From assembly GCF_037055275.1 (NCBI RefSeq), contig NZ_CP146343.1:506001-570000 (forward strand): a stretch of 64,000 bases of DNA, in the 5' to 3' direction. The DNA comes from Pseudomonas sp. ML2-2023-3. Its GTDB lineage: Bacteria > Pseudomonadota > Gammaproteobacteria > Pseudomonadales > Pseudomonadaceae. Below, in pieces: positions 1 to 64,000 of the stretch. Both the position numbers and the translations under genes were made by a program. Within the stretch, counting starts at the first letter, position 1, and each line of letters starts with the position of its first letter. Below the pieces are notes generated by a model. The model was given only the letters and a program-made list of their open reading frames with translations. It was not told the origin of the DNA and did no database searches.

Positions 1-983
1 GTACGTTCAACTCCGGCACCTGCACCATGGAAATCGCGTTGCGCATCGCGGGCATCGGGGCGGGCGATGAAGTCATCACCACGCCTATTTCATGGGTAGC
101 CACCGCGAACGTGATTATCGAAGTCGGCGCGACGCCGGTATTTGCCGATATCGACCCGGTGACACGCAACATCGACCTGGCCAAGCTCGAAGCGGCCATC
201 ACCCCGCGTACCAAGGCAATCATTCCGGTTTACCTGTCAGGCTTGCCAGTGGACATGGATGCGCTCTACGCGATCGCCAAAAAGCACAACCTGCGCGTAG
301 TGGAAGATGCGGCACAAGCCCTGGGCTCCAGCTGGCAAGGCGAGCGCATTGGCGCACGGGGCGATTTTGTATCGTTCAGTTTTCAGGCCAACAAGAACAT
401 CACCTCATCCGAGGGCGGGTGTCTGGTGCTGAACAATGAAGAAGAAGCGCGACTGGCCGAGAAATACCGTCTACAGGGCGTGACTCGCACGGGTTTCGAC
501 GGGCTGGATGTGGATGTGCTGGGTGGCAAGTTCAATATGACCGACATCGCGGCTGCGATTGGTCTGGGCCAGTTTGCCCATATCGAAACCATCACCGCCC
601 ATCGTCGGGAGTTGGCCAAGCATTATTTCGACTGTTTCGGGCCTGAGTTCGAAGCTCAGTACGGCGCACAACTGCCGGTAGCAGACTTCAACAACACCAA
701 CTGGCATCTGTTCCAGCTTGTGCTGCCTGAGCGCAAGGACGGACAGCCTGCACGTGCGACCTTCATGAAAGAGATGCAAGCCTTGGGTGTGGGCATCGGT
801 TACCACTACCCGCCCATTCACTTGCTGAGCCTGTACCGTGCACAGGGCTTCAAAGAGGGGATGTTCCCGATTGCCGAACGTGTCGGGCGCCTGATTGTGT
901 CGTTACCGATGTTTACGGCAATGACCAAGGCCGATGTGGAGCGTTCGGTGGCGGCGGTGAAAGCAGTTTTAAGCGTCGCCTGA
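1..983 (+). CDS. DegT/DnrJ/EryC1/StrS-family PLP aminotransferase (5' end outside window)
   Basis: The reading frame is open from the left edge, and codons before the first internal ATG (base 27) still read TFNSGTCT, so the true start lies upstream. Counting from that ATG, the EDAAQA motif (Asp94) matches the pyridine-nitrogen ligand and the NKNITSSEGG motif (Lys123) matches the Schiff-base lysine of this fold-type I family. Members aminate keto-sugars for nucleotide-sugar or lipid A/O-antigen modification (ArnB-like). The partner enzymes are not in the window, so the substrate cannot be assigned. It converges on gcvH with a REP-like palindrome between them. Confidence 0.85.
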   Translation, partial: TFNSGTCTMEIALRIAGIGAGDEVITTPISWVATANVIIEVGATPVFADIDPVTRNIDLAKLEAAITPRTKAIIPVYLSGLPVDMDALYAIAKKHNLRVVEDAAQALGSSWQGERIGARGDFVSFSFQANKNITSSEGGCLVLNNEEEARLAEKYRLQGVTRTGFDGLDVDVLGGKFNMTDIAAAIGLGQFAHIETITAHRRELAKHYFDCFGPEFEAQYGAQLPVADFNNTNWHLFQLVLPERKDGQPARATFMKEMQALGVGIGYHYPPIHLLSLYRAQGFKEGMFPIAERVGRLIVSLPMFTAMTKADVERSVAAVKAVLSVA

Positions 984-990
984 CTCAACC

Positions 991-1059
991 TGTAGTCGTT
1001 GCCGCAGGCTGCGAGCTTTTGATTCCAAACAAAGCTCGCAGCCTTCGGCAGCGACTACA
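991..1059. repeat. REP-like inverted repeat between convergent genes
   Basis: Two near-identical arms, TGTAGTCGTTGCCGCAGGCT and its inverted partner ending in GCGACTACA, flank a short AT-rich loop. This sequence class differs from the GTGGGAGCGGG REPs elsewhere in the window. It sits exactly between the stops of the aminotransferase and gcvH, where it could form a strong hairpin in both transcripts. Confidence 0.75.
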
Positions 1060-1068
1060 CATTTGAGC

Positions 1069-1452
1069 TTATTCGCCGATTGCGGCTTTATAGCCCGCAG
1101 CATCCAGCAGTTTTTCCAGCTCGGCGGTGTTGCTTGGCTTGAGCTTGAAAATCCAGCTGGTGTACGGGTCGCTGTTCAACGACTCAGGGCTGTCCGCCAG
1201 TGCTTCGTTGACGGCAATCACTTCGCCAGAGACCGGCGAGTAGATGTCGGAAGCAGCTTTAACCGACTCAACAACGCCCGCTGTATCGCCTGCGGCGAAC
1301 ACTTTGCCGACTTCGGCCAGCTCAACAAACACCACGTCCCCCAAGGCTTCCTGAGCATGATCGCTGATGCCTACGGTAACCGTGCCATCCGCTTCCAGGC
1401 GGGCCCACTCGTGACTTTCAGCAAAGCGCAACTCAGCAGGGATCAGGCTCAT
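1069..1452 (-). CDS. gcvH: Glycine cleavage system H protein
   Basis: GcvH carries the lipoyl-bound aminomethyl group between the P, T and L proteins of glycine cleavage in the cytoplasm. The product is 127 aa, the normal family length, starting [10 protein letters not shown]. The lipoylation site is Lys65 in [12 protein letters not shown]. An upstream extension of the frame lacks family similarity, so the ATG at 1452 is chosen. It lies 62 nt behind gcvT on the same strand and is probably cotranscribed with it. No gcvP follows: the next gene is convergent. Confidence 0.96.
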
Positions 1453-1514
1453 ATTCAGTGTCCTCAAGAATAAATGTAGGCGGCGCACACAAGGTGCTTT
1501 CTCGCCAGTAAACG

Positions 1515-2597
1515 TTAGATCAGGGCTTTGCCCTGACGAACAAAAGTCGGTTTTACTACTCGAACCGGGTACCACTTACCACGAATTTCAACCTCGGCAC
1601 GGTCAGCCGTTGCCATCGGAACTCGCGCCAGGGCGATCGATTTGCTTAGCGTAGGGGAGAAGCTACCACTGGTGATCTCCCCTTCGCCAACATTGGCGAT
1701 GCGAACCACTTGATGAGCGCGCAAAACGCCCCGTTCCTCAAGTACCAGCCCCACCAGTTTGAGCTGCACGCCCCCGGCCTTTTCGGCTTCGAGCGCTTCG
1801 CGTCCCACGAACTTGCGTGAGGCAGGCTCCCAGGCAATGGTCCAGGCCATATTGGCGCAAAGGGGGGAAACAGACAGATGGATATCCTGCCCGTAGAGGT
1901 TCATGCCGGCTTCAAGACGCAAGGTATCCCGAGCGCCCAGGCCAATCGGTGAAATGCCTGCACCCACCAGATCGTTGAAAAAGGCCGGGGCCTGGTCGGC
2001 CGGGAGGACGATTTCGAGGCCATCTTCACCGGTGTACCCGGTACGAGCGATAAACCAGTCGCCGCTGCTCTGCCCTTCGAAGGGCTTGAGTTGCTGAATC
2101 AACTGGCCACGCGCCTGACTCACCAGCTCGGCCACCTTCTGTCGCGCATGGGGCCCTTGAATGGCCAGCAGGGCCAGTTCCGGGCGTTCCAACAGCTGCA
2201 CGTCATAGCCCTGACGCTGAGCTTCCATCCAGGCCAGATCCTGATCCCGGGTGGCGGCATTGACGATAAGCCGATAACCCGTGGGCATCAGGTAGACAAT
2301 CATGTCGTCGACCACGCCGCCCTGCTCATTGAGCATGGCGCTGTACAAGGCACGGCCAGGTGTATTCAGACGCTCGACATCATTGGCCAGCAAATGCTGG
2401 AGCCACGCCTTGGCCTGAGACCCGGCGATGTCGATCACGGTCATATGCGAGACATCAAAAACCCCACAGTCGCGGCGCACCTCATGGTGTTCTTCAACTT
2501 GTGAGCCGTAATGCAAAGGCATATCCCAACCGCCAAAATCGACCATTTTCGCGCCCAGGGCGAGATGCAGGTCATACAGAGGCGTACGCTGTCCCAT
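1515..2597 (-). CDS. gcvT: Glycine cleavage system aminomethyltransferase (T protein)
   Basis: GcvT moves the aminomethyl carbon from lipoyl-GcvH to tetrahydrofolate and releases ammonia. The product is 360 aa, close to the family length. It begins [20 protein letters not shown], contains the FDVSHM segment, and has the folate-site stretch [10 protein letters not shown] (residues 93-102). The ATG at 2597 follows a clear AAGGAG ribosome site, which rules out the longer open frame. I looked for a glycine riboswitch in the 150 bp upstream and saw none of its conserved elements. gcvH follows. Confidence 0.96.
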
Positions 2598-2750
2598 GGG
2601 TTTCTCCTTCCGGGCTTGGCGAGGGTGCGGACAGGCTGCGGAGCATTTCAAGCCTAAAAAATGGCTTTCTTACACTACGCAGAAACCTGATCTGACAGAC
2701 AGACCGCACCGAATGCCGCGCATTGTAGCCGCATGAAGGAGGACTGGCAC

Positions 2751-4367
2751 CTAACCGATTCGATGTGCCGAGCGTCGAATCAGTCCGATGACCGGTAACA
2801 ATCCGACCAGGACCAGCGTCAGGGCGGGCAACGAAGCCCTCGCCCATTCGCCTTCGCTCGTCATCTCGAAGATCCGCACAGCCAGCGTGTCCCAGCCGAA
2901 CGGGCGCATGAGCAAGGTAGCCGGCATTTCCTTGAGCACATCGACAAACACCAGCAGCGCAGCGCTCAAGGTGCCGGGCAGCAGCAACGGCAGATACACC
3001 TTGAAAAACAGTCGTGGCCCACCGACCCCCAAACTGCGAGAGGCCTCCGGCAAGGAAGGACGAATGCGCGCCAGGCTGTTTTCCAGCGGGCCATAAGCCA
3101 CGGCGATAAACCGCACCAGATACGCCAGCAGCAGGGCCGACAGGCTGCCCAGCAACAGTGGCTTGCCCGCCCCGCCCAACCAGCCCGACACCGGAATCAC
3201 CAGCTCTCGGTCCAGATAGCTGAACGCCAACATGATCGACACCGCCAGCACCGAGCCCGGCAGGGCATAACCCAGGTTCGCAAGGCTGACTCCGGCACGA
3301 ATGGCCGCCGTGGGTGCCTGGCGCCGGGCAAACGCGAGCACCAAGGCCACGCTCACGGTGATCAGTGCCGCCATGCTGCCCAGATAGAGGGTGTGCAGGA
3401 TCAATCCGGCGTACCGCTCATCCAGGTCGAATCGACCGCGCTGCCAGAACCACACGGCCAGTTGCAGCATCGGAATGACGAAAGCACAGGCAAATACCAG
3501 CAAGCACCAGCCACTGGCCAGCCACGCTTTGGGACCGCTCAGGTGATACAAGGCACTGACCCGGGGGCGTTCGTTACTGGCGCGGCTTGCCCCACGGGCG
3601 CGTCGTTCGCCGTAGAGCACCACCATGACCACCAGCAGTAGCAAACTCGCCAGCTGCGCTGCCGTAGACAGGCTGAAAAACCCATACCAGGTTTTGTAGA
3701 TCGCGGTCGTGAAGGTGTCGAAATTGAACACCGATACCGCGCCAAAATCGGCCAGGGTTTCCATCAGCGCCAGTGCCACACCCGCACCGATCGCCGGACG
3801 CGCCATGGGCAACGCAACGCGCCAGAATGCCTGCCACGGGCTTTGGCCCAGCACTCTGGCAGCTTCCATCAGGCCTTTGCCCTGGGCCAGAAAGGCCGTG
3901 CGCGCCAGCAGATAAACGTAGGGGTAGAACACCAGGATCAGCACGATGATCACCCCACCGGTGGAGCGCACCCGTGGCAACCTCAGGCCCATGCCAAACC
4001 ACTCACGCAGCAGGGTTTGCACGGGGCCTGCGAAATCCAGCAAGCCGACAAAGACAAACGCCAGTACATAAGCCGGAATCGCAAAGGGCAACATCAGCGC
4101 CCAGTCCAGCCATCGTCTGCCGGGGAACTCACACAGGCTGGTCAACCAGGCCAGGCTGACACCCAGCAGCGTGACCCCGACACCCACGCCAACGATCAGG
4201 GTCAGGGTGTTGCCCAGCAGACGCGGCATCTGCGTATCCCACATGTGGCTCCAGATCTGGGTATCAATGTTTTGCCAGGACAGCAGCAAAACGCTCAGCG
4301 GCAACAGCACCAGAGCGGCAATGACAAAAACCAGCGGATACCAGCGACGTTGAGCAGGATGGGCCAC
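2751..4367 (-). CDS. Iron(III) ABC transporter permease (FbpB/SfuB type)
   Basis: A 538-aa inner-membrane protein with about twelve predicted membrane segments in two MetI-like halves. Each half carries an ATPase-docking EAA loop: EAARVLGQSP near residue 168 and EASRSLGVGG in the second half. This duplicated layout is typical of ferric-iron permeases. The frame begins with GTG at 4367, preceded by GAGAG at suitable spacing; no ATG lies nearby. It is downstream of the ferric-binding protein on the same strand, separated by a REP element. No ATPase gene is adjacent. Confidence 0.9.
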   Translation of the reverse strand: MAHPAQRRWYPLVFVIAALVLLPLSVLLLSWQNIDTQIWSHMWDTQMPRLLGNTLTLIVGVGVGVTLLGVSLAWLTSLCEFPGRRWLDWALMLPFAIPAYVLAFVFVGLLDFAGPVQTLLREWFGMGLRLPRVRSTGGVIIVLILVFYPYVYLLARTAFLAQGKGLMEAARVLGQSPWQAFWRVALPMARPAIGAGVALALMETLADFGAVSVFNFDTFTTAIYKTWYGFFSLSTAAQLASLLLLVVMVVLYGERRARGASRASNERPRVSALYHLSGPKAWLASGWCLLVFACAFVIPMLQLAVWFWQRGRFDLDERYAGLILHTLYLGSMAALITVSVALVLAFARRQAPTAAIRAGVSLANLGYALPGSVLAVSIMLAFSYLDRELVIPVSGWLGGAGKPLLLGSLSALLLAYLVRFIAVAYGPLENSLARIRPSLPEASRSLGVGGPRLFFKVYLPLLLPGTLSAALLVFVDVLKEMPATLLMRPFGWDTLAVRIFEMTSEGEWARASLPALTLVLVGLLPVIGLIRRSAHRIG

Positions 4368-4409
4368 GAAGAACTCTCGGAAGGTGGTCAGGACGAGGTA
4401 AAAAACAAA

Positions 4410-4495
4410 TGTGGGAGCGGGCTTGCTCGCGATGCAAACACCGCAGTTTCCAATGAAACCCCGGCGATGCTATCGCGAGCAAGCCCGCTCCCACA
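4410..4495. repeat. REP doublet (REPIN-like) with the GTGGGAGCGGG core
   Basis: Two inverted copies of TGTGGGAGCGGGCTTGCTCG enclose about 40 nt of spacer. The same core recurs near 21.3, 29.7, 31.5, 34.0 and (degenerate) 60.2 kb. This copy lies between the binding-protein and permease genes of an iron transporter, where a hairpin could set unequal transcript levels. Confidence 0.85.
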
Positions 4496-4515
4496 GGTAT
4501 TGCTTCAGATTTTGA

Positions 4516-5517
4516 TCAGTTCCAGCCCGCGCGATCCATCATGCGGATGGCTTCAGCCTGGCGCTTGCCTGCCACTTCTACTGGCAGTGCGTCGGCCTTG
4601 AACTTGCCCCAGCTGGCCACTTCGGCAGAAGGCTCAACGCTTGGGTTGGCCGGGAATTCCTGGTTAACACCTGCAAAAATGACCTGAGCTTCAGGGGTGG
4701 TCATCCACTCCACCAATGCCTTGGCGGCCTCAGGGTGTGGCGCGTACTTGGTCAGGCCAATGCCCGACAGGTTGACGTGAACACCGCGGTCCGCCTGATT
4801 CGGCCAGAACAGTTTCACCGCCAGATCCGGCTTCTGCTTGTGCAAACGGCCGTAGTAGTAGGTATTGACGATGCCCACGTCACATTGCCCGGCGTTGATT
4901 GCCTCAAGCAGTGCAGTGTCGTCAGAGAACACGTCCGTGGACAGGTTGCTCACCCAACCCTTGAGAATTTTTTCGGTTTTTTCAGCACCATGCGCTTCGA
5001 TCATGGTGGCCGTCAGCGACTGGTTGTAAACCTTCTTGGCGGTGCGCAAGCACAGGCGGCCTTCCCAGTTTTTGTCAGCCAGGGCCTCGTAGGTCGACAG
5101 TTCTTCAGGCTTAACCCGGTCGGTCGAATAGACGATGGTCCGTGCGCGCAGGCTCAGGCCGGTCCACTCATGGGAAGAGGAGCGGTATTGCGGTGGAATG
5201 TTCTTGTCGATCACTTCGGACGTGAACGGCTGCAAAATGCCCATTTGCTCTGCTTGCCACAGGTTGCCGGCGTCCACGGTCAGCAACAGGTCGGCGGTGG
5301 CATTCTGGCCTTCTGCCTTGATGCGCTGCATCAACGGCGCTTCCTTGTCGGTGATGAACTTGACCTTGACCCCGGTCTTGGCGGTGTAGGCATCAAATAC
5401 CGGTTTGATCAGCTCGTCGATACGCGAGGAGTAAACCACCACCTCTTCGGCAGCAGAAACGCTGCTCGCAAAAACGGTTAGGGCCAGGGCAGTCAGTAGA
5501 CGCTTGCGTGCCAACAT
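4516..5517 (-). CDS. Periplasmic iron(III)-binding protein (FbpA/HitA family)
   Basis: A 333-aa ABC-transporter binding protein with an N-terminal signal peptide ([20 protein letters not shown], cleavage after VSA). The mature start, EEVVVYSSR, and the NTYYYGR motif with adjacent tyrosines match the ferric-ion ligands of FbpA-type proteins. It delivers periplasmic Fe3+ to the permease encoded next on the same strand. A weak Fur-box-like sequence lies about 32 bp upstream of the start, in keeping with iron control. Confidence 0.92.
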
Positions 5518-5548
5518 GATGGGCGGTCTCTCTTGATGCGAATCGGGC

Positions 5549-5567
5549 GTAAATGGTAGTGAATCAC
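5549..5567. promoter_or_regulatory. Candidate Fur box upstream of the iron-binding protein gene
   Basis: The 19-mer GTAAATGGTAGTGAATCAC matches 12 of 19 positions of the consensus GATAATGATAATCATTATC by my count. It sits about 32-50 bp before the start codon. The match is modest, and the assignment rests partly on the gene being an iron transporter. Confidence 0.35.
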
Positions 5568-5611
5568 ATTTCCCATCTCAACCTAACTCGCCCCGGAGGA
5601 GTTACCAGATG

Positions 5612-6835
5612 TTACGGCTTGGCCAGCGGCGGCAGGTCGCCACTCAGGCCCAGTGCCTGACGCACAAACAAGGCCTTGGCCTCGGGCATTTTATTGACCC
5701 ATTTCAAACCGGTGTTGCGCAGCAATCGTGCCGTCAGCGAGTCAGCCTGGAACAAGCGCTCAAAACCCTCCATGGCGGCCATCAACGCCAGGTTATGCGG
5801 CATGCGCCGACGCTCAAAACGGCTCAGCACGCGCACATCCGCCAGACGCTCGCCGCGATCCACCGCGTGCAGCAGCACATGTGCCAGCACCGCCGCATCC
5901 AGAAACCCCAGATTCACGCCCTGCCCGGCCAGCGGGTGGATGGTGTGTGCCGCATCACCGATCAGTGCCAGGCCTTCCGCGACATAGCGTTTGGCGTGAC
6001 GCTGACGCAGCGGCACGCACACCCGCGGATCAGCGCTCAGCACGCTGCCCAGACGGCCTTCAAAAGCCAGTTCCAGCTCGCGGCAGAAGGCGCCATCGTC
6101 CAGCGCCATCAAATACTCGGCCTGTTCAGGCGTGGTCGACCAGACAATCGAACACCAGTCCTGCTGACCCTCGCGCTCCAATGGCAGGAATGCCAGCGGG
6201 CCATTGTCGGTAAAACGCTGCCAGGCGGTCTGCTGATGGGGTTCTGAGCAACGCACGCTGGTGACGATGGCATGATGCTGATAATTCCACTCGCGGGTCT
6301 CACAGCCGGTCAGGCGGCGTACAGCCGAGTTGGCGCCATCAGCGGCAATCACCAACGGCGCACGCAAGGTACGACCATCGGCCAGGGTCAGCAGCCAGTC
6401 GTCGCCAGAGCGGCGCATCTGTTCCAGGCGCGCATTGGCCAGCATTTCGATGCTGGAGTCCTGCAAGCACTCAAGCAGCGCATCCTGCACCACACGGTTT
6501 TCAACGATATGACCCAGCACGTCGGCATGAACGCTGGTCGCCGAGAAGTGGATCTGCCCCGTGCCGCTGCCATCCCATACCTGCATGTGAGCATACGGGC
6601 TGACGCGACGCCGGGTGATGCCCTCCCACGCGCCCAGGCGCTGCAAAATGCGCTGGCTGGCAGTCGACAGGGCACTGACCCGCGGCTCGAACGGGGCCTG
6701 GGCGGCAAAGGGTTTGACACTCAGCGGGCTGCCATCGAGCAGCAGGATTTTCAGCCCGCTGTCTTTGAGCGCCAGCGCCAGTGCGCTTCCGACCATTCCG
6801 GCCCCGACAATCAGCAGATCTGCACGCATTTCCAT
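5612..6835 (-). CDS. ubiI: FAD-dependent ubiquinone hydroxylase, UbiI/VisC type
   Basis: A 407-aa flavin monooxygenase of the UbiH/UbiF/COQ6 family. It shows the N-terminal FAD motif VGAGMVGSALALAL, the middle DGANSAVR motif and the C-terminal LIGDAAHTIHPLAGQGVNLG motif. The family hydroxylates the aromatic ring of ubiquinone precursors at the membrane. It is the last gene of a pepP-ubiH-ubiI run, 79 nt behind ubiH. I call it UbiI (C5 hydroxylation) from this conserved order; sequence alone separates UbiI, UbiF and UbiH poorly. Confidence 0.85.
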   Translation of the reverse strand: MEMRADLLIVGAGMVGSALALALKDSGLKILLLDGSPLSVKPFAAQAPFEPRVSALSTASQRILQRLGAWEGITRRRVSPYAHMQVWDGSGTGQIHFSATSVHADVLGHIVENRVVQDALLECLQDSSIEMLANARLEQMRRSGDDWLLTLADGRTLRAPLVIAADGANSAVRRLTGCETREWNYQHHAIVTSVRCSEPHQQTAWQRFTDNGPLAFLPLEREGQQDWCSIVWSTTPEQAEYLMALDDGAFCRELELAFEGRLGSVLSADPRVCVPLRQRHAKRYVAEGLALIGDAAHTIHPLAGQGVNLGFLDAAVLAHVLLHAVDRGERLADVRVLSRFERRRMPHNLALMAAMEGFERLFQADSLTARLLRNTGLKWVNKMPEAKALFVRQALGLSGDLPPLAKP

Positions 6836-6914
6836 GCTTTAAGCCTGTCTCGCTAGCGGCGTACGCCGCACCTGAAAAAATGGATCGACATGGGGCGTGC
6901 TCGCCCCGCCGACA

Positions 6915-8102
6915 TCAACTGTCTGCGCGGGTGCCCAGGCCCATCGCTTGACGGGCGAACCAGCGTTTTGCCGGCGGCACCAGATCAAGGCCGAGCAGGC
7001 CAAGGTTGCGACCAAACGAAACCAGGGGCTGCTCACTGCCAAACACCCGCGTCACCTTGTCCGAAAAACCGATGGTCAATTGCTGGTCGAGTTTTTGAGC
7101 CTGTTGATAACTCAGCAGCGTAGCGAAATCACCGGGCTTTTTATCACTGCCCAGCAAGGCATCGGCCAGGGCCTGGGCATCACGCAGGGACAAGTTGAAA
7201 CCCTGGCCGGCTATCGGATGCAGGCTGTGGGCCGCATTGCCCAATACCGCCAAATGCGGACGTACCTGCTCTTGCGCTTCAATCAGTGTCAGCGGGTACA
7301 GATGTCGGGCGCCCACCTGTTTGAGCGTCCCCAGACGATAACCAAACACCCCCTGCAACTCGCTGAGAAAACTGCGCTCATCCAGTGCAGCCAGACGCTG
7401 GGCGTCCATCCCCAAACGAGTCCAGACCAGCGCACAACGGTTGTCAGGCAACGGCAGCAAGGCCATTGGCCCTTCGTCGGTGAAACGCTCGAACGCCATC
7501 CCGCCGTGGGGCTGGCTCGGGGTGATATTGGCGATCAGGGCACTTTGGTTATAAGGCTGTTGGCGCACATGGATGCCCAACTGCTCACGCAAGCCCGAAC
7601 GCCCGCCATCGGCCAGGACGGCGAGATCGCACTCCAGGGTGGTCTCGTCGTTGAGGGTCAGGCGATAGCCGTCTTCCAGCGGTTGCATGTGGATAACTTC
7701 AGCCGGGCAACGCCAGCTGATCACATCCGGATCCAGACTTTTCCACAGGCACTGGCCCAGCCAGGCGTTCTCGACCACATAACCCAGCGCCGGAACCCCT
7801 TCTTCGCTGGCCGACAACCGTGCCGTAGAGAAACGCCCCCGATCGGACACGTGAATGTCCTTGATCGGTTCGCCACGCTCGGCAATCGACTGCCACAGGC
7901 CCAGACGCTCATAGATGATTCGAGCGCCATAGCTGAGCGCCGAAGAGCGGGCGTCATAGCTGGGCTGATAGGTGTTGCCGGGGGCAAACGGCTCGATCAA
8001 AACGATCTTCCAGCCCCGTGCCTTGGCACCGGCCTGCAAGGCCAGCGCCAGGCTCGCGCCCACCAGGCCGCCGCCAATGATGGCCAGATTCACGCGACTC
8101 AT
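6915..8102 (-). CDS. ubiH: 2-octaprenyl-6-methoxyphenyl hydroxylase
   Basis: A 395-aa FAD monooxygenase of aerobic ubiquinone synthesis. The dinucleotide motif IGGGLVGASLALAL is at the N-terminus, DGGRSGLR is central, and LGNAAHSLHPIAGQGFNLSL is C-terminal; the GNAAH variant is the form usual in UbiH. Its start overlaps the pepP stop by 4 nt, so the two are translationally coupled. ubiI follows on the same strand. The paralogue relation to ubiI is clear from the shared motifs. Confidence 0.92.
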   Translation of the reverse strand: MSRVNLAIIGGGLVGASLALALQAGAKARGWKIVLIEPFAPGNTYQPSYDARSSALSYGARIIYERLGLWQSIAERGEPIKDIHVSDRGRFSTARLSASEEGVPALGYVVENAWLGQCLWKSLDPDVISWRCPAEVIHMQPLEDGYRLTLNDETTLECDLAVLADGGRSGLREQLGIHVRQQPYNQSALIANITPSQPHGGMAFERFTDEGPMALLPLPDNRCALVWTRLGMDAQRLAALDERSFLSELQGVFGYRLGTLKQVGARHLYPLTLIEAQEQVRPHLAVLGNAAHSLHPIAGQGFNLSLRDAQALADALLGSDKKPGDFATLLSYQQAQKLDQQLTIGFSDKVTRVFGSEQPLVSFGRNLGLLGLDLVPPAKRWFARQAMGLGTRADS

Positions 8103-9421
8103 GCCGCACCCGCCATGAGCGCTTCGATAGCGGCGACGGTTTTTGGCACATCGCCGGTCAGGATTTCACAGCCATGCCTGGTGACCACTACGTCGTCCTC
8201 GATCCGCACGCCAATGCCACGCCATTTTTTCGCGACATTGAGGTTGTTAGGGCTGATGTAAATGCCAGGTTCCACAGTCAGGGTCATGCCGACTTCCAGC
8301 ACGCGCCACTCACCGCCCACCTTGTATTCCCCCACGTCGTGCACATCGAGCCCCAGCCAGTGGCCAGCGCGGTGCATGTAAAACGGTTTGTAGGCTTCAC
8401 TGGCGATCAGTGCCTGCACGTCGCCCTGCAACAGGCCCAGCTCCACCAGTCCGGCGGTAATGACCTGGACGGTTGCTTCGTGGGCCTGATTCCAGTGTTT
8501 GTCGGGGGCAATCTGGGTAAATGCCGCTTCTTGTGCTGCCAGTACCAGCTCATAGATCGCTTTTTGTTCCGGTGAAAAACGGCCATTCACCGGGAACGTA
8601 CGGCTGATATCGCTGGCGTAGCAGTCAATTTCGCAGCCAGCATCAATCAACACCAGGTCACCGCTTTTAAGCAGTGCGTCATTCTCCTGGTAATGCAGGA
8701 TGCAGCTGTTATCACCCGAGGCGACGATCGAACCATAGGCTGGCATTTTGGCCCCGCTTTTACGGAATTCGTAATCCAGTTCGGCCTCAAGGCTGTACTC
8801 ATGCAAACCGGCGCGGCTGGCCTGCATGGCCCGCACATGGGCGCGAGCCGAAATCTGCGCCGCGTGGCGCATGACCTTGAGTTCTGCTGCCGATTTATAC
8901 AGGCGCATGTCATGCAGCAGATGATCCAGAGCAACAAATTCGTTGGGCGGCTGGGCACCGAGGTTCGCCTTGGAGCGAATCCCGTTGATCCACTCCATCA
9001 GGTTGCGGTCGAATTCGGGATTACCGCCCATCGCCGAGTAGACCCGGTCGCGGCCTTCAATCAACCCCGGCAGGATGTCGTCGATATCGGTAATCGGGAA
9101 AGCGTCGTCGGCACCGAAGTCGCGGATAGCGCCTTCTTGCCCGGCCCGCAAACCATCCCACAATTCACGCTCGGCATTGCGCTCGCGGCAAAACAGCACG
9201 TACTCGCCGTGTACCCGGCCCGGGATCAACACGATCACGGCCGCAGGCTCGGGAAAGCCGCTCAGGTACTGAAAGTTGCTGTCTTGACGGTAAACATGTT
9301 CGACATCGCGATTGCGAATGGCCACCGCCGCAGCGGGCAGAATCGCAATACTGTTGGGCTCCATCTGCGTCATGAGTGCCTTGCGGCGACGTGCGTATTC
9401 CGTTTTCGGGATATGGATCAT
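8099..9421 (-). CDS. pepP: Xaa-Pro aminopeptidase P
   Basis: A 440-aa dimanganese aminopeptidase of the M24 (pita-bread) family that removes N-terminal residues before proline. Metal ligands are visible in order: the two Asp of DAGCEIDCYASDISRTFP, the His of HRAGHWLGLDVHD, the Glu of TVEPGIY and the Glu of RIEDDVVV. Length matches E. coli PepP. It follows ygfB with a short gap and overlaps ubiH by 4 nt, the operon arrangement common in gammaproteobacteria. Confidence 0.95.
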   Translation of the reverse strand: MIHIPKTEYARRRKALMTQMEPNSIAILPAAAVAIRNRDVEHVYRQDSNFQYLSGFPEPAAVIVLIPGRVHGEYVLFCRERNAERELWDGLRAGQEGAIRDFGADDAFPITDIDDILPGLIEGRDRVYSAMGGNPEFDRNLMEWINGIRSKANLGAQPPNEFVALDHLLHDMRLYKSAAELKVMRHAAQISARAHVRAMQASRAGLHEYSLEAELDYEFRKSGAKMPAYGSIVASGDNSCILHYQENDALLKSGDLVLIDAGCEIDCYASDISRTFPVNGRFSPEQKAIYELVLAAQEAAFTQIAPDKHWNQAHEATVQVITAGLVELGLLQGDVQALIASEAYKPFYMHRAGHWLGLDVHDVGEYKVGGEWRVLEVGMTLTVEPGIYISPNNLNVAKKWRGIGVRIEDDVVVTRHGCEILTGDVPKTVAAIEALMAGAA

Positions 9422-9450
9422 GGGCAGACGGGTTCCCTCTCGACGATCAA

Positions 9451-10008
9451 TCAGTGCAGCGAAGGTTTGGCTGGCGCAGGTTCAGCGGTTTTTTTGGTTT
9501 CGGTGAACAGCAGCAGCGGTGCTACACGCAGGTACTCCATCACTTCCATGTAGTCGCTTTCGCCGTCTTCGGACTCTTCAAGTGCATCCTGCACCTGGGC
9601 GATGGCTGCCAGGTCGCGCAGTACTTCATTGGCTTCATCGCTCAACGAGTAGGCGCGGCGGGTCAGGCCGAAACCGGACAGGAAACCCTGGCACCACTGG
9701 CCCAAAGCTGCGGCGCGCTCAGGCAATGGCGCGTCATCGGTCGGCAGCAACAGCACAACGGTCATGTCATCGCTGGTCAGTTCACCCTTGACCATCTCTT
9801 GCAATCCGATCAAGGCATTGCGTACGTTGTCTTGCGGCTCGCCTGCCAACAGCTCGCTGGCTTCAACCAACCAGCCTTCGGCATCAAAACCGGCGCCCGC
9901 GCAGCTGCGGCCCAGCAAGTGGCCGTGCAGTTCAGCAGGCGAAACGGAGTGGCCGCTGGCAGTCAGCAGGGTTACAAAGGCTTGATACGGGGAATTCTGA
10001 ATAGGCAT
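9451..10008 (-). CDS. ygfB: YgfB/UPF0149 family protein
   Basis: A 185-aa acidic protein with the YgfB/YecA signature: an N-terminal helical region ([19 protein letters not shown]) and the central [12 protein letters not shown] motif. It is soluble, with no signal peptide. YgfB proteins lie upstream of pepP and ubiH across gammaproteobacteria, as here. From memory, YgfB in P. aeruginosa has been linked to regulation of beta-lactam resistance; that role cannot be read from this sequence. Confidence 0.9.
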
Positions 10009-10130
10009 GGTCAGCTAGGCGCCAAGCGGCGCTATGTCTAGAATGGAGGGCTTGTATCCTAGCATTGGCAGACGTGCCAGACCATCGAGGCGTCAGTCCC
10101 CATCCATCAGAAAACACACAGTAGGACACA

Positions 10131-10340
10131 ATGGAAGACACCGACCTGCATGCACTGATGGCTAGACTCGAACTGCTGATTAGCCGAGTCGAGCAACTTA
10201 ACCGCCAAAACGCACTCTTAATTGCTCAGGAAAAGACTTGGCGCGAGGAACGCGCGCACCTCATTGAAAAAAACGAAATCGCCCGACACAAGGTGGAATC
10301 GATGATTTCGCGCCTCAAAGCCCTGGAGCAAGACTCATGA
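10131..10340 (+). CDS. Small coiled-coil protein, TIGR02449 type, upstream of zapA
   Basis: A 69-aa protein that is almost entirely one helix with heptad leucines (LMARLELLISRVEQLNRQNA) and many charged residues, as in ZapB-like coiled coils. It is preceded by TAGGA at good spacing. Its stop overlaps the zapA start (ATGA), so the two are coupled, suggesting a role with ZapA in Z-ring assembly. That role is inferred from position and shape. Confidence 0.85.
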   Translation: MEDTDLHALMARLELLISRVEQLNRQNALLIAQEKTWREERAHLIEKNEIARHKVESMISRLKALEQDS

Positions 10341-10654
10341 GTTCAAGCAGTAGCGTCACCGTGCATATCCTCGATAAAGAATATTCGATCATGTGCCCCC
10401 AGGAAGAGCGGAGCAATCTGGTGAGCGCTGCCCGTTATCTGGATGGGAAAATGCGCGAAATCCGCAGCAGCGGCAAAGTCATCGGCGCCGACCGTATCGC
10501 CGTGATGGCTGCTCTGAATATCACCCACGATCTGCTGCACAAGCAGGAAGTCGCCGAAGTTCAAACCAGCAGCTCCACCCGTGAGCAAGTGCGCGACTTG
10601 CTGGAGCGCGTTGATCTGGTGCTGGCCACTGATCCGAACGAACGTCAAAGCTGA
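10337..10654 (+). CDS. zapA: Cell division protein ZapA
   Basis: A 105-aa ZapA, which binds FtsZ and bundles protofilaments at the division site. The N-terminal globular part (VTVHILDKEYSIMCP) is followed by AARYLDGKMREIR and the IAVMAALNITHDLL helix, then a C-terminal coiled coil. It overlaps the upstream coiled-coil gene by 4 nt. 6S RNA follows immediately downstream, the standard gammaproteobacterial arrangement. Confidence 0.95.
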   Translation: MSSSSSVTVHILDKEYSIMCPQEERSNLVSAARYLDGKMREIRSSGKVIGADRIAVMAALNITHDLLHKQEVAEVQTSSSTREQVRDLLERVDLVLATDPNERQS

Positions 10655-10674
10655 TTCAAAACGTTACTTTGGGG

Positions 10675-10680
10675 TATACT
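10675..10680 (+). promoter_or_regulatory. -10 element of the 6S RNA promoter
   Basis: TATACT lies 6 nt before the proposed 5' end of 6S RNA, just after the zapA stop. The -35 region at suitable spacing (TGATTC) is a poor match to TTGACA. Confidence 0.5.
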
Positions 10681-10686
10681 CGCGCC

Positions 10687-10866
10687 ACTCCCTGGAGTAT
10701 TCGCCAGTTAGCGATGTCCCTGAGCCGATTCGCACTACCCTGGAGCTTGCACGTTGGGCCGGTGTGCATGTCCGCTAGACGGAAAGCCTTAAGGTCTACT
10801 GCAACTTCCACCTTGAACTTTCGGGTTCAAGGGCCAAGCCGACAGCGGTACGTCGGGGAGCCTGAT
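10687..10866 (+). ncRNA. ssrS: 6S RNA
   Basis: This stretch of about 180 nt has the 6S layout. CTCCCTGGAG near the 5' end pairs with GGGGAG near the 3' end to form the closing stem. CCCTGAGCCGATT and AGCCTTAAG match conserved 6S segments, and CCTTGAACTTTCGGGTTCAAGG forms the internal hairpin. It lies between zapA and ygfA as in other gammaproteobacteria. 6S RNA binds the sigma70 holoenzyme and dampens its transcription in stationary phase. Ends are approximate. Confidence 0.92.
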
Positions 10867-10949
10867 TTCCTAGCGCAATGTCAGCCACCTGCTGGCATTG
10901 GCTTCCACGAGCCACCCTGTGGTGAACTCGTCCTTGAACAGCACGCCAA

Positions 10950-11555
10950 ATGAACGAACCTGCGACGCCTACCCGCCCGCAACTTCGCCGAATGCTGCGC
11001 AAAGCCCGCCGCGACCTGTCGCCCTGCGCGCAACGCCAGGCCGCCCGCGGCCTGTACCGGCAACTGTCACAACACCCGCTGTTTCGCCGCGCCAAACACA
11101 TTTCCCTTTATTTGCCCACCGACGGTGAAATTGATCCGCGCCTGCTGCTGCGCGAAGCCCAGCGCCGGGGCAAGATCACCTACCTGCCGGTCCTCAGCGC
11201 CTGGCCAAGAACCAAGATGGTCTTCCAGCGGGTTGCTCCCGGCGAGAAGCTGATCCCCAACCGTTTTCGGATTCTCGAACCGCGAATCAACCGTGCACGC
11301 CAACGCAAGGTCTGGGCTCTGGACCTGGTGCTGCTGCCATTGGTGGGATTTGATGCAACGGGGGGGCGACTGGGCATGGGCGGCGGCTTTTATGACCGCA
11401 GCCTGGCATATCAGGCTAGACGCCAAAGCTGGCGCAAGCCGACGCTATTGGGGCTGGCCCACGAGTGTCAGAAAGTCGAATCTCTGGCCCAGGCCAGTTG
11501 GGATGTCCCTTTGCAGGGCACCGTCTCGGACAGTCATTGGTACGTCGCCCACTGA
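10950..11555 (+). CDS. ygfA: 5-formyltetrahydrofolate cyclo-ligase
   Basis: A 201-aa enzyme that converts 5-formyl-THF to 5,10-methenyl-THF with ATP. The basic N-terminus (RRMLRKARRDL) and the C-terminal LGMGGGFYDRSLA motif are the family signatures. The start is just downstream of 6S RNA, so it may be read through from the 6S promoter, as known in E. coli where ssrS and ygfA are cotranscribed. Confidence 0.93.
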   Translation: MNEPATPTRPQLRRMLRKARRDLSPCAQRQAARGLYRQLSQHPLFRRAKHISLYLPTDGEIDPRLLLREAQRRGKITYLPVLSAWPRTKMVFQRVAPGEKLIPNRFRILEPRINRARQRKVWALDLVLLPLVGFDATGGRLGMGGGFYDRSLAYQARRQSWRKPTLLGLAHECQKVESLAQASWDVPLQGTVSDSHWYVAH

Positions 11556-11597
11556 CAACCAGGGCATCACCGTTCAAGTGATGCCTTCGATCAGGTT

Positions 11598-11747
11598 TTA
11601 GCGTTTGAAGGGTTGTACTTGCTGTTGTGTCAGCTCAATCGGCTCGTCAATCGAGTTTGACCAGAGACTTTGCGCATAGCCCGTTGTAACCACACCCAAA
11701 CCGAACAAAATAACCAGCATCCACAGTAAATCCGGTTTGCGTTTCAT
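11598..11747 (-). CDS. 49-aa single-pass membrane protein, unknown function
   Basis: ATG at 11747 is preceded by GAAGGAGGGC, a near-perfect ribosome site. The frame encodes MKRKPDLLWM, then a hydrophobic segment of about 18 residues (LVILFGLGVVTTGYA), then a polar tail with ELTQQQVQPFKR and TAA at 11598. The shape is a small inner-membrane protein with a short basic cytoplasmic end. I recognise no family. It is convergent with ygfA and divergent from the EVE-domain gene. Ribosome site and composition make it a credible gene despite its length. Confidence 0.7.
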   Translation of the reverse strand: MKRKPDLLWMLVILFGLGVVTTGYAQSLWSNSIDEPIELTQQQVQPFKR

Positions 11748-11941
11748 CGATTGCCCTCCTTCAGGCAAATCAACACGATGACAGCAACGGTTTTTGTTAT
11801 AGGCCGTGCAGCAGCGTCAAGCTTCAAAGCCGGGCATTCTGCGGCAACACGAACACACACGCAAACTCTGGCGTCAACCGACTGTCGGTTTATCAAAATG
11901 TTGCCAGACAAAATAACCACAGCATGTTTCTGGAGTAGAAA

Positions 11942-12391
11942 ATGGCCTATTGGTTGATGAAATCCGAGCCTGACGAGTTCTCGATCAAAGACTTGCACAC
12001 GCTCGGTGAAGCGCGCTGGGATGGCGTGCGCAACTATCAGGCGCGCAACTTTATGCGAGCCATGGCAGTTGGCGATCTGTTCTTCTTTTATCACTCCAGC
12101 TGCCCCGAGCCGGGTATTGCCGGGATTGGTCGCATTGTCGAAGCAGCCTACCCCGACCCGACCGCCCTCGACCCTGAAAGCCATTACTTCGATCCCAAGG
12201 CCAGCGCCGAAAAAAATCCGTGGAGCGCCCTGCAGGTAGCCCACGAGCAGACCTTCCCCAAAGTGATCAAGCTCGATTACCTCAAACAACAAACGGCCCT
12301 GGCCGAAATGCCGCTGGTACAAAAAGGCAGCCGCCTTTCAGTGATGCCCGTTACGGATGATCAATGGGCTGCGGTGATGGGGTTGTTGTAA
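11942..12391 (+). CDS. EVE-domain protein (THYN1-like)
   Basis: A 149-aa single-domain protein starting MAYWLMKSEPDEFSI, the classic EVE opening, followed by WDGVRNYQARNFMR and the SCPEPGIAGIGRIVE core. EVE domains belong to the PUA-like fold and bind modified bases; the cellular substrate of the stand-alone bacterial form is not established. GGAG lies 9 nt before the ATG. It stands alone, downstream of ygfA and the 49-aa gene. Confidence 0.92.
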   Translation: MAYWLMKSEPDEFSIKDLHTLGEARWDGVRNYQARNFMRAMAVGDLFFFYHSSCPEPGIAGIGRIVEAAYPDPTALDPESHYFDPKASAEKNPWSALQVAHEQTFPKVIKLDYLKQQTALAEMPLVQKGSRLSVMPVTDDQWAAVMGLL

Positions 12392-12535
12392 ACACCCGCT
12401 CCCACCACTCGCCACGCCTCGTGGCAAGCAACATCCTGTATTCCCGTCTACGCTCTGGTCTTCCTTTGACTGACATCAAGTCGTAATCGCCTTGAAAACG
12501 TCAAACTAGAGCGCTCTGTGACACAGGATGTCGGC

Positions 12536-13501
12536 ATGTCTAGCAATTCTCGAATTTCCCATTATTTCGTCATCCCCTTGGCTGTCCTGCTGATCGCAGC
12601 AGGCGGGTTCGGGTATTGGAAATCCCGGCTCGACAGCCTTCCTGAAGGCATCAGCATGGCCAACGGTCGACTCGAAGCCACAGAAGTACAGATTGCAGCC
12701 AAAACCCCGGGACGCCTGGCCGAAGTGCTGGTCGATGAAGGTGATCGCGTGACTCAGGGCCAACTGCTGGCCCGCATGGATACCCGCACCCTGGAAGCGA
12801 CCCGCGCGCAAGCCGAAGCCGAAGTGCTGCGCGCCCGCCAAACCCTGGCCGCCAACGAAGCCAATGTGCAATTGCGCCAAAGCGAAAAGCGGCTGGCCAG
12901 CCAGGAACTCGCGCGCTTTCGCCAACTGTCCCAACGCGGTTTTGCCAGCGGCCAGCAACTCGACCAGCAACAGGCACGGTTTGATACCAGCAACGCAGCC
13001 GTGGTGGCAGCACAGGCCCAGGTTGCAGCAGCCAAAGCCGCGATCGGCTCATCCGAAGCCCAAGTTGCGCAACTCACCAGCGAAATCGATGACAGCAGCC
13101 TGCGCGCTCCCATCAACGGCGTGATCCAGTTGCGCCTTGCCGAACCCGGCGAAGTGCTGGGCGCAGGCGGACGGGTATTTATGATGATCGACCCCAGCGA
13201 CCAGTACATGAACCTGTACATGCCCGCTTCGGTGGTCGGCAAGCTGACCGTGGGTGCCGACGCCCGCATCGTGCTCGACGCCCTGCCCGACCAGGCGCTG
13301 CCGGCCAAAATTGCTTTTGTCGCGGCCAAATCGCAATTCACGCCCAAAGAGGTCGAAACCCGCGACGAGCGGCAAAAACTGGTGTTTCGCGTCAAGCTGC
13401 GCCTCACCGACCCAAGCGCCGTGCCCCAGGCCAAGCCGGGCATGCCGGGAGCAGGTTATGTACGAACCGCAGACGTCGCCTGGCCGGCTAATCTGCAATG
13501 A
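12536..13501 (+). CDS. HlyD-family membrane fusion protein (YhiI type)
   Basis: A 321-aa periplasmic adaptor: one N-terminal membrane anchor (YFVIPLAVLLIAAGGFGYW), a lipoyl/barrel-sandwich half (GRLAEVLVDEGDRVTQGQLL), a long coiled-coil hairpin rich in Ala/Gln, the second lipoyl half (SLRAPINGVIQLRLAEPGEVL) and a beta-barrel C-terminus. The ATG at 12536, with AGGA 7 nt ahead, is chosen over a GTG 18 nt upstream. The stop overlaps the rbbA start by 4 nt. With the next two genes it forms a YbhGFSR-type exporter; the substrate is unknown. Confidence 0.9.
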   Translation: MSSNSRISHYFVIPLAVLLIAAGGFGYWKSRLDSLPEGISMANGRLEATEVQIAAKTPGRLAEVLVDEGDRVTQGQLLARMDTRTLEATRAQAEAEVLRARQTLAANEANVQLRQSEKRLASQELARFRQLSQRGFASGQQLDQQQARFDTSNAAVVAAQAQVAAAKAAIGSSEAQVAQLTSEIDDSSLRAPINGVIQLRLAEPGEVLGAGGRVFMMIDPSDQYMNLYMPASVVGKLTVGADARIVLDALPDQALPAKIAFVAAKSQFTPKEVETRDERQKLVFRVKLRLTDPSAVPQAKPGMPGAGYVRTADVAWPANLQ

Positions 13502-16239
13502 GCGACCTGGCGCTCAACGCCAGTGGCATCAGCCACTGGTATGGCAAACAACAGGCATTGTTCGACATCGCCTTCAGCCTGCCAAAAGGCACGCGCTGTG
13601 GTTTGATCGGCCCGGACGGTGCAGGTAAATCGAGCCTGCTGGGACTGATTGCCGGGGTCAAAAAACTTCAACAAGGCAACCTTGAAGTGCTCGGCGGCCC
13701 GATTGACGACCGCCGCCATCGCAACACCCTGTACCCACTGATCGCGTTTATGCCCCAAGGCCTGGGCGGCAACCTTTATCCCGAATTGTCGATCAGCGAA
13801 AACATCCGCTTTTTTGGCACCCTGTTCGGCCTCTCAAAAGAGGAGTGCGAACAGCGCATGGCCGAACTGCTCAAGGCCACCGACCTGGAGCGTTTTGCCG
13901 AACGTCCCGCGGGCAAGCTGTCGGGCGGGATGAAGCAAAAGCTCGGGCTGTGCTGCGCGCTGATCCACGAGCCGGACTTGCTGATCCTCGACGAGCCCAC
14001 CACCGGGGTTGACCCGCTATCGCGTCGACGCTTCTGGGAACTGGTGGATGACGTACGCAGCCAGCGCCCTCAACTGACGCTTCTGGTGGCAACTGCCTAC
14101 ATGGAAGAGGCTGAGCAGTTTGAACACTGCCTGATGCTCGATCGCGGCAAATTGATTGCCGCCGGTTTAAGCCATGAGTTGGCGACCGTCACTGCTACCG
14201 GCAAGCTCGACGAAGCCTTCACCCATTACCAGGGTGACAGCGGGCACAATAATGAGCCTTTGGTGATCCCGCCTCGCACCAGCGACAACAGCGACAACAG
14301 CGATATCGCCATTGAGGCCCACGACCTGACCCTACGGTTCGGCGACTTTACGGCAGTGAACAACGTCAGCTTCGCCATTGGCCGAGGTGAAATCTTCGGC
14401 TTTTTAGGCTCCAACGGCTGCGGCAAAACCACCACCATGAAAGTCCTGACCGGACTGATGCCCGCCACCGAAGGCAGCGCCAAATTGCTTGGCAATCCGG
14501 TCAATGCCAAAGACCTGGCCACCCGCAAGCGTGTGGGCTTCATGTCGCAAAGCTTCTCGCTGTACGGTGAGTTGAGCGTGCGGCAAAACCTGGTGTTGCA
14601 CGCGCAACTGTTCGACTTGCCCAAGGCCGAAAGCGAACCGCGTATCGAAGAGTTGATCGAGCGTTTCGACTTGGGCGATGTGGCCTCACAACAGTCCGGC
14701 GAATTGCCGCTGGGCCTTCGCCAGCGTTTGTCGCTGGCGGTTGCCGTGCTGCATCGCCCCGAAGTGCTGATCCTCGATGAGCCAACCTCGGGGGTCGACC
14801 CTGCCGCCCGCGATGACTTCTGGCGTTTACTGATCGAGCTGTCACGCGAGCAAGGGGTGACCATCTTTCTGTCCACCCACTTCATGAACGAAGCTCAACG
14901 CTGCGACCGCATATCGTTGATGCACGCGGGCAAAGTGCTGGCCTGCGACACGCCCGATGCGCTGCAACACCAGTTCAAGGGCGACACATTGGAAGCCGCG
15001 TTTGTCACCTGCCTGGAACAGGCACAAAACGATCAGGACGCCAGCCCTGCGCCTGAAGCTGAGCCTGTCGCCACGCCGGTGGCCAATGCCCCGCCGCCGA
15101 TCAGCAAAAAAGGCTTTAGCCTGACCCGGCTGATCGCTGTCGCCAGCCGCGAATCCAAGGAATTGCTGCGCGACAAAGTGCGCATGGCGTTCGCCTTGCT
15201 GGGCGCCGTGTTCATGATGGTGATATTTGGCTACGGCATTTCTCTGGACGTCGAGAACCTGGCCTTCGCCGTCTACGACCAGGATCAGAGCCCACAAAGC
15301 CGCGCCTACCTGGAAGCCTTCCGCAGCTCACGCTACTTCGAAGAGCATGCCCCGATCAGCAGCGCCGACGAGTTGCACAAACGCTTGCAACGCTCTGAAA
15401 TCAAAATTGCCCTGGAGATCCCGCCAGGCTTTGGCCGCGACTTGTACGCCGGACGCCAGCCCACGGTCGCCGCCTGGCTGGACGGTGGCATGCCATTTCG
15501 GGCCGAAACCAGCCGCAACTATGTCGAAGCGGTACACACCGCCAACCTTGAGCAGCTCTCCACCCTCAGCAGTCAGGCGCAAAACAGACAGGCAGCGGCC
15601 AAACTCGAAACCCGCTTTCGCTACAACCAGGACGTCATCAGCGTGAACGCCATCGGCCCCGGCGTGATGGCGCTCATCCTCGCGTTTATCCCGGCCATGC
15701 TCACAGCGCTGGGCATCGTGCGCGAAAAGGAACTGGGGTCAATTACCAACTTCTACGCCACGCCCCTCACCCGCCTCGAATTCCTGCTGGGCAAGCAGGC
15801 GCCGTATCTGGCCGTAAGCCTGGTCAATCTGGCATTGCTGGTGGCGATGAACCGCTGGCTGTTCGGCGTTCCATTCAAGGGCAGCGGTGTCACGCTGGCG
15901 CTAGGCGGGCTGCTGTATGTGCTGGCAACCACCAGCATGGGCTTGCTGATTTCCGCCTTCACCCGCACCCAGATTGCGGCGATCCTGGGCACCATGATTA
16001 TCACCAGCTTGCCGACCATTCAGTTCTCCGGGCTGATAGTGCCGCGCTCCTCGCTTGAGGGCTCGGCGGCACTGATGGGCATGCTGTTCCCGGCCGGGCA
16101 CTTTCTCGACATTGCCGTAGGCACCTTTACCAAAGCCCTGGATTTGCGCCAGTTGTGGCCCCAGTGCCTGGCCTTGCTGGGGTTCTTTATGGTCTTCACC
16201 GGGCTGAGCCTGATCATGCTCAAGAAGCAGGAGGTCTGA
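13498..16239 (+). CDS. rbbA: Ribosome-associated ATPase/permease RbbA
   Basis: A 913-aa fusion of two ABC ATPase domains and one ABC-2 membrane domain. NBD1 has Walker A GPDGAGKSS (38-46), signature LSGGMKQK (141-148) and Walker B LLILDEPTTG. NBD2 has Walker A GSNGCGKTT (304-312), a degenerate signature ELPLGLRQR (402-410) and Walker B VLILDEPTSG. The membrane part begins near residue 560, with a large loop and then about five segments. E. coli RbbA stimulates release of deacyl-tRNA from ribosomes; the transporter role is inferred from the HlyD and permease neighbours. Confidence 0.92.
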   Translation: MSDLALNASGISHWYGKQQALFDIAFSLPKGTRCGLIGPDGAGKSSLLGLIAGVKKLQQGNLEVLGGPIDDRRHRNTLYPLIAFMPQGLGGNLYPELSISENIRFFGTLFGLSKEECEQRMAELLKATDLERFAERPAGKLSGGMKQKLGLCCALIHEPDLLILDEPTTGVDPLSRRRFWELVDDVRSQRPQLTLLVATAYMEEAEQFEHCLMLDRGKLIAAGLSHELATVTATGKLDEAFTHYQGDSGHNNEPLVIPPRTSDNSDNSDIAIEAHDLTLRFGDFTAVNNVSFAIGRGEIFGFLGSNGCGKTTTMKVLTGLMPATEGSAKLLGNPVNAKDLATRKRVGFMSQSFSLYGELSVRQNLVLHAQLFDLPKAESEPRIEELIERFDLGDVASQQSGELPLGLRQRLSLAVAVLHRPEVLILDEPTSGVDPAARDDFWRLLIELSREQGVTIFLSTHFMNEAQRCDRISLMHAGKVLACDTPDALQHQFKGDTLEAAFVTCLEQAQNDQDASPAPEAEPVATPVANAPPPISKKGFSLTRLIAVASRESKELLRDKVRMAFALLGAVFMMVIFGYGISLDVENLAFAVYDQDQSPQSRAYLEAFRSSRYFEEHAPISSADELHKRLQRSEIKIALEIPPGFGRDLYAGRQPTVAAWLDGGMPFRAETSRNYVEAVHTANLEQLSTLSSQAQNRQAAAKLETRFRYNQDVISVNAIGPGVMALILAFIPAMLTALGIVREKELGSITNFYATPLTRLEFLLGKQAPYLAVSLVNLALLVAMNRWLFGVPFKGSGVTLALGGLLYVLATTSMGLLISAFTRTQIAAILGTMIITSLPTIQFSGLIVPRSSLEGSAALMGMLFPAGHFLDIAVGTFTKALDLRQLWPQCLALLGFFMVFTGLSLIMLKKQEV

Positions 16240-17357
16240 TGCACAAGCTCTCGCACATCCTGCGCCTTGGCCTTAAAGAACTGACCAGCCTGCGCCACGA
16301 CAGCGTGTTACTGCTGTTTTTGTTCTACGCCTTCACCGTGGCTATTTACATGCCCGCTGCCGGTTCGATTATCGGGGTGCACAACGCCAGCGTTGCCATC
16401 GTCGATGAAGACCACAGCGCCTTGTCCCGCAAACTCGCTGAATCGCTGCTGCCCCCAGAGTTCCAGGCCCCGCAAGCCCTGCCCTACGATCAACTGGACC
16501 AATCGATGGACAGCGGCCAGTACACGTTTGTGATCAACGTGCCGGTCAATTTTCAGGCCGACTTGCTGGCCGGGCGTGAGCCGAGCGTGCAGGTCAACGT
16601 TGATGCCACGGCCATGAGCCAAGCCTTCATGGGTGCGGGTTACATCGGGCGGATCTTCCAGCGGGAGCTGCTCAATTACACCGGACAGGCCGACGCGGCA
16701 GCCAAAACCCCGGTGCTGATCAGTAACCGGGCACTGTTCAACCCAAACCTGGAGGGTGGATGGTTTCTGGCCGTCATCCAGATTGTGAATAACATCACCA
16801 TTCTGGCCATTGTGCTGACGGGCACCGCCCTGCTGCGGGAGCGGGAACATGGCACCCTCGACCATCTTCTGGTGCTGCCGCTGACGGCTCTGGAAATCAT
16901 GCTGGCGAAAATCTGGAGCAACATGCTGGTGGTGGTGCTGTGTACCTGGATATCACTGGAAGTGGTGGTGAAGTGGGCGCTGGGCGTGCCGCTGGCGGGA
17001 TCGCTGACCCTGTTTTTACTAGTCACTGCGCTCTACCTGTTTGCCAGCACTGCGCTGGGAATCTTTCTGGCAACGCTGGCCCGCTCAACGCCGCAATTCG
17101 GTTTGCTGGCCATACCCGTGATCATCCCGATGCTCTTGCTTTCAGGTGGCAGCACGCCGCTGGACAGCATGCCCCAATGGCTGCAATGGGTGATGCAGTG
17201 CTCGCCGTCGACCCACTTTGTGAGCCTGAGCGCGGCGATACTGTTCCGCGATGCGGGGGTGAATGTGGTGTGGCCCGACTTGTTGGCACTGGCCGCCATC
17301 GGGCTGGTGTTCTTCGCCATCGCGCTGGCGCGTTTCCGCAAGAGCCTTGCCTCGTAG
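16239..17357 (+). CDS. yhhJ: ABC-2 type permease (YhhJ type)
   Basis: A 372-aa membrane protein with an N-terminal transmembrane helix, a large extracytoplasmic domain (about residues 45-170) and five C-terminal helices, the ABC-2 architecture. The motif LREREHGTLDHLLVLPLTALEIMLAKIW before the membrane block (quoted in part: REREHGTLDHLLVLPLT) is typical of DrrB/NatB-like permeases. It starts inside the rbbA stop (TGATG), so it is translationally coupled. It probably pairs with the membrane half of RbbA and the HlyD-type adaptor as one exporter. Confidence 0.9.
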   Translation: MHKLSHILRLGLKELTSLRHDSVLLLFLFYAFTVAIYMPAAGSIIGVHNASVAIVDEDHSALSRKLAESLLPPEFQAPQALPYDQLDQSMDSGQYTFVINVPVNFQADLLAGREPSVQVNVDATAMSQAFMGAGYIGRIFQRELLNYTGQADAAAKTPVLISNRALFNPNLEGGWFLAVIQIVNNITILAIVLTGTALLREREHGTLDHLLVLPLTALEIMLAKIWSNMLVVVLCTWISLEVVVKWALGVPLAGSLTLFLLVTALYLFASTALGIFLATLARSTPQFGLLAIPVIIPMLLLSGGSTPLDSMPQWLQWVMQCSPSTHFVSLSAAILFRDAGVNVVWPDLLALAAIGLVFFAIALARFRKSLAS

Positions 17358-17375
17358 TGTCGGGCGTGTTGCGCC

Positions 17376-17780
17376 TTACTGAACGATCAAATTGTTGAAC
17401 AGCAAATCGTCCACCATCGGTTTGCCGGTTTCATCGCTCATCACCTGCTGGATCTGCTTCAGGGCTTGCTGACGCAGCTTCTCCTTTGCCTCGACGCTGC
17501 CCAGGGTGTCGCTGGTCTGCTGGGTAAACAGCCCCACCAGTTGATTACGAATCAACGGGTCATTGGCTTTAACCGCCTTGGCAGCCTCGGGGCCCGTCAC
17601 GCGCAAGGAAATATCGGCCTTGTACACCTTGAGTTTCGAACTGCCGTCCAGGCCGTAATTGCCTACAAACGGTGGGCTCAGGGTGATATAGCTAACCTTG
17701 TCGCCGCCTTCTTGCGCCTCTTCTCCAACCGCTGCCATCGGCAAGGACAGGGCCAGCATCAACATGATCCACGCTTTCAC
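17376..17780 (-). CDS. FliL-family secreted protein
   Basis: Product of 134 aa from a GTG at 17780, with AAGGAG 6 nt upstream; a longer frame to 17813 lacks a ribosome site. A signal peptide (VKAWIMLMLALSLPMAAVGE) is followed by a FliL-like domain: YITLSPPFVGNYG, then KVYKADISLRV, then a helix with IRNQLVGLFTQQTSDTL and the C-terminal VMSDETGKPMVDDLLFNNLIVQ. True FliL has an uncleaved N-terminal anchor and lies in flagellar operons. Neither holds here, so the role is unknown. Confidence 0.75.
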   Translation of the reverse strand: MKAWIMLMLALSLPMAAVGEEAQEGGDKVSYITLSPPFVGNYGLDGSSKLKVYKADISLRVTGPEAAKAVKANDPLIRNQLVGLFTQQTSDTLGSVEAKEKLRQQALKQIQQVMSDETGKPMVDDLLFNNLIVQ

Positions 17781-17880
17781 AATTCGCTCCTTAATACGGT
17801 TAGGGGCAAGCATACGGGGCTGCTTGCGGACCTATCTACCCTTATCGGCCAATCCCTGAAAAGCCGTAGGCCAGCGCGAT

Positions 17881-18249
17881 TCAGTTGTGTCCAGCCACCC
17901 CGGTCATCAGTAGCGCCCTGACGCGTTCAGGCAACATGTCCACAAATTTCCGGCTGCGTTTTCGCTGACAGGTTTCAACCACTTTGTCCGCACCTTGCGA
18001 AAGCGCGTACAAGCCCGTCGCCAACTGATCGATGGAATACTGCCCGGCCTCAAAACCCTCGATCAATAGGCTGCGGGTCTGCCGGAACAACGTCATCTCG
18101 GCCAGAGGCTGGTCAATTGCGCCACGAAGGTAGCCCTTCACTTCCCGGCTCAGCTTGAGGCAGGTTGCGCTGCGCAGGTCGATCGAAAACGCCTCTGCCC
18201 GTGCACCCGCTGCCATAAACATCACGAAAAACCACACCAGACACTTCAT
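17881..18249 (-). CDS. Hypothetical periplasmic protein, 122 aa
   Basis: A signal peptide (MKCLVWFFVMFMAAGARAEA) precedes about 104 mature residues that look helical, with two cysteines (ATCLKLSREVKGYL and VVETCQRKRSRKF) that could form a disulfide. The helix-rich layout with paired Cys resembles HdeA/Rap1-like small periplasmic proteins in a general way, but I do not recognise the family. It lies 100 bp upstream of the FliL-like gene on the same strand; the two may form a secreted pair. Confidence 0.7.
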   Translation of the reverse strand: MKCLVWFFVMFMAAGARAEAFSIDLRSATCLKLSREVKGYLRGAIDQPLAEMTLFRQTRSLLIEGFEAGQYSIDQLATGLYALSQGADKVVETCQRKRSRKFVDMLPERVRALLMTGVAGHN

Positions 18250-18615
18250 TTACAGCCCCCTTCTTTTGCGCCAAACCGCGCCCACTGGAATCCAAAGGGG
18301 GAAATAGTAGTGATGTGCTGACTGACCTCTCAGTTCACTGGCTCCGATCCTGTCGTGAGATCGCTCCGATTGAACAACCCGCCTCTGCCCACTTAAACAT
18401 CTCAGAACAGTTATTTATCAGCCCTTGAAAGTAGATTTCTGACAGATCCCAGACTCAAGGTGTCTGCTGTCGGGTTTATAAGCACGCGAGATGTTCACAA
18501 GCGAAAATCGTGCGTGGGATTATTCCTTAAGCTCCAGGGATAAGGCCTGTCATTTTCAGTAACGAAAATGTAACGTTCGGCACCGCTGATATAACAAGAA
18601 ATTTGGAGCTCTTGA
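18250..18615. other. Intergenic region upstream of glpT
   Basis: No credible frame over about 40 codons was seen on either strand. It contains the divergent promoters for glpT and the 122-aa periplasmic protein, and one near-palindromic operator candidate (18551-18570). No tRNA or recognised small RNA was seen. Confidence 0.6.
18551..18570. promoter_or_regulatory. Palindromic operator candidate (GlpR-like) before glpT
   Basis: CATTTTCAGTAACGAAAATG is symmetric at 16 of 20 positions and lies 46 bp upstream of the glpT start. The TTTTC..GAAAA half-sites and the nearby ACGTTCG resemble glycerol-regulon GlpR operators. Assignment rests on position and symmetry. Confidence 0.4.
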
Positions 18616-19971
18616 ATGTTTGCTTTTTTCCGACCTGCCGCACACCAGGCTCCCCTGCCTGAAGAAAAAATAGACAGCACCTATCGACGACTGCGCTGGC
18701 AGATTTTCGCCGGTATCTTTTTTGGTTACGCCGGTTACTACCTGCTGCGTAAAAACTTCTCGCTGGCCATGCCTTACCTGATTGACGAGGGTTATACCCG
18801 GGGTCAACTGGGCGTGGCGATGTCGGCGATAGCCATTGCCTACGGCCTGTCCAAGTTCCTGATGGGACTGGTGTCCGACCGCTCTAATCCACGCTTCTTT
18901 TTGCCTTTTGGCTTGATGATTTCAGCTGGGGTCATGTTCATTTTCGGTTTCGCACCTTGGGCAACGTCCAGCGTGACCATGATGTTCATTTTGCTGTTTA
19001 TCAACGGCTGGGCTCAGGGCATGGGCTGGCCGCCCAGTGGCCGGACCATGGTTCACTGGTGGTCGCAGAAAGAACGCGGCGGTGTGGTGTCTGTGTGGAA
19101 CGTGGCCCACAACGTGGGCGGCGGCCTGATCGGCCCGCTGTTTTTGCTGGGCATGGCCTGGTTCAACGACTGGCACGCCGCTTTCTATGTACCCGCCACC
19201 GTTGCCCTGTTAGTGGCACTGTTTGCGTTTATTGCCATGCGCGATACGCCGCAGTCAGTCGGCTTGCCGCCGATTGAAGAGTACAAAAATGATTATCCGG
19301 CGGGTTACGACGCCAGCCACGAAGACGAGTTCAGTGCCAAAGAGATCTTCGTCAAATACGTGCTGCGCAACAAAATGCTCTGGTATATCGCCATGGCCAA
19401 CGTGTTCGTTTACCTGCTGCGCTATGGCGTACTGGACTGGGCGCCAACCTATCTGAAGGAAGCCAAGCACTTCACGGTGGACACCACCTCGTGGGCGTAC
19501 TTCTTCTACGAGTGGGCAGGGATTCCGGGCACGCTGCTGTGCGGCTGGATGTCGGACAAGATCTTTCGCGGCAATCGCGGCCTGACCGGCATCGTGTTCA
19601 TGTCGCTGGTGACTGTTGCGACACTGGTTTACTGGCTCAACCCGCCGGGCAACCCGACCATCGACATGATCGCGCTGTTTTCTATCGGCTTCCTGATTTA
19701 TGGGCCGGTGATGCTGATCGGCTTGCAGGCTCTGGAACTGGCACCCAAGAAAGCTGCAGGGACTGCCGCAGGCTTTACCGGGTTGTTCGGCTACCTGGGC
19801 GGTTCGGTCGCGGCCAGCGCGGCAATGGGCTACCTGGTTGACCACTTCGGTTGGGATGGCGGCTTTGTGCTGCTGATCAGCGCGTGCCTGTTGGCCATCG
19901 CGTTCATGATCCCGACCCTGCGCCACAAAAATGTGGCCAGTGAAGAACGTGCGGTTACTGCTCCCGCCTAA
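18616..19971 (+). CDS. glpT: Glycerol-3-phosphate transporter
   Basis: A 451-aa major-facilitator antiporter with twelve predicted membrane helices that imports glycerol-3-phosphate in exchange for phosphate. Family features are [20 protein letters not shown] at the first helix, [14 protein letters not shown] between helices 2 and 3, and [20 protein letters not shown] in helices 4-5. The loop-10 segment [20 protein letters not shown] is also typical. GGAG lies 9-12 nt before the ATG. Its stop overlaps that of convergent chaC by a few bases. No other glp gene is adjacent. Confidence 0.95.
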
Positions 19972-20627
19972 GGCGTGATCGGCACACAGCGCTTGAGCCG
20001 CGCCTCCAGATTTCGATCTGGCATGGCGTGGCTGCGCAGGGCGCTTACGGTCTGCTCGACATAATCGCGAGTCGTACCGTAGCGTCCGCTGGCGTTGGCC
20101 AGTACCTGGCTCAACACGCCATCCGGCAAGTTGCCCGCATAGCTGGGTAGATGTCGCTCCAGCACAAACCCCAAAGCCTGCACCTGACTGCCGTCTTCGA
20201 GTCGGCACGTCAGCCAGTGCGGTCGATACGAGGGCACTGGCATTTCACGCAGCCACAGGGCGTAAAGCGAAGCGTCGAGGTTGTCTTCCGGCAAGCGATA
20301 AGCGAAGCCACTGCACGAACCACCACGGTCCAGGCCAAAGACCAGGCCCGGCCACTGAGGTGTGCCGCGATGCTCGTGAGACCACAAATACAGCCCGCGA
20401 TGGTAGCCATGCACCCGGCCACGCACGCGTTCGACCGCCGTGCACTCAGGACGCCAGATCAGTGAACCATATGCAAATAGCCAGACCGGCCCGCCTTGAT
20501 GACGCGCCATGGTGCTGTGCATGGAGTTGAGCAATTGTTCTGGCGTCAGCGGCGCACCGAGATCAAGTCGCGGCGGATAAGCCAGATTCAGGCAAGAAGA
20601 TTCACTGATATTTATCGCTGGTGGCAT
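19968..20627 (-). CDS. chaC: ChaC-type glutathione-specific gamma-glutamylcyclotransferase
   Basis: A 219-aa protein with the family-opening [14 protein letters not shown] motif (substrate-binding YGSL), then VRGYH-like [20 protein letters not shown] and the [12 protein letters not shown] stretch leading to the catalytic glutamate region. ChaC enzymes cleave cytosolic glutathione to 5-oxoproline and Cys-Gly. Convergent with glpT, with overlapping stops. The name chaC follows family membership; there is no chaA/chaB neighbour. Confidence 0.88.
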
Positions 20628-20829
20628 TGGGTCCTACAGGCATTACATGCAGTAAACAAAATAACGACATTAATCTTATAGCACCAAATGCCATATGGCC
20701 TGCTCGGCAAGACGTATGACCGGGCGACTTCATGATTGCAACTACACTAGAATTCGTTTTGTTCAGGGGATGTTCAAGTCATCCCTTTATAGTTGCTGGC
20801 CGCAGGCGCACGCCCAATGAGGTAGGTAG

Positions 20830-21309
20830 ATGAGAAAACTTGGGATTTGCTTCCTGGCGATACTGGCGTATGCCACTTCCGCACTGGCACAAGATGACGC
20901 ACAGCAAAAAAAAGAGGGGTTTTGGTATCTGCAAACCAGTGTCTATACCCGGCACTTTTCGCCAGACTCTGAGCACAACAACAATCAGGATCTAATCGGT
21001 ATTGAGCGCCATGACGCTTCAGGCTGGTTAGTTGGCGGGGCAACCTTTCGCAACTCATTTCGCCAGCGTTCGTATTACGCCTATGCGGGCAAGCGCTTTG
21101 ATAGCGACACCTACCCTGTGTATTTGAAGCTCACAGGCGGCCTGCTGGAAGGCTATCACGGCGAATATCAGGACAAGATCCCGCTTAACCGCTTTGGCGT
21201 AGCGCCGGTGATCATTCCTTCGGTCGGCGCCTACTATGGCCCGGCAGCCGTCGAGCTGGTGCTGCTGGGCTTCAATGCCGCAATGATCACCACCGGTTTA
21301 CGTTTTTGA
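20830..21309 (+). CDS. PagP-like outer-membrane beta-barrel protein
   Basis: 159 aa with a signal peptide ending ATSALA. The mature part reads as alternating beta-strands and ends in Phe (TTGLRF), as outer-membrane barrels do. Aligned by eye to E. coli PagP, ATFRNSFRQRSYYAYAGK matches the AFKDSF catalytic strand with Ser76 in place, APVIIPSVGAYYGPAAVEL matches the VLLPLASVGYGPVTFQM strand, and His42 is a candidate for the catalytic His. PagP palmitoylates lipid A. The Asp next to the catalytic Ser is Asn here. The Pseudomonas PagP type is known to be divergent. Confidence 0.6.
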   Translation: MRKLGICFLAILAYATSALAQDDAQQKKEGFWYLQTSVYTRHFSPDSEHNNNQDLIGIERHDASGWLVGGATFRNSFRQRSYYAYAGKRFDSDTYPVYLKLTGGLLEGYHGEYQDKIPLNRFGVAPVIIPSVGAYYGPAAVELVLLGFNAAMITTGLRF

Positions 21310-21318
21310 GGCAAAAAC

Positions 21319-21404
21319 TGTGGGAGCGGGCTTGCCGCGATGCAGACGGCGCGGTCTACCTGCATGACCGCCGTGATGCCATCGCGAGCAAGCCCGCTCC
21401 CACA
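21319..21404. repeat. REP doublet with the GTGGGAGCGGG core
   Basis: Inverted copies of TGTGGGAGCGGGCTTGC flank about 45 nt. The left arm lacks three bases of the usual GCTTGCTCGCGA (reads GCTTGCCGCGA). It sits between the convergent PagP-like gene and the reductase. Confidence 0.85.
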
Positions 21405-21407
21405 CAT

Positions 21408-22376
21408 TCAAGGCCGCGGGCAGTAGGCAAAGACGTCGGCGCGCATCTGGTGCGCGTCCATGCCGGCTGCCACCAGGGCGTCGAGGGTGCCGTAGATCAT
21501 CGCCGGTGAACCGCTGGCATAGACATGCACACTGGCCAGATCGCTGATGTCTTCGCACACGGCTTCATGCAGCATGCCGCACCGACCTTCCCACCCGCAC
21601 AGATCACTCACCACTTTGTGCAGGAACAGGTTGGGGATTTTCTCCCATTGCTCCCACTCTTCCAGGGTGTAGAAATCTTCAGGACGACGTACACCCCAGT
21701 ACAAGTGCACCGGGTGCTTGAACCCTTTTGCGCGGCAATGCTCGATCAAACTGTGCATTTGCGCCATGCCGGTACCCGCAGCGATCAGCACCAGCGGGCC
21801 GTCCGGCAATTCGGACAAATGCGTGTCACCGAACGGCAGCTCGAGACGGACCATCTTGTTGCGCTGCAGTTGTTCGATCAGGCGCCGGGCGCTGTCCTCG
21901 CGAACCAGCACATGCAACTCAAGGTCGCGTCCCGAATGCGGGGCGCTGGCCAGTGAAAATGCCGACTTGTCGCCATTTTCACGCTCCAGCATCACGTATT
22001 GCCCGGCGTGATAACGCGGCGGCTTGCCTGCAGGCGCACGCAAGCGCACCCGCCACACATCGCCACCCATATCGACACATTCGGTCAACTGACACGCCAG
22101 GCTACGCACCGGTAACTCTCCCAACGCAAGCACGCCATCCCACAACACCACACAGTCTTCAAGCGGGGCCGCCAGGCAGGTATAAAACTCGCCATGATCG
22201 CGCACGTCACCCGCTTGCTCCACCTGGCCCTCAACCAGCAAGGCCGCACACACGTGGCAATTACCATTGCGACAGCTCTGCGGGCATTCATAGCCCAGAC
22301 GTTGCGCCGCATCCAGAATTCGCTCGCCAGGCAAGGTTTCCAGCACCGCACCTGAAGGCTGCAAGGTTACACGCAT
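21408..22376 (-). CDS. Ferredoxin-NAD(P)H reductase, CDP-6-deoxy-glucoseen reductase (AscD) type
   Basis: 322 aa. An N-terminal plant-type [2Fe-2S] domain carries the CRNGNCHVC cluster motif with the fourth Cys in YTC. A ferredoxin-reductase FAD domain (YHAGQYVMLERENG, FSLASAP) and an NAD domain (LIAAGTGMAQMHSLIE, C-terminal FAYCPRP) follow. The fold moves electrons from NAD(P)H through FAD to the Fe-S cluster. Its ATG at 22376 overlaps the ubiD stop (TGATG), so the two are coupled. The name by homology implies 3-deoxysugar synthesis, but coupling to ubiD suggests another electron acceptor. Confidence 0.85.
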   Translation of the reverse strand: MRVTLQPSGAVLETLPGERILDAAQRLGYECPQSCRNGNCHVCAALLVEGQVEQAGDVRDHGEFYTCLAAPLEDCVVLWDGVLALGELPVRSLACQLTECVDMGGDVWRVRLRAPAGKPPRYHAGQYVMLERENGDKSAFSLASAPHSGRDLELHVLVREDSARRLIEQLQRNKMVRLELPFGDTHLSELPDGPLVLIAAGTGMAQMHSLIEHCRAKGFKHPVHLYWGVRRPEDFYTLEEWEQWEKIPNLFLHKVVSDLCGWEGRCGMLHEAVCEDISDLASVHVYASGSPAMIYGTLDALVAAGMDAHQMRADVFAYCPRP

Positions 22377-23842
22377 CAATCTATTCCTAATTGATTCCAG
22401 ATGTCATCGATCCGGCGAGTGACCGCCTCATCCTTGACGATGACACGGCCCCATTCGCGGGTGGTTTCACCTGGCCATTTGTTGGTTGCATCCAGCCCCA
22501 TCTTCGAACCCAGGCCGGAAACCGGCGAGGCAAAGTCGAGGTAATCGATGGGCGTGTTATCGATCATCACCGTATCGCGCTTGGGATCCATGCGCGTGGT
22601 GATGGCCCAGATCACGTCGTTCCAGTCGCGGGCATTGATGTCGTCGTCGGTGACGATAACGAATTTGGTGTACATGAACTGGCGCAAAAACGACCACACA
22701 CCCAGCATTACGCGCTTGGCGTGCCCCGGATACTGCTTTTTGATGGTCACGATGGCCATCCGATACGAGCAGCCTTCGGGTGGCAGGTAGAAGTCGGTAA
22801 TTTCCGGAAACTGCTTTTGCAGGATCGGCACAAACACTTCATTCAGCGCCACGCCCAAAATCGCCGGCTCATCCGGTGGACGGCCGGTGTAGGTGCTGTG
22901 GTAGATCGGCTTGACCCGGTGGGTGATGCGCTCAACGGTAAATACCGGGAAGCTGTCGACTTCGTTGTAGTAACCGGTGTGGTCACCGTACGGGCCTTCG
23001 GGGGCCATCTCGCCAGGGTGGATCACGCCTTCAAGAATGATTTCAGCCGTGGCCGGCACTTGCAGGTCATTACCGCGACACTTCACCAGCTCGGTGCGAT
23101 TGCCACGTAGCAAGCCCGCGAAGGCGTATTCGGAAAGGCTGTCCGGCACGGGGGTGACGGCGCCGAGAATGGTCGCAGGATCTGCACCCAGGGCCACGGA
23201 AACCGGGAATGGCTGGCCGGGGTGTTTTTCGCACCAGTCACGGTAGTCCAGCGCGCCGCCACGGTGGCTCAACCAGCGCATGATGACCTTGTTGCGACCA
23301 ATCACTTGCTGGCGATAAATGCCCAGGTTCTGACGTTCCTTGTTCGGACCTTTGGTCACGGTCAGGCCCCAGGTAATCAGGGGCGCAACATCGCCCGGCC
23401 AGCAGTGCTGGACCGGCAACTGACCGAGGTCGACGTCATCACCTTCAACGACCACTTCCTGGCACACCGCGTCCTTGACGACTTTCGGGGCCATGGCAAT
23501 GATCTTGCGGAAGATCGGCAACTTGGACCACGCGTCTTTCAGACCTTTAGGCGGCTCGGGTTCTTTAAGGAACGCCAGCAGCTTGCCGATTTCACGTAAT
23601 TCACTGACCGCTTCGGCGCCCATGCCCAAGGCCACGCGCTCCGGCGTACCAAACAGGTTGCCGAGCACAGGGATGTCGTAACCCACCGGGTTTTCGAACA
23701 GCAAAGCCGGACCTTTGGCGCGCAAAGTGCGATCGCAAATTTCTGTCATTTCCAGCTTGGGAGACACTGGAACCTGGATGCGCTTGAGTTCGCCGCGCTT
23801 TTCCAGGCCGCTGATAAAGTCGCGTAAGTCGCGATACTGCAT
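22376..23842 (-). CDS. ubiD: 4-hydroxy-3-polyprenylbenzoate decarboxylase
   Basis: A 488-aa UbiD, which decarboxylates the polyprenylated ring of the ubiquinone precursor using prenylated FMN made by UbiX. The start [20 protein letters not shown] is at the normal position; the frame extends upstream without similarity. Conserved segments include [19 protein letters not shown] (prFMN and metal site), [13 protein letters not shown] and the C-terminal [13 protein letters not shown]. It is followed without a gap by the Fe-S reductase. rho lies downstream beyond a terminator. Confidence 0.96.
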
Positions 23843-23944
23843 GCTTGAGCCTCGTAGTGGCCGTGGCGTTGGGAGACAGAGTGTAGCGCCCAAGCCGTCT
23901 GTTCAGAAGGGAGAGCTGCCCGGATCAAAAAAGCTCAGACAGCA

Positions 23945-23968
23945 AAAAGCCGGGTTTCCCCGGCTTTT
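23945..23968 (-). terminator. Intrinsic terminator of rho
   Basis: Read on the minus strand, GCCGGGGAAACCCGGCTTTTT is a 6-bp GC stem with a GAAA tetraloop followed by a T-run, 17 nt after the rho stop. The A-run on the other side would let it work for both strands. Confidence 0.85.
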
Positions 23969-23984
23969 GCTTGCCTGCGACGAC

Positions 23985-25244
<1,260 letters not shown>

Positions 25245-25441
25245 ATAGGAATGACGTAATCATTTATGGAGGGGGAAATTAAGCTTTTGGCTTAATGAGG
25301 CCGCGCCGCAGAGAAGGCGACAGGATCGCGTACTAATTCGATAAGGAGTGCGTCGGCGACGGCTTGCAGGGGGCAGTGGAGAAACCAGTGCGGGGCCGAA
25401 TGTACCACTTGAGTTTCATAGCGTCTAGTCCTTGAGCCATG

Positions 25442-25469
25442 AAAAAGCCCCGCATTTAGCGGGGCCTTT
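25442..25469 (-). terminator. Intrinsic terminator of trxA
   Basis: On the minus strand GCCCCGCTAAATGCGGGGC followed by TTTTT forms a 7-bp stem with a 5-nt loop, 9 nt past the trxA stop. It separates trxA from rho. Confidence 0.9.
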
Positions 25470-25477
25470 ATCGACGC

Positions 25478-25807
25478 TTAGATGTTGGCGTCGAGGAATG
25501 CAGCCAACTGCGACTTCGACAGCGCACCGACCTTGGTGGCTTCGACGTTGCCGTTCTTGAACAGCATCAACGTAGGAATACCACGTACGCCGTGCTTGGC
25601 CGGGGTTTCCTGGTTTTCATCAATGTTCAGCTTGGCAACAGTCAGCTTGCCTTTGTAAGTCTCTGCGATCTCGTCCAGAACCGGCGCGATCATTTTGCAA
25701 GGGCCACACCATTCAGCCCAGTAGTCGACCAGTACAGCGCCTTCAGCCTTGAGAACATCGGCCTCAAAGCTAGCGTCGGTGACGTGTTTAATAAGATCGC
25801 TGCTCAT
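25478..25807 (-). CDS. trxA: Thioredoxin 1
   Basis: A 109-aa thioredoxin with the active site AEWCGPCK and the conserved [16 protein letters not shown] segment containing the cis-proline. It reduces cytoplasmic disulfides and serves as electron donor to ribonucleotide reductase and others. The ATG at 25807 ([14 protein letters not shown]) gives the standard length; the open frame extends eight codons further. It has its own terminator and is a monocistron ahead of rho. Confidence 0.97.
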
Positions 25808-25927
25808 GGAAGTCTCCGTGGTTGTAAGCAAAAACGTAGCACATCATAGCCGTCATCACCGCGTTCAGGAAGGTGAGGGATGATTGACTCTTACTATAGT
25901 GGTGCATGAGTGCGGATATCGCCCGCT

Positions 25928-26635
25928 TCACAAGCCGGCAGGGGTGACGAACACTATCCCGGTTCGTGATGCAGCCTGGCGAATGTGCTCGCCCATGGCT
26001 TTATGCGCGGGGCCACTGGCGTGGCGGGCCAGTGCCCGGAGTATTTTGCGATGTTCCTGCCAGGTTTCCATCACCCGCTCACGGCGGATGAACGGCAACT
26101 TCTGGCTTTCGAGAAAAATATCGGCGCGGGTAATCAAAATATTGGCCATTGCCTGATTGCCACTGGCGCGCAGAATCAGTTGATGAAACTCGAAGTCCAG
26201 TTGCGCGGCCCGCTCAAAATCCTCGGCGCGCAATTCATGACGCATTGCCTCGACATTGTCTTGCAGCACGTCCAGTTCGTCGCGGGTCAACCGCACCGCC
26301 GCCAGCCCGGCGGCAAAGCCTTCCAGCGCGTAACGCAGCTGGAAAATATCCTGCGCGCAGGCCTGCGCCGCAAAGGGCCAGTCCGCCGCCGGCGTCACGA
26401 CCGCGGGCTCATCTGCCGCCTGGACATACACACCTTTGCCCGGCTGCACGCTGATCACGCCCAGTGCGCTGAGTGAGGACAACGCCTCGCGCAACGATGC
26501 CCGGCTGACACCCAGTTGCACGGCCAGCTCGCGTTGAGACGGCAAGGCATCGCCCGGTACAAAACCGTTCTCGACGATCAATTTACGAATGGCCAGCAAT
26601 GCCACTTCGGGTACGGCCCGTGCGCTTGAATTCAT
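25928..26635 (-). CDS. GntR/FCD-family transcriptional regulator
   Basis: 235 aa. The N-terminal winged helix (PSQRELAVQLGVSRASLREA, wing GKGVYV) is followed by an all-helical FCD ligand domain with metal-ligand-type residues (DFEFHQLILRASGN and EHRKILRALA). FCD regulators usually repress a neighbouring transport or catabolic operon until an organic or amino acid binds. It is divergent from a complete amino-acid ABC importer, which is its likely target. The ATG at 26635 is chosen because the upstream 25 codons have no family similarity. Confidence 0.9.
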   Translation of the reverse strand: MNSSARAVPEVALLAIRKLIVENGFVPGDALPSQRELAVQLGVSRASLREALSSLSALGVISVQPGKGVYVQAADEPAVVTPAADWPFAAQACAQDIFQLRYALEGFAAGLAAVRLTRDELDVLQDNVEAMRHELRAEDFERAAQLDFEFHQLILRASGNQAMANILITRADIFLESQKLPFIRRERVMETWQEHRKILRALARHASGPAHKAMGEHIRQAASRTGIVFVTPAGL

Positions 26636-26758
26636 CACAAATCGGCTTGATCGGCTCAGGAAAGCCGTAGTTGTAAAGCTATTGCCAACGCTCGGCAAGT
26701 CACGCCCCAAGCCGGTTCAAGCCTTGGAACGAACGCTCGATCGAGGTGCAAAAAACCC

Positions 26759-26784
26759 GACCACTGTTCAGACCAGTCCGACCA
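26759..26784. promoter_or_regulatory. Three GACCA repeats, candidate regulator sites
   Basis: GACCA occurs at 26759, 26771 and 26780 in the 256-bp space between the GntR gene and the importer operon. Direct repeats with 12- and 9-bp steps could bind the neighbouring regulator. GntR sites are usually palindromic, so support is weak. Confidence 0.25.
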
Positions 26785-26891
26785 CCACAAGCCTTCTTTC
26801 ATCAGCTTCGCAGGCCATAAATCCCCTGTTGGCATGGCCTGTGCTCTGTCCAAAACAGACACCACCGCCCGCCCGTTCCCGGAGAGTTGCC

Positions 26892-27677
26892 ATGACCCAG
26901 CGCTACAGCGCCCTGATTTGCGCCTTGTTCGCCAGCCTGATGCTGAGCCAGGCCCCGGCTCACGCCAATGACCTTGAGGATGTAATTGCACGCGGCACGC
27001 TCAAGGTCGCAGTCCCTCAGGATTTTCCGCCCTTCGGCTCGGTGGGCCCTGACATGAAGCCTCGGGGGCTGGACATCGACACCGCCAAACTGCTGGCCGA
27101 CCAGCTCAAGGTCAAGCTTGAGCTGACCCCCGTCAACAGCACCAATCGCGTGCCTTACCTGACGACCGGCAAAGTCGACGTGGTGATTTCCAGCCTCGGT
27201 AAAAACCCTGATCGCGAAAAAGTCATCGACTTCTCAAACGCTTACGCGCCGTTCTACCTGGGCGTGTTTGGACCGCCAGACGTTCAAATCAAAACCCTGG
27301 ACGACCTCAAGGGTAAAACCATCAGCGTCACCCGGGGTGCGATCGAAGACATCGAACTGACCAACGTGGCTCCTGCCGGCGTCACGATCAAGCGCTTCGA
27401 AGACAACAACTCAACCATCGCCGCTTACCTGGCGGGCCAGGTGGACTTGATCGCCAGTGGCAACGTGGTGATGGTCACCATCAGCGAGCGCAACCCCAAG
27501 CGTCTCCCGGCGATGAAGCTCAAACTCAAGGATTCGCCGGTCTACGTGGGCGTCAACAAGGGCCAGCCCGAGTTGCTGGACAAAGTGAACCAGATTCTCG
27601 CCACGGCCAAGGCTGACGGCAGCCTGGAGAAAAACGCGCTGCAATGGCTCAAAGAGCCGCTGCCCGCTGACCTCTGA
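26892..27677 (+). CDS. Amino-acid ABC transporter substrate-binding protein (SBP_bac_3)
   Basis: 261 aa with a signal peptide (ALICALFASLMLSQAPAHA). The mature protein starts NDLEDVIARGTLKVAVPQDF, the usual beta-strand opening of polar amino-acid binding proteins, with GLDIDTAKLLADQL and the VDVVISSLGKNPDREKVIDFS segment that closes the ligand pocket. Residues at the ligand site suggest an amino acid, but I cannot name it. First gene of a four-gene importer operon, 21 nt before the first permease gene. Confidence 0.92.
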   Translation: MTQRYSALICALFASLMLSQAPAHANDLEDVIARGTLKVAVPQDFPPFGSVGPDMKPRGLDIDTAKLLADQLKVKLELTPVNSTNRVPYLTTGKVDVVISSLGKNPDREKVIDFSNAYAPFYLGVFGPPDVQIKTLDDLKGKTISVTRGAIEDIELTNVAPAGVTIKRFEDNNSTIAAYLAGQVDLIASGNVVMVTISERNPKRLPAMKLKLKDSPVYVGVNKGQPELLDKVNQILATAKADGSLEKNALQWLKEPLPADL

Positions 27678-27698
27678 TAGCTTGCGACGAGGTCAATC

Positions 27699-28364
27699 AT
27701 GGCTTATCAGTTCGACTTTTTACCGGTGCTGCAAAACAGCGACCTGTTAGTGCGTGGCGCCCTGTTCACGCTTGAACTGACCGCTATCGGCACAGTGCTC
27801 GGGGTCAGCCTGGGGATTGTCGGCGCTGTGGTCCGGGCGTGGAATATTCGACCTTTCGCTGCGCTGTTCGGGCTGTATGTCGAGTTGATCCGCAACACGC
27901 CGTTTCTGGTGCAGCTGTTTTTTATCTTCTTTGGCCTGCCAGGCCTGGGTGTGCACATCAGCGAATGGCAGGCCGCGGTGCTGGCGATGGTGATCAACCT
28001 GGGCGCCTATTCCACGGAAATAATTCGTGCGGGCATTCAGGCCATCCCCAAAGGCCAGCTGGAAGCGGCATCGGCCCTGGCCATGAGCCGGTTCGAGACG
28101 TTTCGTTATGTGGTGCTGCAACCGGCGCTGGCCAAGGTTTGGCCCGCCTTGAGCAGCCAGATCATCATCGTGATGCTCGGGTCGGCGGTCTGCTCGCAAA
28201 TCGCCACCGAAGAGCTGAGCTTTTTTGCCAACTTCATTCAGTCGCGCAACTTCCGGGCATTTGAAACCTATGCCCTGACGACCCTGATCTACCTGTGCAT
28301 GGCCTTGCTGATCCGCCAGTTGCTGAACGGGTTCGGCCGCCGTTACCTGAGCAGGAGCCGCTGA
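27699..28364 (+). CDS. Amino-acid ABC transporter permease 1 (HisM/GlnP type)
   Basis: A 221-aa membrane protein with about five helices and the three-residue signature of polar amino-acid permeases. RNTPFLVQLFFIFFGLPGLG is followed by STEIIRAGIQAIPKGQLEAA, the EAA loop that contacts the ATPase. It is coupled to the second permease by TGATG overlap at 28362-28366, so the two are made in equal amounts as a heterodimer. Confidence 0.93.
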   Translation: MAYQFDFLPVLQNSDLLVRGALFTLELTAIGTVLGVSLGIVGAVVRAWNIRPFAALFGLYVELIRNTPFLVQLFFIFFGLPGLGVHISEWQAAVLAMVINLGAYSTEIIRAGIQAIPKGQLEAASALAMSRFETFRYVVLQPALAKVWPALSSQIIIVMLGSAVCSQIATEELSFFANFIQSRNFRAFETYALTTLIYLCMALLIRQLLNGFGRRYLSRSR

Positions 28365-29011
28365 TGGACTTCACCTTATGGGACATCGTGCGCAATTTGC
28401 TGATGGGTTTGCAGTGGACAGCCGCCCTGTCACTTGTGGCGTTTATCGGCGGCGGCCTGATCGGTTTGCTGGTGCTGCTGATGCGCATCTCCAAAAGCCG
28501 CTTCGCCCGCACTCTGGCACGCTGCTATATAGAGCTGTTCCAAGGCACGCCCTTGCTGATGCAACTGTTCCTGATCTTCTTTGGCGTGGCCTTGCTGGGC
28601 ATCGATATTTCGCCGTGGATGGCCGCCGCGCTGGCCCTGACGCTGTTCACCAGCGCCTACCTGGCCGAGATCTGGCGTGGCTGTGTCGAGTCGATTGCCC
28701 ACGGCCAGTGGGAGGCCTCGGCAAGCCTGGCCATGAGCCCGCTTGAGCAGTTGCGCCATGTGATCCTGCCGCAAGCCTTGCGGGTTGCCATCGCGCCCAC
28801 TGTGGGGTTTTCAGTGCAGGTCATCAAAGGCACTGCCGTGACCTCCATCATCGGTTTCACCGAACTGACCAAGACCGGCAGCATGCTGGCCAACGCGACC
28901 TTTGAGCCCTTTATGGTCTATGGCCTGGTGGCGCTCGGTTACTTCCTCCTGTGCTACCCCTTGTCGCTCAGTGCGCGCCATCTGGAAAGGAAACTGCATG
29001 CCTCTGCTTAG
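28364..29011 (+). CDS. Amino-acid ABC transporter permease 2
   Basis: 215 aa, paralogous to permease 1: FQGTPLLMQLFLIFFGVALLG, then AYLAEIWRGCVESIAHGQWEAS with the EAA loop, then VIKGTAVTSIIGFTELT near the C-terminus. Its start is inside the stop of permease 1, and its last 14 nt overlap the start of the ATPase gene. The ATG at 28364 (MDFTLWDIVRNLL) is taken because the preceding 23 codons of the open frame lie within permease 1. Confidence 0.93.
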   Translation: MDFTLWDIVRNLLMGLQWTAALSLVAFIGGGLIGLLVLLMRISKSRFARTLARCYIELFQGTPLLMQLFLIFFGVALLGIDISPWMAAALALTLFTSAYLAEIWRGCVESIAHGQWEASASLAMSPLEQLRHVILPQALRVAIAPTVGFSVQVIKGTAVTSIIGFTELTKTGSMLANATFEPFMVYGLVALGYFLLCYPLSLSARHLERKLHASA

Positions 29012-29735
29012 AGTTACCGCCCTGCATAAATATTACGGCGACCACCATGTGCTCAAAGGCATCGACCTGACCGTCGAGCAGGGCCAGGTTGTCGCGATCA
29101 TCGGTCGCAGCGGCTCGGGCAAGAGCACCCTGCTCAGAACCCTGAACGGGCTGGAGTCCATTAACGACGGGGTCATTGAAGTCGATGACGAATACCTGGA
29201 CGCCGCCCGCGCCGACTTGCGCAGCCTGCGCCAAAAGGTCGGCATGGTGTTTCAGCAGTTCAATCTGTTCCCGCACCTTAGCGTGGGCGAAAACGTCATG
29301 CTCGCCCCGCAAGTGGTGCAAAAAGTCCCCAAAGCCAAGGCCGCAGCCTTAGCGCGGGAAATGCTGGAGCGGGTGGGCCTGGGCGACAAGTTCGACGCGT
29401 TCCCCGAGCGTCTGTCAGGCGGGCAGCAGCAGCGTGTGGCGATTGCCCGGGCGCTGGCCATGTCACCCAAGGTGCTGCTGTGTGACGAAATCACCTCGGC
29501 CCTCGACCCGGAACTGGTCAACGAGGTGCTCAGCGTGGTGCGCCAGCTGGCCCGCGAAGGCATGACGCTGATCATGGTCACCCACGAAATGCGTTTTGCC
29601 CGTGAGGTGGGCGACAAGCTGGTATTCATGCACCAGGGCAAGGTGCATGAAGTGGGCGATCCAAAAGAGCTGTTCGCCAATCCGAAAACCCCGGAACTGG
29701 CGAATTTTATCGGGACGGTGGAGGTGAACGATTAA
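28998..29735 (+). CDS. Amino-acid ABC transporter ATP-binding protein
   Basis: A 245-aa ATPase of the GlnQ/HisP class: Walker A GRSGSGKST, Q-loop VFQQFNLFPHL, signature LSGGQQQRVAIARALA, Walker B VLLCDEITSALDPEL and H-loop VTHEM. It powers the two permeases encoded just upstream. The operon ends here and is followed by a REP doublet, with the unrelated ppx gene on the same strand after a gap of about 270 bp. Confidence 0.95.
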   Translation: MPLLRVTALHKYYGDHHVLKGIDLTVEQGQVVAIIGRSGSGKSTLLRTLNGLESINDGVIEVDDEYLDAARADLRSLRQKVGMVFQQFNLFPHLSVGENVMLAPQVVQKVPKAKAAALAREMLERVGLGDKFDAFPERLSGGQQQRVAIARALAMSPKVLLCDEITSALDPELVNEVLSVVRQLAREGMTLIMVTHEMRFAREVGDKLVFMHQGKVHEVGDPKELFANPKTPELANFIGTVEVND

Positions 29736-29747
29736 CCCATCCCTCCG

Positions 29748-29833
29748 GTGGGAGCGGGCTTGCTCGCGATAAAGGCGACGCGGTGAGTCAGATGCACCGT
29801 GTTGATAGCATCGCAAGCAAGCCCGCGCCCACA
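29748..29833. repeat. REP doublet with the GTGGGAGCGGG core
   Basis: Inverted arms GTGGGAGCGGGCTTGCTCGC and GCAAGCAAGCCCGCGCCCAC flank about 45 nt, directly after the stop of the importer operon. The right arm has two base changes from the core. Confidence 0.85.
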
Positions 29834-30002
29834 GAAAAACCGACCTGACACGGCACTTAAATCGCACACAAAAAAACGAATTATCCCGGAAGAGCTAACG
29901 TCATTGCTTTCGTGCTTCATATCAATGCATCTGACATCACGCGTTGGCGCGAGCCTTTGATCGTGGCACGATGTTCAGGTTATCGACCGAGACCCCTCAA
30001 CC

Positions 30003-31505
30003 ATGCCCCAATCCCAAGCCAAGAATCCGTCCCTGATCGCCGCCATCGATCTGGGTTCTAACAGCTTTCACATGGTGGTGGCCAAGGCCCAGAATGGCGA
30101 AATCCGCATTCTTGAACGTCTTGGTGAAAAGGTGCAGTTAGCTGCCGGCATCGACGAAGAACGCAAACTCACCGAAGAATCCATGCAACGCGGGCTCGAT
30201 TGCCTCAAGCGTTTTGCCCAGCTGATCAACGGCATGCCGTTGGGCGCTGTGCGCATTGTGGGGACTAACGCATTGCGCGAGGCGCGTAACCGCAACGAAT
30301 TTATCGTGCGCGCCGAAGAGATCCTGGGGCACACCGTCGAAGTTATTTCCGGTCGCGAAGAAGCGCGCCTTATCTATCTTGGCGTCTCCCACACCCTCGC
30401 CGACACGCCGGGCAAGCGCCTGGTGGCCGACATTGGCGGCGGCAGTACCGAATTCATTATTGGCCAGCGCTTTGAACCGCTGCTGCGCGAAAGCCTGCAG
30501 ATGGGCTGCGTCAGCTTCACCCAGCGTTATTTCCGCGACGGCAAGATCACCCCGGCTCGCTATGCCCAGGCCTACACGGCTGCGCGTCTTGAAATCATGA
30601 GCATTGAGCACGCCCTGCACCGCTTGACCTGGGATGAAGCGATCGGCTCCTCAGGCACCATTCGGGCCATCGGCCTGGCCCTCAAGGCGGGCGGTCATGG
30701 CAATGGCGAGGTGAATGCCGAAGGCCTGTCCTGGCTCAAGCGCAAGCTGTTCAAGCTGGGTGAAGTGGACAAGATCGACTTTGAAGGCATCAAGCCCGAC
30801 CGCCGAACCATTTTCCCTGCCGGGCTGGCGATTCTTGAAGCCGTGTTCGACGCTCTTGAACTGCAACGCATGGACCACTGTGACGGCGCACTGCGTGAAG
30901 GCGTGCTGTACGACCTGCTGGGCCGTCATCACCACGAAGACGTGCGTGAGCGTACCCTCAGCTCGCTGATGGACCGCTATCACGTCGACCGCGAGCAAGC
31001 CGCCAGGGTTGAACGCAAAGCCCTGCGCGCCTTTGATCAAGTCGCCAAGTCGTGGGACCTCAAAGACGGTGTCTGGCGTGAACTGCTGGGCTGGGCGGCA
31101 AAGGTGCATGAAGTCGGGCTGGACATTGCCCACTATCACTACCACAAGCACGGCGCCTATCTGATCGAGCACTCCGACCTTGCCGGTTTCTCACGTGAAG
31201 ACCAGCTAATGCTCGCGCTGCTGGTGCGCGGTCATCGTCGAAATATTCCAAAAGACAAGTTCGCCGAATTTGGCGAGGACGGCATCAAGCTGATTCGCCT
31301 GTGCGTGCTGCTGCGTTTTGCGATCCTGTTCTACCACATCCGTGGCAACCAGGAAGCTTCGCAGGTCAAGCTGCGCGCCGAGGGCGATCACCTTGAGGTG
31401 ATCTTCCCCGAGGGCTGGCTTGAGCAAAACCCCCTGACCCAGGCCGACTTCGAACAAGAAGCTCAATGGCTGACCCGGGTCGGGATTGTGCTGACGGTGT
31501 CCTGA
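30003..31505 (+). CDS. ppx: Exopolyphosphatase
   Basis: A 500-aa Ppx/GppA phosphatase that releases phosphate from polyphosphate chain ends. The actin-like ATPase fold motifs are present: [16 protein letters not shown] (phosphate 1), [11 protein letters not shown] (phosphate 2) and a catalytic Glu region in [15 protein letters not shown]. The C-terminal half is the HD-like domain with [17 protein letters not shown]. It converges on ppk, 61 bp away, with a perfect REP hairpin between the stops. trxA, usually next to ppx in Pseudomonas as I recall, is 4 kb away here. Confidence 0.95.
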
Positions 31506-31526
31506 CCCGACACCATTCAAACCAAC

Positions 31527-31556
31527 TGTGGGAGCGGGCAAGCCCGCTCCCACAGG
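31527..31556. repeat. Minimal REP hairpin between ppx and ppk stops
   Basis: CTGTGGGAGCGGGC and its perfect inverted copy are separated by only AA, giving a 14-bp stem. It is a REP doublet collapsed to its outer arms and sits midway between two convergent stops, where it can act as a bidirectional transcript-end hairpin. No T-run follows on either strand. Confidence 0.85.
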
Positions 31557-31566
31557 GGTTACAGCG

Positions 31567-33804
31567 TTATACCGAAGGCCCGGTGCTCACCGTCAATACG
31601 GGCAGGCTCAAACGCTCCAGCAAGGTTGCCTGGGCGCTGCGCGGGTTCTGGTTACCGGTTGGCGTGTTACGGATGTAACGGCCGTCCGATTGCAGACTCC
31701 AGCTGTGGGTGTTGTCGGTCAGGTAGCACTCCAGCTCTTTCTTGACCCGCAAAATCAGCTTTTTACCCTCGACCGGGAAGCACGTCTCGACGCGTTTATC
31801 GAGGTTGCGCTCCATCCAGTCGGCACTGGACAGGAACATCTGCTCTTCGCCGCCGTTGAGGAAGTAGAACACCCGCGTGTGCTCCAGGAAGCGGCCGATA
31901 ATCGAGCGCACGTGGATGTTGTGCGAGACACCCGGAATGCCCGGACGCAGGCAGCACATCCCACGCACAATCAGATCGATTCGCACACCAGCCTGGCTGG
32001 CCTTGTACAGCGCCCGAATGATTTTCGGGTCGGTCAGCGAGTTGAACTTGGCGATGATATGCGCCGGTTTGCCTTCAACCGCGAACTGGGTCTCGCGGGC
32101 AATCATGTCGAGCATGCCTTTCTTCAACGTGAATGGCGCATGCAGCAGTTTTTTCATGCGCAACGTCTTGCCCATGCCGATCAGCTGGCTGAACAGCTTG
32201 CCTACGTCTTCACACAGCGCGTCGTCCGAGGTCAACAGGCTGTAATCGGTGTAGAGCTTGGCGTTGCCGGCGTGATAGTTGCCGGTACCCAAGTGCGCGT
32301 AACGCACGATCTCCCCTGCCTCACGGCGCAGAATCAGCATCATCTTGGCGTGGGTCTTGAAGCCGACCACACCGTAGATCACCACCGCACCGGCCGCTTG
32401 CAGACGGCTGGCCAGTTGCAGGTTGGACTCTTCGTCAAAACGCGCACGCAGCTCGATCACCGCGGTCACTTCTTTACCGTTACGCGCGGCATCGACCAGC
32501 GCATCCACGATTTCAGAGTTGGCACCGCTGCGGTACAGGGTTTGGCGCACGGCCAGTACATGGGGGTCTTTGGCCGCCTGGCGCAGCAAATCCACGACCG
32601 GGGTAAACGACTCAAACGGGTGCAGCAGCAAAATATCCTGCTTGCTGACCACGCTGAAAATATTCTCGCTGTTCTGCAGCAGCTTCGGGATGGCCGGGGT
32701 AAACGGCGTGTATTGCAGCTCAGGGTGGCTATCGAGCCCCGTGATACTGAACAGACGCGTGAGGTTCACCGGGCCATTGACCTGATACAACTCGGTTTCA
32801 TGCAGGCTGAACTGCTTGAGCAGGTAGTCGGACAAATGCTTGGGGCAGGTGTCGGCGACTTCCAGGCGTACGGCATCGCCGTAACGACGAGAGAACAACT
32901 CGCCACGCAGGGCACGGGCCAGGTCTTCTACATCTTCGGTATCGACCGCCAGATCGGCGTTACGGGTCAGGCGGAACTGGTAGCAGCCTTTTACCTTCAT
33001 GCCCTGAAACAGGTCATCGGCGTGGGCGTGGATCATCGACGACAGGAACACGTAGTTGTCCCCTGCGCCGCCTACCTCTTCAGGCAACCTGATCACACGA
33101 GGCAACAGGCGCGGTGCCGGGATAATCGCCAGACCCGAATCACGACCGAAGGCATCGATGCCTTCAAGCTCGACGATAAAGTTCAGGCTCTTGTTCACCA
33201 GAAGCGGGAACGGGTGCGTTGGGTCCAGGCCAATCGGGGTGATGATCGGCGCGATTTCGTCGCGGAAGAACTTGCGTACCCACGCCTTGATCTTGGTGTT
33301 CCAGTGCCGGCGACGAATAAAGCGCACCTGATGCTTTTCAAGTTCGGGCAGCAGGATGTCGTTGAGGATCGCGTATTGGCGATCCACATGGCCATGCACC
33401 AGCTCACTGATGCGGGCCAGCGCCTGATGCGGCTGTAAACCATCAGCACCGGCCTGTTCACGGGCGAAGGTGATTTGCTTCTTCAGGCCCGCGACACGAA
33501 TCTCAAAAAACTCATCCAGGTTGCTGGAGAAAATCAGCAGGAACTTCAACCGCTCAAGCAGCGGGTAGGACTCATCCAGCGCTTGTTCCAGCACGCGAAT
33601 GTTGAACTGCAATTGCGACAGCTCACGATGGATATACAGGCTGCTGTCATCAAGGCCAGGAACGGCAATCGCCGGATGCACCGCCGCATGCGTCTCGGCC
33701 ACGGCAGGCGCAGGGGCTTGAGGTTCAGGCGGGGTTTCAGAGACTGGCTCAGCAATCGGCTGAGCTTCAGTGGCAACGATTTCAGCAAGTCCTTCGGTAT
33801 TCAT
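31567..33804 (-). CDS. ppk: Polyphosphate kinase 1
   Basis: A 745-aa PPK1 that makes inorganic polyphosphate from ATP. After a nonconserved Pro/Ala/Glu-rich N-terminal tail of about 50 residues comes the N domain ([38 protein letters not shown]). The two phospholipase-D-like catalytic domains follow, with the phosphorylated-His motif [20 protein letters not shown] and [15 protein letters not shown]. The N-terminal tail is longer than in E. coli Ppk. Convergent with ppx. Confidence 0.96.
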
Positions 33805-34250
33805 TGAATGATCCTGTAAGAGCGGGTTTGACTCTCGTAACAGTTAAGCGACACCAGCAGTCAAGTTGTCAGAATGCCATCAACGCCAGCGGGTTTAAAC
33901 CGCTCCAAGGCGCTTTATGCGGGCCTGAGCCTGGTTAGAGGGCGATTTATTGAAATTGTTTCCAGAGGCACCGGCATGTGGGAGCGGGCTTGCTCGCGAT
34001 GGCATCACCCGTGCTTGCCTGCCAGGCCGCATAGCCCCCATCGCAGGCAAGCCAGTCCCCACAGGTTTGAGGCAATAATCACCTCGCGCATGGTTATAGC
34101 GCCTTGCCATGAACACTAGATGACAACGCTAATGATGTAGGTCAAATACACATGATTTGTAGGATTTGTTAACGCTAAGTCACATTTCGATACTTTCCCG
34201 AACGTCCCTTAAGGCGTAGGCTGCGCGTTCATTTCGCCAGCATCCAGACA
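33805..34250. other. Intergenic region between ppk and dedA, with one REP doublet
   Basis: The 446 bp hold the divergent promoters of ppk and dedA and the REP doublet at 33977-34063. Frames through the REP are low-quality and unsupported by ribosome sites. No coding gene or RNA gene was recognised. The last 110 bp before dedA are AT-rich. Confidence 0.6.
33977..34063. repeat. Diverged REP doublet
   Basis: The left arm TGTGGGAGCGGGCTTGCTCG is intact. The right arm (TCGCAGGCAAGCCAGTCCCC followed by ACA) has several changes, and the spacer is partly symmetric on its own (TGCCTGCCAGGC). This looks like an old copy. Confidence 0.75.
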
Positions 34251-34871
34251 ATGCTCCAACAATTTCTTCAAGAATTCGGCTACTTCGCCCTGTTTCTAGG
34301 GACGTTCTTTGAAGGTGAGACCATTCTGGTTCTCGCAGGCTTCTTGGCGTTCCGCGGATACATGGACCTCAAACTGGTCATGATCGTGGCGTTCCTCGGC
34401 AGTTATGCCGGTGATCAGCTGTGGTACTTCCTGGGGCGCAAGCACGGCCGCAAACTGTTGGCGCGCAAACCGCGCTGGCAACTTATGGGCGACAAGGCTC
34501 TGGAGCACATTCGCAGGCACCCGGACATCTGGGTCTTGAGTTTTCGCTTCGTCTACGGCCTGCGCACCGTCATGCCTGTGGCAATTGGTCTGTCGGGATA
34601 CCCTCCTGGCCGCTACCTGCTGCTCAACGGGATTGGCGCGGCCATCTGGGCCATCGCCCTGGCCACCGCCGCCTACCACTTTGGCGCCGTGCTCGAAGGC
34701 TTGCTGGGCAACGTCAAGAAGTATGAGCTGTGGGTGCTTGGTGCCCTGCTGCTGATCGGCCTGTGCCTGTGGGCCCGACGCCGCTTCAAGAATGCGCGCC
34801 TGGCCAAACAGACTGCACTTGAAGAGAAGAACAAGACCAGCGTTGAGGTCAGCAACCCGCCAGCTGAGTGA
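34251..34871 (+). CDS. DedA-family inner-membrane protein
   Basis: A 206-aa protein with about five membrane segments and the DedA/SNARE-associated core: GTFFEGETILVLAGFLAFRG, then GSYAGDQLWYFLGRKHGRK and the FRFVYGLRTVMPVAIGLSG loop with its conserved Arg. DedA proteins are thought to be proton-coupled lipid flippases (undecaprenyl phosphate or phospholipid). The C-terminal tail is basic, then acidic. Its last 23 nt overlap the convergent desaturase-family gene. Confidence 0.92.
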   Translation: MLQQFLQEFGYFALFLGTFFEGETILVLAGFLAFRGYMDLKLVMIVAFLGSYAGDQLWYFLGRKHGRKLLARKPRWQLMGDKALEHIRRHPDIWVLSFRFVYGLRTVMPVAIGLSGYPPGRYLLLNGIGAAIWAIALATAAYHFGAVLEGLLGNVKKYELWVLGALLLIGLCLWARRRFKNARLAKQTALEEKNKTSVEVSNPPAE

Positions 34872-36087
34872 TGCGGTTTCGGCACATGTACAGCCCCATC
34901 ACGCTCAACACGGTGTAACTGAACAGGCCGACCCAGCCCAATGCGCTGGCCGGCCACAGCCCCGCCCAAGGGGCCAGCCAGACCAGCGGCACATTAAGCG
35001 CCAGGCGCAACCACTCAAGCTTCAGCGCCCAGGGCCGATTCTCCAGCCCGGCACCCAGCACGAACAATCCCAACGCCATAGCGCCCCATCCCAGCATCAA
35101 TGCCGGGGTTGGCAATGTCTCGCCCACGTTCAGCAAGTAACTGCCCAGCGCCACATAAACCGCGAATTGCACCGCGATATACAGCTGCTGACGCAATGGC
35201 AACGCGATCTCGAACTTTTCGAACTGGCTTAAATCCGGTTTACCCATCGGGTATTTCATCGCCACATCCGCCGGGCGCCAGCCCGTGGGCATGAACCAGA
35301 TTCGCAGCTTGTCCCGCCAGCGTTGGGTACGTCGTGCATCGGCCAGTAACTGGCCATAAAACTGCCAGTTTGCCCACAGTGGGTTCCAGCTTTTCAGCGG
35401 TGTAGTCACGCCATAAATAACCGGCTCTGCGTCGTCCTCTTCCTGGAAGGTGCCAAACAATCGGTCCCAGAGAATGAACACACCCCCGTAATTACGATCC
35501 ATGTAGAGAGCATTCTGCCCATGGTGAGCCCGATGATTGGAAGGCGTCACAAAGAACCACTCGAACCACCCCAGTTTGGGTACATGCCGGGTATGGACCC
35601 AGAATTGATAGAGCAGGTTAAGCGTCGCCACAGTGGCAAACACCAGCAGCGGCACGCCCAGCACTGCCATCGGCAGGTAAAAGACCCAGCCGAACACAAA
35701 CCCGGTACTGGTTTGGCGCAGGGCGGTGGACAAGTTGTAGTCTTCACTCTGGTGGTGCACCGAGTGTGCGGCCCACAGCACATTGCGCTCATGCCCGAGA
35801 CGATGGTGCCAGTAGTAGCAAAAGTCGTAGAACACGAAAGCAAACAACCAGACCCACAGGCTGTCTTCCGGCAGTTGCAGCAGTGCCAGATACTTCAGCG
35901 CCAGCGCATAAGTGATCAGCCCTACGCCTTTGGTCAGCAAACCGGTGGTGGTCGACAGCACGCCGGCGCTCAGGCTGCTGATGGTGTCTGCCAGGCGATA
36001 AGTACGCATCCCGCGCCAGCGGTCGGCCAGCAGCTCGACAGCAATCAGCACAAAGAAAAACGGAACTGCATACAGAATCAGCTTCAT
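34849..36087 (-). CDS. Sterol desaturase/fatty-acid hydroxylase family membrane protein
   Basis: A 412-aa integral membrane protein with the eight-histidine diiron motif: HHRLGH, HSVHH and HRAHH (in PSNRAHHG-like PSNHRAHHGQN). Several membrane helices precede and follow it. The family hydroxylates or desaturates lipids; the bacterial substrate is not known. The C-terminal 110 residues form an extra block of four hydrophobic helices. The ATG at 36087 (MKLILYAVPFFFV) begins the first helix. It is convergent with dedA and divergent from elbB. Confidence 0.9.
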   Translation of the reverse strand: MKLILYAVPFFFVLIAVELLADRWRGMRTYRLADTISSLSAGVLSTTTGLLTKGVGLITYALALKYLALLQLPEDSLWVWLFAFVFYDFCYYWHHRLGHERNVLWAAHSVHHQSEDYNLSTALRQTSTGFVFGWVFYLPMAVLGVPLLVFATVATLNLLYQFWVHTRHVPKLGWFEWFFVTPSNHRAHHGQNALYMDRNYGGVFILWDRLFGTFQEEDDAEPVIYGVTTPLKSWNPLWANWQFYGQLLADARRTQRWRDKLRIWFMPTGWRPADVAMKYPMGKPDLSQFEKFEIALPLRQQLYIAVQFAVYVALGSYLLNVGETLPTPALMLGWGAMALGLFVLGAGLENRPWALKLEWLRLALNVPLVWLAPWAGLWPASALGWVGLFSYTVLSVMGLYMCRNRITQLAGC

Positions 36088-36195
36088 GGCACACCCCGAC
36101 CGACGATCCATCAAGCGTAGGCGGACTTAGTGCGAAACCCTATGGCATCAAGCGCCAAATCAGGCGACATTAACGCCATGAACAAGGAGACCGAC

Positions 36196-36861
36196 ATGAC
36201 CACAAAAAAAGTTGCCGTCATTCTTTCGGGTTGCGGCGTCTATGACGGCGCCGAGATCCATGAAAGCGTGATCACCCTGCTGCGCCTCGACCAGCGCGGC
36301 GCCAAAGTGCAGTGCTTTGCACCCGACATTGCGCAACTGCACGTCATCAACCACCTGACCGGCGAACAAATGCCCGAGACGCGCAATGTGCTGGTGGAAT
36401 CAGCACGCATTGCCCGAGGTGAGATCAAGGATGTTCGTGAAGCCAGGGTCGAAGATTTTGACGCCCTGATCGTACCGGGCGGGTTTGGCGCAGCCAAAAA
36501 CCTGTCCAGCTTTGCCACTCAAGGCGCCGCGTGCACGGTCCAGGCTGACGTTCTGCGCGTGGCCGAGGCCTTTGCCGAAGCAGGCAAACCCATTGGCCTG
36601 ATGTGTATTTCCCCCGCCATCGCCGCCAAGATTTATGGCCCTGGCGTGATCTGCACCATCGGTACGGACGCCGATACCGCTGCGGCAGTCACCAAGATGG
36701 GAGGCTCCCACGAAGAGTGCGAGGTATCGGAAATTGTCGAAGACAAGGCCCGCAAACTGGTGAGCACACCGGCCTACATGCTTGCCACATCCATCAGCGA
36801 AGCAGCGTCCGGCATCAACAAGATGGTTGATCGGGTGCTGGAACTCACTCAAAAGAACTGA
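36196..36861 (+). CDS. elbB: Glyoxalase ElbB (DJ-1/PfpI family)
   Basis: A 221-aa cytoplasmic protein: VAVILSGCGVYDGAEIHESV at the N-terminus, the LIVPGGFGAAKNLSSFA loop and the nucleophile elbow GLMCISPA with Cys. This insert pattern separates ElbB from other DJ-1 proteins. E. coli ElbB has glyoxalase activity and was first linked to isoprenoid synthesis. The ATG at 36196 has AAGGAG at ideal spacing; an upstream extension is not supported. Confidence 0.93.
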   Translation: MTTKKVAVILSGCGVYDGAEIHESVITLLRLDQRGAKVQCFAPDIAQLHVINHLTGEQMPETRNVLVESARIARGEIKDVREARVEDFDALIVPGGFGAAKNLSSFATQGAACTVQADVLRVAEAFAEAGKPIGLMCISPAIAAKIYGPGVICTIGTDADTAAAVTKMGGSHEECEVSEIVEDKARKLVSTPAYMLATSISEAASGINKMVDRVLELTQKN

Positions 36862-37314
36862 TCAGCCCCGCGCCAGCCGCGTCAGGATGCGGTCAAGAGC
36901 ATTGGCGAACGCCTGTTTTTCGCGTTCGCCATAGGCGCCTTGCCCGCCACTGACCTGACCTTGCTCACGCAGATCGGTAAACAGATTGCGCACCGCCAAC
37001 CGCTCCCCCATGTTCTGCGGATCAAACTCCTTGCCCCGCGGGTCCAGCGCCGCCACGCCCTTTTTCACCAGCCGGTCGGCCAGAGGCACATCACTGCAAA
37101 TCACCAGCTCACCGGGCACCGCGTGCTCCACCAAGTAGTCATCCGCCGCATCCGGGCCGCTGGGCACCACAATCAGTTTGACCAGCGCGTAGGTCGGCTT
37201 GATCTGGCTCTGCCCCGCCACCAGCACCACCTCGAACTGACGCTTGAGGGCGAACTTGATGACCTGATCCTTCGCCGCCTTGGGGCAAGCGTCTGCGTCG
37301 ATCCAGACACGCAT
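36862..37314 (-). CDS. YaiI/YqxD (DUF188) family protein
   Basis: A 150-aa protein beginning MRVWIDADACPKAAKDQVIK, the family-defining acidic motif of this PIN-like nuclease group. VVPSGPDAADDYLVEHA and DVPLADRLVKKGVAALDPRG supply further conserved acidic residues. No activity is firmly established for the family. It is convergent with elbB (stops adjacent) and is the last ordinary gene before the low-GC accessory locus. Confidence 0.92.
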   Translation of the reverse strand: MRVWIDADACPKAAKDQVIKFALKRQFEVVLVAGQSQIKPTYALVKLIVVPSGPDAADDYLVEHAVPGELVICSDVPLADRLVKKGVAALDPRGKEFDPQNMGERLAVRNLFTDLREQGQVSGGQGAYGEREKQAFANALDRILTRLARG

Positions 37315-37379
37315 GGGGGTAACTCCTGAAAAATGGGCCAAGGCTATCACCTGCAAGCCAATCAGAATGGAGTACTGGC

Positions 37380-37553
37380 TCAGCCCTTGATCCTGTAGCC
37401 TCCACCTTTAGCGCCTTCATGCAATGCAGACTGAATACGCTCATACAATGCATTGGCTTCTAACGTAGTAATGGAACGCGAACAGTCCCGCAATACCACC
37501 CGCAACAAAACGTTTTCTTGCCCGGGTAAGAGCCCGAGCCGTTCAATCGCCTA
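37380..37553 (-). pseudogene. Untranslated remainder of the PheS-like ligase after an in-frame TAG
   Basis: The codon after residue 322 of the PheS-like ligase is TAG (37551-37553). The same frame then stays open for 56 codons, starting AIERLGLLPGQENVLLRVVL and including TTLEANALYERIQSALHEG, and ends at TGA (37380-37382). This is the expected second half of an FDX-ACB domain (the R...T..E.N...ERI..AL.EG pattern). A single C-to-T change of CAG would create the stop. With readthrough the protein would be 379 aa. Confidence 0.8.
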
Positions 37554-38519
37554 CACAGGCAATTCATCCATGGCCCAGCGCCCTTTGACTTGCATTTCTT
37601 CAATCCAGGCCGAGCGATCACCTGCAGCAAGCAACATCTTTTCGGTCAGCACCTCTTCACTCAAGCCCGGCGCCACTGCAAGGGAGATATCACGCGTGAT
37701 GCAAGGCAACCGCGAAACGGCCTGCCAGGGTTGCAAATCATGCATCTGGGCCTGAACGCGCTCATCAGGATCCCGTAACAAGCGAATATCGGGTATGCCC
37801 TTGCGTAACATGGTCAGGCGATCCAAGCCCATGCCCAATGCCAGACCACCATGCCTGGCAGGATCAATACCCAGTCTTTGCAAAAGCGAGGGTGCAATAC
37901 ACCCACACTCAAGCACTTCGACCGGTTGCTCCTGCGAGATCAGGTTTACCTCGATTCCGCCTTCGGTGTAGTGGTGCGGACTGTCACTGTATACCCACGC
38001 CATGTTGGGTACCGCGCACTCAAGGATGTCACCCACCAGTCTCAGCAAATGCGTACGGGTTGAGAGTGCTGGATCGCCGAGCAGCCAGATATCCATCTGA
38101 TGTGGCTCAGCACAGTGCCATCTGTCGCGGCTATCGCGCCTGAATGTAATACCGGGAGCCGCCAACAGGATGATTTCCCCTGCTTTACGGTCCTGCGCGA
38201 CACGTTGCAAAGCCCGTGGGATTTGACTGGTTGTCTGAGTACGCAACAGCGAATGCTCATCCACCCAGCGCGTATGCTCACTGCCTAACGTGACCTCTGC
38301 AGGGTCATAGCCAAGCAAACCATAGTTCTCTTGCGCCGAAACAATTCGCGGGCCTCTCAGGATCTGGCCAGCAGGCCAACCACGGCTCACCAGGCCCTCA
38401 AGTACCTCACTTAACAAAAGCCCGATGGCATGCGCTGGATTGTCCACTTCTGTGAGATCGCAAAGATCTAGAGCATTGCTGACCGAAAGTGCACAAATAT
38501 ACTTTTTTGACGAAAGCAT
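37551..38519 (-). CDS. PheS-like class II ligase with truncated FDX-ACB domain (SrmL-like)
   Basis: 322 aa to the TAG. The core aligns by eye with PheRS alpha: LLRTQT (91-96), motif 2 APGITFRRDSRD with PHQMD (139-143) where PheS has FHQME, VEVLECGCIAPSLLQRLGID, and motif 3 GMGLDRLTMLRKGIPDIR (229-246). The N-terminal tRNA-binding coiled coil of PheS is absent, and the Phe-pocket segment FPFTEPSAEV is HHYTEGGIEV (182-191). An FDX-ACB domain starts near 268 (VSRLPCITRDISL) and is cut by the stop. AGGAG lies 6 nt before the ATG. I recall RefSeq using the name SrmL, PheS-related mystery ligase, for such proteins; unverified. It probably adenylates a carboxylate and joins it to a non-tRNA acceptor (inference). 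Confidence 0.8.
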   Translation of the reverse strand: MLSSKKYICALSVSNALDLCDLTEVDNPAHAIGLLLSEVLEGLVSRGWPAGQILRGPRIVSAQENYGLLGYDPAEVTLGSEHTRWVDEHSLLRTQTTSQIPRALQRVAQDRKAGEIILLAAPGITFRRDSRDRWHCAEPHQMDIWLLGDPALSTRTHLLRLVGDILECAVPNMAWVYSDSPHHYTEGGIEVNLISQEQPVEVLECGCIAPSLLQRLGIDPARHGGLALGMGLDRLTMLRKGIPDIRLLRDPDERVQAQMHDLQPWQAVSRLPCITRDISLAVAPGLSEEVLTEKMLLAAGDRSAWIEEMQVKGRWAMDELPV

Positions 38520-38832
38520 AACGACTCCTCGCCTGGATCACGGCAAATACCAATAAGTATTAAACAGAGTGCAAAATCTAGATCAGAAACGCTTTAACTC
38601 ACAACAGAGAAACAATAAAACCCTGAAAACAAGCCAAATATCAGACAATGCCTACATAAAATTCCTACACTAATATCCGAACTTGCTAAATGAGATTAAT
38701 ACAATAGAGAAACAATATAAAAACACATGAAACGTCACTTCAACCTGCCAATCATTAGCCCTAACATAGCAACCTCCTGACACGCTCAGGCATCCAACAT
38801 ACATGTCTTACACTGCACAGCGAGGATAAATA
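38520..38832. other. AT-rich divergent promoter region of the ligase/peptide locus
   Basis: Two lines counted by hand (38641-38760) are 33% GC, against 68% in a neighbouring housekeeping line (41401-41460). It separates the minus-strand ligase from the plus-strand peptide gene and must hold both promoters. Only tiny frames without ribosome sites were found: 17 codons at 38727 and 8 codons at 38803. No RNA gene was recognised. Confidence 0.6.
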
Positions 38833-38934
38833 ATGACTAACTCAACGCTACCAAAACCAAAATTAAACCGAACCACATCCGACCCGGACAACTTCGGATG
38901 GGCTCCACTTGCCTGGGCTTTCCAGCCAGATTGA
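38833..38934 (+). CDS. 33-aa peptide, candidate precursor or carrier peptide
   Basis: ATG at 38833 is preceded by GAGGA at 7-nt spacing, and the frame ends at TGA 38932-38934. The N-terminal half is Pro/Lys/Thr-rich and basic (MTNSTLPKPKLNR). The C-terminal half is aromatic, with two Trp, two Phe and an Asp end: DPDNFGWAPLAWAFQPD. There is no signal peptide and no Cys. A leader-like basic half joined to a distinct hydrophobic C-terminus is the usual shape of a ribosomally made precursor or scaffold peptide. It sits between a PheS-like ligase and an M29-peptidase-like gene. I know of no homologue by sight. Confidence 0.7.
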   Translation: MTNSTLPKPKLNRTTSDPDNFGWAPLAWAFQPD

Positions 38935-38993
38935 GTGGGTAATATAGACATGTGAGCGCCAAAACAAAGCAGACATATAAATTGGCGCCCACT
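38934..38993 (+). repeat. Nested inverted repeat between the peptide gene and the M29-like gene
   Basis: GCGCCAA (38956-38962) pairs perfectly with TTGGCGC (38982-38988), and AGTGG (38934-38938) pairs with CCACT (38989-38993). The outer pair starts at the last base of the peptide stop codon and ends 14 nt before the next ATG. There is no T-run, so it looks like an RNA structure affecting stability or translation of the downstream gene. Confidence 0.45.
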
Positions 38994-39007
38994 TCCCATT
39001 AGAGGGT

Positions 39008-39931
39008 ATGCCTGTGCCTGCCAATCACTTCCCTTTCAACTTAAAAGACGTGTGCATCGTCTCCGACAATAATGATTTTCTCCAAAGGTGTATTGCTCAA
39101 GGCTTTAATGCACAATCACTCAATAACATAGCGTTTCTTCCAGCGCAAAGTATCGTCTTTGCCTTTTGCAATGAAGCCGCCAGGCACACATTCAAAATTG
39201 CTAAGCAGACCCCTGCCAGAAAAAGTATTTTTTGTGCGGTCCACGTTTTTGAGTCGTCCGTCAGAAGTGCACTCTATGGGCTGGATCTTATCCTGAAGAG
39301 TGACTTTGACGATGCACTCCAAAAACAGCGGCTTGTCTTGACGCAGCTTGATACCTACAGGGAGTTCAGTTTGGACGGGAGCAATTCCAAGGCTCGCGTC
39401 ACTATTTCAGAGCAGGCCATCCCATACGCCATGATCGAAGAAGACATAAACAATGACTTTGTACACTCAATAGCTGAATTTTTTGAAGTGCACTATGCCC
39501 ACATGAATTCACATGCACCTTGCCCCTTCCAGTTTAACGGACACCTGACAATCTCTGGCATTCTCACCGTACTTAGAAAGTCTTCCACATCAACGGACAT
39601 CGCATTAAGGATAGCCCTTGAACATCTCACCCGTGATGTTGCACACCACACTGCATTCTTGACGGTGGAAAACAACATCCTCACTTCATTCCGGGTCAAC
39701 GATACAGAACACAAAGAATTACTAAACTGTGCGGCAGGCGCGCGAGGGTTAAAGCTCACAGAGTTTGCAGTAGGGGTGAATAATGCTATCGCACCGTTTA
39801 TTGATTATCGTATCAACTCTCAAATGAACGAAGGCATTAGCGGAGTGCATGTTGCATTAGGTGATGGCTCGTCGGGGTATCACATCGACTTTCTAAGCCC
39901 TGGTGTGGTGTTCACTCCCACACCAGGGTAA
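39008..39931 (+). CDS. Protein with an M29-metallopeptidase-like C-terminus
   Basis: 307 aa, cytoplasmic. The C-terminal half resembles thermophilic-type M29 aminopeptidases: TEFAVGVNNAI (Glu252), then SQMNEGISGVHVALGD (Glu275, His281), then GYHIDFL (His292, Asp294), matching the metal ligands E, H and HxD. The first metal Glu of M29 (GEVF motif) is not evident: that region reads HAPCPFQFNG. The protein is about 100 residues shorter than M29 enzymes and its N-terminus is unlike them. AGAGGG is too close to the ATG at 39008, so GTG at 39014 may be the real start. It could process or release a peptide-linked product, or be a noncatalytic relative. Confidence 0.65.
   Translation: MPVPANHFPFNLKDVCIVSDNNDFLQRCIAQGFNAQSLNNIAFLPAQSIVFAFCNEAARHTFKIAKQTPARKSIFCAVHVFESSVRSALYGLDLILKSDFDDALQKQRLVLTQLDTYREFSLDGSNSKARVTISEQAIPYAMIEEDINNDFVHSIAEFFEVHYAHMNSHAPCPFQFNGHLTISGILTVLRKSSTSTDIALRIALEHLTRDVAHHTAFLTVENNILTSFRVNDTEHKELLNCAAGARGLKLTEFAVGVNNAIAPFIDYRINSQMNEGISGVHVALGDGSSGYHIDFLSPGVVFTPTPG
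39898..39928 (+). repeat. 11-bp hairpin inside the last codons of the M29-like gene
   Basis: CCCTGGTGTGG and CCACACCAGGG are perfect inverted arms around a 9-nt loop. They encode the C-terminal PGVVFTPTPG and end at the base before the TAA. No T-run follows, so it is not a standard terminator, but the stem would cap the 3' end of the message. Confidence 0.55.
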
Positions 39932-39984
39932 TCAAGCACAATAGCGCAACAACTATGTCACGCCGAATGGCTTTAGTCGCTGGC

Positions 39985-40009
39985 AAGCCACACAGTAAGT
40001 ATGTGGCTT
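39985..40009. repeat. Inverted repeat between convergent genes
   Basis: AAGCCACA and TGTGGCTT (8 bp) flank a 9-nt loop midway between the stops of the M29-like gene and the FTR1 gene. It lacks a T-run on either strand. Confidence 0.45.
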
Positions 40010-40028
40010 ACCGCAAATGCCTGGATGC

Positions 40029-41927
40029 TTACGAAGCCTGCACCCGGCGCTTTTCCGCCATTTTACTGCGGCTGTACAACACGATAATCGCCACAATGGC
40101 GACCGCCTGCGCAGCCAGCGAGTAGGCATCCGCGTGAATGCCCAACCAGTCGAAGTCAAAAAACGCGACAGGCCGCGTGCCGAAGATGCCCGCCTCTTGC
40201 AGTGCTTTCACGCCATGCCCGGCGAATACGACCGACAGGGCGCAAAGAAGGGCCGCGTTGATGCTGAAGAACAGCGCCAATGGCAATTTGGCCGAACCGC
40301 GCAGGATGATCCACGCCAACCCCATCAGTAACACCAGCGCCGTGGCGCCGCCCGCCAATACGGCGTTATGACCCGCAGGCCCGGCTTGCAGCCACAGGGT
40401 CTCGTAGAACAGGATCACTTCGAACAGTTCGCGGTACACCGAGAAAAACGCCAGGATCGCAAAACCAAAACGCCCGCCACCACTGACCAGACTGCTTTTG
40501 ATGTAGTCCTGCCACGCAGCCGCATGGCGGCGGTCGTGCATCCATACGCCCAGCCACAGCACCATGACGCTGGCGAACAAGGCCGTGCACCCTTCAAGCA
40601 GTTCGCGCTGGGCGCCGCTGACGTCGATGACATAGGCGGCCAGCGCCCACGTAGCGAGACCTGCAACCAGGGCCAATCCCCAGCCAATGTTGACGCTGCG
40701 CACCGCAGACTGCTGGCCGGTATTGCGCAGGAAAGCCAGGATCGCGGCCAGTACCAGAATCGCTTCCAGACCTTCGCGCAGCAAAATCAACAGGCCCGAG
40801 ATGTAGCTCAAGGTCCAGCTCAAGCCATCGCTGCCCAGCAGCCCGGCTGACTCTTTAAGCAAGGCCTTTGCGGCATCCAGACGCTGCTCGACTTGCTCGA
40901 TCGGTAAGCCGTCCTGCAATGACTGCCGATACGCCATCAGGGCTTTCTCGGTGTTTTTACGCACGTTGGCATCGACGTTATCCAGCGAGCTTTCAACCAG
41001 TTCAAAGCCTTCCAGATAAGCCGCTACCGACAGGTCGTAGGCTTGTTCACGGTCGCCAGCGCGGTAAGCCGCGAGGCTTTTGTCCAGGGTAGCGCTGGTG
41101 TAGTCAAGCAACTGCGCCGGACCGCGTTTGACTTGCGGCGGCTGCGCCCGTTGGGCACGGAAGGTCGCCGTCGCCTCGGGGCCTTCAGCCGCCAGCACTT
41201 CATTCGGAGTTTGACGGGCAAGATCCGCCAGATTGTAGGTTTTGTCGGCCTTTGCCGCAGCCGGGTCAGCACTCAAGCCTGCGATGTAAGTGGCCAGGTC
41301 CCAGCGCTGACGCTCGTCCAGCTGATCGGCAAACGAAGGCATGTCAGTGCCTTCGACACCCAGGCCCAACGTGTTGTAGATCGCGTAGAGGCTCAACCGG
41401 TCAAGGCGCTGTACATCGCGCAGGTTGGCCGGAGGCGGCGTCATCCCAAGGCTGGCGGGACCATCCCCGGCGCCGGTTTCACCGTGGCACACCGAGCAAT
41501 GCTGGGCATATAACGGCGCGCCACGGGTTGGGTCCGGGGTGATGGCAGGTGCCTGGCTGACCTCGTAGGCCACAGCCAGTCTGGCACCCAGTTGCCGCGC
41601 CTCACGGGCAACGGCAGTGCCGTCCTCACGCTGTTCGATGGCGGCTTGCAAGACGTTCACACCCCGAGCCAGCTCGGCTCGCTCAGGGCGCTCTGGCAGG
41701 CCCTCCATCAAGCCCTTGAGTACGGTCAGGAACTCCAGCTGCTCGCGGTACTCGGTTTCATCGATGACCTTCCCGTTCTCAACGGTAGGCGGATAGTCCG
41801 CACCGATGTAGTCGATCAGGTGCAGCGCTTGTGAGGCGCCTTCCGGGGAGTTGGCAGACACCGTAAGGCTGCACAACGCGAGCACTGGCAACATCAACCA
41901 GGCAAAAAAACGCGAGCGGGCGGTCAT
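40029..41927 (-). CDS. Cytochrome c/FTR1-family iron permease
   Basis: 632 aa with a signal peptide (MLPVLALCSLTVSA). A periplasmic section has one c-type haem site, QHCSVCHGETGAGDG, and an Ala-rich helical linker. About seven membrane helices follow, with the two FTR1 iron motifs, REGLEA and (Y)RELFE. FTR1 permeases import iron after oxidation of Fe2+; the fused haem domain may take the electron. No EfeO/EfeB genes are adjacent. A Fur-like sequence lies just upstream. The gene converges on the M29-like gene. Confidence 0.9.
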   Translation of the reverse strand: MTARSRFFAWLMLPVLALCSLTVSANSPEGASQALHLIDYIGADYPPTVENGKVIDETEYREQLEFLTVLKGLMEGLPERPERAELARGVNVLQAAIEQREDGTAVAREARQLGARLAVAYEVSQAPAITPDPTRGAPLYAQHCSVCHGETGAGDGPASLGMTPPPANLRDVQRLDRLSLYAIYNTLGLGVEGTDMPSFADQLDERQRWDLATYIAGLSADPAAAKADKTYNLADLARQTPNEVLAAEGPEATATFRAQRAQPPQVKRGPAQLLDYTSATLDKSLAAYRAGDREQAYDLSVAAYLEGFELVESSLDNVDANVRKNTEKALMAYRQSLQDGLPIEQVEQRLDAAKALLKESAGLLGSDGLSWTLSYISGLLILLREGLEAILVLAAILAFLRNTGQQSAVRSVNIGWGLALVAGLATWALAAYVIDVSGAQRELLEGCTALFASVMVLWLGVWMHDRRHAAAWQDYIKSSLVSGGGRFGFAILAFFSVYRELFEVILFYETLWLQAGPAGHNAVLAGGATALVLLMGLAWIILRGSAKLPLALFFSINAALLCALSVVFAGHGVKALQEAGIFGTRPVAFFDFDWLGIHADAYSLAAQAVAIVAIIVLYSRSKMAEKRRVQAS

Positions 41928-41941
41928 TGATAAATCCGGAT

Positions 41942-41960
41942 GGAAATGAGAAGTAACACA
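41942..41960. promoter_or_regulatory. Weak Fur-box-like sequence upstream of the FTR1 gene
   Basis: GGAAATGAGAAGTAACACA matches the Fur consensus at 10 of 19 positions by my count. It lies 15 bp upstream of the FTR1 start in the 66-bp gap to the LysE gene. Support comes mostly from the iron-related function of the gene. Confidence 0.25.
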
Positions 41961-41993
41961 TTGTTCACTTCCAATGACCGCGACTCAAGATGT

Positions 41994-42626
41994 TTAGGTC
42001 GTAGCGCGATGCAACGTCGCAAGAAAACCTGCTGCGCCCACAAACAGGCCTGCAAAGGTGCGGTTCATGCGGCGCTGTTGCTTTGGGGTGCGCAGCAAAC
42101 GCAGGACCTTGGACGCCAGCCCGGTGTACCCGGCCATCACGATCAGGTCGACGCAGATCATGGTTGCGCCCAGCGTCACGTATTGAGACACCAGAGGCGC
42201 AGTAGGGTTTACGAACTGCGGCAGGACCGCGAGCATGAAAACAAGCGCCTTGGGGTTGCTGACATTGACCAGAAAGCCGCGAAATATCAGTGCCAGTGGT
42301 TTACCGATGGGGCGTACAGCCGCGTCATCGCTAAGGTCCGCCGGGAGGGCGCGCCACTGTTTGACGGCCAGGTAGACGAGATAGGCCACGCCAAACCACT
42401 TGATCGCGTAGAAGGCAGTGGATGAGGCGGCCAGCACTGCACCCACCCCGGCGGCGACAATCGCAATCTGCAGCGCCAGCCCCAGTTGCAGTCCCAAAGC
42501 GTTCCAATAGCCACGCCAGAAACCGTATTGAAGGCCGCACGACATCGAGGCAATCGCCCCTGCACCGGGCGACAGACTGATGACCCAACAGGCAGCAAAA
42601 AAGGCCAACCACGTTTCCAACGACAT
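41994..42626 (-). CDS. LysE/RhtB-family amino-acid exporter
   Basis: A 210-aa protein with about six membrane helices: WVISLSPGAGAIASMSCGLQ at helix 1, AIKWFGVAYLVYLAVKQW in helix 3 and FLVNVSNPKALVFMLAVLPQ in the middle, the classic LysE signatures. The family exports lysine, threonine, homoserine or related molecules by proton antiport. It stands alone upstream of the FTR1 gene; substrate unknown. Confidence 0.93.
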   Translation of the reverse strand: MSLETWLAFFAACWVISLSPGAGAIASMSCGLQYGFWRGYWNALGLQLGLALQIAIVAAGVGAVLAASSTAFYAIKWFGVAYLVYLAVKQWRALPADLSDDAAVRPIGKPLALIFRGFLVNVSNPKALVFMLAVLPQFVNPTAPLVSQYVTLGATMICVDLIVMAGYTGLASKVLRLLRTPKQQRRMNRTFAGLFVGAAGFLATLHRATT

Positions 42627-42731
42627 CGCACACCTCGGACAAGATCTGTAACAAGTCCTTTAAGCTAATGCGTTGGTTGAAAATTGACCACTACTTTTTA
42701 TAGCCGCTGCCACAGGTGGATAGCGGTGCCT

Positions 42732-43289
42732 TTAAAGGTCGCTTTCACGCCAGCGACGGACCGAACGCTGAAAGAACAGGCTGTTGGGGACTTGCACCAT
42801 GCTGCTGCCACTACCGGCTTCGGCGGGCTCGATCAGGGTGGTGTAGAGCAGGTTGATGGCCACGACCCGACCTTTGACGCCGGGCTTGTCGAGGGTGTCG
42901 AGGAGTTCCACGATGTCGCCAATGCGAAACGGGCCCACCGTGAAGATCAGCACCGCGCACAGCAGGTTGGAGAGCACGCTCCACATGGCGAAGAAGGCAA
43001 TCGCTGCCACGGCCACAAAACCCGAGAGCGCAGTCCACAACACGGTGGCCGATACACCCAGGCGCTCCAGGACGACAATCACTGCACTGCCCATGATGAA
43101 CCAGCGCAAACCGCCCCGCAGCGGCATCATGAGCTGCGGCGGAAACGGGTAACGCTCGCCCAGCCGAGTCAGGAAACGAGCCACTACGCGCTGAGAGAAA
43201 TAACCGGCCAGCAGAATCAGCAAAATCTGCAAGCCGATCCACAGCGGTGCAATGAATTCGGCTGGCAGAGGTAAGTGCAGGGCTTCCAT
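42732..43289 (-). CDS. Short MscS-family mechanosensitive channel
   Basis: A 185-aa protein with three membrane segments. The third (ALSGFVAVAAIAFFAMWSVL) and the following GPFRIGDIVEL beta-domain start match MscS. The mature channel of E. coli is 286 aa, so this form keeps the pore and the beta domain (VPNSLFFQRSVRRW) but lacks the C-terminal cage domain. The start overlaps the yheS stop by one base, so the two are coupled. Confidence 0.88.
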   Translation of the reverse strand: MEALHLPLPAEFIAPLWIGLQILLILLAGYFSQRVVARFLTRLGERYPFPPQLMMPLRGGLRWFIMGSAVIVVLERLGVSATVLWTALSGFVAVAAIAFFAMWSVLSNLLCAVLIFTVGPFRIGDIVELLDTLDKPGVKGRVVAINLLYTTLIEPAEAGSGSSMVQVPNSLFFQRSVRRWRESDL

Positions 43290-45199
43290 CAGGACAGGGC
43301 TTCCAGTTCCGCTTGCATGGATTCAAGCAGCTCCAGAGCTTCCATCCAGCGCTCTTCCAACTGACCTTCGAGCACTTTGAGCTTGGCCTGTTCAGCCAGC
43401 AGATCTCGCAATTCATCTTTGCGTGCTGCTTCGTAAACCGCGCTGTCACCCAGGCTGGCTTCGATCTTGGCCAGCTTCTCGTTGACCTTGCCCAGTTCGC
43501 TCTCAAGCTTGTCGGCTTCGCGCTTGTGCGGCGCCAGTTGCTGACGCAACGTTGCGGCAGCCTGACGCTGAGCCTTTTTATCGGTCTTGTCAGGGTTGAC
43601 CGGCGTGTTGCTGGCCGGCGCGTTGCGCAAACGGTAGTCAGCCAGCCAGCGGGCATAGTCTTCGAGGTCACCGTCGAATTCTTGCACCTTGCCATCAGCC
43701 ACCAGCAGGAATTCATCCGTGGTGCTTTTGAGCAAATGCCGGTCGTGAGACACCACCAGCACTGCACCGCTGAACTCTTGCAACGCCATGGTCAGCGCCA
43801 GACGCATTTCGAGATCGAGGTGGTTGGTCGGTTCGTCGAGCAGCAACAGGTTTGGCCGACCCCAGGCGATCAGCGCCAGCGCCAGACGGGCTTTTTCGCC
43901 ACCCGAGAAGTTCAGCACCGGCTCGTCGATACGCGCCCCACGGAAGTCGAAACCACCGAGGAAGTCGCGCAGGGTTTGTTCACGCTCAGCCGGAGCCAGG
44001 CGCTGCATGTGCAACAACGGGCTGGCCTTGGAATCCAGCGAGTCGAGTTGATGCTGGGCAAAGTAGCCAACCACAAGGTTTTCGCCACGGGCCAGTCGGC
44101 CCGACAGCGGCTCCAGCTCGCCCGCAAGGTTTTTGATGAGGGTCGATTTACCCGCACCGTTTGGCCCGAGCAAGCCAATACGAGCGCCCGGAACCAGTTG
44201 CAACTTGACCTTTTCCAGGATGGTTTTATCGCCATAACCCAGACGTGCATCGGACAAGTCGAGCAGCGGGCTGGAGAGTTTGACCGCTTCACGGAACACG
44301 AAGTCGAACGGCGAATCCACATGGGCTGCGCTCAGCTCTTCCATGCGCTCCAGTGCCTTGATCCGGCTTTGCGCCTGACGGGCCTTGGTGGCCTGGGCCT
44401 TGAAGCGGGCGATGTAGCTTTCCATGTGCGCACGCTGCGCCTGCTGCTTCTCGTAGGCCTGTTGTTGCTGGGCCAGACGCTCGGCACGGGCACGCTCGAA
44501 TGCGCTGTAACCACCGCGATAAAGGGTGATCTTGCGCTGGTCGACATGGGCGATGTTATCGACCACTGCGTCGAGAAAATCCCTGTCGTGAGAGATCAGC
44601 AGCAAGGTGCCGGGATAATTCTTGAGGAAGTCTTCGAGCCACAGAATGGCGTCGAGGTCCAAGTGGTTGGTCGGCTCATCGAGCAGCAATAGATCCGACG
44701 GACACATCAGTGCCTGCGCCAGATTCAGGCGCATCCGCCAGCCACCGGAGAAGTCGGCAACCGGGCGGTCCATTTGTTCGTTGGTAAAACCCAGCCCGGC
44801 GAGCATTTTGCGGGCACGGGCATCAGCGGTGTAGCCGTCGGCGCTGTCCAGCTCAGCGTGCAGACGTGCCTGTGCGGCGCCATCCTCGTCGGCTTCGGCC
44901 TTGGCCAGGTCGGCTTGGACTTGACGCAAGCGCAGGTCGCCATCGAGCACGTAGTCGATCGCGATGCGGTCGAGGGTGTCGATTTCTTGCCGCATGTGGG
45001 CAATCCGCCAGTCGGCCGGGAGCAGACAATCCCCGGAATCAGGCGTCAACTCACCCAGCAGCAAGGCGAACAAAGTGGATTTACCGGCGCCATTGGCGCC
45101 GACCAGACCGGCTTTGTGGCCGGCGTGCAGGGTCAGCTCGGCGTCTTCTAGCAGACGTTGCGGACCACGCTGTAAAGTCAGGTTCTGAAGTCGGATCAT
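43289..45199 (-). CDS. yheS: ABC-F family ATPase YheS
   Basis: A 636-aa soluble protein with two ABC domains and no membrane segment. Walker A GANGAGKST and GPNGAGKST, signatures FSGGWRMRL and FSGGEKARL, and paired LLLLDEPTNHLDL motifs are present, with the inter-domain ABC-F linker rich in Gln/Arg/Ala. A charged coiled-coil tail follows (about residues 545-636). ABC-F proteins act on the ribosome E site to rescue stalled translation. The ATG at 45199 (MIRLQNLTLQRG) is the family start. A short mscS-like gene follows. Confidence 0.93.
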   Translation of the reverse strand: MIRLQNLTLQRGPQRLLEDAELTLHAGHKAGLVGANGAGKSTLFALLLGELTPDSGDCLLPADWRIAHMRQEIDTLDRIAIDYVLDGDLRLRQVQADLAKAEADEDGAAQARLHAELDSADGYTADARARKMLAGLGFTNEQMDRPVADFSGGWRMRLNLAQALMCPSDLLLLDEPTNHLDLDAILWLEDFLKNYPGTLLLISHDRDFLDAVVDNIAHVDQRKITLYRGGYSAFERARAERLAQQQQAYEKQQAQRAHMESYIARFKAQATKARQAQSRIKALERMEELSAAHVDSPFDFVFREAVKLSSPLLDLSDARLGYGDKTILEKVKLQLVPGARIGLLGPNGAGKSTLIKNLAGELEPLSGRLARGENLVVGYFAQHQLDSLDSKASPLLHMQRLAPAEREQTLRDFLGGFDFRGARIDEPVLNFSGGEKARLALALIAWGRPNLLLLDEPTNHLDLEMRLALTMALQEFSGAVLVVSHDRHLLKSTTDEFLLVADGKVQEFDGDLEDYARWLADYRLRNAPASNTPVNPDKTDKKAQRQAAATLRQQLAPHKREADKLESELGKVNEKLAKIEASLGDSAVYEAARKDELRDLLAEQAKLKVLEGQLEERWMEALELLESMQAELEALS

Positions 45200-45249
45200 A
45201 ATGGCGGCGGAGTCTACCAGCTTCCCTCTCAACTGGCGCGAATTGCACT

Positions 45250-45714
45250 ATGCAGACTGACCTGTGGAATTACTGTTTGAACCTTTACGCCCGCCCCGGT
45301 GTAGAACCGGCGTGCCTGCACTTGCAGAGCCAGGGCCTGGATGTGTGCCTTGTGCTGTGTGCGGCCTGGCTTGAGGAGCGTGGCGTGGCCTGCGATGAGG
45401 CGCGCCTGGGGCAATTGAAAGCCTGCGCCGGGCCTTGGCAGCGTGAGGTGGTGCAGCCCTTGCGATTATTGCGAACACACTGGCGTGAACCGGCGACACG
45501 CGACGATGCGCTGGCGGCGCTGCGCGTGCAGATCAAGTCACTGGAACTGGAAGCTGAGCGGACATTATTGCAGCGCCTGGAGTCGGTGACTCAGGGCTGG
45601 TCACTCGCGCAATCGCAAGAGACTTGCGGTTGGCTGCAGAGGATGACCAGCGATGCTGGCCACCTTGATTGCGACGCGCTGCACACGCTGCGCGCCGCAA
45701 TCAACAACGCTTAA
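45250..45714 (+). CDS. TIGR02444 (DUF2390) family protein
   Basis: A 154-aa helical protein beginning MQTDLWNYCLNLYARPGVEP, the family opening, followed by LDVCLVLCAAWLEERG and WQREVVQPLRLLR. Function unknown. It is divergent from yheS and its stop overlaps convergent algP by 4 bases. In Pseudomonas it normally lies between yheS and algP, as here. Confidence 0.88.
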   Translation: MQTDLWNYCLNLYARPGVEPACLHLQSQGLDVCLVLCAAWLEERGVACDEARLGQLKACAGPWQREVVQPLRLLRTHWREPATRDDALAALRVQIKSLELEAERTLLQRLESVTQGWSLAQSQETCGWLQRMTSDAGHLDCDALHTLRAAINNA

Positions 45715-46640
45715 GAAGCGCTGGAGGGGGTGGTAGCCGAGTTTGCTGCGGATGCCGGGGTTGGCGTTGCAGCAACAGCCGTCGTAGCGGCAACGGGCGC
45801 TACAGCAGGCTTGGCGGGGGTAGCAGCAGGCTTGGCTGCCGGCTTGGCCGCTACGGGCTTTTTAACAGCCGGTTTTGCAGCGGCTTTTACTGCAGGCTTG
45901 GCAGCGGCAGGCTTGGCGGCAGCAGCAGGTTTGGCAGCCGCTGTTTTAGCCACGGGCTTGGCAGCCACTTTCACAGGCGCTTTAACTGCAGCCTTGGCTG
46001 GCGCTTTGGCGGCAACCGGTTTAGCCGCTGCGGGCTTGGCTGCCGGTTTGGCGGCAGCTGTTTTAGCGGCTACGGGTTTAGCTGCTGGCTTGGCGGCTGC
46101 AGTTTTTGGCGCAGGTTTGGCCGTGCGAGCGGCAACCGGTTTGGCCGCAGGCTTGGTGGCCACTTTGGCAGCAGCCTTGACCGGGGCTTTAGCGACTGCC
46201 TTGGCAGCAGGTTTTTTCGCAGCTGACGCGGGCTTGGCATCACGCGTAGACAACGCTTTGCCTACCGCCTCTTTGACCCGGCCAATGCCTTGGGCCAACT
46301 TCAGGCTTTCTTGGGCATCGCGCTTGAGTTGCAGGATATAGGTGCGCGTTTCGGTTTGACGATCCTTGAGCGAATCGAGCAGTTGCTCAAGCTCTTTGAC
46401 GCCCGACTTGGCTTTGGCTTGAGCCTTGGATTTGCCAGCATTGGCGGCATCCTGCAGTTTGGCGCGGGACTTGTGCAGTTTTTCCTGCGCTTTGCCGCGC
46501 TGCTTTTCAAGCTTGGCGAGCAATTTCTCAGCATCAGCCAACGCTTGGGAACAAGCGTTTTCCAAATGCTCAAGCAGACTGCCTGAGAGCTGTTGGAGCA
46601 AGTGCAACGGCGTATTAACGGGCTTCTTATTGGCCGACAT
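45711..46640 (-). CDS. algP: Histone H1-like regulator AlgP (AlgR3)
   Basis: 309 aa. The N-terminal half is helical with a leucine-rich coiled coil (LHLLQQLSGSLLEHLENACS, LLAKLEKQRGKAQEKLHKSR). From about residue 135 the protein is almost only Ala, Lys, Pro and Val in AAKP-type repeats, as in histone H1 tails. AlgP binds DNA and affects alginate gene expression in P. aeruginosa. The repeat tract (about 45745-46230) is prone to length change. It is divergent from fkbP. Confidence 0.92.
   Translation of the reverse strand: MSANKKPVNTPLHLLQQLSGSLLEHLENACSQALADAEKLLAKLEKQRGKAQEKLHKSRAKLQDAANAGKSKAQAKAKSGVKELEQLLDSLKDRQTETRTYILQLKRDAQESLKLAQGIGRVKEAVGKALSTRDAKPASAAKKPAAKAVAKAPVKAAAKVATKPAAKPVAARTAKPAPKTAAAKPAAKPVAAKTAAAKPAAKPAAAKPVAAKAPAKAAVKAPVKVAAKPVAKTAAAKPAAAAKPAAAKPAVKAAAKPAVKKPVAAKPAAKPAATPAKPAVAPVAATTAVAATPTPASAANSATTPSSAS
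45745..46230. repeat. Degenerate Ala-Lys-Pro coding repeat tract in algP
   Basis: Short units of GGCTTGGCNGC and GCNGGTTTNGC recur through about 490 bp. Both strands are open over most of it because Ala codons (GCN) read in reverse give NGC and similar sense codons. This explains the long antisense frames seen here. Confidence 0.75.
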
Positions 46641-46886
46641 GGTTTACCTCCTGGCTGAAGTGAGTGCGGCTCATACTAGACCTCTGTAACTACCGCCGCT
46701 AGGGCATGTTGACACTAAGGATAGCTGTGCGTTGCACGACGTCGAAAAACTTGTGCTGGATCAATCTTTAACCATCACAACGGCTAATTTTTGTGGGTGG
46801 TTCAACGTTATCCAAACCCCGAATAAATCATCGCCGCACGCTTTAGCGCTGGCATAATCCCTCGCATATCACGCCGGAGAACCACC

Positions 46887-47552
46887 ATGCCGCGTTACTT
46901 CTTAATGACGTTGTTGTGCCTTGCGCCTTTGGCTCATGCAGCCCCGGCTCCATCCCCCGATGCCGCGCACGACCTGGCCTACAGCCTGGGCGCCAGCCTG
47001 GGGGAACGCCTGCGCCAGGAAGTCCCGGATCTGCAGATAAAGGCATTGGTCGAGGGCCTGCGCACGGCCTATCAAGGCAAGCCTCTGGCGCTAAGTGATG
47101 AGCGTATCGAACAGATATTGACGCAGCATCAGGCCCAAACCGACAACACGCAAATTCCGCCTGAAAGCGAGACTGCAGCCGAGCCTGAACGTGATTTTTT
47201 GCTGAAAGAAAAACAGCAGCCTCAAGCTCGCGAGCTGGCTGACGGCATCATCCTGACCGAGCTCAAACCCGGCAAGGGGGCAAAACCTGACGCACAGGAT
47301 TCCGTCTACGTGAGTTATGTCGGCCGTCTGCCCGATGGCACAGTGTTCGACCACAGCACCCAGCCCCAATGGTTTCGCCTGGACAGCGTAATCGCTGGCT
47401 GGCGCAGCGCACTGGTGCAGATGCCCGTCGGTGCGAAATGGCGATTGGTGATCCCCTCCAGCCAGGCTTACGGGGCTGAGGGTGCAGGGGATTTGATCGA
47501 ACCCGATACGCCGCTGGTGTTTGAAATAGAGCTGTTTTCTATCCGCAAGTGA
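46887..47552 (+). CDS. FKBP-type peptidyl-prolyl isomerase, periplasmic
   Basis: 221 aa: a signal peptide (MPRYFLMTLLCLAPLAHAAP), an N-terminal FkpA-like dimerisation region (DLAYSLGASLGERLR) and a C-terminal FKBP domain. The FKBP domain has VYVSYVGRLPDGTVFDHST, VIAGWRSALVQMPVGAKWRL and IPSSQAYGAEGAG. Ligand-site residues Tyr, Phe/Asp and Trp are present. It acts as a periplasmic isomerase and chaperone. It converges on algQ and shares a bidirectional terminator with it. Confidence 0.92.
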   Translation: MPRYFLMTLLCLAPLAHAAPAPSPDAAHDLAYSLGASLGERLRQEVPDLQIKALVEGLRTAYQGKPLALSDERIEQILTQHQAQTDNTQIPPESETAAEPERDFLLKEKQQPQARELADGIILTELKPGKGAKPDAQDSVYVSYVGRLPDGTVFDHSTQPQWFRLDSVIAGWRSALVQMPVGAKWRLVIPSSQAYGAEGAGDLIEPDTPLVFEIELFSIRK

Positions 47553-47565
47553 ATGCTCGAAAACG

Positions 47566-47597
47566 AAAAACGGTGCGCCATTGCGCACCGTTTTTTT
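47566..47597. terminator. Bidirectional terminator between fkbP and algQ
   Basis: AAAAACGGTGCGC and GCGCACCGTTTTTTT form an 8-bp GC-rich stem around CATT, with A- and T-runs on the two sides, so it works for both convergent genes. Confidence 0.92.
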
Positions 47598-47611
47598 GAC
47601 TTGCCCACAGC

Positions 47612-48082
47612 TTAAGCCTGAGCAGCTTCTTTCTGTTTGTGCGCGTTGTGCAGCACTTCGATCAGGCAATCTTCAAGCTCGAAACGCTCATCCAGCAAAG
47701 CGCCCAGAACTTTGATTTCTTCTGCCAGCTTTTCGCAGTCAGGACGATGGGCCTTGCCGTCGCAATGATCGTTGAAAGCCAGGGCCGCTTCGGTAATCAC
47801 GTTGATCCGCGGGTAGATGGTCTCGGCCAGGGCAAGACCACGCTCATCATTGAAGGCCTGCGCCTCCTGATTCAGCTGCTCGTAAATTTCGAAATGGCCT
47901 GCGGAAACATAGTCGACCAGGATCTGGCAAAACTCTTTTTGAGGCCCACGCTTGGGGTTGTTTTGCTGATCGATCAGAGCAGCATAAGCACTCACAAGTT
48001 TACGGCGCTCATGCAACCAGCGATCAACCAGTTGGTGGACGCCGTTGAATCGTTCCTGAGCACTCTCACATCTTTCGAGCAT
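47612..48082 (-). CDS. algQ: Anti-sigma70 regulator AlgQ (Rsd)
   Basis: A 156-aa all-helical protein starting [20 protein letters not shown], with [15 protein letters not shown] and the [20 protein letters not shown] stretch typical of Rsd/AlgQ. It binds sigma70 region 4 and, in Pseudomonas, modulates alginate and siderophore genes. The ATG at 48082 fits family length; a longer frame upstream is unsupported. Confidence 0.95.
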
Positions 48083-48273
48083 GATGATCTCTCTTCCCTT
48101 GTGGGCCCATGCCACCCGACGTCAGCCGGGCCTGTGTGAACCAAAACCTGCGCGATTGCACCGGCATTGGGCGGCATAACTCCAGTAATACGTGCGGGCC
48201 AGATTATGCCCGCACGGCAACTGCTTCAAGGTACGTATGAGAGAAAATTCATACAAGCGTTTAATCCTGACTG

Positions 48274-48801
48274 CTACGTTACGTCGCAGCCACGGCGTAA
48301 TTTGCCTGCGTGCATTGAGCGCGTTATCTGGAAAATACTCACCACGAGCAGACCGATAAAGGCCAGCAGGCTTAACTCGGGAACGCTCAAATCAAATATG
48401 GTCCAGTGAATATGAGTGCAGTCATCGCTGCCCCGATAGATCATCGAAAAAAATTCGCCGGGCGACATGCTGTGCCAGGCACAGGTCAGATCCGGCTGAC
48501 AGAACATCAACTGTTCAGGCGCCAACACTTGCAGCCTGACCTGCCTCAAGGCACTCGCAGCGCCTCCAAGCGCCAGCAATGTGGAGGCAATGGAATAACA
48601 CCACAGACCCAAACGCCGTGGGCCATGCACAAAAGCCAGCAGGTTGACGAGACAGAATCCCAGCAGGAAAAATCGTTGAACCTGACATAACGAACAGGGC
48701 TTTAGCCCGGGGCCATACTCCAGATACAGAGTTGCACCCATCACCAAGGCGCCGATGAGAAAGGCCAAAAAGAAAATTAAACGTGAGCCTGCCAAAAACA
48801 T
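48274..48801 (-). CDS. dsbB: Disulfide bond formation protein DsbB
   Basis: A 175-aa membrane protein with four predicted helices. The first catalytic pair is C36-S-L-C39, and the second periplasmic loop has C101, C107 and C128 (DDC). It reoxidises DsbA and passes electrons to quinone. The loop is ordered as in the DsbB/DsbH forms found beside algQ and hemY in Pseudomonas. There is a gap of 191 bp to algQ and 219 bp to hemY. Confidence 0.93.
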   Translation of the reverse strand: MFLAGSRLIFFLAFLIGALVMGATLYLEYGPGLKPCSLCQVQRFFLLGFCLVNLLAFVHGPRRLGLWCYSIASTLLALGGAASALRQVRLQVLAPEQLMFCQPDLTCAWHSMSPGEFFSMIYRGSDDCTHIHWTIFDLSVPELSLLAFIGLLVVSIFQITRSMHAGKLRRGCDVT

Positions 48802-49020
48802 GGCTTTTCCGTAACAAATGAGACAGTTGGTTACGGTAGATGAAAGCCATTAGCCCTTTCAAGATGGGCCTGAGCGGATACTTCTTGAAGAAAGTTGGGA
48901 ATTACCAACAAGAGCTGAAGGCTTAGAGTGCAAGCCACGTAGGAAATACCGACTCGTACCGCACCCACATTCTACTTCGGCCAGTCTGGCGTGCGCCGAA
49001 ACGCAGCCAGACTGCCTTTT

Positions 49021-50262
49021 TCAGAGAGTCGTGGCCGTCGCTGGCAAAGGAGAGGCCAGCAAGCGTTCATCCAGCAGATTCAACCCTTCCTGAAAGAGTT
49101 GATTGCTGCGCGTTGTATCCCCTAACTGAGCCAGCAGTCGGGCCAGCTCTGCACAGGTTTCAGGGTTGCGCTCAACCTTCAGACTGCTTTCGAGATAGTC
49201 GCGGGCCTTGCCCCACAAGCTGTTTTGCAGACACAAGCGACCCAGGGTCAAGAGCAGGCTGGCGTCCCCCGGGTGGGTTTTCAACCATCCTTCGGCGACC
49301 TGCAACTGCTTGACCGGGTCGCTGCCGCGCAGCAGGCCATAGAGGCGCACCAGATGGCTGTCATAGTTGCGTTTGAGCGCCCCGCGCAACACTTCCTCAG
49401 CTTCGGCTTGCGCGCCCAACTGGCGCAACTGCTCGGCGTAGGCCAGAACCAGCGCAGGCTCCTGGCGTTGAGCCGAAGTGAGTTGTTGCCAGGAGCGCTG
49501 CAGCGATTGCAGCCCTGCCTCGCCTTCAGTTTCGCGCTGGGCCGCCAGGCTAAGATTTTGTCCCCAGGCCCGACGCTCAAGCTCGGCAAGCTCCTTGACT
49601 GGCAAAACCTTGTCCTTGCGCAACTCTGGCAGCAAGCGAATCAACGCCGCCCAGTCTCCACGCTGCTGGTGCAGACGCTGCAACTGGCGTAGCACCTGGA
49701 CGTTATGCGGATGACGCTCGTGCATGGCTTGCAAGGTCACCAGCGCACCATCCGTATCGGCGCGGTCCACCTGCAGCTGGGCATGGCTCAAGGCAATGGC
49801 CAGCTCGGCTTGGGGCTGACGCTCCAGTGCGCGCTCAAGCAGGTTGTCGCTTTCCTCGTAATGCCCCTGCTCGTTGGCTGCGCGTGCGGCACCCAGGTAG
49901 TAGAGCAACGGTTGCGGTTCGGCTTCAGCGGCTCGCGCCAGATGCTTTTGCGCACTGGCCCAGCGACCTTCGGCAAGGTCCATCTGGCCTTGCTCGATGG
50001 CGATCTGAACCCGACGGCTGCGATTGCGCCGCGACCACGGGTTCACCAACCCGGTAGAAGCCGTAACCAGCTCCACCAGCAGCTTGCCTCCCCAGACCAG
50101 CAACCACAGGACTGCCAACAGAGCGAGCGTTGCCCATAAGCTGGATTCGTAGCGGAAATTTTTATAGGCGATCAGCACATAGCCCGCGTCCTCAGCGATT
50201 GCCAGGCCGATGCAGGCCGCAGCTGCAATCAACAAAAACACAATCACGTAGAAACGCTTCAT
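49021..50262 (-). CDS. hemY: HemY-type TPR membrane protein of the haem operon
   Basis: 413 aa: two N-terminal membrane helices (VIVFLLIAAAACIGLAIAED, WATLALLAVLWLLVWGGKLL) followed by a tetratricopeptide region of helical repeats (ARAANEQGHYEESDNLLERA and similar). This is the HemY of the hemCDXY operon, not the protoporphyrinogen oxidase of the same name. It has been linked to coproporphyrin and haem synthesis coordination, but its exact role is unknown. Its start overlaps the hemX stop by 4 nt. Confidence 0.92.
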   Translation of the reverse strand: MKRFYVIVFLLIAAAACIGLAIAEDAGYVLIAYKNFRYESSLWATLALLAVLWLLVWGGKLLVELVTASTGLVNPWSRRNRSRRVQIAIEQGQMDLAEGRWASAQKHLARAAEAEPQPLLYYLGAARAANEQGHYEESDNLLERALERQPQAELAIALSHAQLQVDRADTDGALVTLQAMHERHPHNVQVLRQLQRLHQQRGDWAALIRLLPELRKDKVLPVKELAELERRAWGQNLSLAAQRETEGEAGLQSLQRSWQQLTSAQRQEPALVLAYAEQLRQLGAQAEAEEVLRGALKRNYDSHLVRLYGLLRGSDPVKQLQVAEGWLKTHPGDASLLLTLGRLCLQNSLWGKARDYLESSLKVERNPETCAELARLLAQLGDTTRSNQLFQEGLNLLDERLLASPLPATATTL

Positions 50263-51386
50263 GGAAGTGTCTCCTGTGCCGGGCTGGCAGCCGCTTTACC
50301 CGGCTCGTCGGCACGGACATGCCGGCGCTCCAGATAAGCCTGCACAGCACTCAGGGTGGCCGCGAGGTCCGGGGTTTTGACCGTGACCGGCTGCTTGCCG
50401 AGCTCGACCACCTGCTCAAGAATTTTTTTACTCTGCGGGTTATCCGGGTTGAAGTTGCCCTTGAGGACTTCTTGTGCCTGCGCCAAGGCCTGGGTATACA
50501 CCGACTCCTGACCATTGAGGGCCGCCCACTGGGCTTGCTCCAGCGCAAGGCTCAAGGCCAGGCGAACTTGCGTCAGGCTTTGACCTGCCAACAGCGGGCG
50601 CACGTTTTTGTCGGCATTGAAGTCGATACGAATGTAATGCGAGATCTCATCCCACCACTGCGCCCAACGGCTCGCGCCATCGCCATCTGCCGTCAGGCTC
50701 GCCAGCGAATCACCTTGATTCTGATAGGCAGGGGCCAGTGCGCTGAGCTGCGCGACCTGGTCACGCAAGGCCGCCAGCTGCAAAAACAGGCCAGTGCGAT
50801 CCGGCTGTTCAATGCTGCGCAGTGCCGCCAGGCTTTTTGCAAGTTGCTCGCGGGCAGCGAAAGAGCCCGGATCATTTTGCTCGCGTAAAATGGCGTCCGC
50901 CCCTTGCACCAGCGCCTGGGCGCTGGTGATGTCCTGCAGTGCCGACAAGCGCAAGGTGGCCAGCCGCAACAAGTGCTCGGCCTCGGCCAGACGCCAGTCC
51001 TTGCGGCTTTCACCCAAAACGGTTTCGAGGCGCTGGTTCAGGCGCTGCTGATCGCCTTGCAGCTGCACGACCAATTGACGCTGATTATCCAGCTCACCCG
51101 CGGAGGGTAATTGGTTGACGCGCGTCAGCAGTTGCTGCTCGCCCTGCTTGATCGACAGCGTTTGCGCGGCCAAGGCTGGCACGTCGCTCAGTTGCTGTTC
51201 GGTGGTGGCTTGCAGCTGTCGTACCTGCCACACCCCCCAGCCGCCGACGGCAATGCCGGCTGCGCCCAGCAACAGGGCGAAAACGGCCAGACCATTGCCT
51301 CGTCCCTGCGGCGCAGGGTCAGCATTTTTAGCCGGCGCGTCTGGCGCGGACTGTACGTGTTCTTTGGACAAGACTGTTTCGCTCAC
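50259..51386 (-). CDS. hemX: HemX, membrane-anchored haem-operon protein
   Basis: 375 aa from a GTG at 51386 with AAGGA 7 nt upstream; the longer open frame overlaps hemD and is not used. A cytoplasmic N-terminal tail leads to one helix (GLAVFALLLGAAGIAVGGWG), then a long Gln/Leu-rich periplasmic coiled coil and the conserved DWRLAEAEHLLRLATLRL motif of HemX. Older databases call such proteins uroporphyrinogen-III methyltransferase, but there is no methyltransferase motif. It is 16 nt behind hemD and overlaps hemY. Confidence 0.92.
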   Translation of the reverse strand: MSETVLSKEHVQSAPDAPAKNADPAPQGRGNGLAVFALLLGAAGIAVGGWGVWQVRQLQATTEQQLSDVPALAAQTLSIKQGEQQLLTRVNQLPSAGELDNQRQLVVQLQGDQQRLNQRLETVLGESRKDWRLAEAEHLLRLATLRLSALQDITSAQALVQGADAILREQNDPGSFAAREQLAKSLAALRSIEQPDRTGLFLQLAALRDQVAQLSALAPAYQNQGDSLASLTADGDGASRWAQWWDEISHYIRIDFNADKNVRPLLAGQSLTQVRLALSLALEQAQWAALNGQESVYTQALAQAQEVLKGNFNPDNPQSKKILEQVVELGKQPVTVKTPDLAATLSAVQAYLERRHVRADEPGKAAASPAQETLP

Positions 51387-51402
51387 GAATCCATCCTTTG
51401 CA

Positions 51403-52170
51403 TTAAAAAGCAGGTGCGGGATGTTCCCGCAGCGCCGCCAGCAAAGCCGTGGCACTCGCGCCACGACAATCCACAACGTTTTGCGCCCCGGCGCTGCGTG
51501 CCATCTCAGCAACCCGAGGGCTTGGAACAAACAATGGCAGACATCCAAGCTGCGGCCAGGTGTCGCCTGCCAATTGGCGTAAATGTTCAAAACCCTGCCC
51601 ACTGCTGACCACCAGCGCGTTCAGGCGTTCCACTTTAACTCGCTGATACAGGGTCGCAGGCGGGTACGACGGCAGTTCGCGACGATAGAGTTCAAGATAG
51701 TCGACCTGCACTCCAAGGCTACGCATACGGTCCGCCAACATCTCGCGACCGCCCTCCCCGCGCAGGATCAAAACCCTGGGCTCATCACAGCCAACTGCAG
51801 CTTCGAACTCAGGCATCGCCAGCAGAGCTTCGCTGTCATCCCCGCATTGAGGGTAGCTAACATCAAGGCCGTAGTCGGCGAGAATCTGCGCGGTGGCGGC
51901 GCCAACACTGAACCACTTCTGCCGGGGCGCTTGCGGCCAGTATTGATTGACCAGCTCAAGCCCCAGACGCGCCGCAGGCTTGCTGACCACAATCACCGCG
52001 CAATAACGGTCAAGACTCGCAATCAGCGCTCGCTGCACATCAGTCAGGGCCAATGGCCTGATCGCCAGAAGTGGCAGGCTGGTGCTGAAAATCCCGGCAG
52101 CCGCCAGCTCATGGGCCAGGGCTGCCGACTCCTCGGCAGGCCGGGTCAGCAACAAGCGCCAGCCTGTCAC
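51403..52170 (-). CDS. hemD: Uroporphyrinogen-III synthase
   Basis: A 255-aa enzyme that closes hydroxymethylbilane with D-ring inversion. The two-domain fold is visible from [20 protein letters not shown] at the N-terminus, [18 protein letters not shown] and the central [15 protein letters not shown]. The start is a GTG at 52170 within the hemC stop (GTGA overlap), so the two are coupled. Sequence conservation in this family is low; the operon position makes the call firm. Confidence 0.93.
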
Positions 52171-53108
52171 TCGTGACCTGCCTCACCATAGACGGCTTTG
52201 AGGATATCTCCGGCGCCCTGGGCCAGCAGCGCCTCGGCCACCTGCACGCCCAGCTCGGTAGCCGCCTCACGCGGTGCCCGGGCATCAGCGCTCAGCAGCA
52301 CGCCGCCGCTGGGTTCACCGACCAGTCCGCGCAGCCAGATTTGCTCGCCTTCGAGCACCGCATAGCATGCGATCGGGACCTGGCAGCCACCATTCAGGTG
52401 TTTGTTCAGAGCACGTTCTGCAGTAACGCGCACGGCGGTATCGGCATGGTGCAAAGGCGACAGCAAGGCATGGATTTGAGTATCTGCGCTGCGGCACTCG
52501 ATGCCCACTGCGCCTTGGCCGCCCGCTGGCAGGCTGTCATCGATGCTGATGGCCGAGGTGATGCGGTCTTCAAAGCCGAGGCGGATCAGGCCGGCCGCTG
52601 CCAGGATGATCGCGTCGTACTCGCCCGCATCGAGTTTGGCCAAGCGGGTGTTGACGTTGCCCCGCAGAAAGCGGATCTCAAGATCCGGACGACGAGTCAG
52701 CAACTGGGCCTGACGACGCAGGCTGGACGTGCCGACAACGCTGCCATGCGGCAAGTCATCAAGGCTGGCGAAGGTGTTGGAGACGAAGGCATCACGCGGG
52801 TCTTCACGCTCGCAAATGCAAAACAGGCCCAGACCTTCCGGGAAGTCCATCGGCACGTCTTTCATGGAATGCACGGCGATGTCGGCTTCGTTCTCGAGCA
52901 GAGCCGTTTCGAGTTCCTTGACGAAAAGCCCCTTGCCGCCGATTTTCGACAGCGGCGAGTCCAGCAGCTTGTCACCACGGCTGACCATGGGCACCAGCGT
53001 CACCAAAATACCGGGGTGAGCCTGCTCTAAACGGGCTTTAACGTACTCGGCCTGCCACAGAGCCAGGGCGCTTTTACGGGTAGCGATGCGGATTTCGCGA
53101 GAGGACAT
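52167..53108 (-). CDS. hemC: Hydroxymethylbilane synthase
   Basis: A 313-aa enzyme that condenses four porphobilinogens. The dipyrromethane cofactor Cys is in [13 protein letters not shown], the catalytic Asp region is AGLIRLG-adjacent [13 protein letters not shown], and the N-terminus [18 protein letters not shown] is diagnostic. First gene of hemC-D-X-Y. algR lies 127 bp upstream on the same strand, as in P. aeruginosa, where algR and hemC are close. Confidence 0.97.
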
Positions 53109-53235
53109 GGATCAATCCGTACTGAAAAGATACGGCTGATAATAACAGCTCAGCCAAAACAGCTTTGACTTGTATCAGAAAGTCCTCGGCCTCCCTGGCC
53201 CAAAAACGGCGCACCAGCGCCTTTTTCAGCGCGAA

Positions 53236-53982
53236 CTACAGCTGCTGCATCATTTTGCGTACACCCGCCACATGCCGTCGGCTCACGATCAGTGCATCGC
53301 CGTTGAGCCCTCTAAGGAACAGCTGGAAGTGCCCCAGCGGCGTGCGCTGCAAACGTTCGATCCGATCCCGCGCCACCAATGCATTACGGTGAATTCGCAC
53401 AAAGCGTTCACCAAACTCGTCTTCGAGCGCCTTGAGTGGCTCATCGAGCAGCACTTCACCACCAGCGTGACGCAAGGTCACGTACTTATGGTCGGCTATA
53501 AAATAGATCACTTGGTCGATGGGGATCAGTTCAATGCCTTTTCGGGTTCTGGCACTGATATGACTGCGCGGACCACTGCCGGTTTGCGCGGCAGGCCGGG
53601 TGAGCGCGGCCAGCTGGATGCGATTGGGCCGGTGAGCCTCTTTCAAGGCGGCGCTCAAGTCCTGCGCAGTGACCGGCTTGATTACATAGCTGACGCCACT
53701 GTCCTGCAGGGCCTGCACGGAGAATTCGTCCGGCGCCACGCAAAACACCACCGAAGGCGGTAGCTCGCGTTCGCATAATTTGGCTGCAACCTGCAGCCCG
53801 TCCAGGCCCGGCAAGCGGATATCCAGTAAAACGACATCCGGCTTCAGGTTTTCGATCAGGGTAAGTGCCTCTTCGCCATTTGTGGCGCCAGGCTCCAGCA
53901 ACGTGTAACCCCCAAGCGTGCTGAGCAAGTGGCTCAAATGCTCGCGGGCCAGGGTTTCGTCATCAACGATCAGGACATTCAT
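53236..53982 (-). CDS. algR: LytTR response regulator AlgR
   Basis: 248 aa. The receiver domain has the acidic pair in VDDE, phospho-acceptor Asp54 in VVLLDIRLPGLDG and Lys102 in VIKPV. The conserved Thr/Ser position reads Val82 (FCVAPDE, where P. aeruginosa has FCTAHDE as I recall). The C-terminal LytTR DNA-binding domain (SHISARTRKGIELIPIDQVI, FVRIHRNALVARDRIERLQR) is well conserved. AlgR controls alginate, type IV pili and c-di-GMP genes. Its kinase AlgZ is not encoded upstream. Confidence 0.95.
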   Translation of the reverse strand: MNVLIVDDETLAREHLSHLLSTLGGYTLLEPGATNGEEALTLIENLKPDVVLLDIRLPGLDGLQVAAKLCERELPPSVVFCVAPDEFSVQALQDSGVSYVIKPVTAQDLSAALKEAHRPNRIQLAALTRPAAQTGSGPRSHISARTRKGIELIPIDQVIYFIADHKYVTLRHAGGEVLLDEPLKALEDEFGERFVRIHRNALVARDRIERLQRTPLGHFQLFLRGLNGDALIVSRRHVAGVRKMMQQL

Positions 53983-54368
53983 ATAGCGCTGTATTCCTGC
54001 GTGAGTCTCGCACAAGGATAGCGTAGACAGGTGAAGTGACGACTGTCACGGCGATCCACGCTAAGACTAGCGCGAAGGCCAAAAAGTGCCGCAAACCTCG
54101 CAGCAAAATTCACCTGTCTCGGTTGCTCGATTTAATACCGGATACGTCTGGCAATCTACAAAGACCTGCAATGACTGATCCATACGACCAACTGTAGACG
54201 GTTGCCAAGACGAAAGTATTCAAACGATACATTTCGTTTCGGATTTTTGTTTATACCGCACTTCACACAAAAACCTGCCGACCTGCGTCAACGCCTTGAT
54301 TGGCAACCCTGTTATGATCCGCAGTAACTTTTTGTGTAACTCCCCCTCAGCCGATTACGAGCGAATCC
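53983..54368. other. algR-argH intergenic region without algZ
   Basis: These 386 bp hold the divergent promoters of algR and argH. I read all six frames by eye and found no histidine-kinase remnant and no frame with a ribosome site. The AT-rich half next to argH (about 54200-54330) probably contains its promoter. Confidence 0.7.
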
Positions 54369-55763
54369 ATGAGCACCGACAAGACCAATCAGTCCTGGGG
54401 CGGCCGCTTCAGTGAACCCGTCGACGCCTTCGTTGCGCGTTTCACCGCCTCCGTCACTTTCGACCAGCGCCTTTATCGCCACGACATCATGGGCTCCGTG
54501 GCTCACGCCACCATGCTGGCCAAGGTCGGCGTGCTGACCGATGCCGAGCGCGACAGCATTATCGATGGCCTCAAGTCCATCCAGAGCGAAATCGAAGCCG
54601 GCACGTTTGACTGGCGCATCGATCTGGAAGATGTGCACATGAACATCGAAGCGCGCCTGACCGATCGCATCGGCGTAACCGGCAAAAAGCTGCACACCGG
54701 TCGCAGCCGTAACGACCAGGTAGCTACCGATATTCGCCTGTGGTTGCGTGATGAAATCGACGTGATCCTGGCTGAAATTACTCGCCTGCAAAAAGGCCTG
54801 CTGGAGCAGGCAGAGCGCGAAGCCGAAACCATCATGCCCGGCTTTACGCACCTGCAAACCGCACAGCCCGTGACATTCGGTCACCACATGCTGGCGTGGT
54901 TCGAGATGCTCAGCCGCGACTACGAGCGTCTTGTCGACTGCCGCAAACGCACCAACCGCATGCCTCTGGGCAGCGCCGCACTGGCGGGCACCACCTACCC
55001 GATCGACCGCGAATTCACGGCTCAATTGCTGAGCTTTGACGCTGTTGGCGGCAACTCGCTGGACAACGTGTCCGATCGCGACTTCGCCATCGAATTCTGC
55101 GCCGCGGCCAGTATTGCGATGATGCACCTGTCTCGCTTCTCCGAAGAGCTGGTGCTCTGGACCAGCGCACAGTTCCAGTTCATCGATCTGCCGGACCGCT
55201 TCTGCACCGGCAGTTCGATCATGCCGCAAAAGAAAAACCCCGACGTGCCAGAACTGGTACGTGGCAAAAGTGGCCGTGTATTCGGTGCACTGATGGGCCT
55301 GTTGACCCTGATGAAGGGCCAGCCGCTGGCCTACAACAAGGACAACCAGGAAGACAAGGAGCCGCTGTTCGACGCAGCCGACACCTTGCGCGACTCGTTG
55401 CGCGCCTTTGCCGACATGATCCCGGCGATCAAGCCCAAGCACGCAATCATGCGTGAAGCGGCATTGCGCGGGTTCTCGACCGCTACCGACCTGGCCGACT
55501 ACCTGGTTCGCCGTGGCCTGCCGTTCCGTGACTGCCACGAAATCGTCGGCCATGCCGTTAAATACGGTGTCGAGACGGGCAAGGATCTGGCAGAAATGAG
55601 CCTCGAAGAACTGCGCCAGTTCAGCGATCAGATCGAAGACGACGTGTTTGCCGTGCTGACGCTGGAAGGTTCGGTCAATGCCCGCGATCACATCGGCGGC
55701 ACCGCGCCGGCGCAAGTGAAAGCAGCTGTTGTTCGTGGCAAGGCGTTGTTGGCTACCCGCTAA
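54369..55763 (+). CDS. argH: Argininosuccinate lyase
   Basis: A 464-aa enzyme that splits argininosuccinate to arginine and fumarate. Signature segments are [39 protein letters not shown] and the flexible catalytic loop [20 protein letters not shown] with the catalytic Ser. Length is normal. Monocistronic, ending in a strong terminator shared with the convergent glutathione S-transferase gene. Confidence 0.98.
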
Positions 55764-55778
55764 CTTCTGAGCAATACA

Positions 55779-55812
55779 AAAAAACGGGCACCTTCGGGTG
55801 CCCGTTTTTTAT
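55779..55812. terminator. Bidirectional terminator between argH and the GST gene
   Basis: ACGGGCACC and GGTGCCCGT around a TTCG tetraloop, flanked by A5-7 and T6 runs, lie 15 nt past the argH stop. This is a canonical intrinsic terminator for both strands. Confidence 0.95.
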
Positions 55813-55830
55813 TCAGCGCCAGTACCCGCG

Positions 55831-56490
55831 TTATTTCTTGCTACTGATCCAGGCCAGAAACTGCGGCATGGCGGCTTCTTTGTCAGCGCCAATTTTTTGC
55901 ACGTGCGGGTTTTGCTCCAGCCGCTCCAGCAACGCTTTGGCGCCCGGCATGTCAGCCAACAGGTCCAGGCCAAACACCTTGTGCCCAACGGCGCAGGCCA
56001 GATTGACGCTGCAAGCGAAGTAAATATCCGCAACACTCAGGGTGTCGCCCGCCACATAGGGGGCGAACTTGCCGTGACGCCTCAATGAAGCCATCCCTTC
56101 CAAGAGCTCGATGCGCGCTTTTTCCTTGATCGCTTCCGGCACTTTCATGCCAAAGAATGCTTCGGGGTAACACGCACGTGCAGGCAGCTCGATGTACAGC
56201 TCGATTTCCTTGGCCAGCGCCAGCACTTGAGCGCGCTCAAACGGATCAACCGGCAACAGTTTAGGGCCTGGCTGGGTCTGTTCGATGTACTCGAGGATCA
56301 CACTGGTTTCATTGACGTAACCTTGCTCAACCCCCAGCACCGGGACTTTGCCACGGGGGCTGATAGCCAGTGCCTCAGGGGTTTGACCCGCGAAAAACGG
56401 CACTTCCTCAAACGGTACGCCCTTCTCCAGCAGCGCCAGTTTGACCATGTTGTAGTAGTTGCTGACTGCAAATCCATAAAGCTTGAGCAT
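55831..56490 (-). CDS. Glutathione S-transferase
   Basis: A 219-aa protein with an N-terminal thioredoxin-like GST domain (MLKLYGFAVSNYYNMVKLAL, then GKVPVLGVEQGYVNETSVIL with the glutathione-binding ES/TS pair). A helical C-terminal domain has GDTLSVADIYFACSV. It conjugates or reduces with glutathione in the cytoplasm; class and substrate unknown. A GTG one codon earlier is a possible alternative start. Confidence 0.92.
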   Translation of the reverse strand: MLKLYGFAVSNYYNMVKLALLEKGVPFEEVPFFAGQTPEALAISPRGKVPVLGVEQGYVNETSVILEYIEQTQPGPKLLPVDPFERAQVLALAKEIELYIELPARACYPEAFFGMKVPEAIKEKARIELLEGMASLRRHGKFAPYVAGDTLSVADIYFACSVNLACAVGHKVFGLDLLADMPGAKALLERLEQNPHVQKIGADKEAAMPQFLAWISSKK

Positions 56491-56614
56491 CACAAAGCAT
56501 CCAGGCCGTGTAGGGGTTGGCTGAAGCTGTTATAGAGCTTCGTTACTGGACTGGCTAGCAGCATCACCCGGCTGAATACCGTTAGACTGGCCATCTTTAC
56601 TTAAGGAGCCTGCC

Positions 56615-56899
56615 ATGAGCGAGCCAGTTGATATCGATAACGAAGAAGAAGAGTTCGCCGAGTCCACGCTGATTCAGGCCATTGAAAACCAGATTGAAAG
56701 CGACAACCCGCCTGCCGCTAAAGCCACGTTCAACAAGCTGACGCTGGTCGGCTACGAGCGTGAAGACATCCTGCAGATGATGGCCCACGTGCTGGCCGTG
56801 GAGATTGACGCGATCCTCGAAGAAGACCGCGCCTTCAACACCGAGTGGTACGAAACAGCCCTGCGCGCACTGCCGACGTTGCCGCCAGAAAAAAACTGA
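56615..56899 (+). CDS. Small acidic conserved protein, 94 aa
   Basis: AAGGAG is placed well before the ATG. The product is strongly acidic at the N-terminus (DIDNEEEEFAES) and predicted helical throughout (LIQAIENQIESDNPPAAKAT, YEREDILQMMAHVLAVEIDA). It has no Cys and no signal peptide. I do not recognise a named family. It is convergent with the GGDEF-EAL gene and divergent from the GST gene. The strong ribosome site makes it a real gene. Confidence 0.8.
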   Translation: MSEPVDIDNEEEEFAESTLIQAIENQIESDNPPAAKATFNKLTLVGYEREDILQMMAHVLAVEIDAILEEDRAFNTEWYETALRALPTLPPEKN

Positions 56900-56907
56900 A
56901 CCCCGGC

Positions 56908-58830
56908 TCAGCCGCGAATGGCGGGGGCTCGCTGCCAGTCCAGTTCCGTGGCCGGCATCGGGCGCCCGAACCAGTAGCCCTGACCCAGGTTGCAGTTGAG
57001 GTCGAGCAGGAACCGCGCCTGCTCGACCTGCTCGATCCCCTCGGCGTGCACCTGCAAGCCCATGCTTTGTCCCAGCGCAATGACGGCACGCACGATCGCC
57101 ACATCGTCATTGTCCCCGGGCAACCCGGCGACAAATCCCTGATCAATTTTCAGTTTCTGTACAGGCAACCGCTTGAGTCGCAGCAACGATGAAAAGCCGG
57201 TGCCAAAATCATCGATGGCCAGGCGCAAACCCAGCGCTCGCAGACGATGCATCTGTTCCAGTGCGACTTGAGAGTTATCCATCACCGCACTTTCGGTCAC
57301 TTCCAGCTCCAGCAATGCAGGGTCCAGCCCCGTGTCTGCCAGCACCGTTGAAACCAGCGTGTACAGCTCGGGTCGCGCAAATAACCGGCTGGAAATGTTC
57401 ACCGCCACAAATGACAATTTCAGGCCAGCCGCTTGCCACTGAACCATCTGCCAACAGGCCTGCTCCAGCACCCAGGCGTCAATTTCTGCAATCAATCCAG
57501 TGCGCTCGGCGATCGGAATAAACTCTCCCGGCGACAACAGCCCCCGCAGTGGATGTTCCCAGCGCACCAGCGCCTCAACACCAATCAGGCGACTGGTTTG
57601 CAGATCGTGCACAGGCTGGTAATACACACGCAGCTCGTGCTGTTCCAGGGCACGGCGCAAATCCCCGGCCACCTCAATACGGTACTGCGCATGGGCTGTC
57701 AGCTCTTCGGTGTACAAGGCATAGCCTTCACGCCCTGTGCTTTTGGCCTTGAACAGGGCCGAGTCGGCATTGCGCAGCAATTGCTCGGCATTCAATGCGT
57801 CTTTGGGGAATACGCTGATACCGATACTGGCGCTGATAAACAGCTGGTGTTTATCGACATCGAAGGCGCCTTTCATGACCTCCAGCACCTGTTGCGCAGC
57901 ATTGGCGGCATGGGCCACTTGCGGGCAATTATCGACCAGCACGGCAAACTCATCGCCACCCAGTCGAGCCACGGTGAAGCCTTTGCCAAATACCCTCTGC
58001 AAACGGTCCGCGACTGCCTTGAGCAAAAGATCACCGACGTTATGGCCCAAGCTGTCGTTGATGATCTTGAAGTGGTCGAGGTCGACCATCAGCAGCGCAC
58101 AGCCCGTCTGATGGCGCTGCGCAGAAGCCAGAGCCTGCTCGGTACGGTCAGTAAACAACAGTCGATTGGGCAAGTCAGTCAGCGGATCGTGATGAACAAG
58201 TCGTGCCAGTTCGCTCTGGGAGTTCTTGATCGCGGAAATGTCTGAAAAAACCGCGACATAGTGAGTGACCTGACCCTTGTCATCGGTAATCGAGCGGACT
58301 GTCTGCCATTGCGGGTAAATCTCGCCACTTTTACGCCGGTTCCAGATCTCTCCGTGCCAGTCACCGCTTTCGTCTATCGACTTGAAGATCGCCTCATAGA
58401 ACGCAGGACCATGGCGACCCGACTTGAACATGTTCGGTCGATGGCCCAGCACCTCTTCGGCCGAGTAACCGGTGATCTCAACCAACGCTCGGTTCACATG
58501 CACAATTACACCGCGACTATCGGTGACCAGCACCCCTTCGCGCGTGCAATCAAAGACCACGGCCGCCTGGCGCAAGCGTTCCTGATCCTGACGCTGACGC
58601 TTCAAGCCGGGGCTCATGCCCAAAAAACCGAACAGGCGAGCCCGGGCGAAGAAAATCAGTACGGCACTGAAAAAGGCAAAAACATAACCGTTTATCAGCT
58701 GCCAATGCGCCAGCTGCGCTGAATCATCGAAATAACTGTTCAATAAATGATCAGTTGTCAACAGCCAGAAAACCGATAGCAGCCCGTATAACAAGGCCGT
58801 ACGCAAGGCATCTCGGGAGGAAACAGACAT
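56908..58830 (-). CDS. Membrane PAS-GGDEF-EAL protein (c-di-GMP turnover)
   Basis: 640 aa: two N-terminal membrane helices (TALLYGLLSVFWLLTT, VFAFFSAVLIFFARA), a PAS domain (about 90-200, GVLVTDSRGVIVHVNRAL), a GGDEF domain with intact GGDEF at 291-295 and an EAL domain with intact EAL at 419-421, plus the DDFGTGFSSL and GQGYWFGRP motifs. Both catalytic motifs are complete, so synthesis and hydrolysis of c-di-GMP are both possible; no RxxD inhibitory site is visible before GGDEF. Divergent from desA, a pairing I recall from P. aeruginosa PA0285-PA0286. Confidence 0.93.
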   Translation of the reverse strand: MSVSSRDALRTALLYGLLSVFWLLTTDHLLNSYFDDSAQLAHWQLINGYVFAFFSAVLIFFARARLFGFLGMSPGLKRQRQDQERLRQAAVVFDCTREGVLVTDSRGVIVHVNRALVEITGYSAEEVLGHRPNMFKSGRHGPAFYEAIFKSIDESGDWHGEIWNRRKSGEIYPQWQTVRSITDDKGQVTHYVAVFSDISAIKNSQSELARLVHHDPLTDLPNRLLFTDRTEQALASAQRHQTGCALLMVDLDHFKIINDSLGHNVGDLLLKAVADRLQRVFGKGFTVARLGGDEFAVLVDNCPQVAHAANAAQQVLEVMKGAFDVDKHQLFISASIGISVFPKDALNAEQLLRNADSALFKAKSTGREGYALYTEELTAHAQYRIEVAGDLRRALEQHELRVYYQPVHDLQTSRLIGVEALVRWEHPLRGLLSPGEFIPIAERTGLIAEIDAWVLEQACWQMVQWQAAGLKLSFVAVNISSRLFARPELYTLVSTVLADTGLDPALLELEVTESAVMDNSQVALEQMHRLRALGLRLAIDDFGTGFSSLLRLKRLPVQKLKIDQGFVAGLPGDNDDVAIVRAVIALGQSMGLQVHAEGIEQVEQARFLLDLNCNLGQGYWFGRPMPATELDWQRAPAIRG

Positions 58831-58979
58831 AATAAAGTTAAAGCACCTACAAAAAAATGGGAATTATAGTGTAAGAAACATCCAGCCACTCTTATCTGAA
58901 AGGGCGACTGGTTTTATCTGGCTGCATGGTGATAATGCGTGTTGCAGTTTTTTTCATCTTCCCGAGGGCCAAACAGCCT

Positions 58980-60164
58980 ATGTGGTACAACGGTTTTCTC
59001 GACTTGTCGGCCTGGCAACTGGTGGCAGTCACTCTGTTGATGACCCACGTGACCATTATCGGTGTCACGGTTTATCTACACCGCTACTCAGCCCATCGCT
59101 CGCTGGAGCTTAACGGTGGCCTGAAACACTTTTTCCGCTTCTGGCTGTGGCTGACCACGGCGCAGAACACCCGTGAGTGGACAGCCATCCACCGCAAACA
59201 CCACGCCAAATGCGAAACCGTCGATGACCCGCACAGCCCGGTTATCAAAGGGTTATCGACCGTTTTGCGAAAAGGTGCAGAGCTGTATCGCGAAGAAGCT
59301 CAAAATCCTGAAACATTGCGTATTTACGGCAAAAACTGCCCTGAAGACTGGATTGAGCGAAATGTTTACTCGCGTTACAAAATGCTGGGCGTGGCAATCA
59401 TGCTGGTCATCGACCTGCTGCTGTTCGGTGCCATCGGCCTGACCATCTGGGCCATTCAGATGATGTGGATTCCGGTATGGGCAGCAGGCGTGGTCAACGG
59501 CCTGGGCCATGCTGTGGGTTATCGCAACTTTGAATGCCGCGACGCTGCCACCAATCTGGTGCCGTGGGGCATCATCATTGGCGGCGAAGAGCTGCACAAC
59601 AACCATCACACCTACCCCAATTCGGCCAAGCTGTCGGTCAAGAAGTGGGAGTTCGACCTGGGCTGGGCCTGGATAAAAGTCTTCAGCTTTTTGCGCCTGG
59701 CCAAAGTTCAGCGTGTAGCGCCAATTGCCCACCGGGTGGAAGGCAAAGGCAATCTGGACATGGACACCGCGATGGCGATCCTCAACAACCGTTTCCAGAT
59801 CATGGCCCAGTACCGAAAGCTGGTCATTGCACCGCTGGTTCAGCAAGAGCTGGCCAAGGTCGATCACTCGGTGCGTCACCAGTTCCGTCGCGCCAAGCGC
59901 CTGCTTTCACGGGAGACCAGCCTGCTTGAAGAGCGTCATCACCAGCGTATCGAAACGATGCTGGAGCACAGCCACTCGCTCAAAGTGATTTACGAAAAGC
60001 GCCTGGCCCTGCAACAGATCTGGGTCAAGACCAGCACCAATGGTCACGACATGCTGGCAGCGATCAAGGAATGGGTACACGAAGCAGAAGCCAGCGGGAT
60101 TCAGTCGCTGCGCGAATTTGCTCACCAGCTCAAGACCTACTCGCTGCGTCCTGCGACGGTTTAA
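58980..60164 (+). CDS. desA: Delta-9 phospholipid/acyl desaturase DesA
   Basis: A 394-aa membrane diiron desaturase. The His boxes are HRYSAHR, HRKHH and HNNHH, in HxxxxH/HxxHH order. The start MWYNGFLDLSAWQLVAVTLL fits P. aeruginosa DesA as I recall it. The enzyme makes unsaturated acyl chains aerobically in the inner membrane. A C-terminal charged helical extension of about 110 residues (after ERHHQRIETMLEHSHS) is cytoplasmic. The longer frame to 58926 has no ribosome site. Confidence 0.92.
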   Translation: MWYNGFLDLSAWQLVAVTLLMTHVTIIGVTVYLHRYSAHRSLELNGGLKHFFRFWLWLTTAQNTREWTAIHRKHHAKCETVDDPHSPVIKGLSTVLRKGAELYREEAQNPETLRIYGKNCPEDWIERNVYSRYKMLGVAIMLVIDLLLFGAIGLTIWAIQMMWIPVWAAGVVNGLGHAVGYRNFECRDAATNLVPWGIIIGGEELHNNHHTYPNSAKLSVKKWEFDLGWAWIKVFSFLRLAKVQRVAPIAHRVEGKGNLDMDTAMAILNNRFQIMAQYRKLVIAPLVQQELAKVDHSVRHQFRRAKRLLSRETSLLEERHHQRIETMLEHSHSLKVIYEKRLALQQIWVKTSTNGHDMLAAIKEWVHEAEASGIQSLREFAHQLKTYSLRPATV

Positions 60165-60188
60165 AGACTGGCCCGCCTCCACCGATCA

Positions 60189-60216
60189 GGTGGGAGCGAG
60201 CTTGCTCGCTCCCACC
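60189..60216. repeat. REP-derived hairpin between convergent genes
   Basis: GGTGGGAGCGAG and CTCGCTCCCACC are perfect arms around CTTG, a 12-bp stem. It lies 25 nt after the desA stop and 2 nt from the stop of the HDOD gene, so it is likely a shared transcript-end hairpin. Confidence 0.85.
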
Positions 60217-60217
60217 A

Positions 60218-61432
60218 CTACGGTTTATCGATCAGCTGCGAAAGCTGCGACATACCCACCCGCAACAAGCGAGCCGTCTTCCCGCCAGCCACCTGGGCAA
60301 TCCCTTCTTCTGACTCCAGATTGGCCACTTGCGCCGCAAGATTCATCACCAGCGCTTCGCGCGAATACACCCCGCCACCCAAGTGATAAATCGCAGCTAT
60401 CAACTCGCGCAACTCCAGCGGCAAGCGCCAGCGCGTGCGTAACGCCGAGCCGTAGGCGGCCCCGAATTCGCTCAGTGATGCGTCAATGGCCTGGGTGTCC
60501 AGCTCACCACCGGCCTGCTGCCACTCCTCAAGACTGCGCAACAAGGCCAGATCGCCCAATCGATGCAACAGCCCGGCACAATAGCAACGCTCCTGATCCA
60601 GATTGAGCATGCCCGCGAGCGTACGGCCGTAGTGCGCCGTACGCAGTGACACAGCCCACTGCTGTTCGGCGTAATCGGCCAGGCAAGGGTCCGTCAGTTG
60701 CGGGTTGCGCTTGAGGGTCAGCCCAAGGACCAGATTCATGCTTTGCGCAGCCCCCAGCGACTGCAACGCTTGTGCAAGGGTCTGGGCAGGGCTGGGGCGA
60801 TGGTGTGCAGCGCTGTTGGCCGCCGCAATCATGACAGCGGTAATTTGCGGATCAGTGCCCACGCCCTGCTCAAGCCGTTCAAGGTCCAGTCCTTCTGGAG
60901 CGAGACTGCTCTTGAGCGCCGACTGCACATCAACCAGCAGCGGTGCACCATCAGAAGATGCACGGCGCTGCTCCAGAAACTTCCTGAGGGTCATGCCGGG
61001 GGCCAGCGGTGGTGCTTCGCACGAAATCTCTTGCCCTGCATTGAGCAGCAGCCCCTTGAGCCGCATGGTCAGGCCGGCAATGTCCAGCGGTGTCGTCAGG
61101 TAGGCTGTTGGCGCCAGCGGCAATGCTTCGCGCACACTGGCGCTGTCATTGCGCGCACTCAGCAAAATAAAAGGCTGCGCTGGAACAGCCCGGCGCTGAC
61201 GCACAGTGCGCAACAAATCCAGGCCGCTGACTCCGGGCAAATCACGATCAGCAATCACAAGTCCGTAGTGTTTTTTGCTCAACTGCGCGAGCGCTTGCTG
61301 ACCATCCCCACATACATCCAGCTGGGCATCACAACGTACCGTCAGTACCACCTGCTTGAGCAAGTCCTGAGTCCAGGGGTCGGCCTCGGCAATCAATACA
61401 GTGGGCACCGCGCTTAAATCTACAACCGTCAT
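60218..61432 (-). CDS. Receiver-HDOD domain protein
   Basis: 404 aa. The N-terminal receiver domain has the acidic pocket (AEADPW) and acceptor Asp (VIADRDLPG), with FILLSARND supplying Ser. The usual C-terminal Lys is Thr (AYLTTPLD), so phosphorylation signalling may be altered. From about residue 175 an HDOD domain (ITAVMIAAANSAAHH, CYCAGLLHRLGDLALLRSLE) replaces a DNA-binding output. HDOD proteins act in signalling networks of chemosensory and c-di-GMP type. It is between desA and gabT; its target is unknown. Confidence 0.85.
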   Translation of the reverse strand: MTVVDLSAVPTVLIAEADPWTQDLLKQVVLTVRCDAQLDVCGDGQQALAQLSKKHYGLVIADRDLPGVSGLDLLRTVRQRRAVPAQPFILLSARNDSASVREALPLAPTAYLTTPLDIAGLTMRLKGLLLNAGQEISCEAPPLAPGMTLRKFLEQRRASSDGAPLLVDVQSALKSSLAPEGLDLERLEQGVGTDPQITAVMIAAANSAAHHRPSPAQTLAQALQSLGAAQSMNLVLGLTLKRNPQLTDPCLADYAEQQWAVSLRTAHYGRTLAGMLNLDQERCYCAGLLHRLGDLALLRSLEEWQQAGGELDTQAIDASLSEFGAAYGSALRTRWRLPLELRELIAAIYHLGGGVYSREALVMNLAAQVANLESEEGIAQVAGGKTARLLRVGMSQLSQLIDKP

Positions 61433-61520
61433 CCAATTTTCTCTCCGCACAATGCCTGCACCTTAGTCAAAGGCCGCACGCGGTTACAGAAAAAATCACC
61501 CAAACAGATAGTTCAAACGC

Positions 61521-61546
61521 AAAAAAACCGCCGAAGCGGTTTTTTT
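61521..61546 (-). terminator. Intrinsic terminator of gabT
   Basis: AAAAAACCGC and GCGGTTTTTT around CGAA form a stem with A- and T-runs, 31 nt past the gabT stop on the minus strand. Symmetry would let it stop either strand. Confidence 0.85.
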
Positions 61547-61576
61547 GTGTCTCAGATCACACCCTCAAGGGTGGAC

Positions 61577-62860
61577 TCAAGCCAGTTCAGCGAAGCACTC
61601 TTCGATGATGGCCAGGCCTTTGTCCAACTGCTCGTTTGGCGAAGTCAGTGGAACCAGCACACGCAGCACGTTGCCGTAAGTGCCGCACGACAGCAGGATC
61701 AAACCTTTGTCGCGAGCCTTGGCAACCACTTGCGCCACTGCAGCCGCGTTTGGCTTGTGGGAATCGCCGCCTTCGAACAGCTCGACCGCAATCATCGCAC
61801 CCAGGGCACGCACGTCACCGATCACCGGGTACTTGGCCTGAATGGCCTTGAGGCCAGTGACCAGACGCTCGCCAACTTCTTTGCAGCGATCCAGCAGGTG
61901 TTCTTCTTCAAACACTTCAAGCACTGCCAGCGCAGCTGCGCAAGCAATCGGGCTACCGGCATAGGTGCCGCCCAGACCGCCTGGAGCGATAGCATCCATA
62001 TATTCCGCCTTGCCACATACACCGGCCAACGGGAAGCCGCCAGCGATGGATTTGGCGAAGGTGGTCAGGTCGGCAGCAACGCCCATCTGTTCCATCGCGA
62101 AGAAGGTGCCAGTACGGCCAGCGCCGGTTTGCACTTCGTCAGCAATCAGCAGGATGCCGTGCTTGTCGCACAGCTCGCGCAGGCGGGCCATGAATGCCTT
62201 CGGCGCCACGTAGAAGCCACCTTCGCCCTGTACCGGCTCGATGATGATAGCGGCGATGTCTTTAGGCTCGGCATCGTTTTTGAAGATGCGCTCGATGCTG
62301 GCGATGGAATCGTCAACCGAGACGCCATGCATTTCGCACGGGAACAGTGCGCGGAAGATGCCGCCTGGCATCAGGCCCATGCCTGCCGAGTACGGTACAA
62401 CTTTGCCGGTCAGGCCCAGGGTCATCATGGTGCGACCGTGGTACGCGCCGGTGAAAGCGATCACGCCAGCACGGCCTGTGGCAGCGCGGGCGATTTTCAC
62501 GGCGTTTTCAACGGCTTCAGAGCCGGTGGTGACCAACAGGGTTTTCTTGTCGAAATTACCCGGCACCTTGGCGTTGATCTTTTCGCACAGCTCAACGTAC
62601 GGCTCGTAAGCCAGTACCTGGAAGCAGGTGTGGGTCAGCTTGGTCAGTTGCTCTTGCACGGCGGCAATGATTTTCGGGTGCAAGTGACCGGTGTTCAGAA
62701 CAGCGATACCGCCTGCGAAGTCGATGAACTCGCGGCCTTCAACGTCGGTGACGGTAGCGTTTTTTGCCGATTCGGCGAAGATCGGGTGAATCTGGCCAAC
62801 ACCGCGCGGTACAGCGGCTTCACGGCGTTTCATCAGGGATGCGTTGGTCTTGTTGCTCAT
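61577..62860 (-). CDS. gabT: 4-aminobutyrate aminotransferase
   Basis: A 427-aa class III PLP aminotransferase that moves the amino group of GABA to 2-oxoglutarate, giving succinate semialdehyde. PLP site features are TTGSEAVENAVKIARAATGR, LIADEVQTGAGRTGTFFAME and the Schiff-base Lys in TFAKSIAGGFPLAG. GAGGA lies 4 nt before the ATG. gabD is upstream on the same strand, 175 bp away, as in other Pseudomonas. Confidence 0.95.
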   Translation of the reverse strand: MSNKTNASLMKRREAAVPRGVGQIHPIFAESAKNATVTDVEGREFIDFAGGIAVLNTGHLHPKIIAAVQEQLTKLTHTCFQVLAYEPYVELCEKINAKVPGNFDKKTLLVTTGSEAVENAVKIARAATGRAGVIAFTGAYHGRTMMTLGLTGKVVPYSAGMGLMPGGIFRALFPCEMHGVSVDDSIASIERIFKNDAEPKDIAAIIIEPVQGEGGFYVAPKAFMARLRELCDKHGILLIADEVQTGAGRTGTFFAMEQMGVAADLTTFAKSIAGGFPLAGVCGKAEYMDAIAPGGLGGTYAGSPIACAAALAVLEVFEEEHLLDRCKEVGERLVTGLKAIQAKYPVIGDVRALGAMIAVELFEGGDSHKPNAAAVAQVVAKARDKGLILLSCGTYGNVLRVLVPLTSPNEQLDKGLAIIEECFAELA

Positions 62861-63035
62861 GGTGTCCTCATTCGCCGCTCTTCAAACGGCAGGGTTCAAG
62901 GCTGACGCGCGTGGGAGTCAACGATGCCAGCATTCGATGATCGACTGGCATGGCGCTCCCGGCCACAGGAACTAACAGTTTGAAACGCAGGGGAGGCATC
63001 GCTCTCGTGCCCCCGCTGCCGAACCACCTGCCGGG

Positions 63036-64000
63036 TTAGATGCCCAGGCAGAGATATTTGATTTCCAGGTAGTCTTCGATGCCGTACTTGGACCCTTCAC
63101 GGCCCAGGCCCGAAGCCTTGATACCGCCGAACGGGGCGACTTCGTTGGAGATCAGGCCGGTGTTCACACCCACCATGCCGTACTCCAAGGCTTCCGCCAC
63201 ACGGAACACGCGGCTCAAGTCGCGGGCATAGAAGTACGATGCCAGACCGAACTCGGTGTCGTTGGCCATTGCGATCACTTCAGCTTCATCTTTGAAGCGG
63301 AACAGTGGCGCCAGCGGGCCGAAGGTTTCTTCTTTCGCTACGGCTGCGTTTTTCGGCACGTTGATCAGGATGGTCGGCTCGAAGAAGCTGCCTTCCATGC
63401 TGTTGCCACCGGCCAGCAGGGTGGCGCCTTTGCTCAATGCGTCAGCAATGTGTTCTTTGACCTTGGCCACGGCCTTGTCATCGATCAGGGGACCTGTGGT
63501 GGTGCCTTCGTCCAGACCGTTGCCGATCTTGAGCTTGGCCACGGCCACTTTCAATTTTTCGGCAAAAGCGTCGTAGACCGAATCCTGAATGTACAGGCGG
63601 TTTGCGCAAACGCACGTCTGGCCGTTGTTGCGATATTTGGAAATGATCGCGCCTTCGACGGCCTTATCCAGGTCCGCGTCGTCAAACACGATGAAGGGTG
63701 CGTTGCCGCCCAGTTCCAGCGACACTTTTTTGATGTCCTTGGCGCATTCGGCCATCAGCTGACGACCGATTTCGGTCGAACCGGTGAAGGACAGCTTGCG
63801 CACGATCGGGTTGCTGGTCAGCTCGCCGCCGATGTCACCCGCACTGCCGGTCACAACGCTCAGCACGCCTTTAGGGATGCCGGCACGGTGTGCCAGCTCA
63901 ACCAGCGCCAGCGCCGAAAACGGAGTTTGCGAAGCAGGCTTGATCACCATGGTGCAGCCAGCAGCCAAAGCCGGGCCCGCTTTACGGGTGATCATGGCCG
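63036..64000 (-). CDS. gabD: NADP-dependent succinate-semialdehyde dehydrogenase, C-terminal part
   Basis: The frame is open to the right edge of the window, so the N-terminal part lies outside. The visible 321 or so residues have the aldehyde-dehydrogenase motifs: general-base Glu in SLELGGNAPFIVFDDADLD, catalytic Cys in NNGQTCVCANRLYIQ, KEETFGPLAPLFRFK and GLGREGSKYGIEDYLEIKYL at the end. It oxidises the product of GabT to succinate. Confidence 0.95.
   Translation of the reverse strand, partial: AMITRKAGPALAAGCTMVIKPASQTPFSALALVELAHRAGIPKGVLSVVTGSAGDIGGELTSNPIVRKLSFTGSTEIGRQLMAECAKDIKKVSLELGGNAPFIVFDDADLDKAVEGAIISKYRNNGQTCVCANRLYIQDSVYDAFAEKLKVAVAKLKIGNGLDEGTTTGPLIDDKAVAKVKEHIADALSKGATLLAGGNSMEGSFFEPTILINVPKNAAVAKEETFGPLAPLFRFKDEAEVIAMANDTEFGLASYFYARDLSRVFRVAEALEYGMVGVNTGLISNEVAPFGGIKASGLGREGSKYGIEDYLEIKYLCLGI

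Follow-up and report, generated by a model that had tools for sequence, protein, structure and literature searches.

Gene content of the locus and its products

The window (the whole stretch of DNA analysed, 64,000 nucleotides of Pseudomonas sp. ML2-2023-3, contig NZ_CP146343.1) contains a 2.5-kb stretch with two divergent units, srmL on the minus strand and genes of 33 and 307 codons on the plus strand; as a sequence-only reading had described earlier, the three genes surround a single AT-rich spacer and are flanked by a YaiI-family gene (PF02639) on one side and an FTR1 gene (PF03239) on the other. The features are (window positions):

37551-38519, minus strand: srmL, PheS-related ligase; 322-aa open frame, NF051887 365 bits (cut-off 300), PF01409
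37380-37550, minus strand: extension of the srmL frame past the premature stop as far as the following stop at 37380; translation from the srmL start not expected in this strain
38520-38832, no strand: divergent spacer; GC 0.38; from alignment and nhmmer
38833-38934, plus strand: 33-aa precursor-like peptide MTNSTLPKPKLNRTTSDPDNFGWAPLAWAFQPD; 14 homologous loci including the window
38952-38992, plus strand: hairpin lying between the peptide stop and the CgnB-like start; covariation in 14 sequences, coordinates hand-read
39008-39931, plus strand: CgnB-type protein, 307 aa; ligands E160, E252, E275, H281, H292 and D294 present

From the spacer value, the GC content rises to 0.46 in the CgnB-like gene, 0.50 in the peptide gene and 0.55 in srmL, compared with 0.58 and 0.60 in the 5-kb flanks; the much lower GC formerly ascribed to the entire locus holds for the spacer and the right-hand side, whereas the ligase gene is just mildly low. 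No PheT, transporter or regulator gene was seen between the YaiI-family and FTR1 genes, as had been stated before, and no protease, transporter or oxygenase gene within the three-gene cassette. The eight flanking proteins that were scanned belonged to the VTT, fatty acid hydroxylase, YaiI, FTR1, LysE, MS channel and ABC ATPase families, one being without a match; the FTR1-family protein (40029-41927) carries a cytochrome c domain at its N-terminus.

The naming of the ligase as SrmL was borne out by its NF051887 score, which exceeds the curated cut-off. Its extent had been given up to 37380, the end of the frame beyond an overlooked in-frame TAG (37551-37553, after residue 322) that interrupts srmL in the window; the protein stops at position 301 of the 349 profile positions and is not full-length. 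An intact database protein of 379 aa (P0002; 429.2 bits, profile 3-349) is 100% identical with it over the 322 residues, and a relative (G244, locus L043) with the same flanking genes by eye has no stop in srmL. In P0002, PF01409 covers residues 56-258 and FDX-ACB (PF03147) residues 269-368, the latter under its cut-off (20.1 vs 31.1 bits; 36.3 bits in P0344); the predicted fold of residues 2-375 matches over the whole length the tRNA-bound open form of mitochondrial PheRS (3tup_A). That a single protein combines a class II core with a C-terminal FDX-ACB domain is established by sequence and model for intact homologues, P0002 being the one followed over its whole length; as the TAG cuts FDX-ACB roughly midway, the second half of that domain is missing from the window copy. 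The latter is probably impaired and, SrmL being truncated here, the pathway is likely to be impaired in this strain and to function in relatives with intact genes.

Both PheRS family models score the protein far below their cut-offs (TIGR00468, PheRS alpha: 86.9 vs 237.45 bits, intact homologue 86.1; TIGR00469, mitochondrial PheRS: 76.1 vs 258.35 bits, intact homologue 81.6). The substrate-stacking Phe pair of PheRS corresponds to His182 and Tyr184, which are invariant in all 28 aligned SrmL, and a Glu takes the place of a Gly near the Phe pocket. According to PMC3275996, this pair stacks on the substrate ring in bacterial and mitochondrial PheRS, and cytosolic PheRS uses Phe although it has Asn and Tyr instead. 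For this last reason, SrmL is said here just probably to use an amino acid other than phenylalanine. The retention of FDX-ACB suggests tRNA binding rather than direct ligation to a peptide.

The 307-aa protein is nearest in fold to CgnB and CgnE of the crocagin pathway, far closer than to M29 peptidases, so that an M29 peptidase was set aside as its main role. In the structural alignment it shares 18% identity with crocagin CgnB/CgnE (PDB 6zsv, 6zsu; PF26231); all six CgnB metal ligands are present and invariant in the 34 aligned rows (the chain was matched by hand to the numbering of the paper, offset 8). The PF26231 assignment is precomputed for the 120 listed of its 147 homologues, while the Pfam search of the window protein gave no PF26231 match with a Pfam copy that may be without that model; no M29 profile matched in Pfam or NCBIfam at E up to 1. 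For CgnB and CgnE, precursor peptide binding was reported and no aminopeptidase activity was seen, two of the metal ligands of CgnB are changed in CgnE, and both were proposed to present the peptide to CgnC (PMC10070186). By analogy, the window protein is predicted to bind a peptide; since these relatives showed binding and no aminopeptidase activity, the former proposal that an M29-like protein trims or releases the peptide is unsupported.

Conservation of the peptide and its linkage to SrmL

The 33-aa peptide gene, already recognised in the sequence-only reading, is real and conserved: 14 of the 30 genomes of the genus that carry SrmL have it (the window's own included), with pN/pS of 0.17 over 21 codons. 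Thirteen of the peptides are readable as 33 aa from ATG, the fourteenth as 31 aa, or as 33 from TTG. The NFGWAPL motif is invariant in all 14, all its codons except that for Trp varying; within NFGWAPLxWA, 9 of 10 consecutive residues are invariant. Every peptide has a five-residue tail past the second Trp and a Ser or Thr before the core. Lys/Arg residues before the core number 5-7 in eight peptides and 2-3 in six, among them that of the window, whose leader has three Lys/Arg versus two acidic residues; four of the 14 leaders are not net positive. The genus-wide search relied on the exact codon pattern of NFGWAPL, and more distant peptides would therefore escape it. The pattern matched in 15 genomes; two of the matches, that in G002 and an additional one in G047, fall in frames unrelated to the peptide. 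A longer frame with a peptide-like LAWAF near a distant SrmL (L032) looked like a relative and was discounted because it recurs in L086/L087, is changed in L097/L099, and no CgnB-like ORF was found there.

Among 298 genomes of the genus, 30 had SrmL above cut-off, 24 a CgnB-like gene (E up to 1e-10) and 14 the peptide. SrmL and the CgnB-like gene were found together in 15 genomes (two of these with a CgnB-like fragment only), the CgnB-like gene without SrmL in nine; the peptide was adjacent to SrmL in all 14 cases, and by the exact codon pattern none without SrmL was found in the 298 genomes. Fisher tests, treating related genomes as independent, gave p = 4e-16 for the peptide with SrmL and 2e-11 for the CgnB-like gene with SrmL. 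Across 13 loci, SrmL and CgnB-like distances were correlated (r 0.96, species relatedness not factored out), with SrmL identities down to 62%. The co-occurrence and reading-frame check suggested at the outset thus found the three genes together in diverged species, within the one genus searched.

The cassette site differs by clade: between Rep/xpt and acetyl-CoA hydrolase, beside queC, beside a chemotaxis receptor gene, or between the YaiI-family and FTR1 genes (site gene names were assigned by eye from sequence). Presence and absence of the peptide require at least nine changes on the SrmL tree, from which L002 was excluded and in which several long branches were flagged; at the Rep/xpt-acetyl-CoA hydrolase site, L014/L134 carries SrmL alone and is nested among three-gene relatives. 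Half of the SrmL genomes (15/30) have neither a CgnB-like match (E up to 1e-10) nor the peptide; none of these 15 SrmL has an internal stop, all run from profile position 2 or 3 to 349, and pairs that include SrmL-only copies show pN/pS of 0.08-0.25. By alignment and nhmmer, approximately 150 nt of the spacer next to srmL are also present in 9 of the 17 peptide-less loci, and the remainder travels with the peptide gene; CgnB-like remnants are kept in three such loci. Because of this residual spacer and these remnants, the sequences favour loss of the peptide module with retention of SrmL in the loci without peptide. SrmL, being kept without the peptide and the CgnB-like gene, must serve a use independent of this peptide. 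The dependence runs in one direction only: the peptide is tied to SrmL, which itself does without the peptide.

Several further observations concern these loci. A block upstream of srmL (TTTCAGAA-N-CTACAG-N-CTACA(C)AAATAACC, window 38520-38690) is largely conserved in three-gene loci, falls in or near the spacer part retained by several SrmL-only loci, and is a possible regulatory site. One genome (G221) has two SrmL genes (L007, L037), both without the peptide. In three of the nine CgnB-like loci without SrmL (L170, L171, L172), precursor-like peptides of other kinds lie upstream, none being recognised in the other six; two are 25-aa peptides ending FG[YF]YPLTKW and the third ends AYW (compare the crocagin core Ile-Tyr-Trp), and they may be further crocagin-like precursors. 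The other six CgnB-like genes (L164-L169) have a neighbour resembling proline iminopeptidase on one side and hut-like genes on the other; two SrmL-only loci (L041, L042) each adjoin a similar iminopeptidase-like gene (all by eye).

Proposed function and alternative readings

Our tentative reading is that the cassette of 33-aa peptide, CgnB-type protein and SrmL serves to produce a peptide natural product of ribosomal origin. The CgnB-type protein would hold and present the peptide, a role proposed for CgnB/CgnE towards CgnC, and SrmL would use ATP to activate an amino acid, probably not phenylalanine, for attachment to the peptide. Sequence and model establish that the peptide is conserved, that the CgnB fold has its full ligand set, that intact SrmL homologues have the class II core and FDX-ACB, and that the genes are linked and diverge in parallel; the peptide binding, direct ligation to the peptide, the amino acid used, any part played by a tRNA and the attachment site are inferred. 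A bolder version, which we regard as unlikely, would define a RiPP class in which a bacterial relative of mitochondrial PheRS, its specificity shifted to another amino acid, attaches that amino acid to a Trp-containing peptide bound by a metalloprotein of the CgnB type; here the Ser or Thr before the core would be a possible acceptor, and the metal site would then eliminate the ester. The tRNA-dependent lanthipeptide dehydratases are a model for ester formation followed by elimination. If this version were true, SrmL would be a general amino-acid ligase in bacteria.

The main competitor, somewhat unlikely in our judgement, is a self-contained SrmL with its own cellular role (e.g. aminoacyl-tRNA synthetase-like, for a non-standard amino acid), the peptide and the CgnB-type protein forming a separate RiPP-like module that merely draws on the SrmL product or shares the promoter region. 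A scan of genome contigs yielded 379 stretches encoding an SrmL relative, ordinary PheS possibly among them; the best 80 of the 379 (at least 49% identity to the query; one from Pseudomonas, L087) were chiefly from myxobacteria, actinomycetes and gammaproteobacteria, plus a few others, and the bacteria with SrmL span several phyla. The wide occurrence speaks for an independent role. So do the failure to find a CgnB-like ORF near SrmL in any of these 80 stretches, which reach at most 8 kb to either side and of which several are shorter, and the Pfam results for 108 ORFs adjacent to SrmL, drawn from 56 of the 80 loci by an ORF picking that is crude in GC-rich DNA, where no family occurred in more than three. 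The biggest clusters of an all-against-all comparison resembled frames overlapping srmL and were rejected as a universal neighbour. Within the scope of these searches, SrmL mostly has no recurrent partner, and its pairing with the peptide module is specific to Pseudomonas. At one chromosomal site, moreover, SrmL persists in a locus lacking the module (L014/L134) beside loci that have it (L017, L019 and L027). Against a separate module stands the peptide, which the codon-pattern search found beside SrmL in 14 of 14 cases despite several cassette sites. The one-sided dependence fits SrmL supplying an activated amino acid, as free adenylate or charged tRNA, for the peptide module.

In a phylum sample of 398 genomes, a match at E 1e-60 or better was confined to the window's own genome; among the literature matches listed, no paper was, by title, on the SrmL family. 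The SrmL of L086 (Acidithiobacillus marinus) and L087 (Pseudomonas indoloxydans) was likely transferred recently, because their frames upstream of SrmL are identical letter for letter and transposase-like genes lie close by, as judged by eye, in L032, at the same genome place as L087.

A quite improbable alternative gives the 33-aa frame a regulatory role, as a leader or ribosome-arrest peptide controlling the CgnB-like gene via the hairpin, in the manner of TnaC or trpL; the order of short frame with two invariant Trp codons, hairpin and next gene would suit it. Over the 14 sequences, 77.5% of the cells of the hairpin pair versus 69.7% in shuffles, two-sided changes occur in 7 of 13 pairs (equalled by 7/500 shuffles) and the covariation score is 0.260 versus 0.152 (reached by 0/500), the structure having been taken from one of these sequences; the number of pair types shows no excess over shuffles (275/500). 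Single-sequence folding z against simple letter shuffles, with 13 of 14 usable since the L023 stretch was too short, was -4 or lower in eight and -1.1 to -2.1 in five, the window copy (-1.8) being among these weak five. RNAalifold retained 7 pairs only, with a weak covariation term (-0.29), and the single Rfam match, far below gathering score, was regarded as chance. The near-invariance of NFGWAPLxWA with varying codons argues against mere control, although an arrest peptide could also be so conserved; so do the other precursor-like peptides preceding CgnB-like genes in three of nine loci without SrmL, and the binding of its precursor by CgnB in the crocagin pathway.

Synthetase paralogues beside antibiotic genes are a known pattern, and the divergent genes would suit SrmL as a spare synthetase protecting the producer from a toxic peptide product hitting PheRS or another synthetase. 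This is very doubtful in view of the Phe pocket, which differs from PheRS in all aligned SrmL and speaks against a back-up PheRS, the missing PheT partner at the locus, and the commonness of SrmL where the peptide was not found. Least credible is the carrier-peptide pathway first envisaged, with the M29-like protein trimming or releasing the product: the nearest relatives bind their precursor without observed aminopeptidase activity, and its PEARL analogy is weak because neither a PEARL/LanB-type ligase nor a protease was recognised in the locus or the scanned flanks.

If the cassette makes a modified peptide, as in our tentative reading, it would give a first handle on what the widespread ligase SrmL does. 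In Pseudomonas the cassette links SrmL with one defined peptide and with a protein family whose precursor binding is known, which makes the substrate directly testable. The crocagin peptide-binding family would gain a pathway whose cassette has no oxygenase, and the mitochondrial-type PheRS architecture would be seen in a role outside translation.

Comparison with known systems

The M29 aminopeptidases (PepS, AmpT) differ from the CgnB-type protein, which is approximately 100 residues shorter. In the PEARL/3-thiaglutamate pathways an amino acid is joined to a ribosomal peptide, as proposed for the cassette; PEARLs extend a carrier peptide using aminoacyl-tRNA, and further modifying enzymes and a protease follow, according to PMC9303977. 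These pathways have a LanB-like PEARL and a releasing protease, neither of which was recognised in the cassette and the eight flanking proteins. Mitochondrial PheRS, a monomer, has the same domain order as SrmL and, for the intact homologue, the same predicted fold; in contrast, the identity is 19%, the Phe-pocket positions are occupied by His and Tyr, the nearby Gly by Glu, and the score is far under the TIGR00469 cut-off. With the SrmL family (NCBIfam NF051887, PheS-related mystery ligase) the cassette copy agrees in scoring above the cut-off, as does the intact homologue; SrmL elsewhere has no recurrent partner found, whereas in this locus a peptide gene and a CgnB-like gene accompany it, and the copy is truncated. 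A crocagin-type cluster has two CgnB/E copies, compared with one CgnB-like copy in this genome, where no CgnC-like dioxygenase gene lies between the flanking genes; its core is Ile-Tyr-Trp, whereas the cassette peptides run five residues past the last Trp (14/14) and have a core without Tyr-Trp. The CgnB-type protein, at 18% identity to CgnB/CgnE, has the six metal ligands in common with CgnB.
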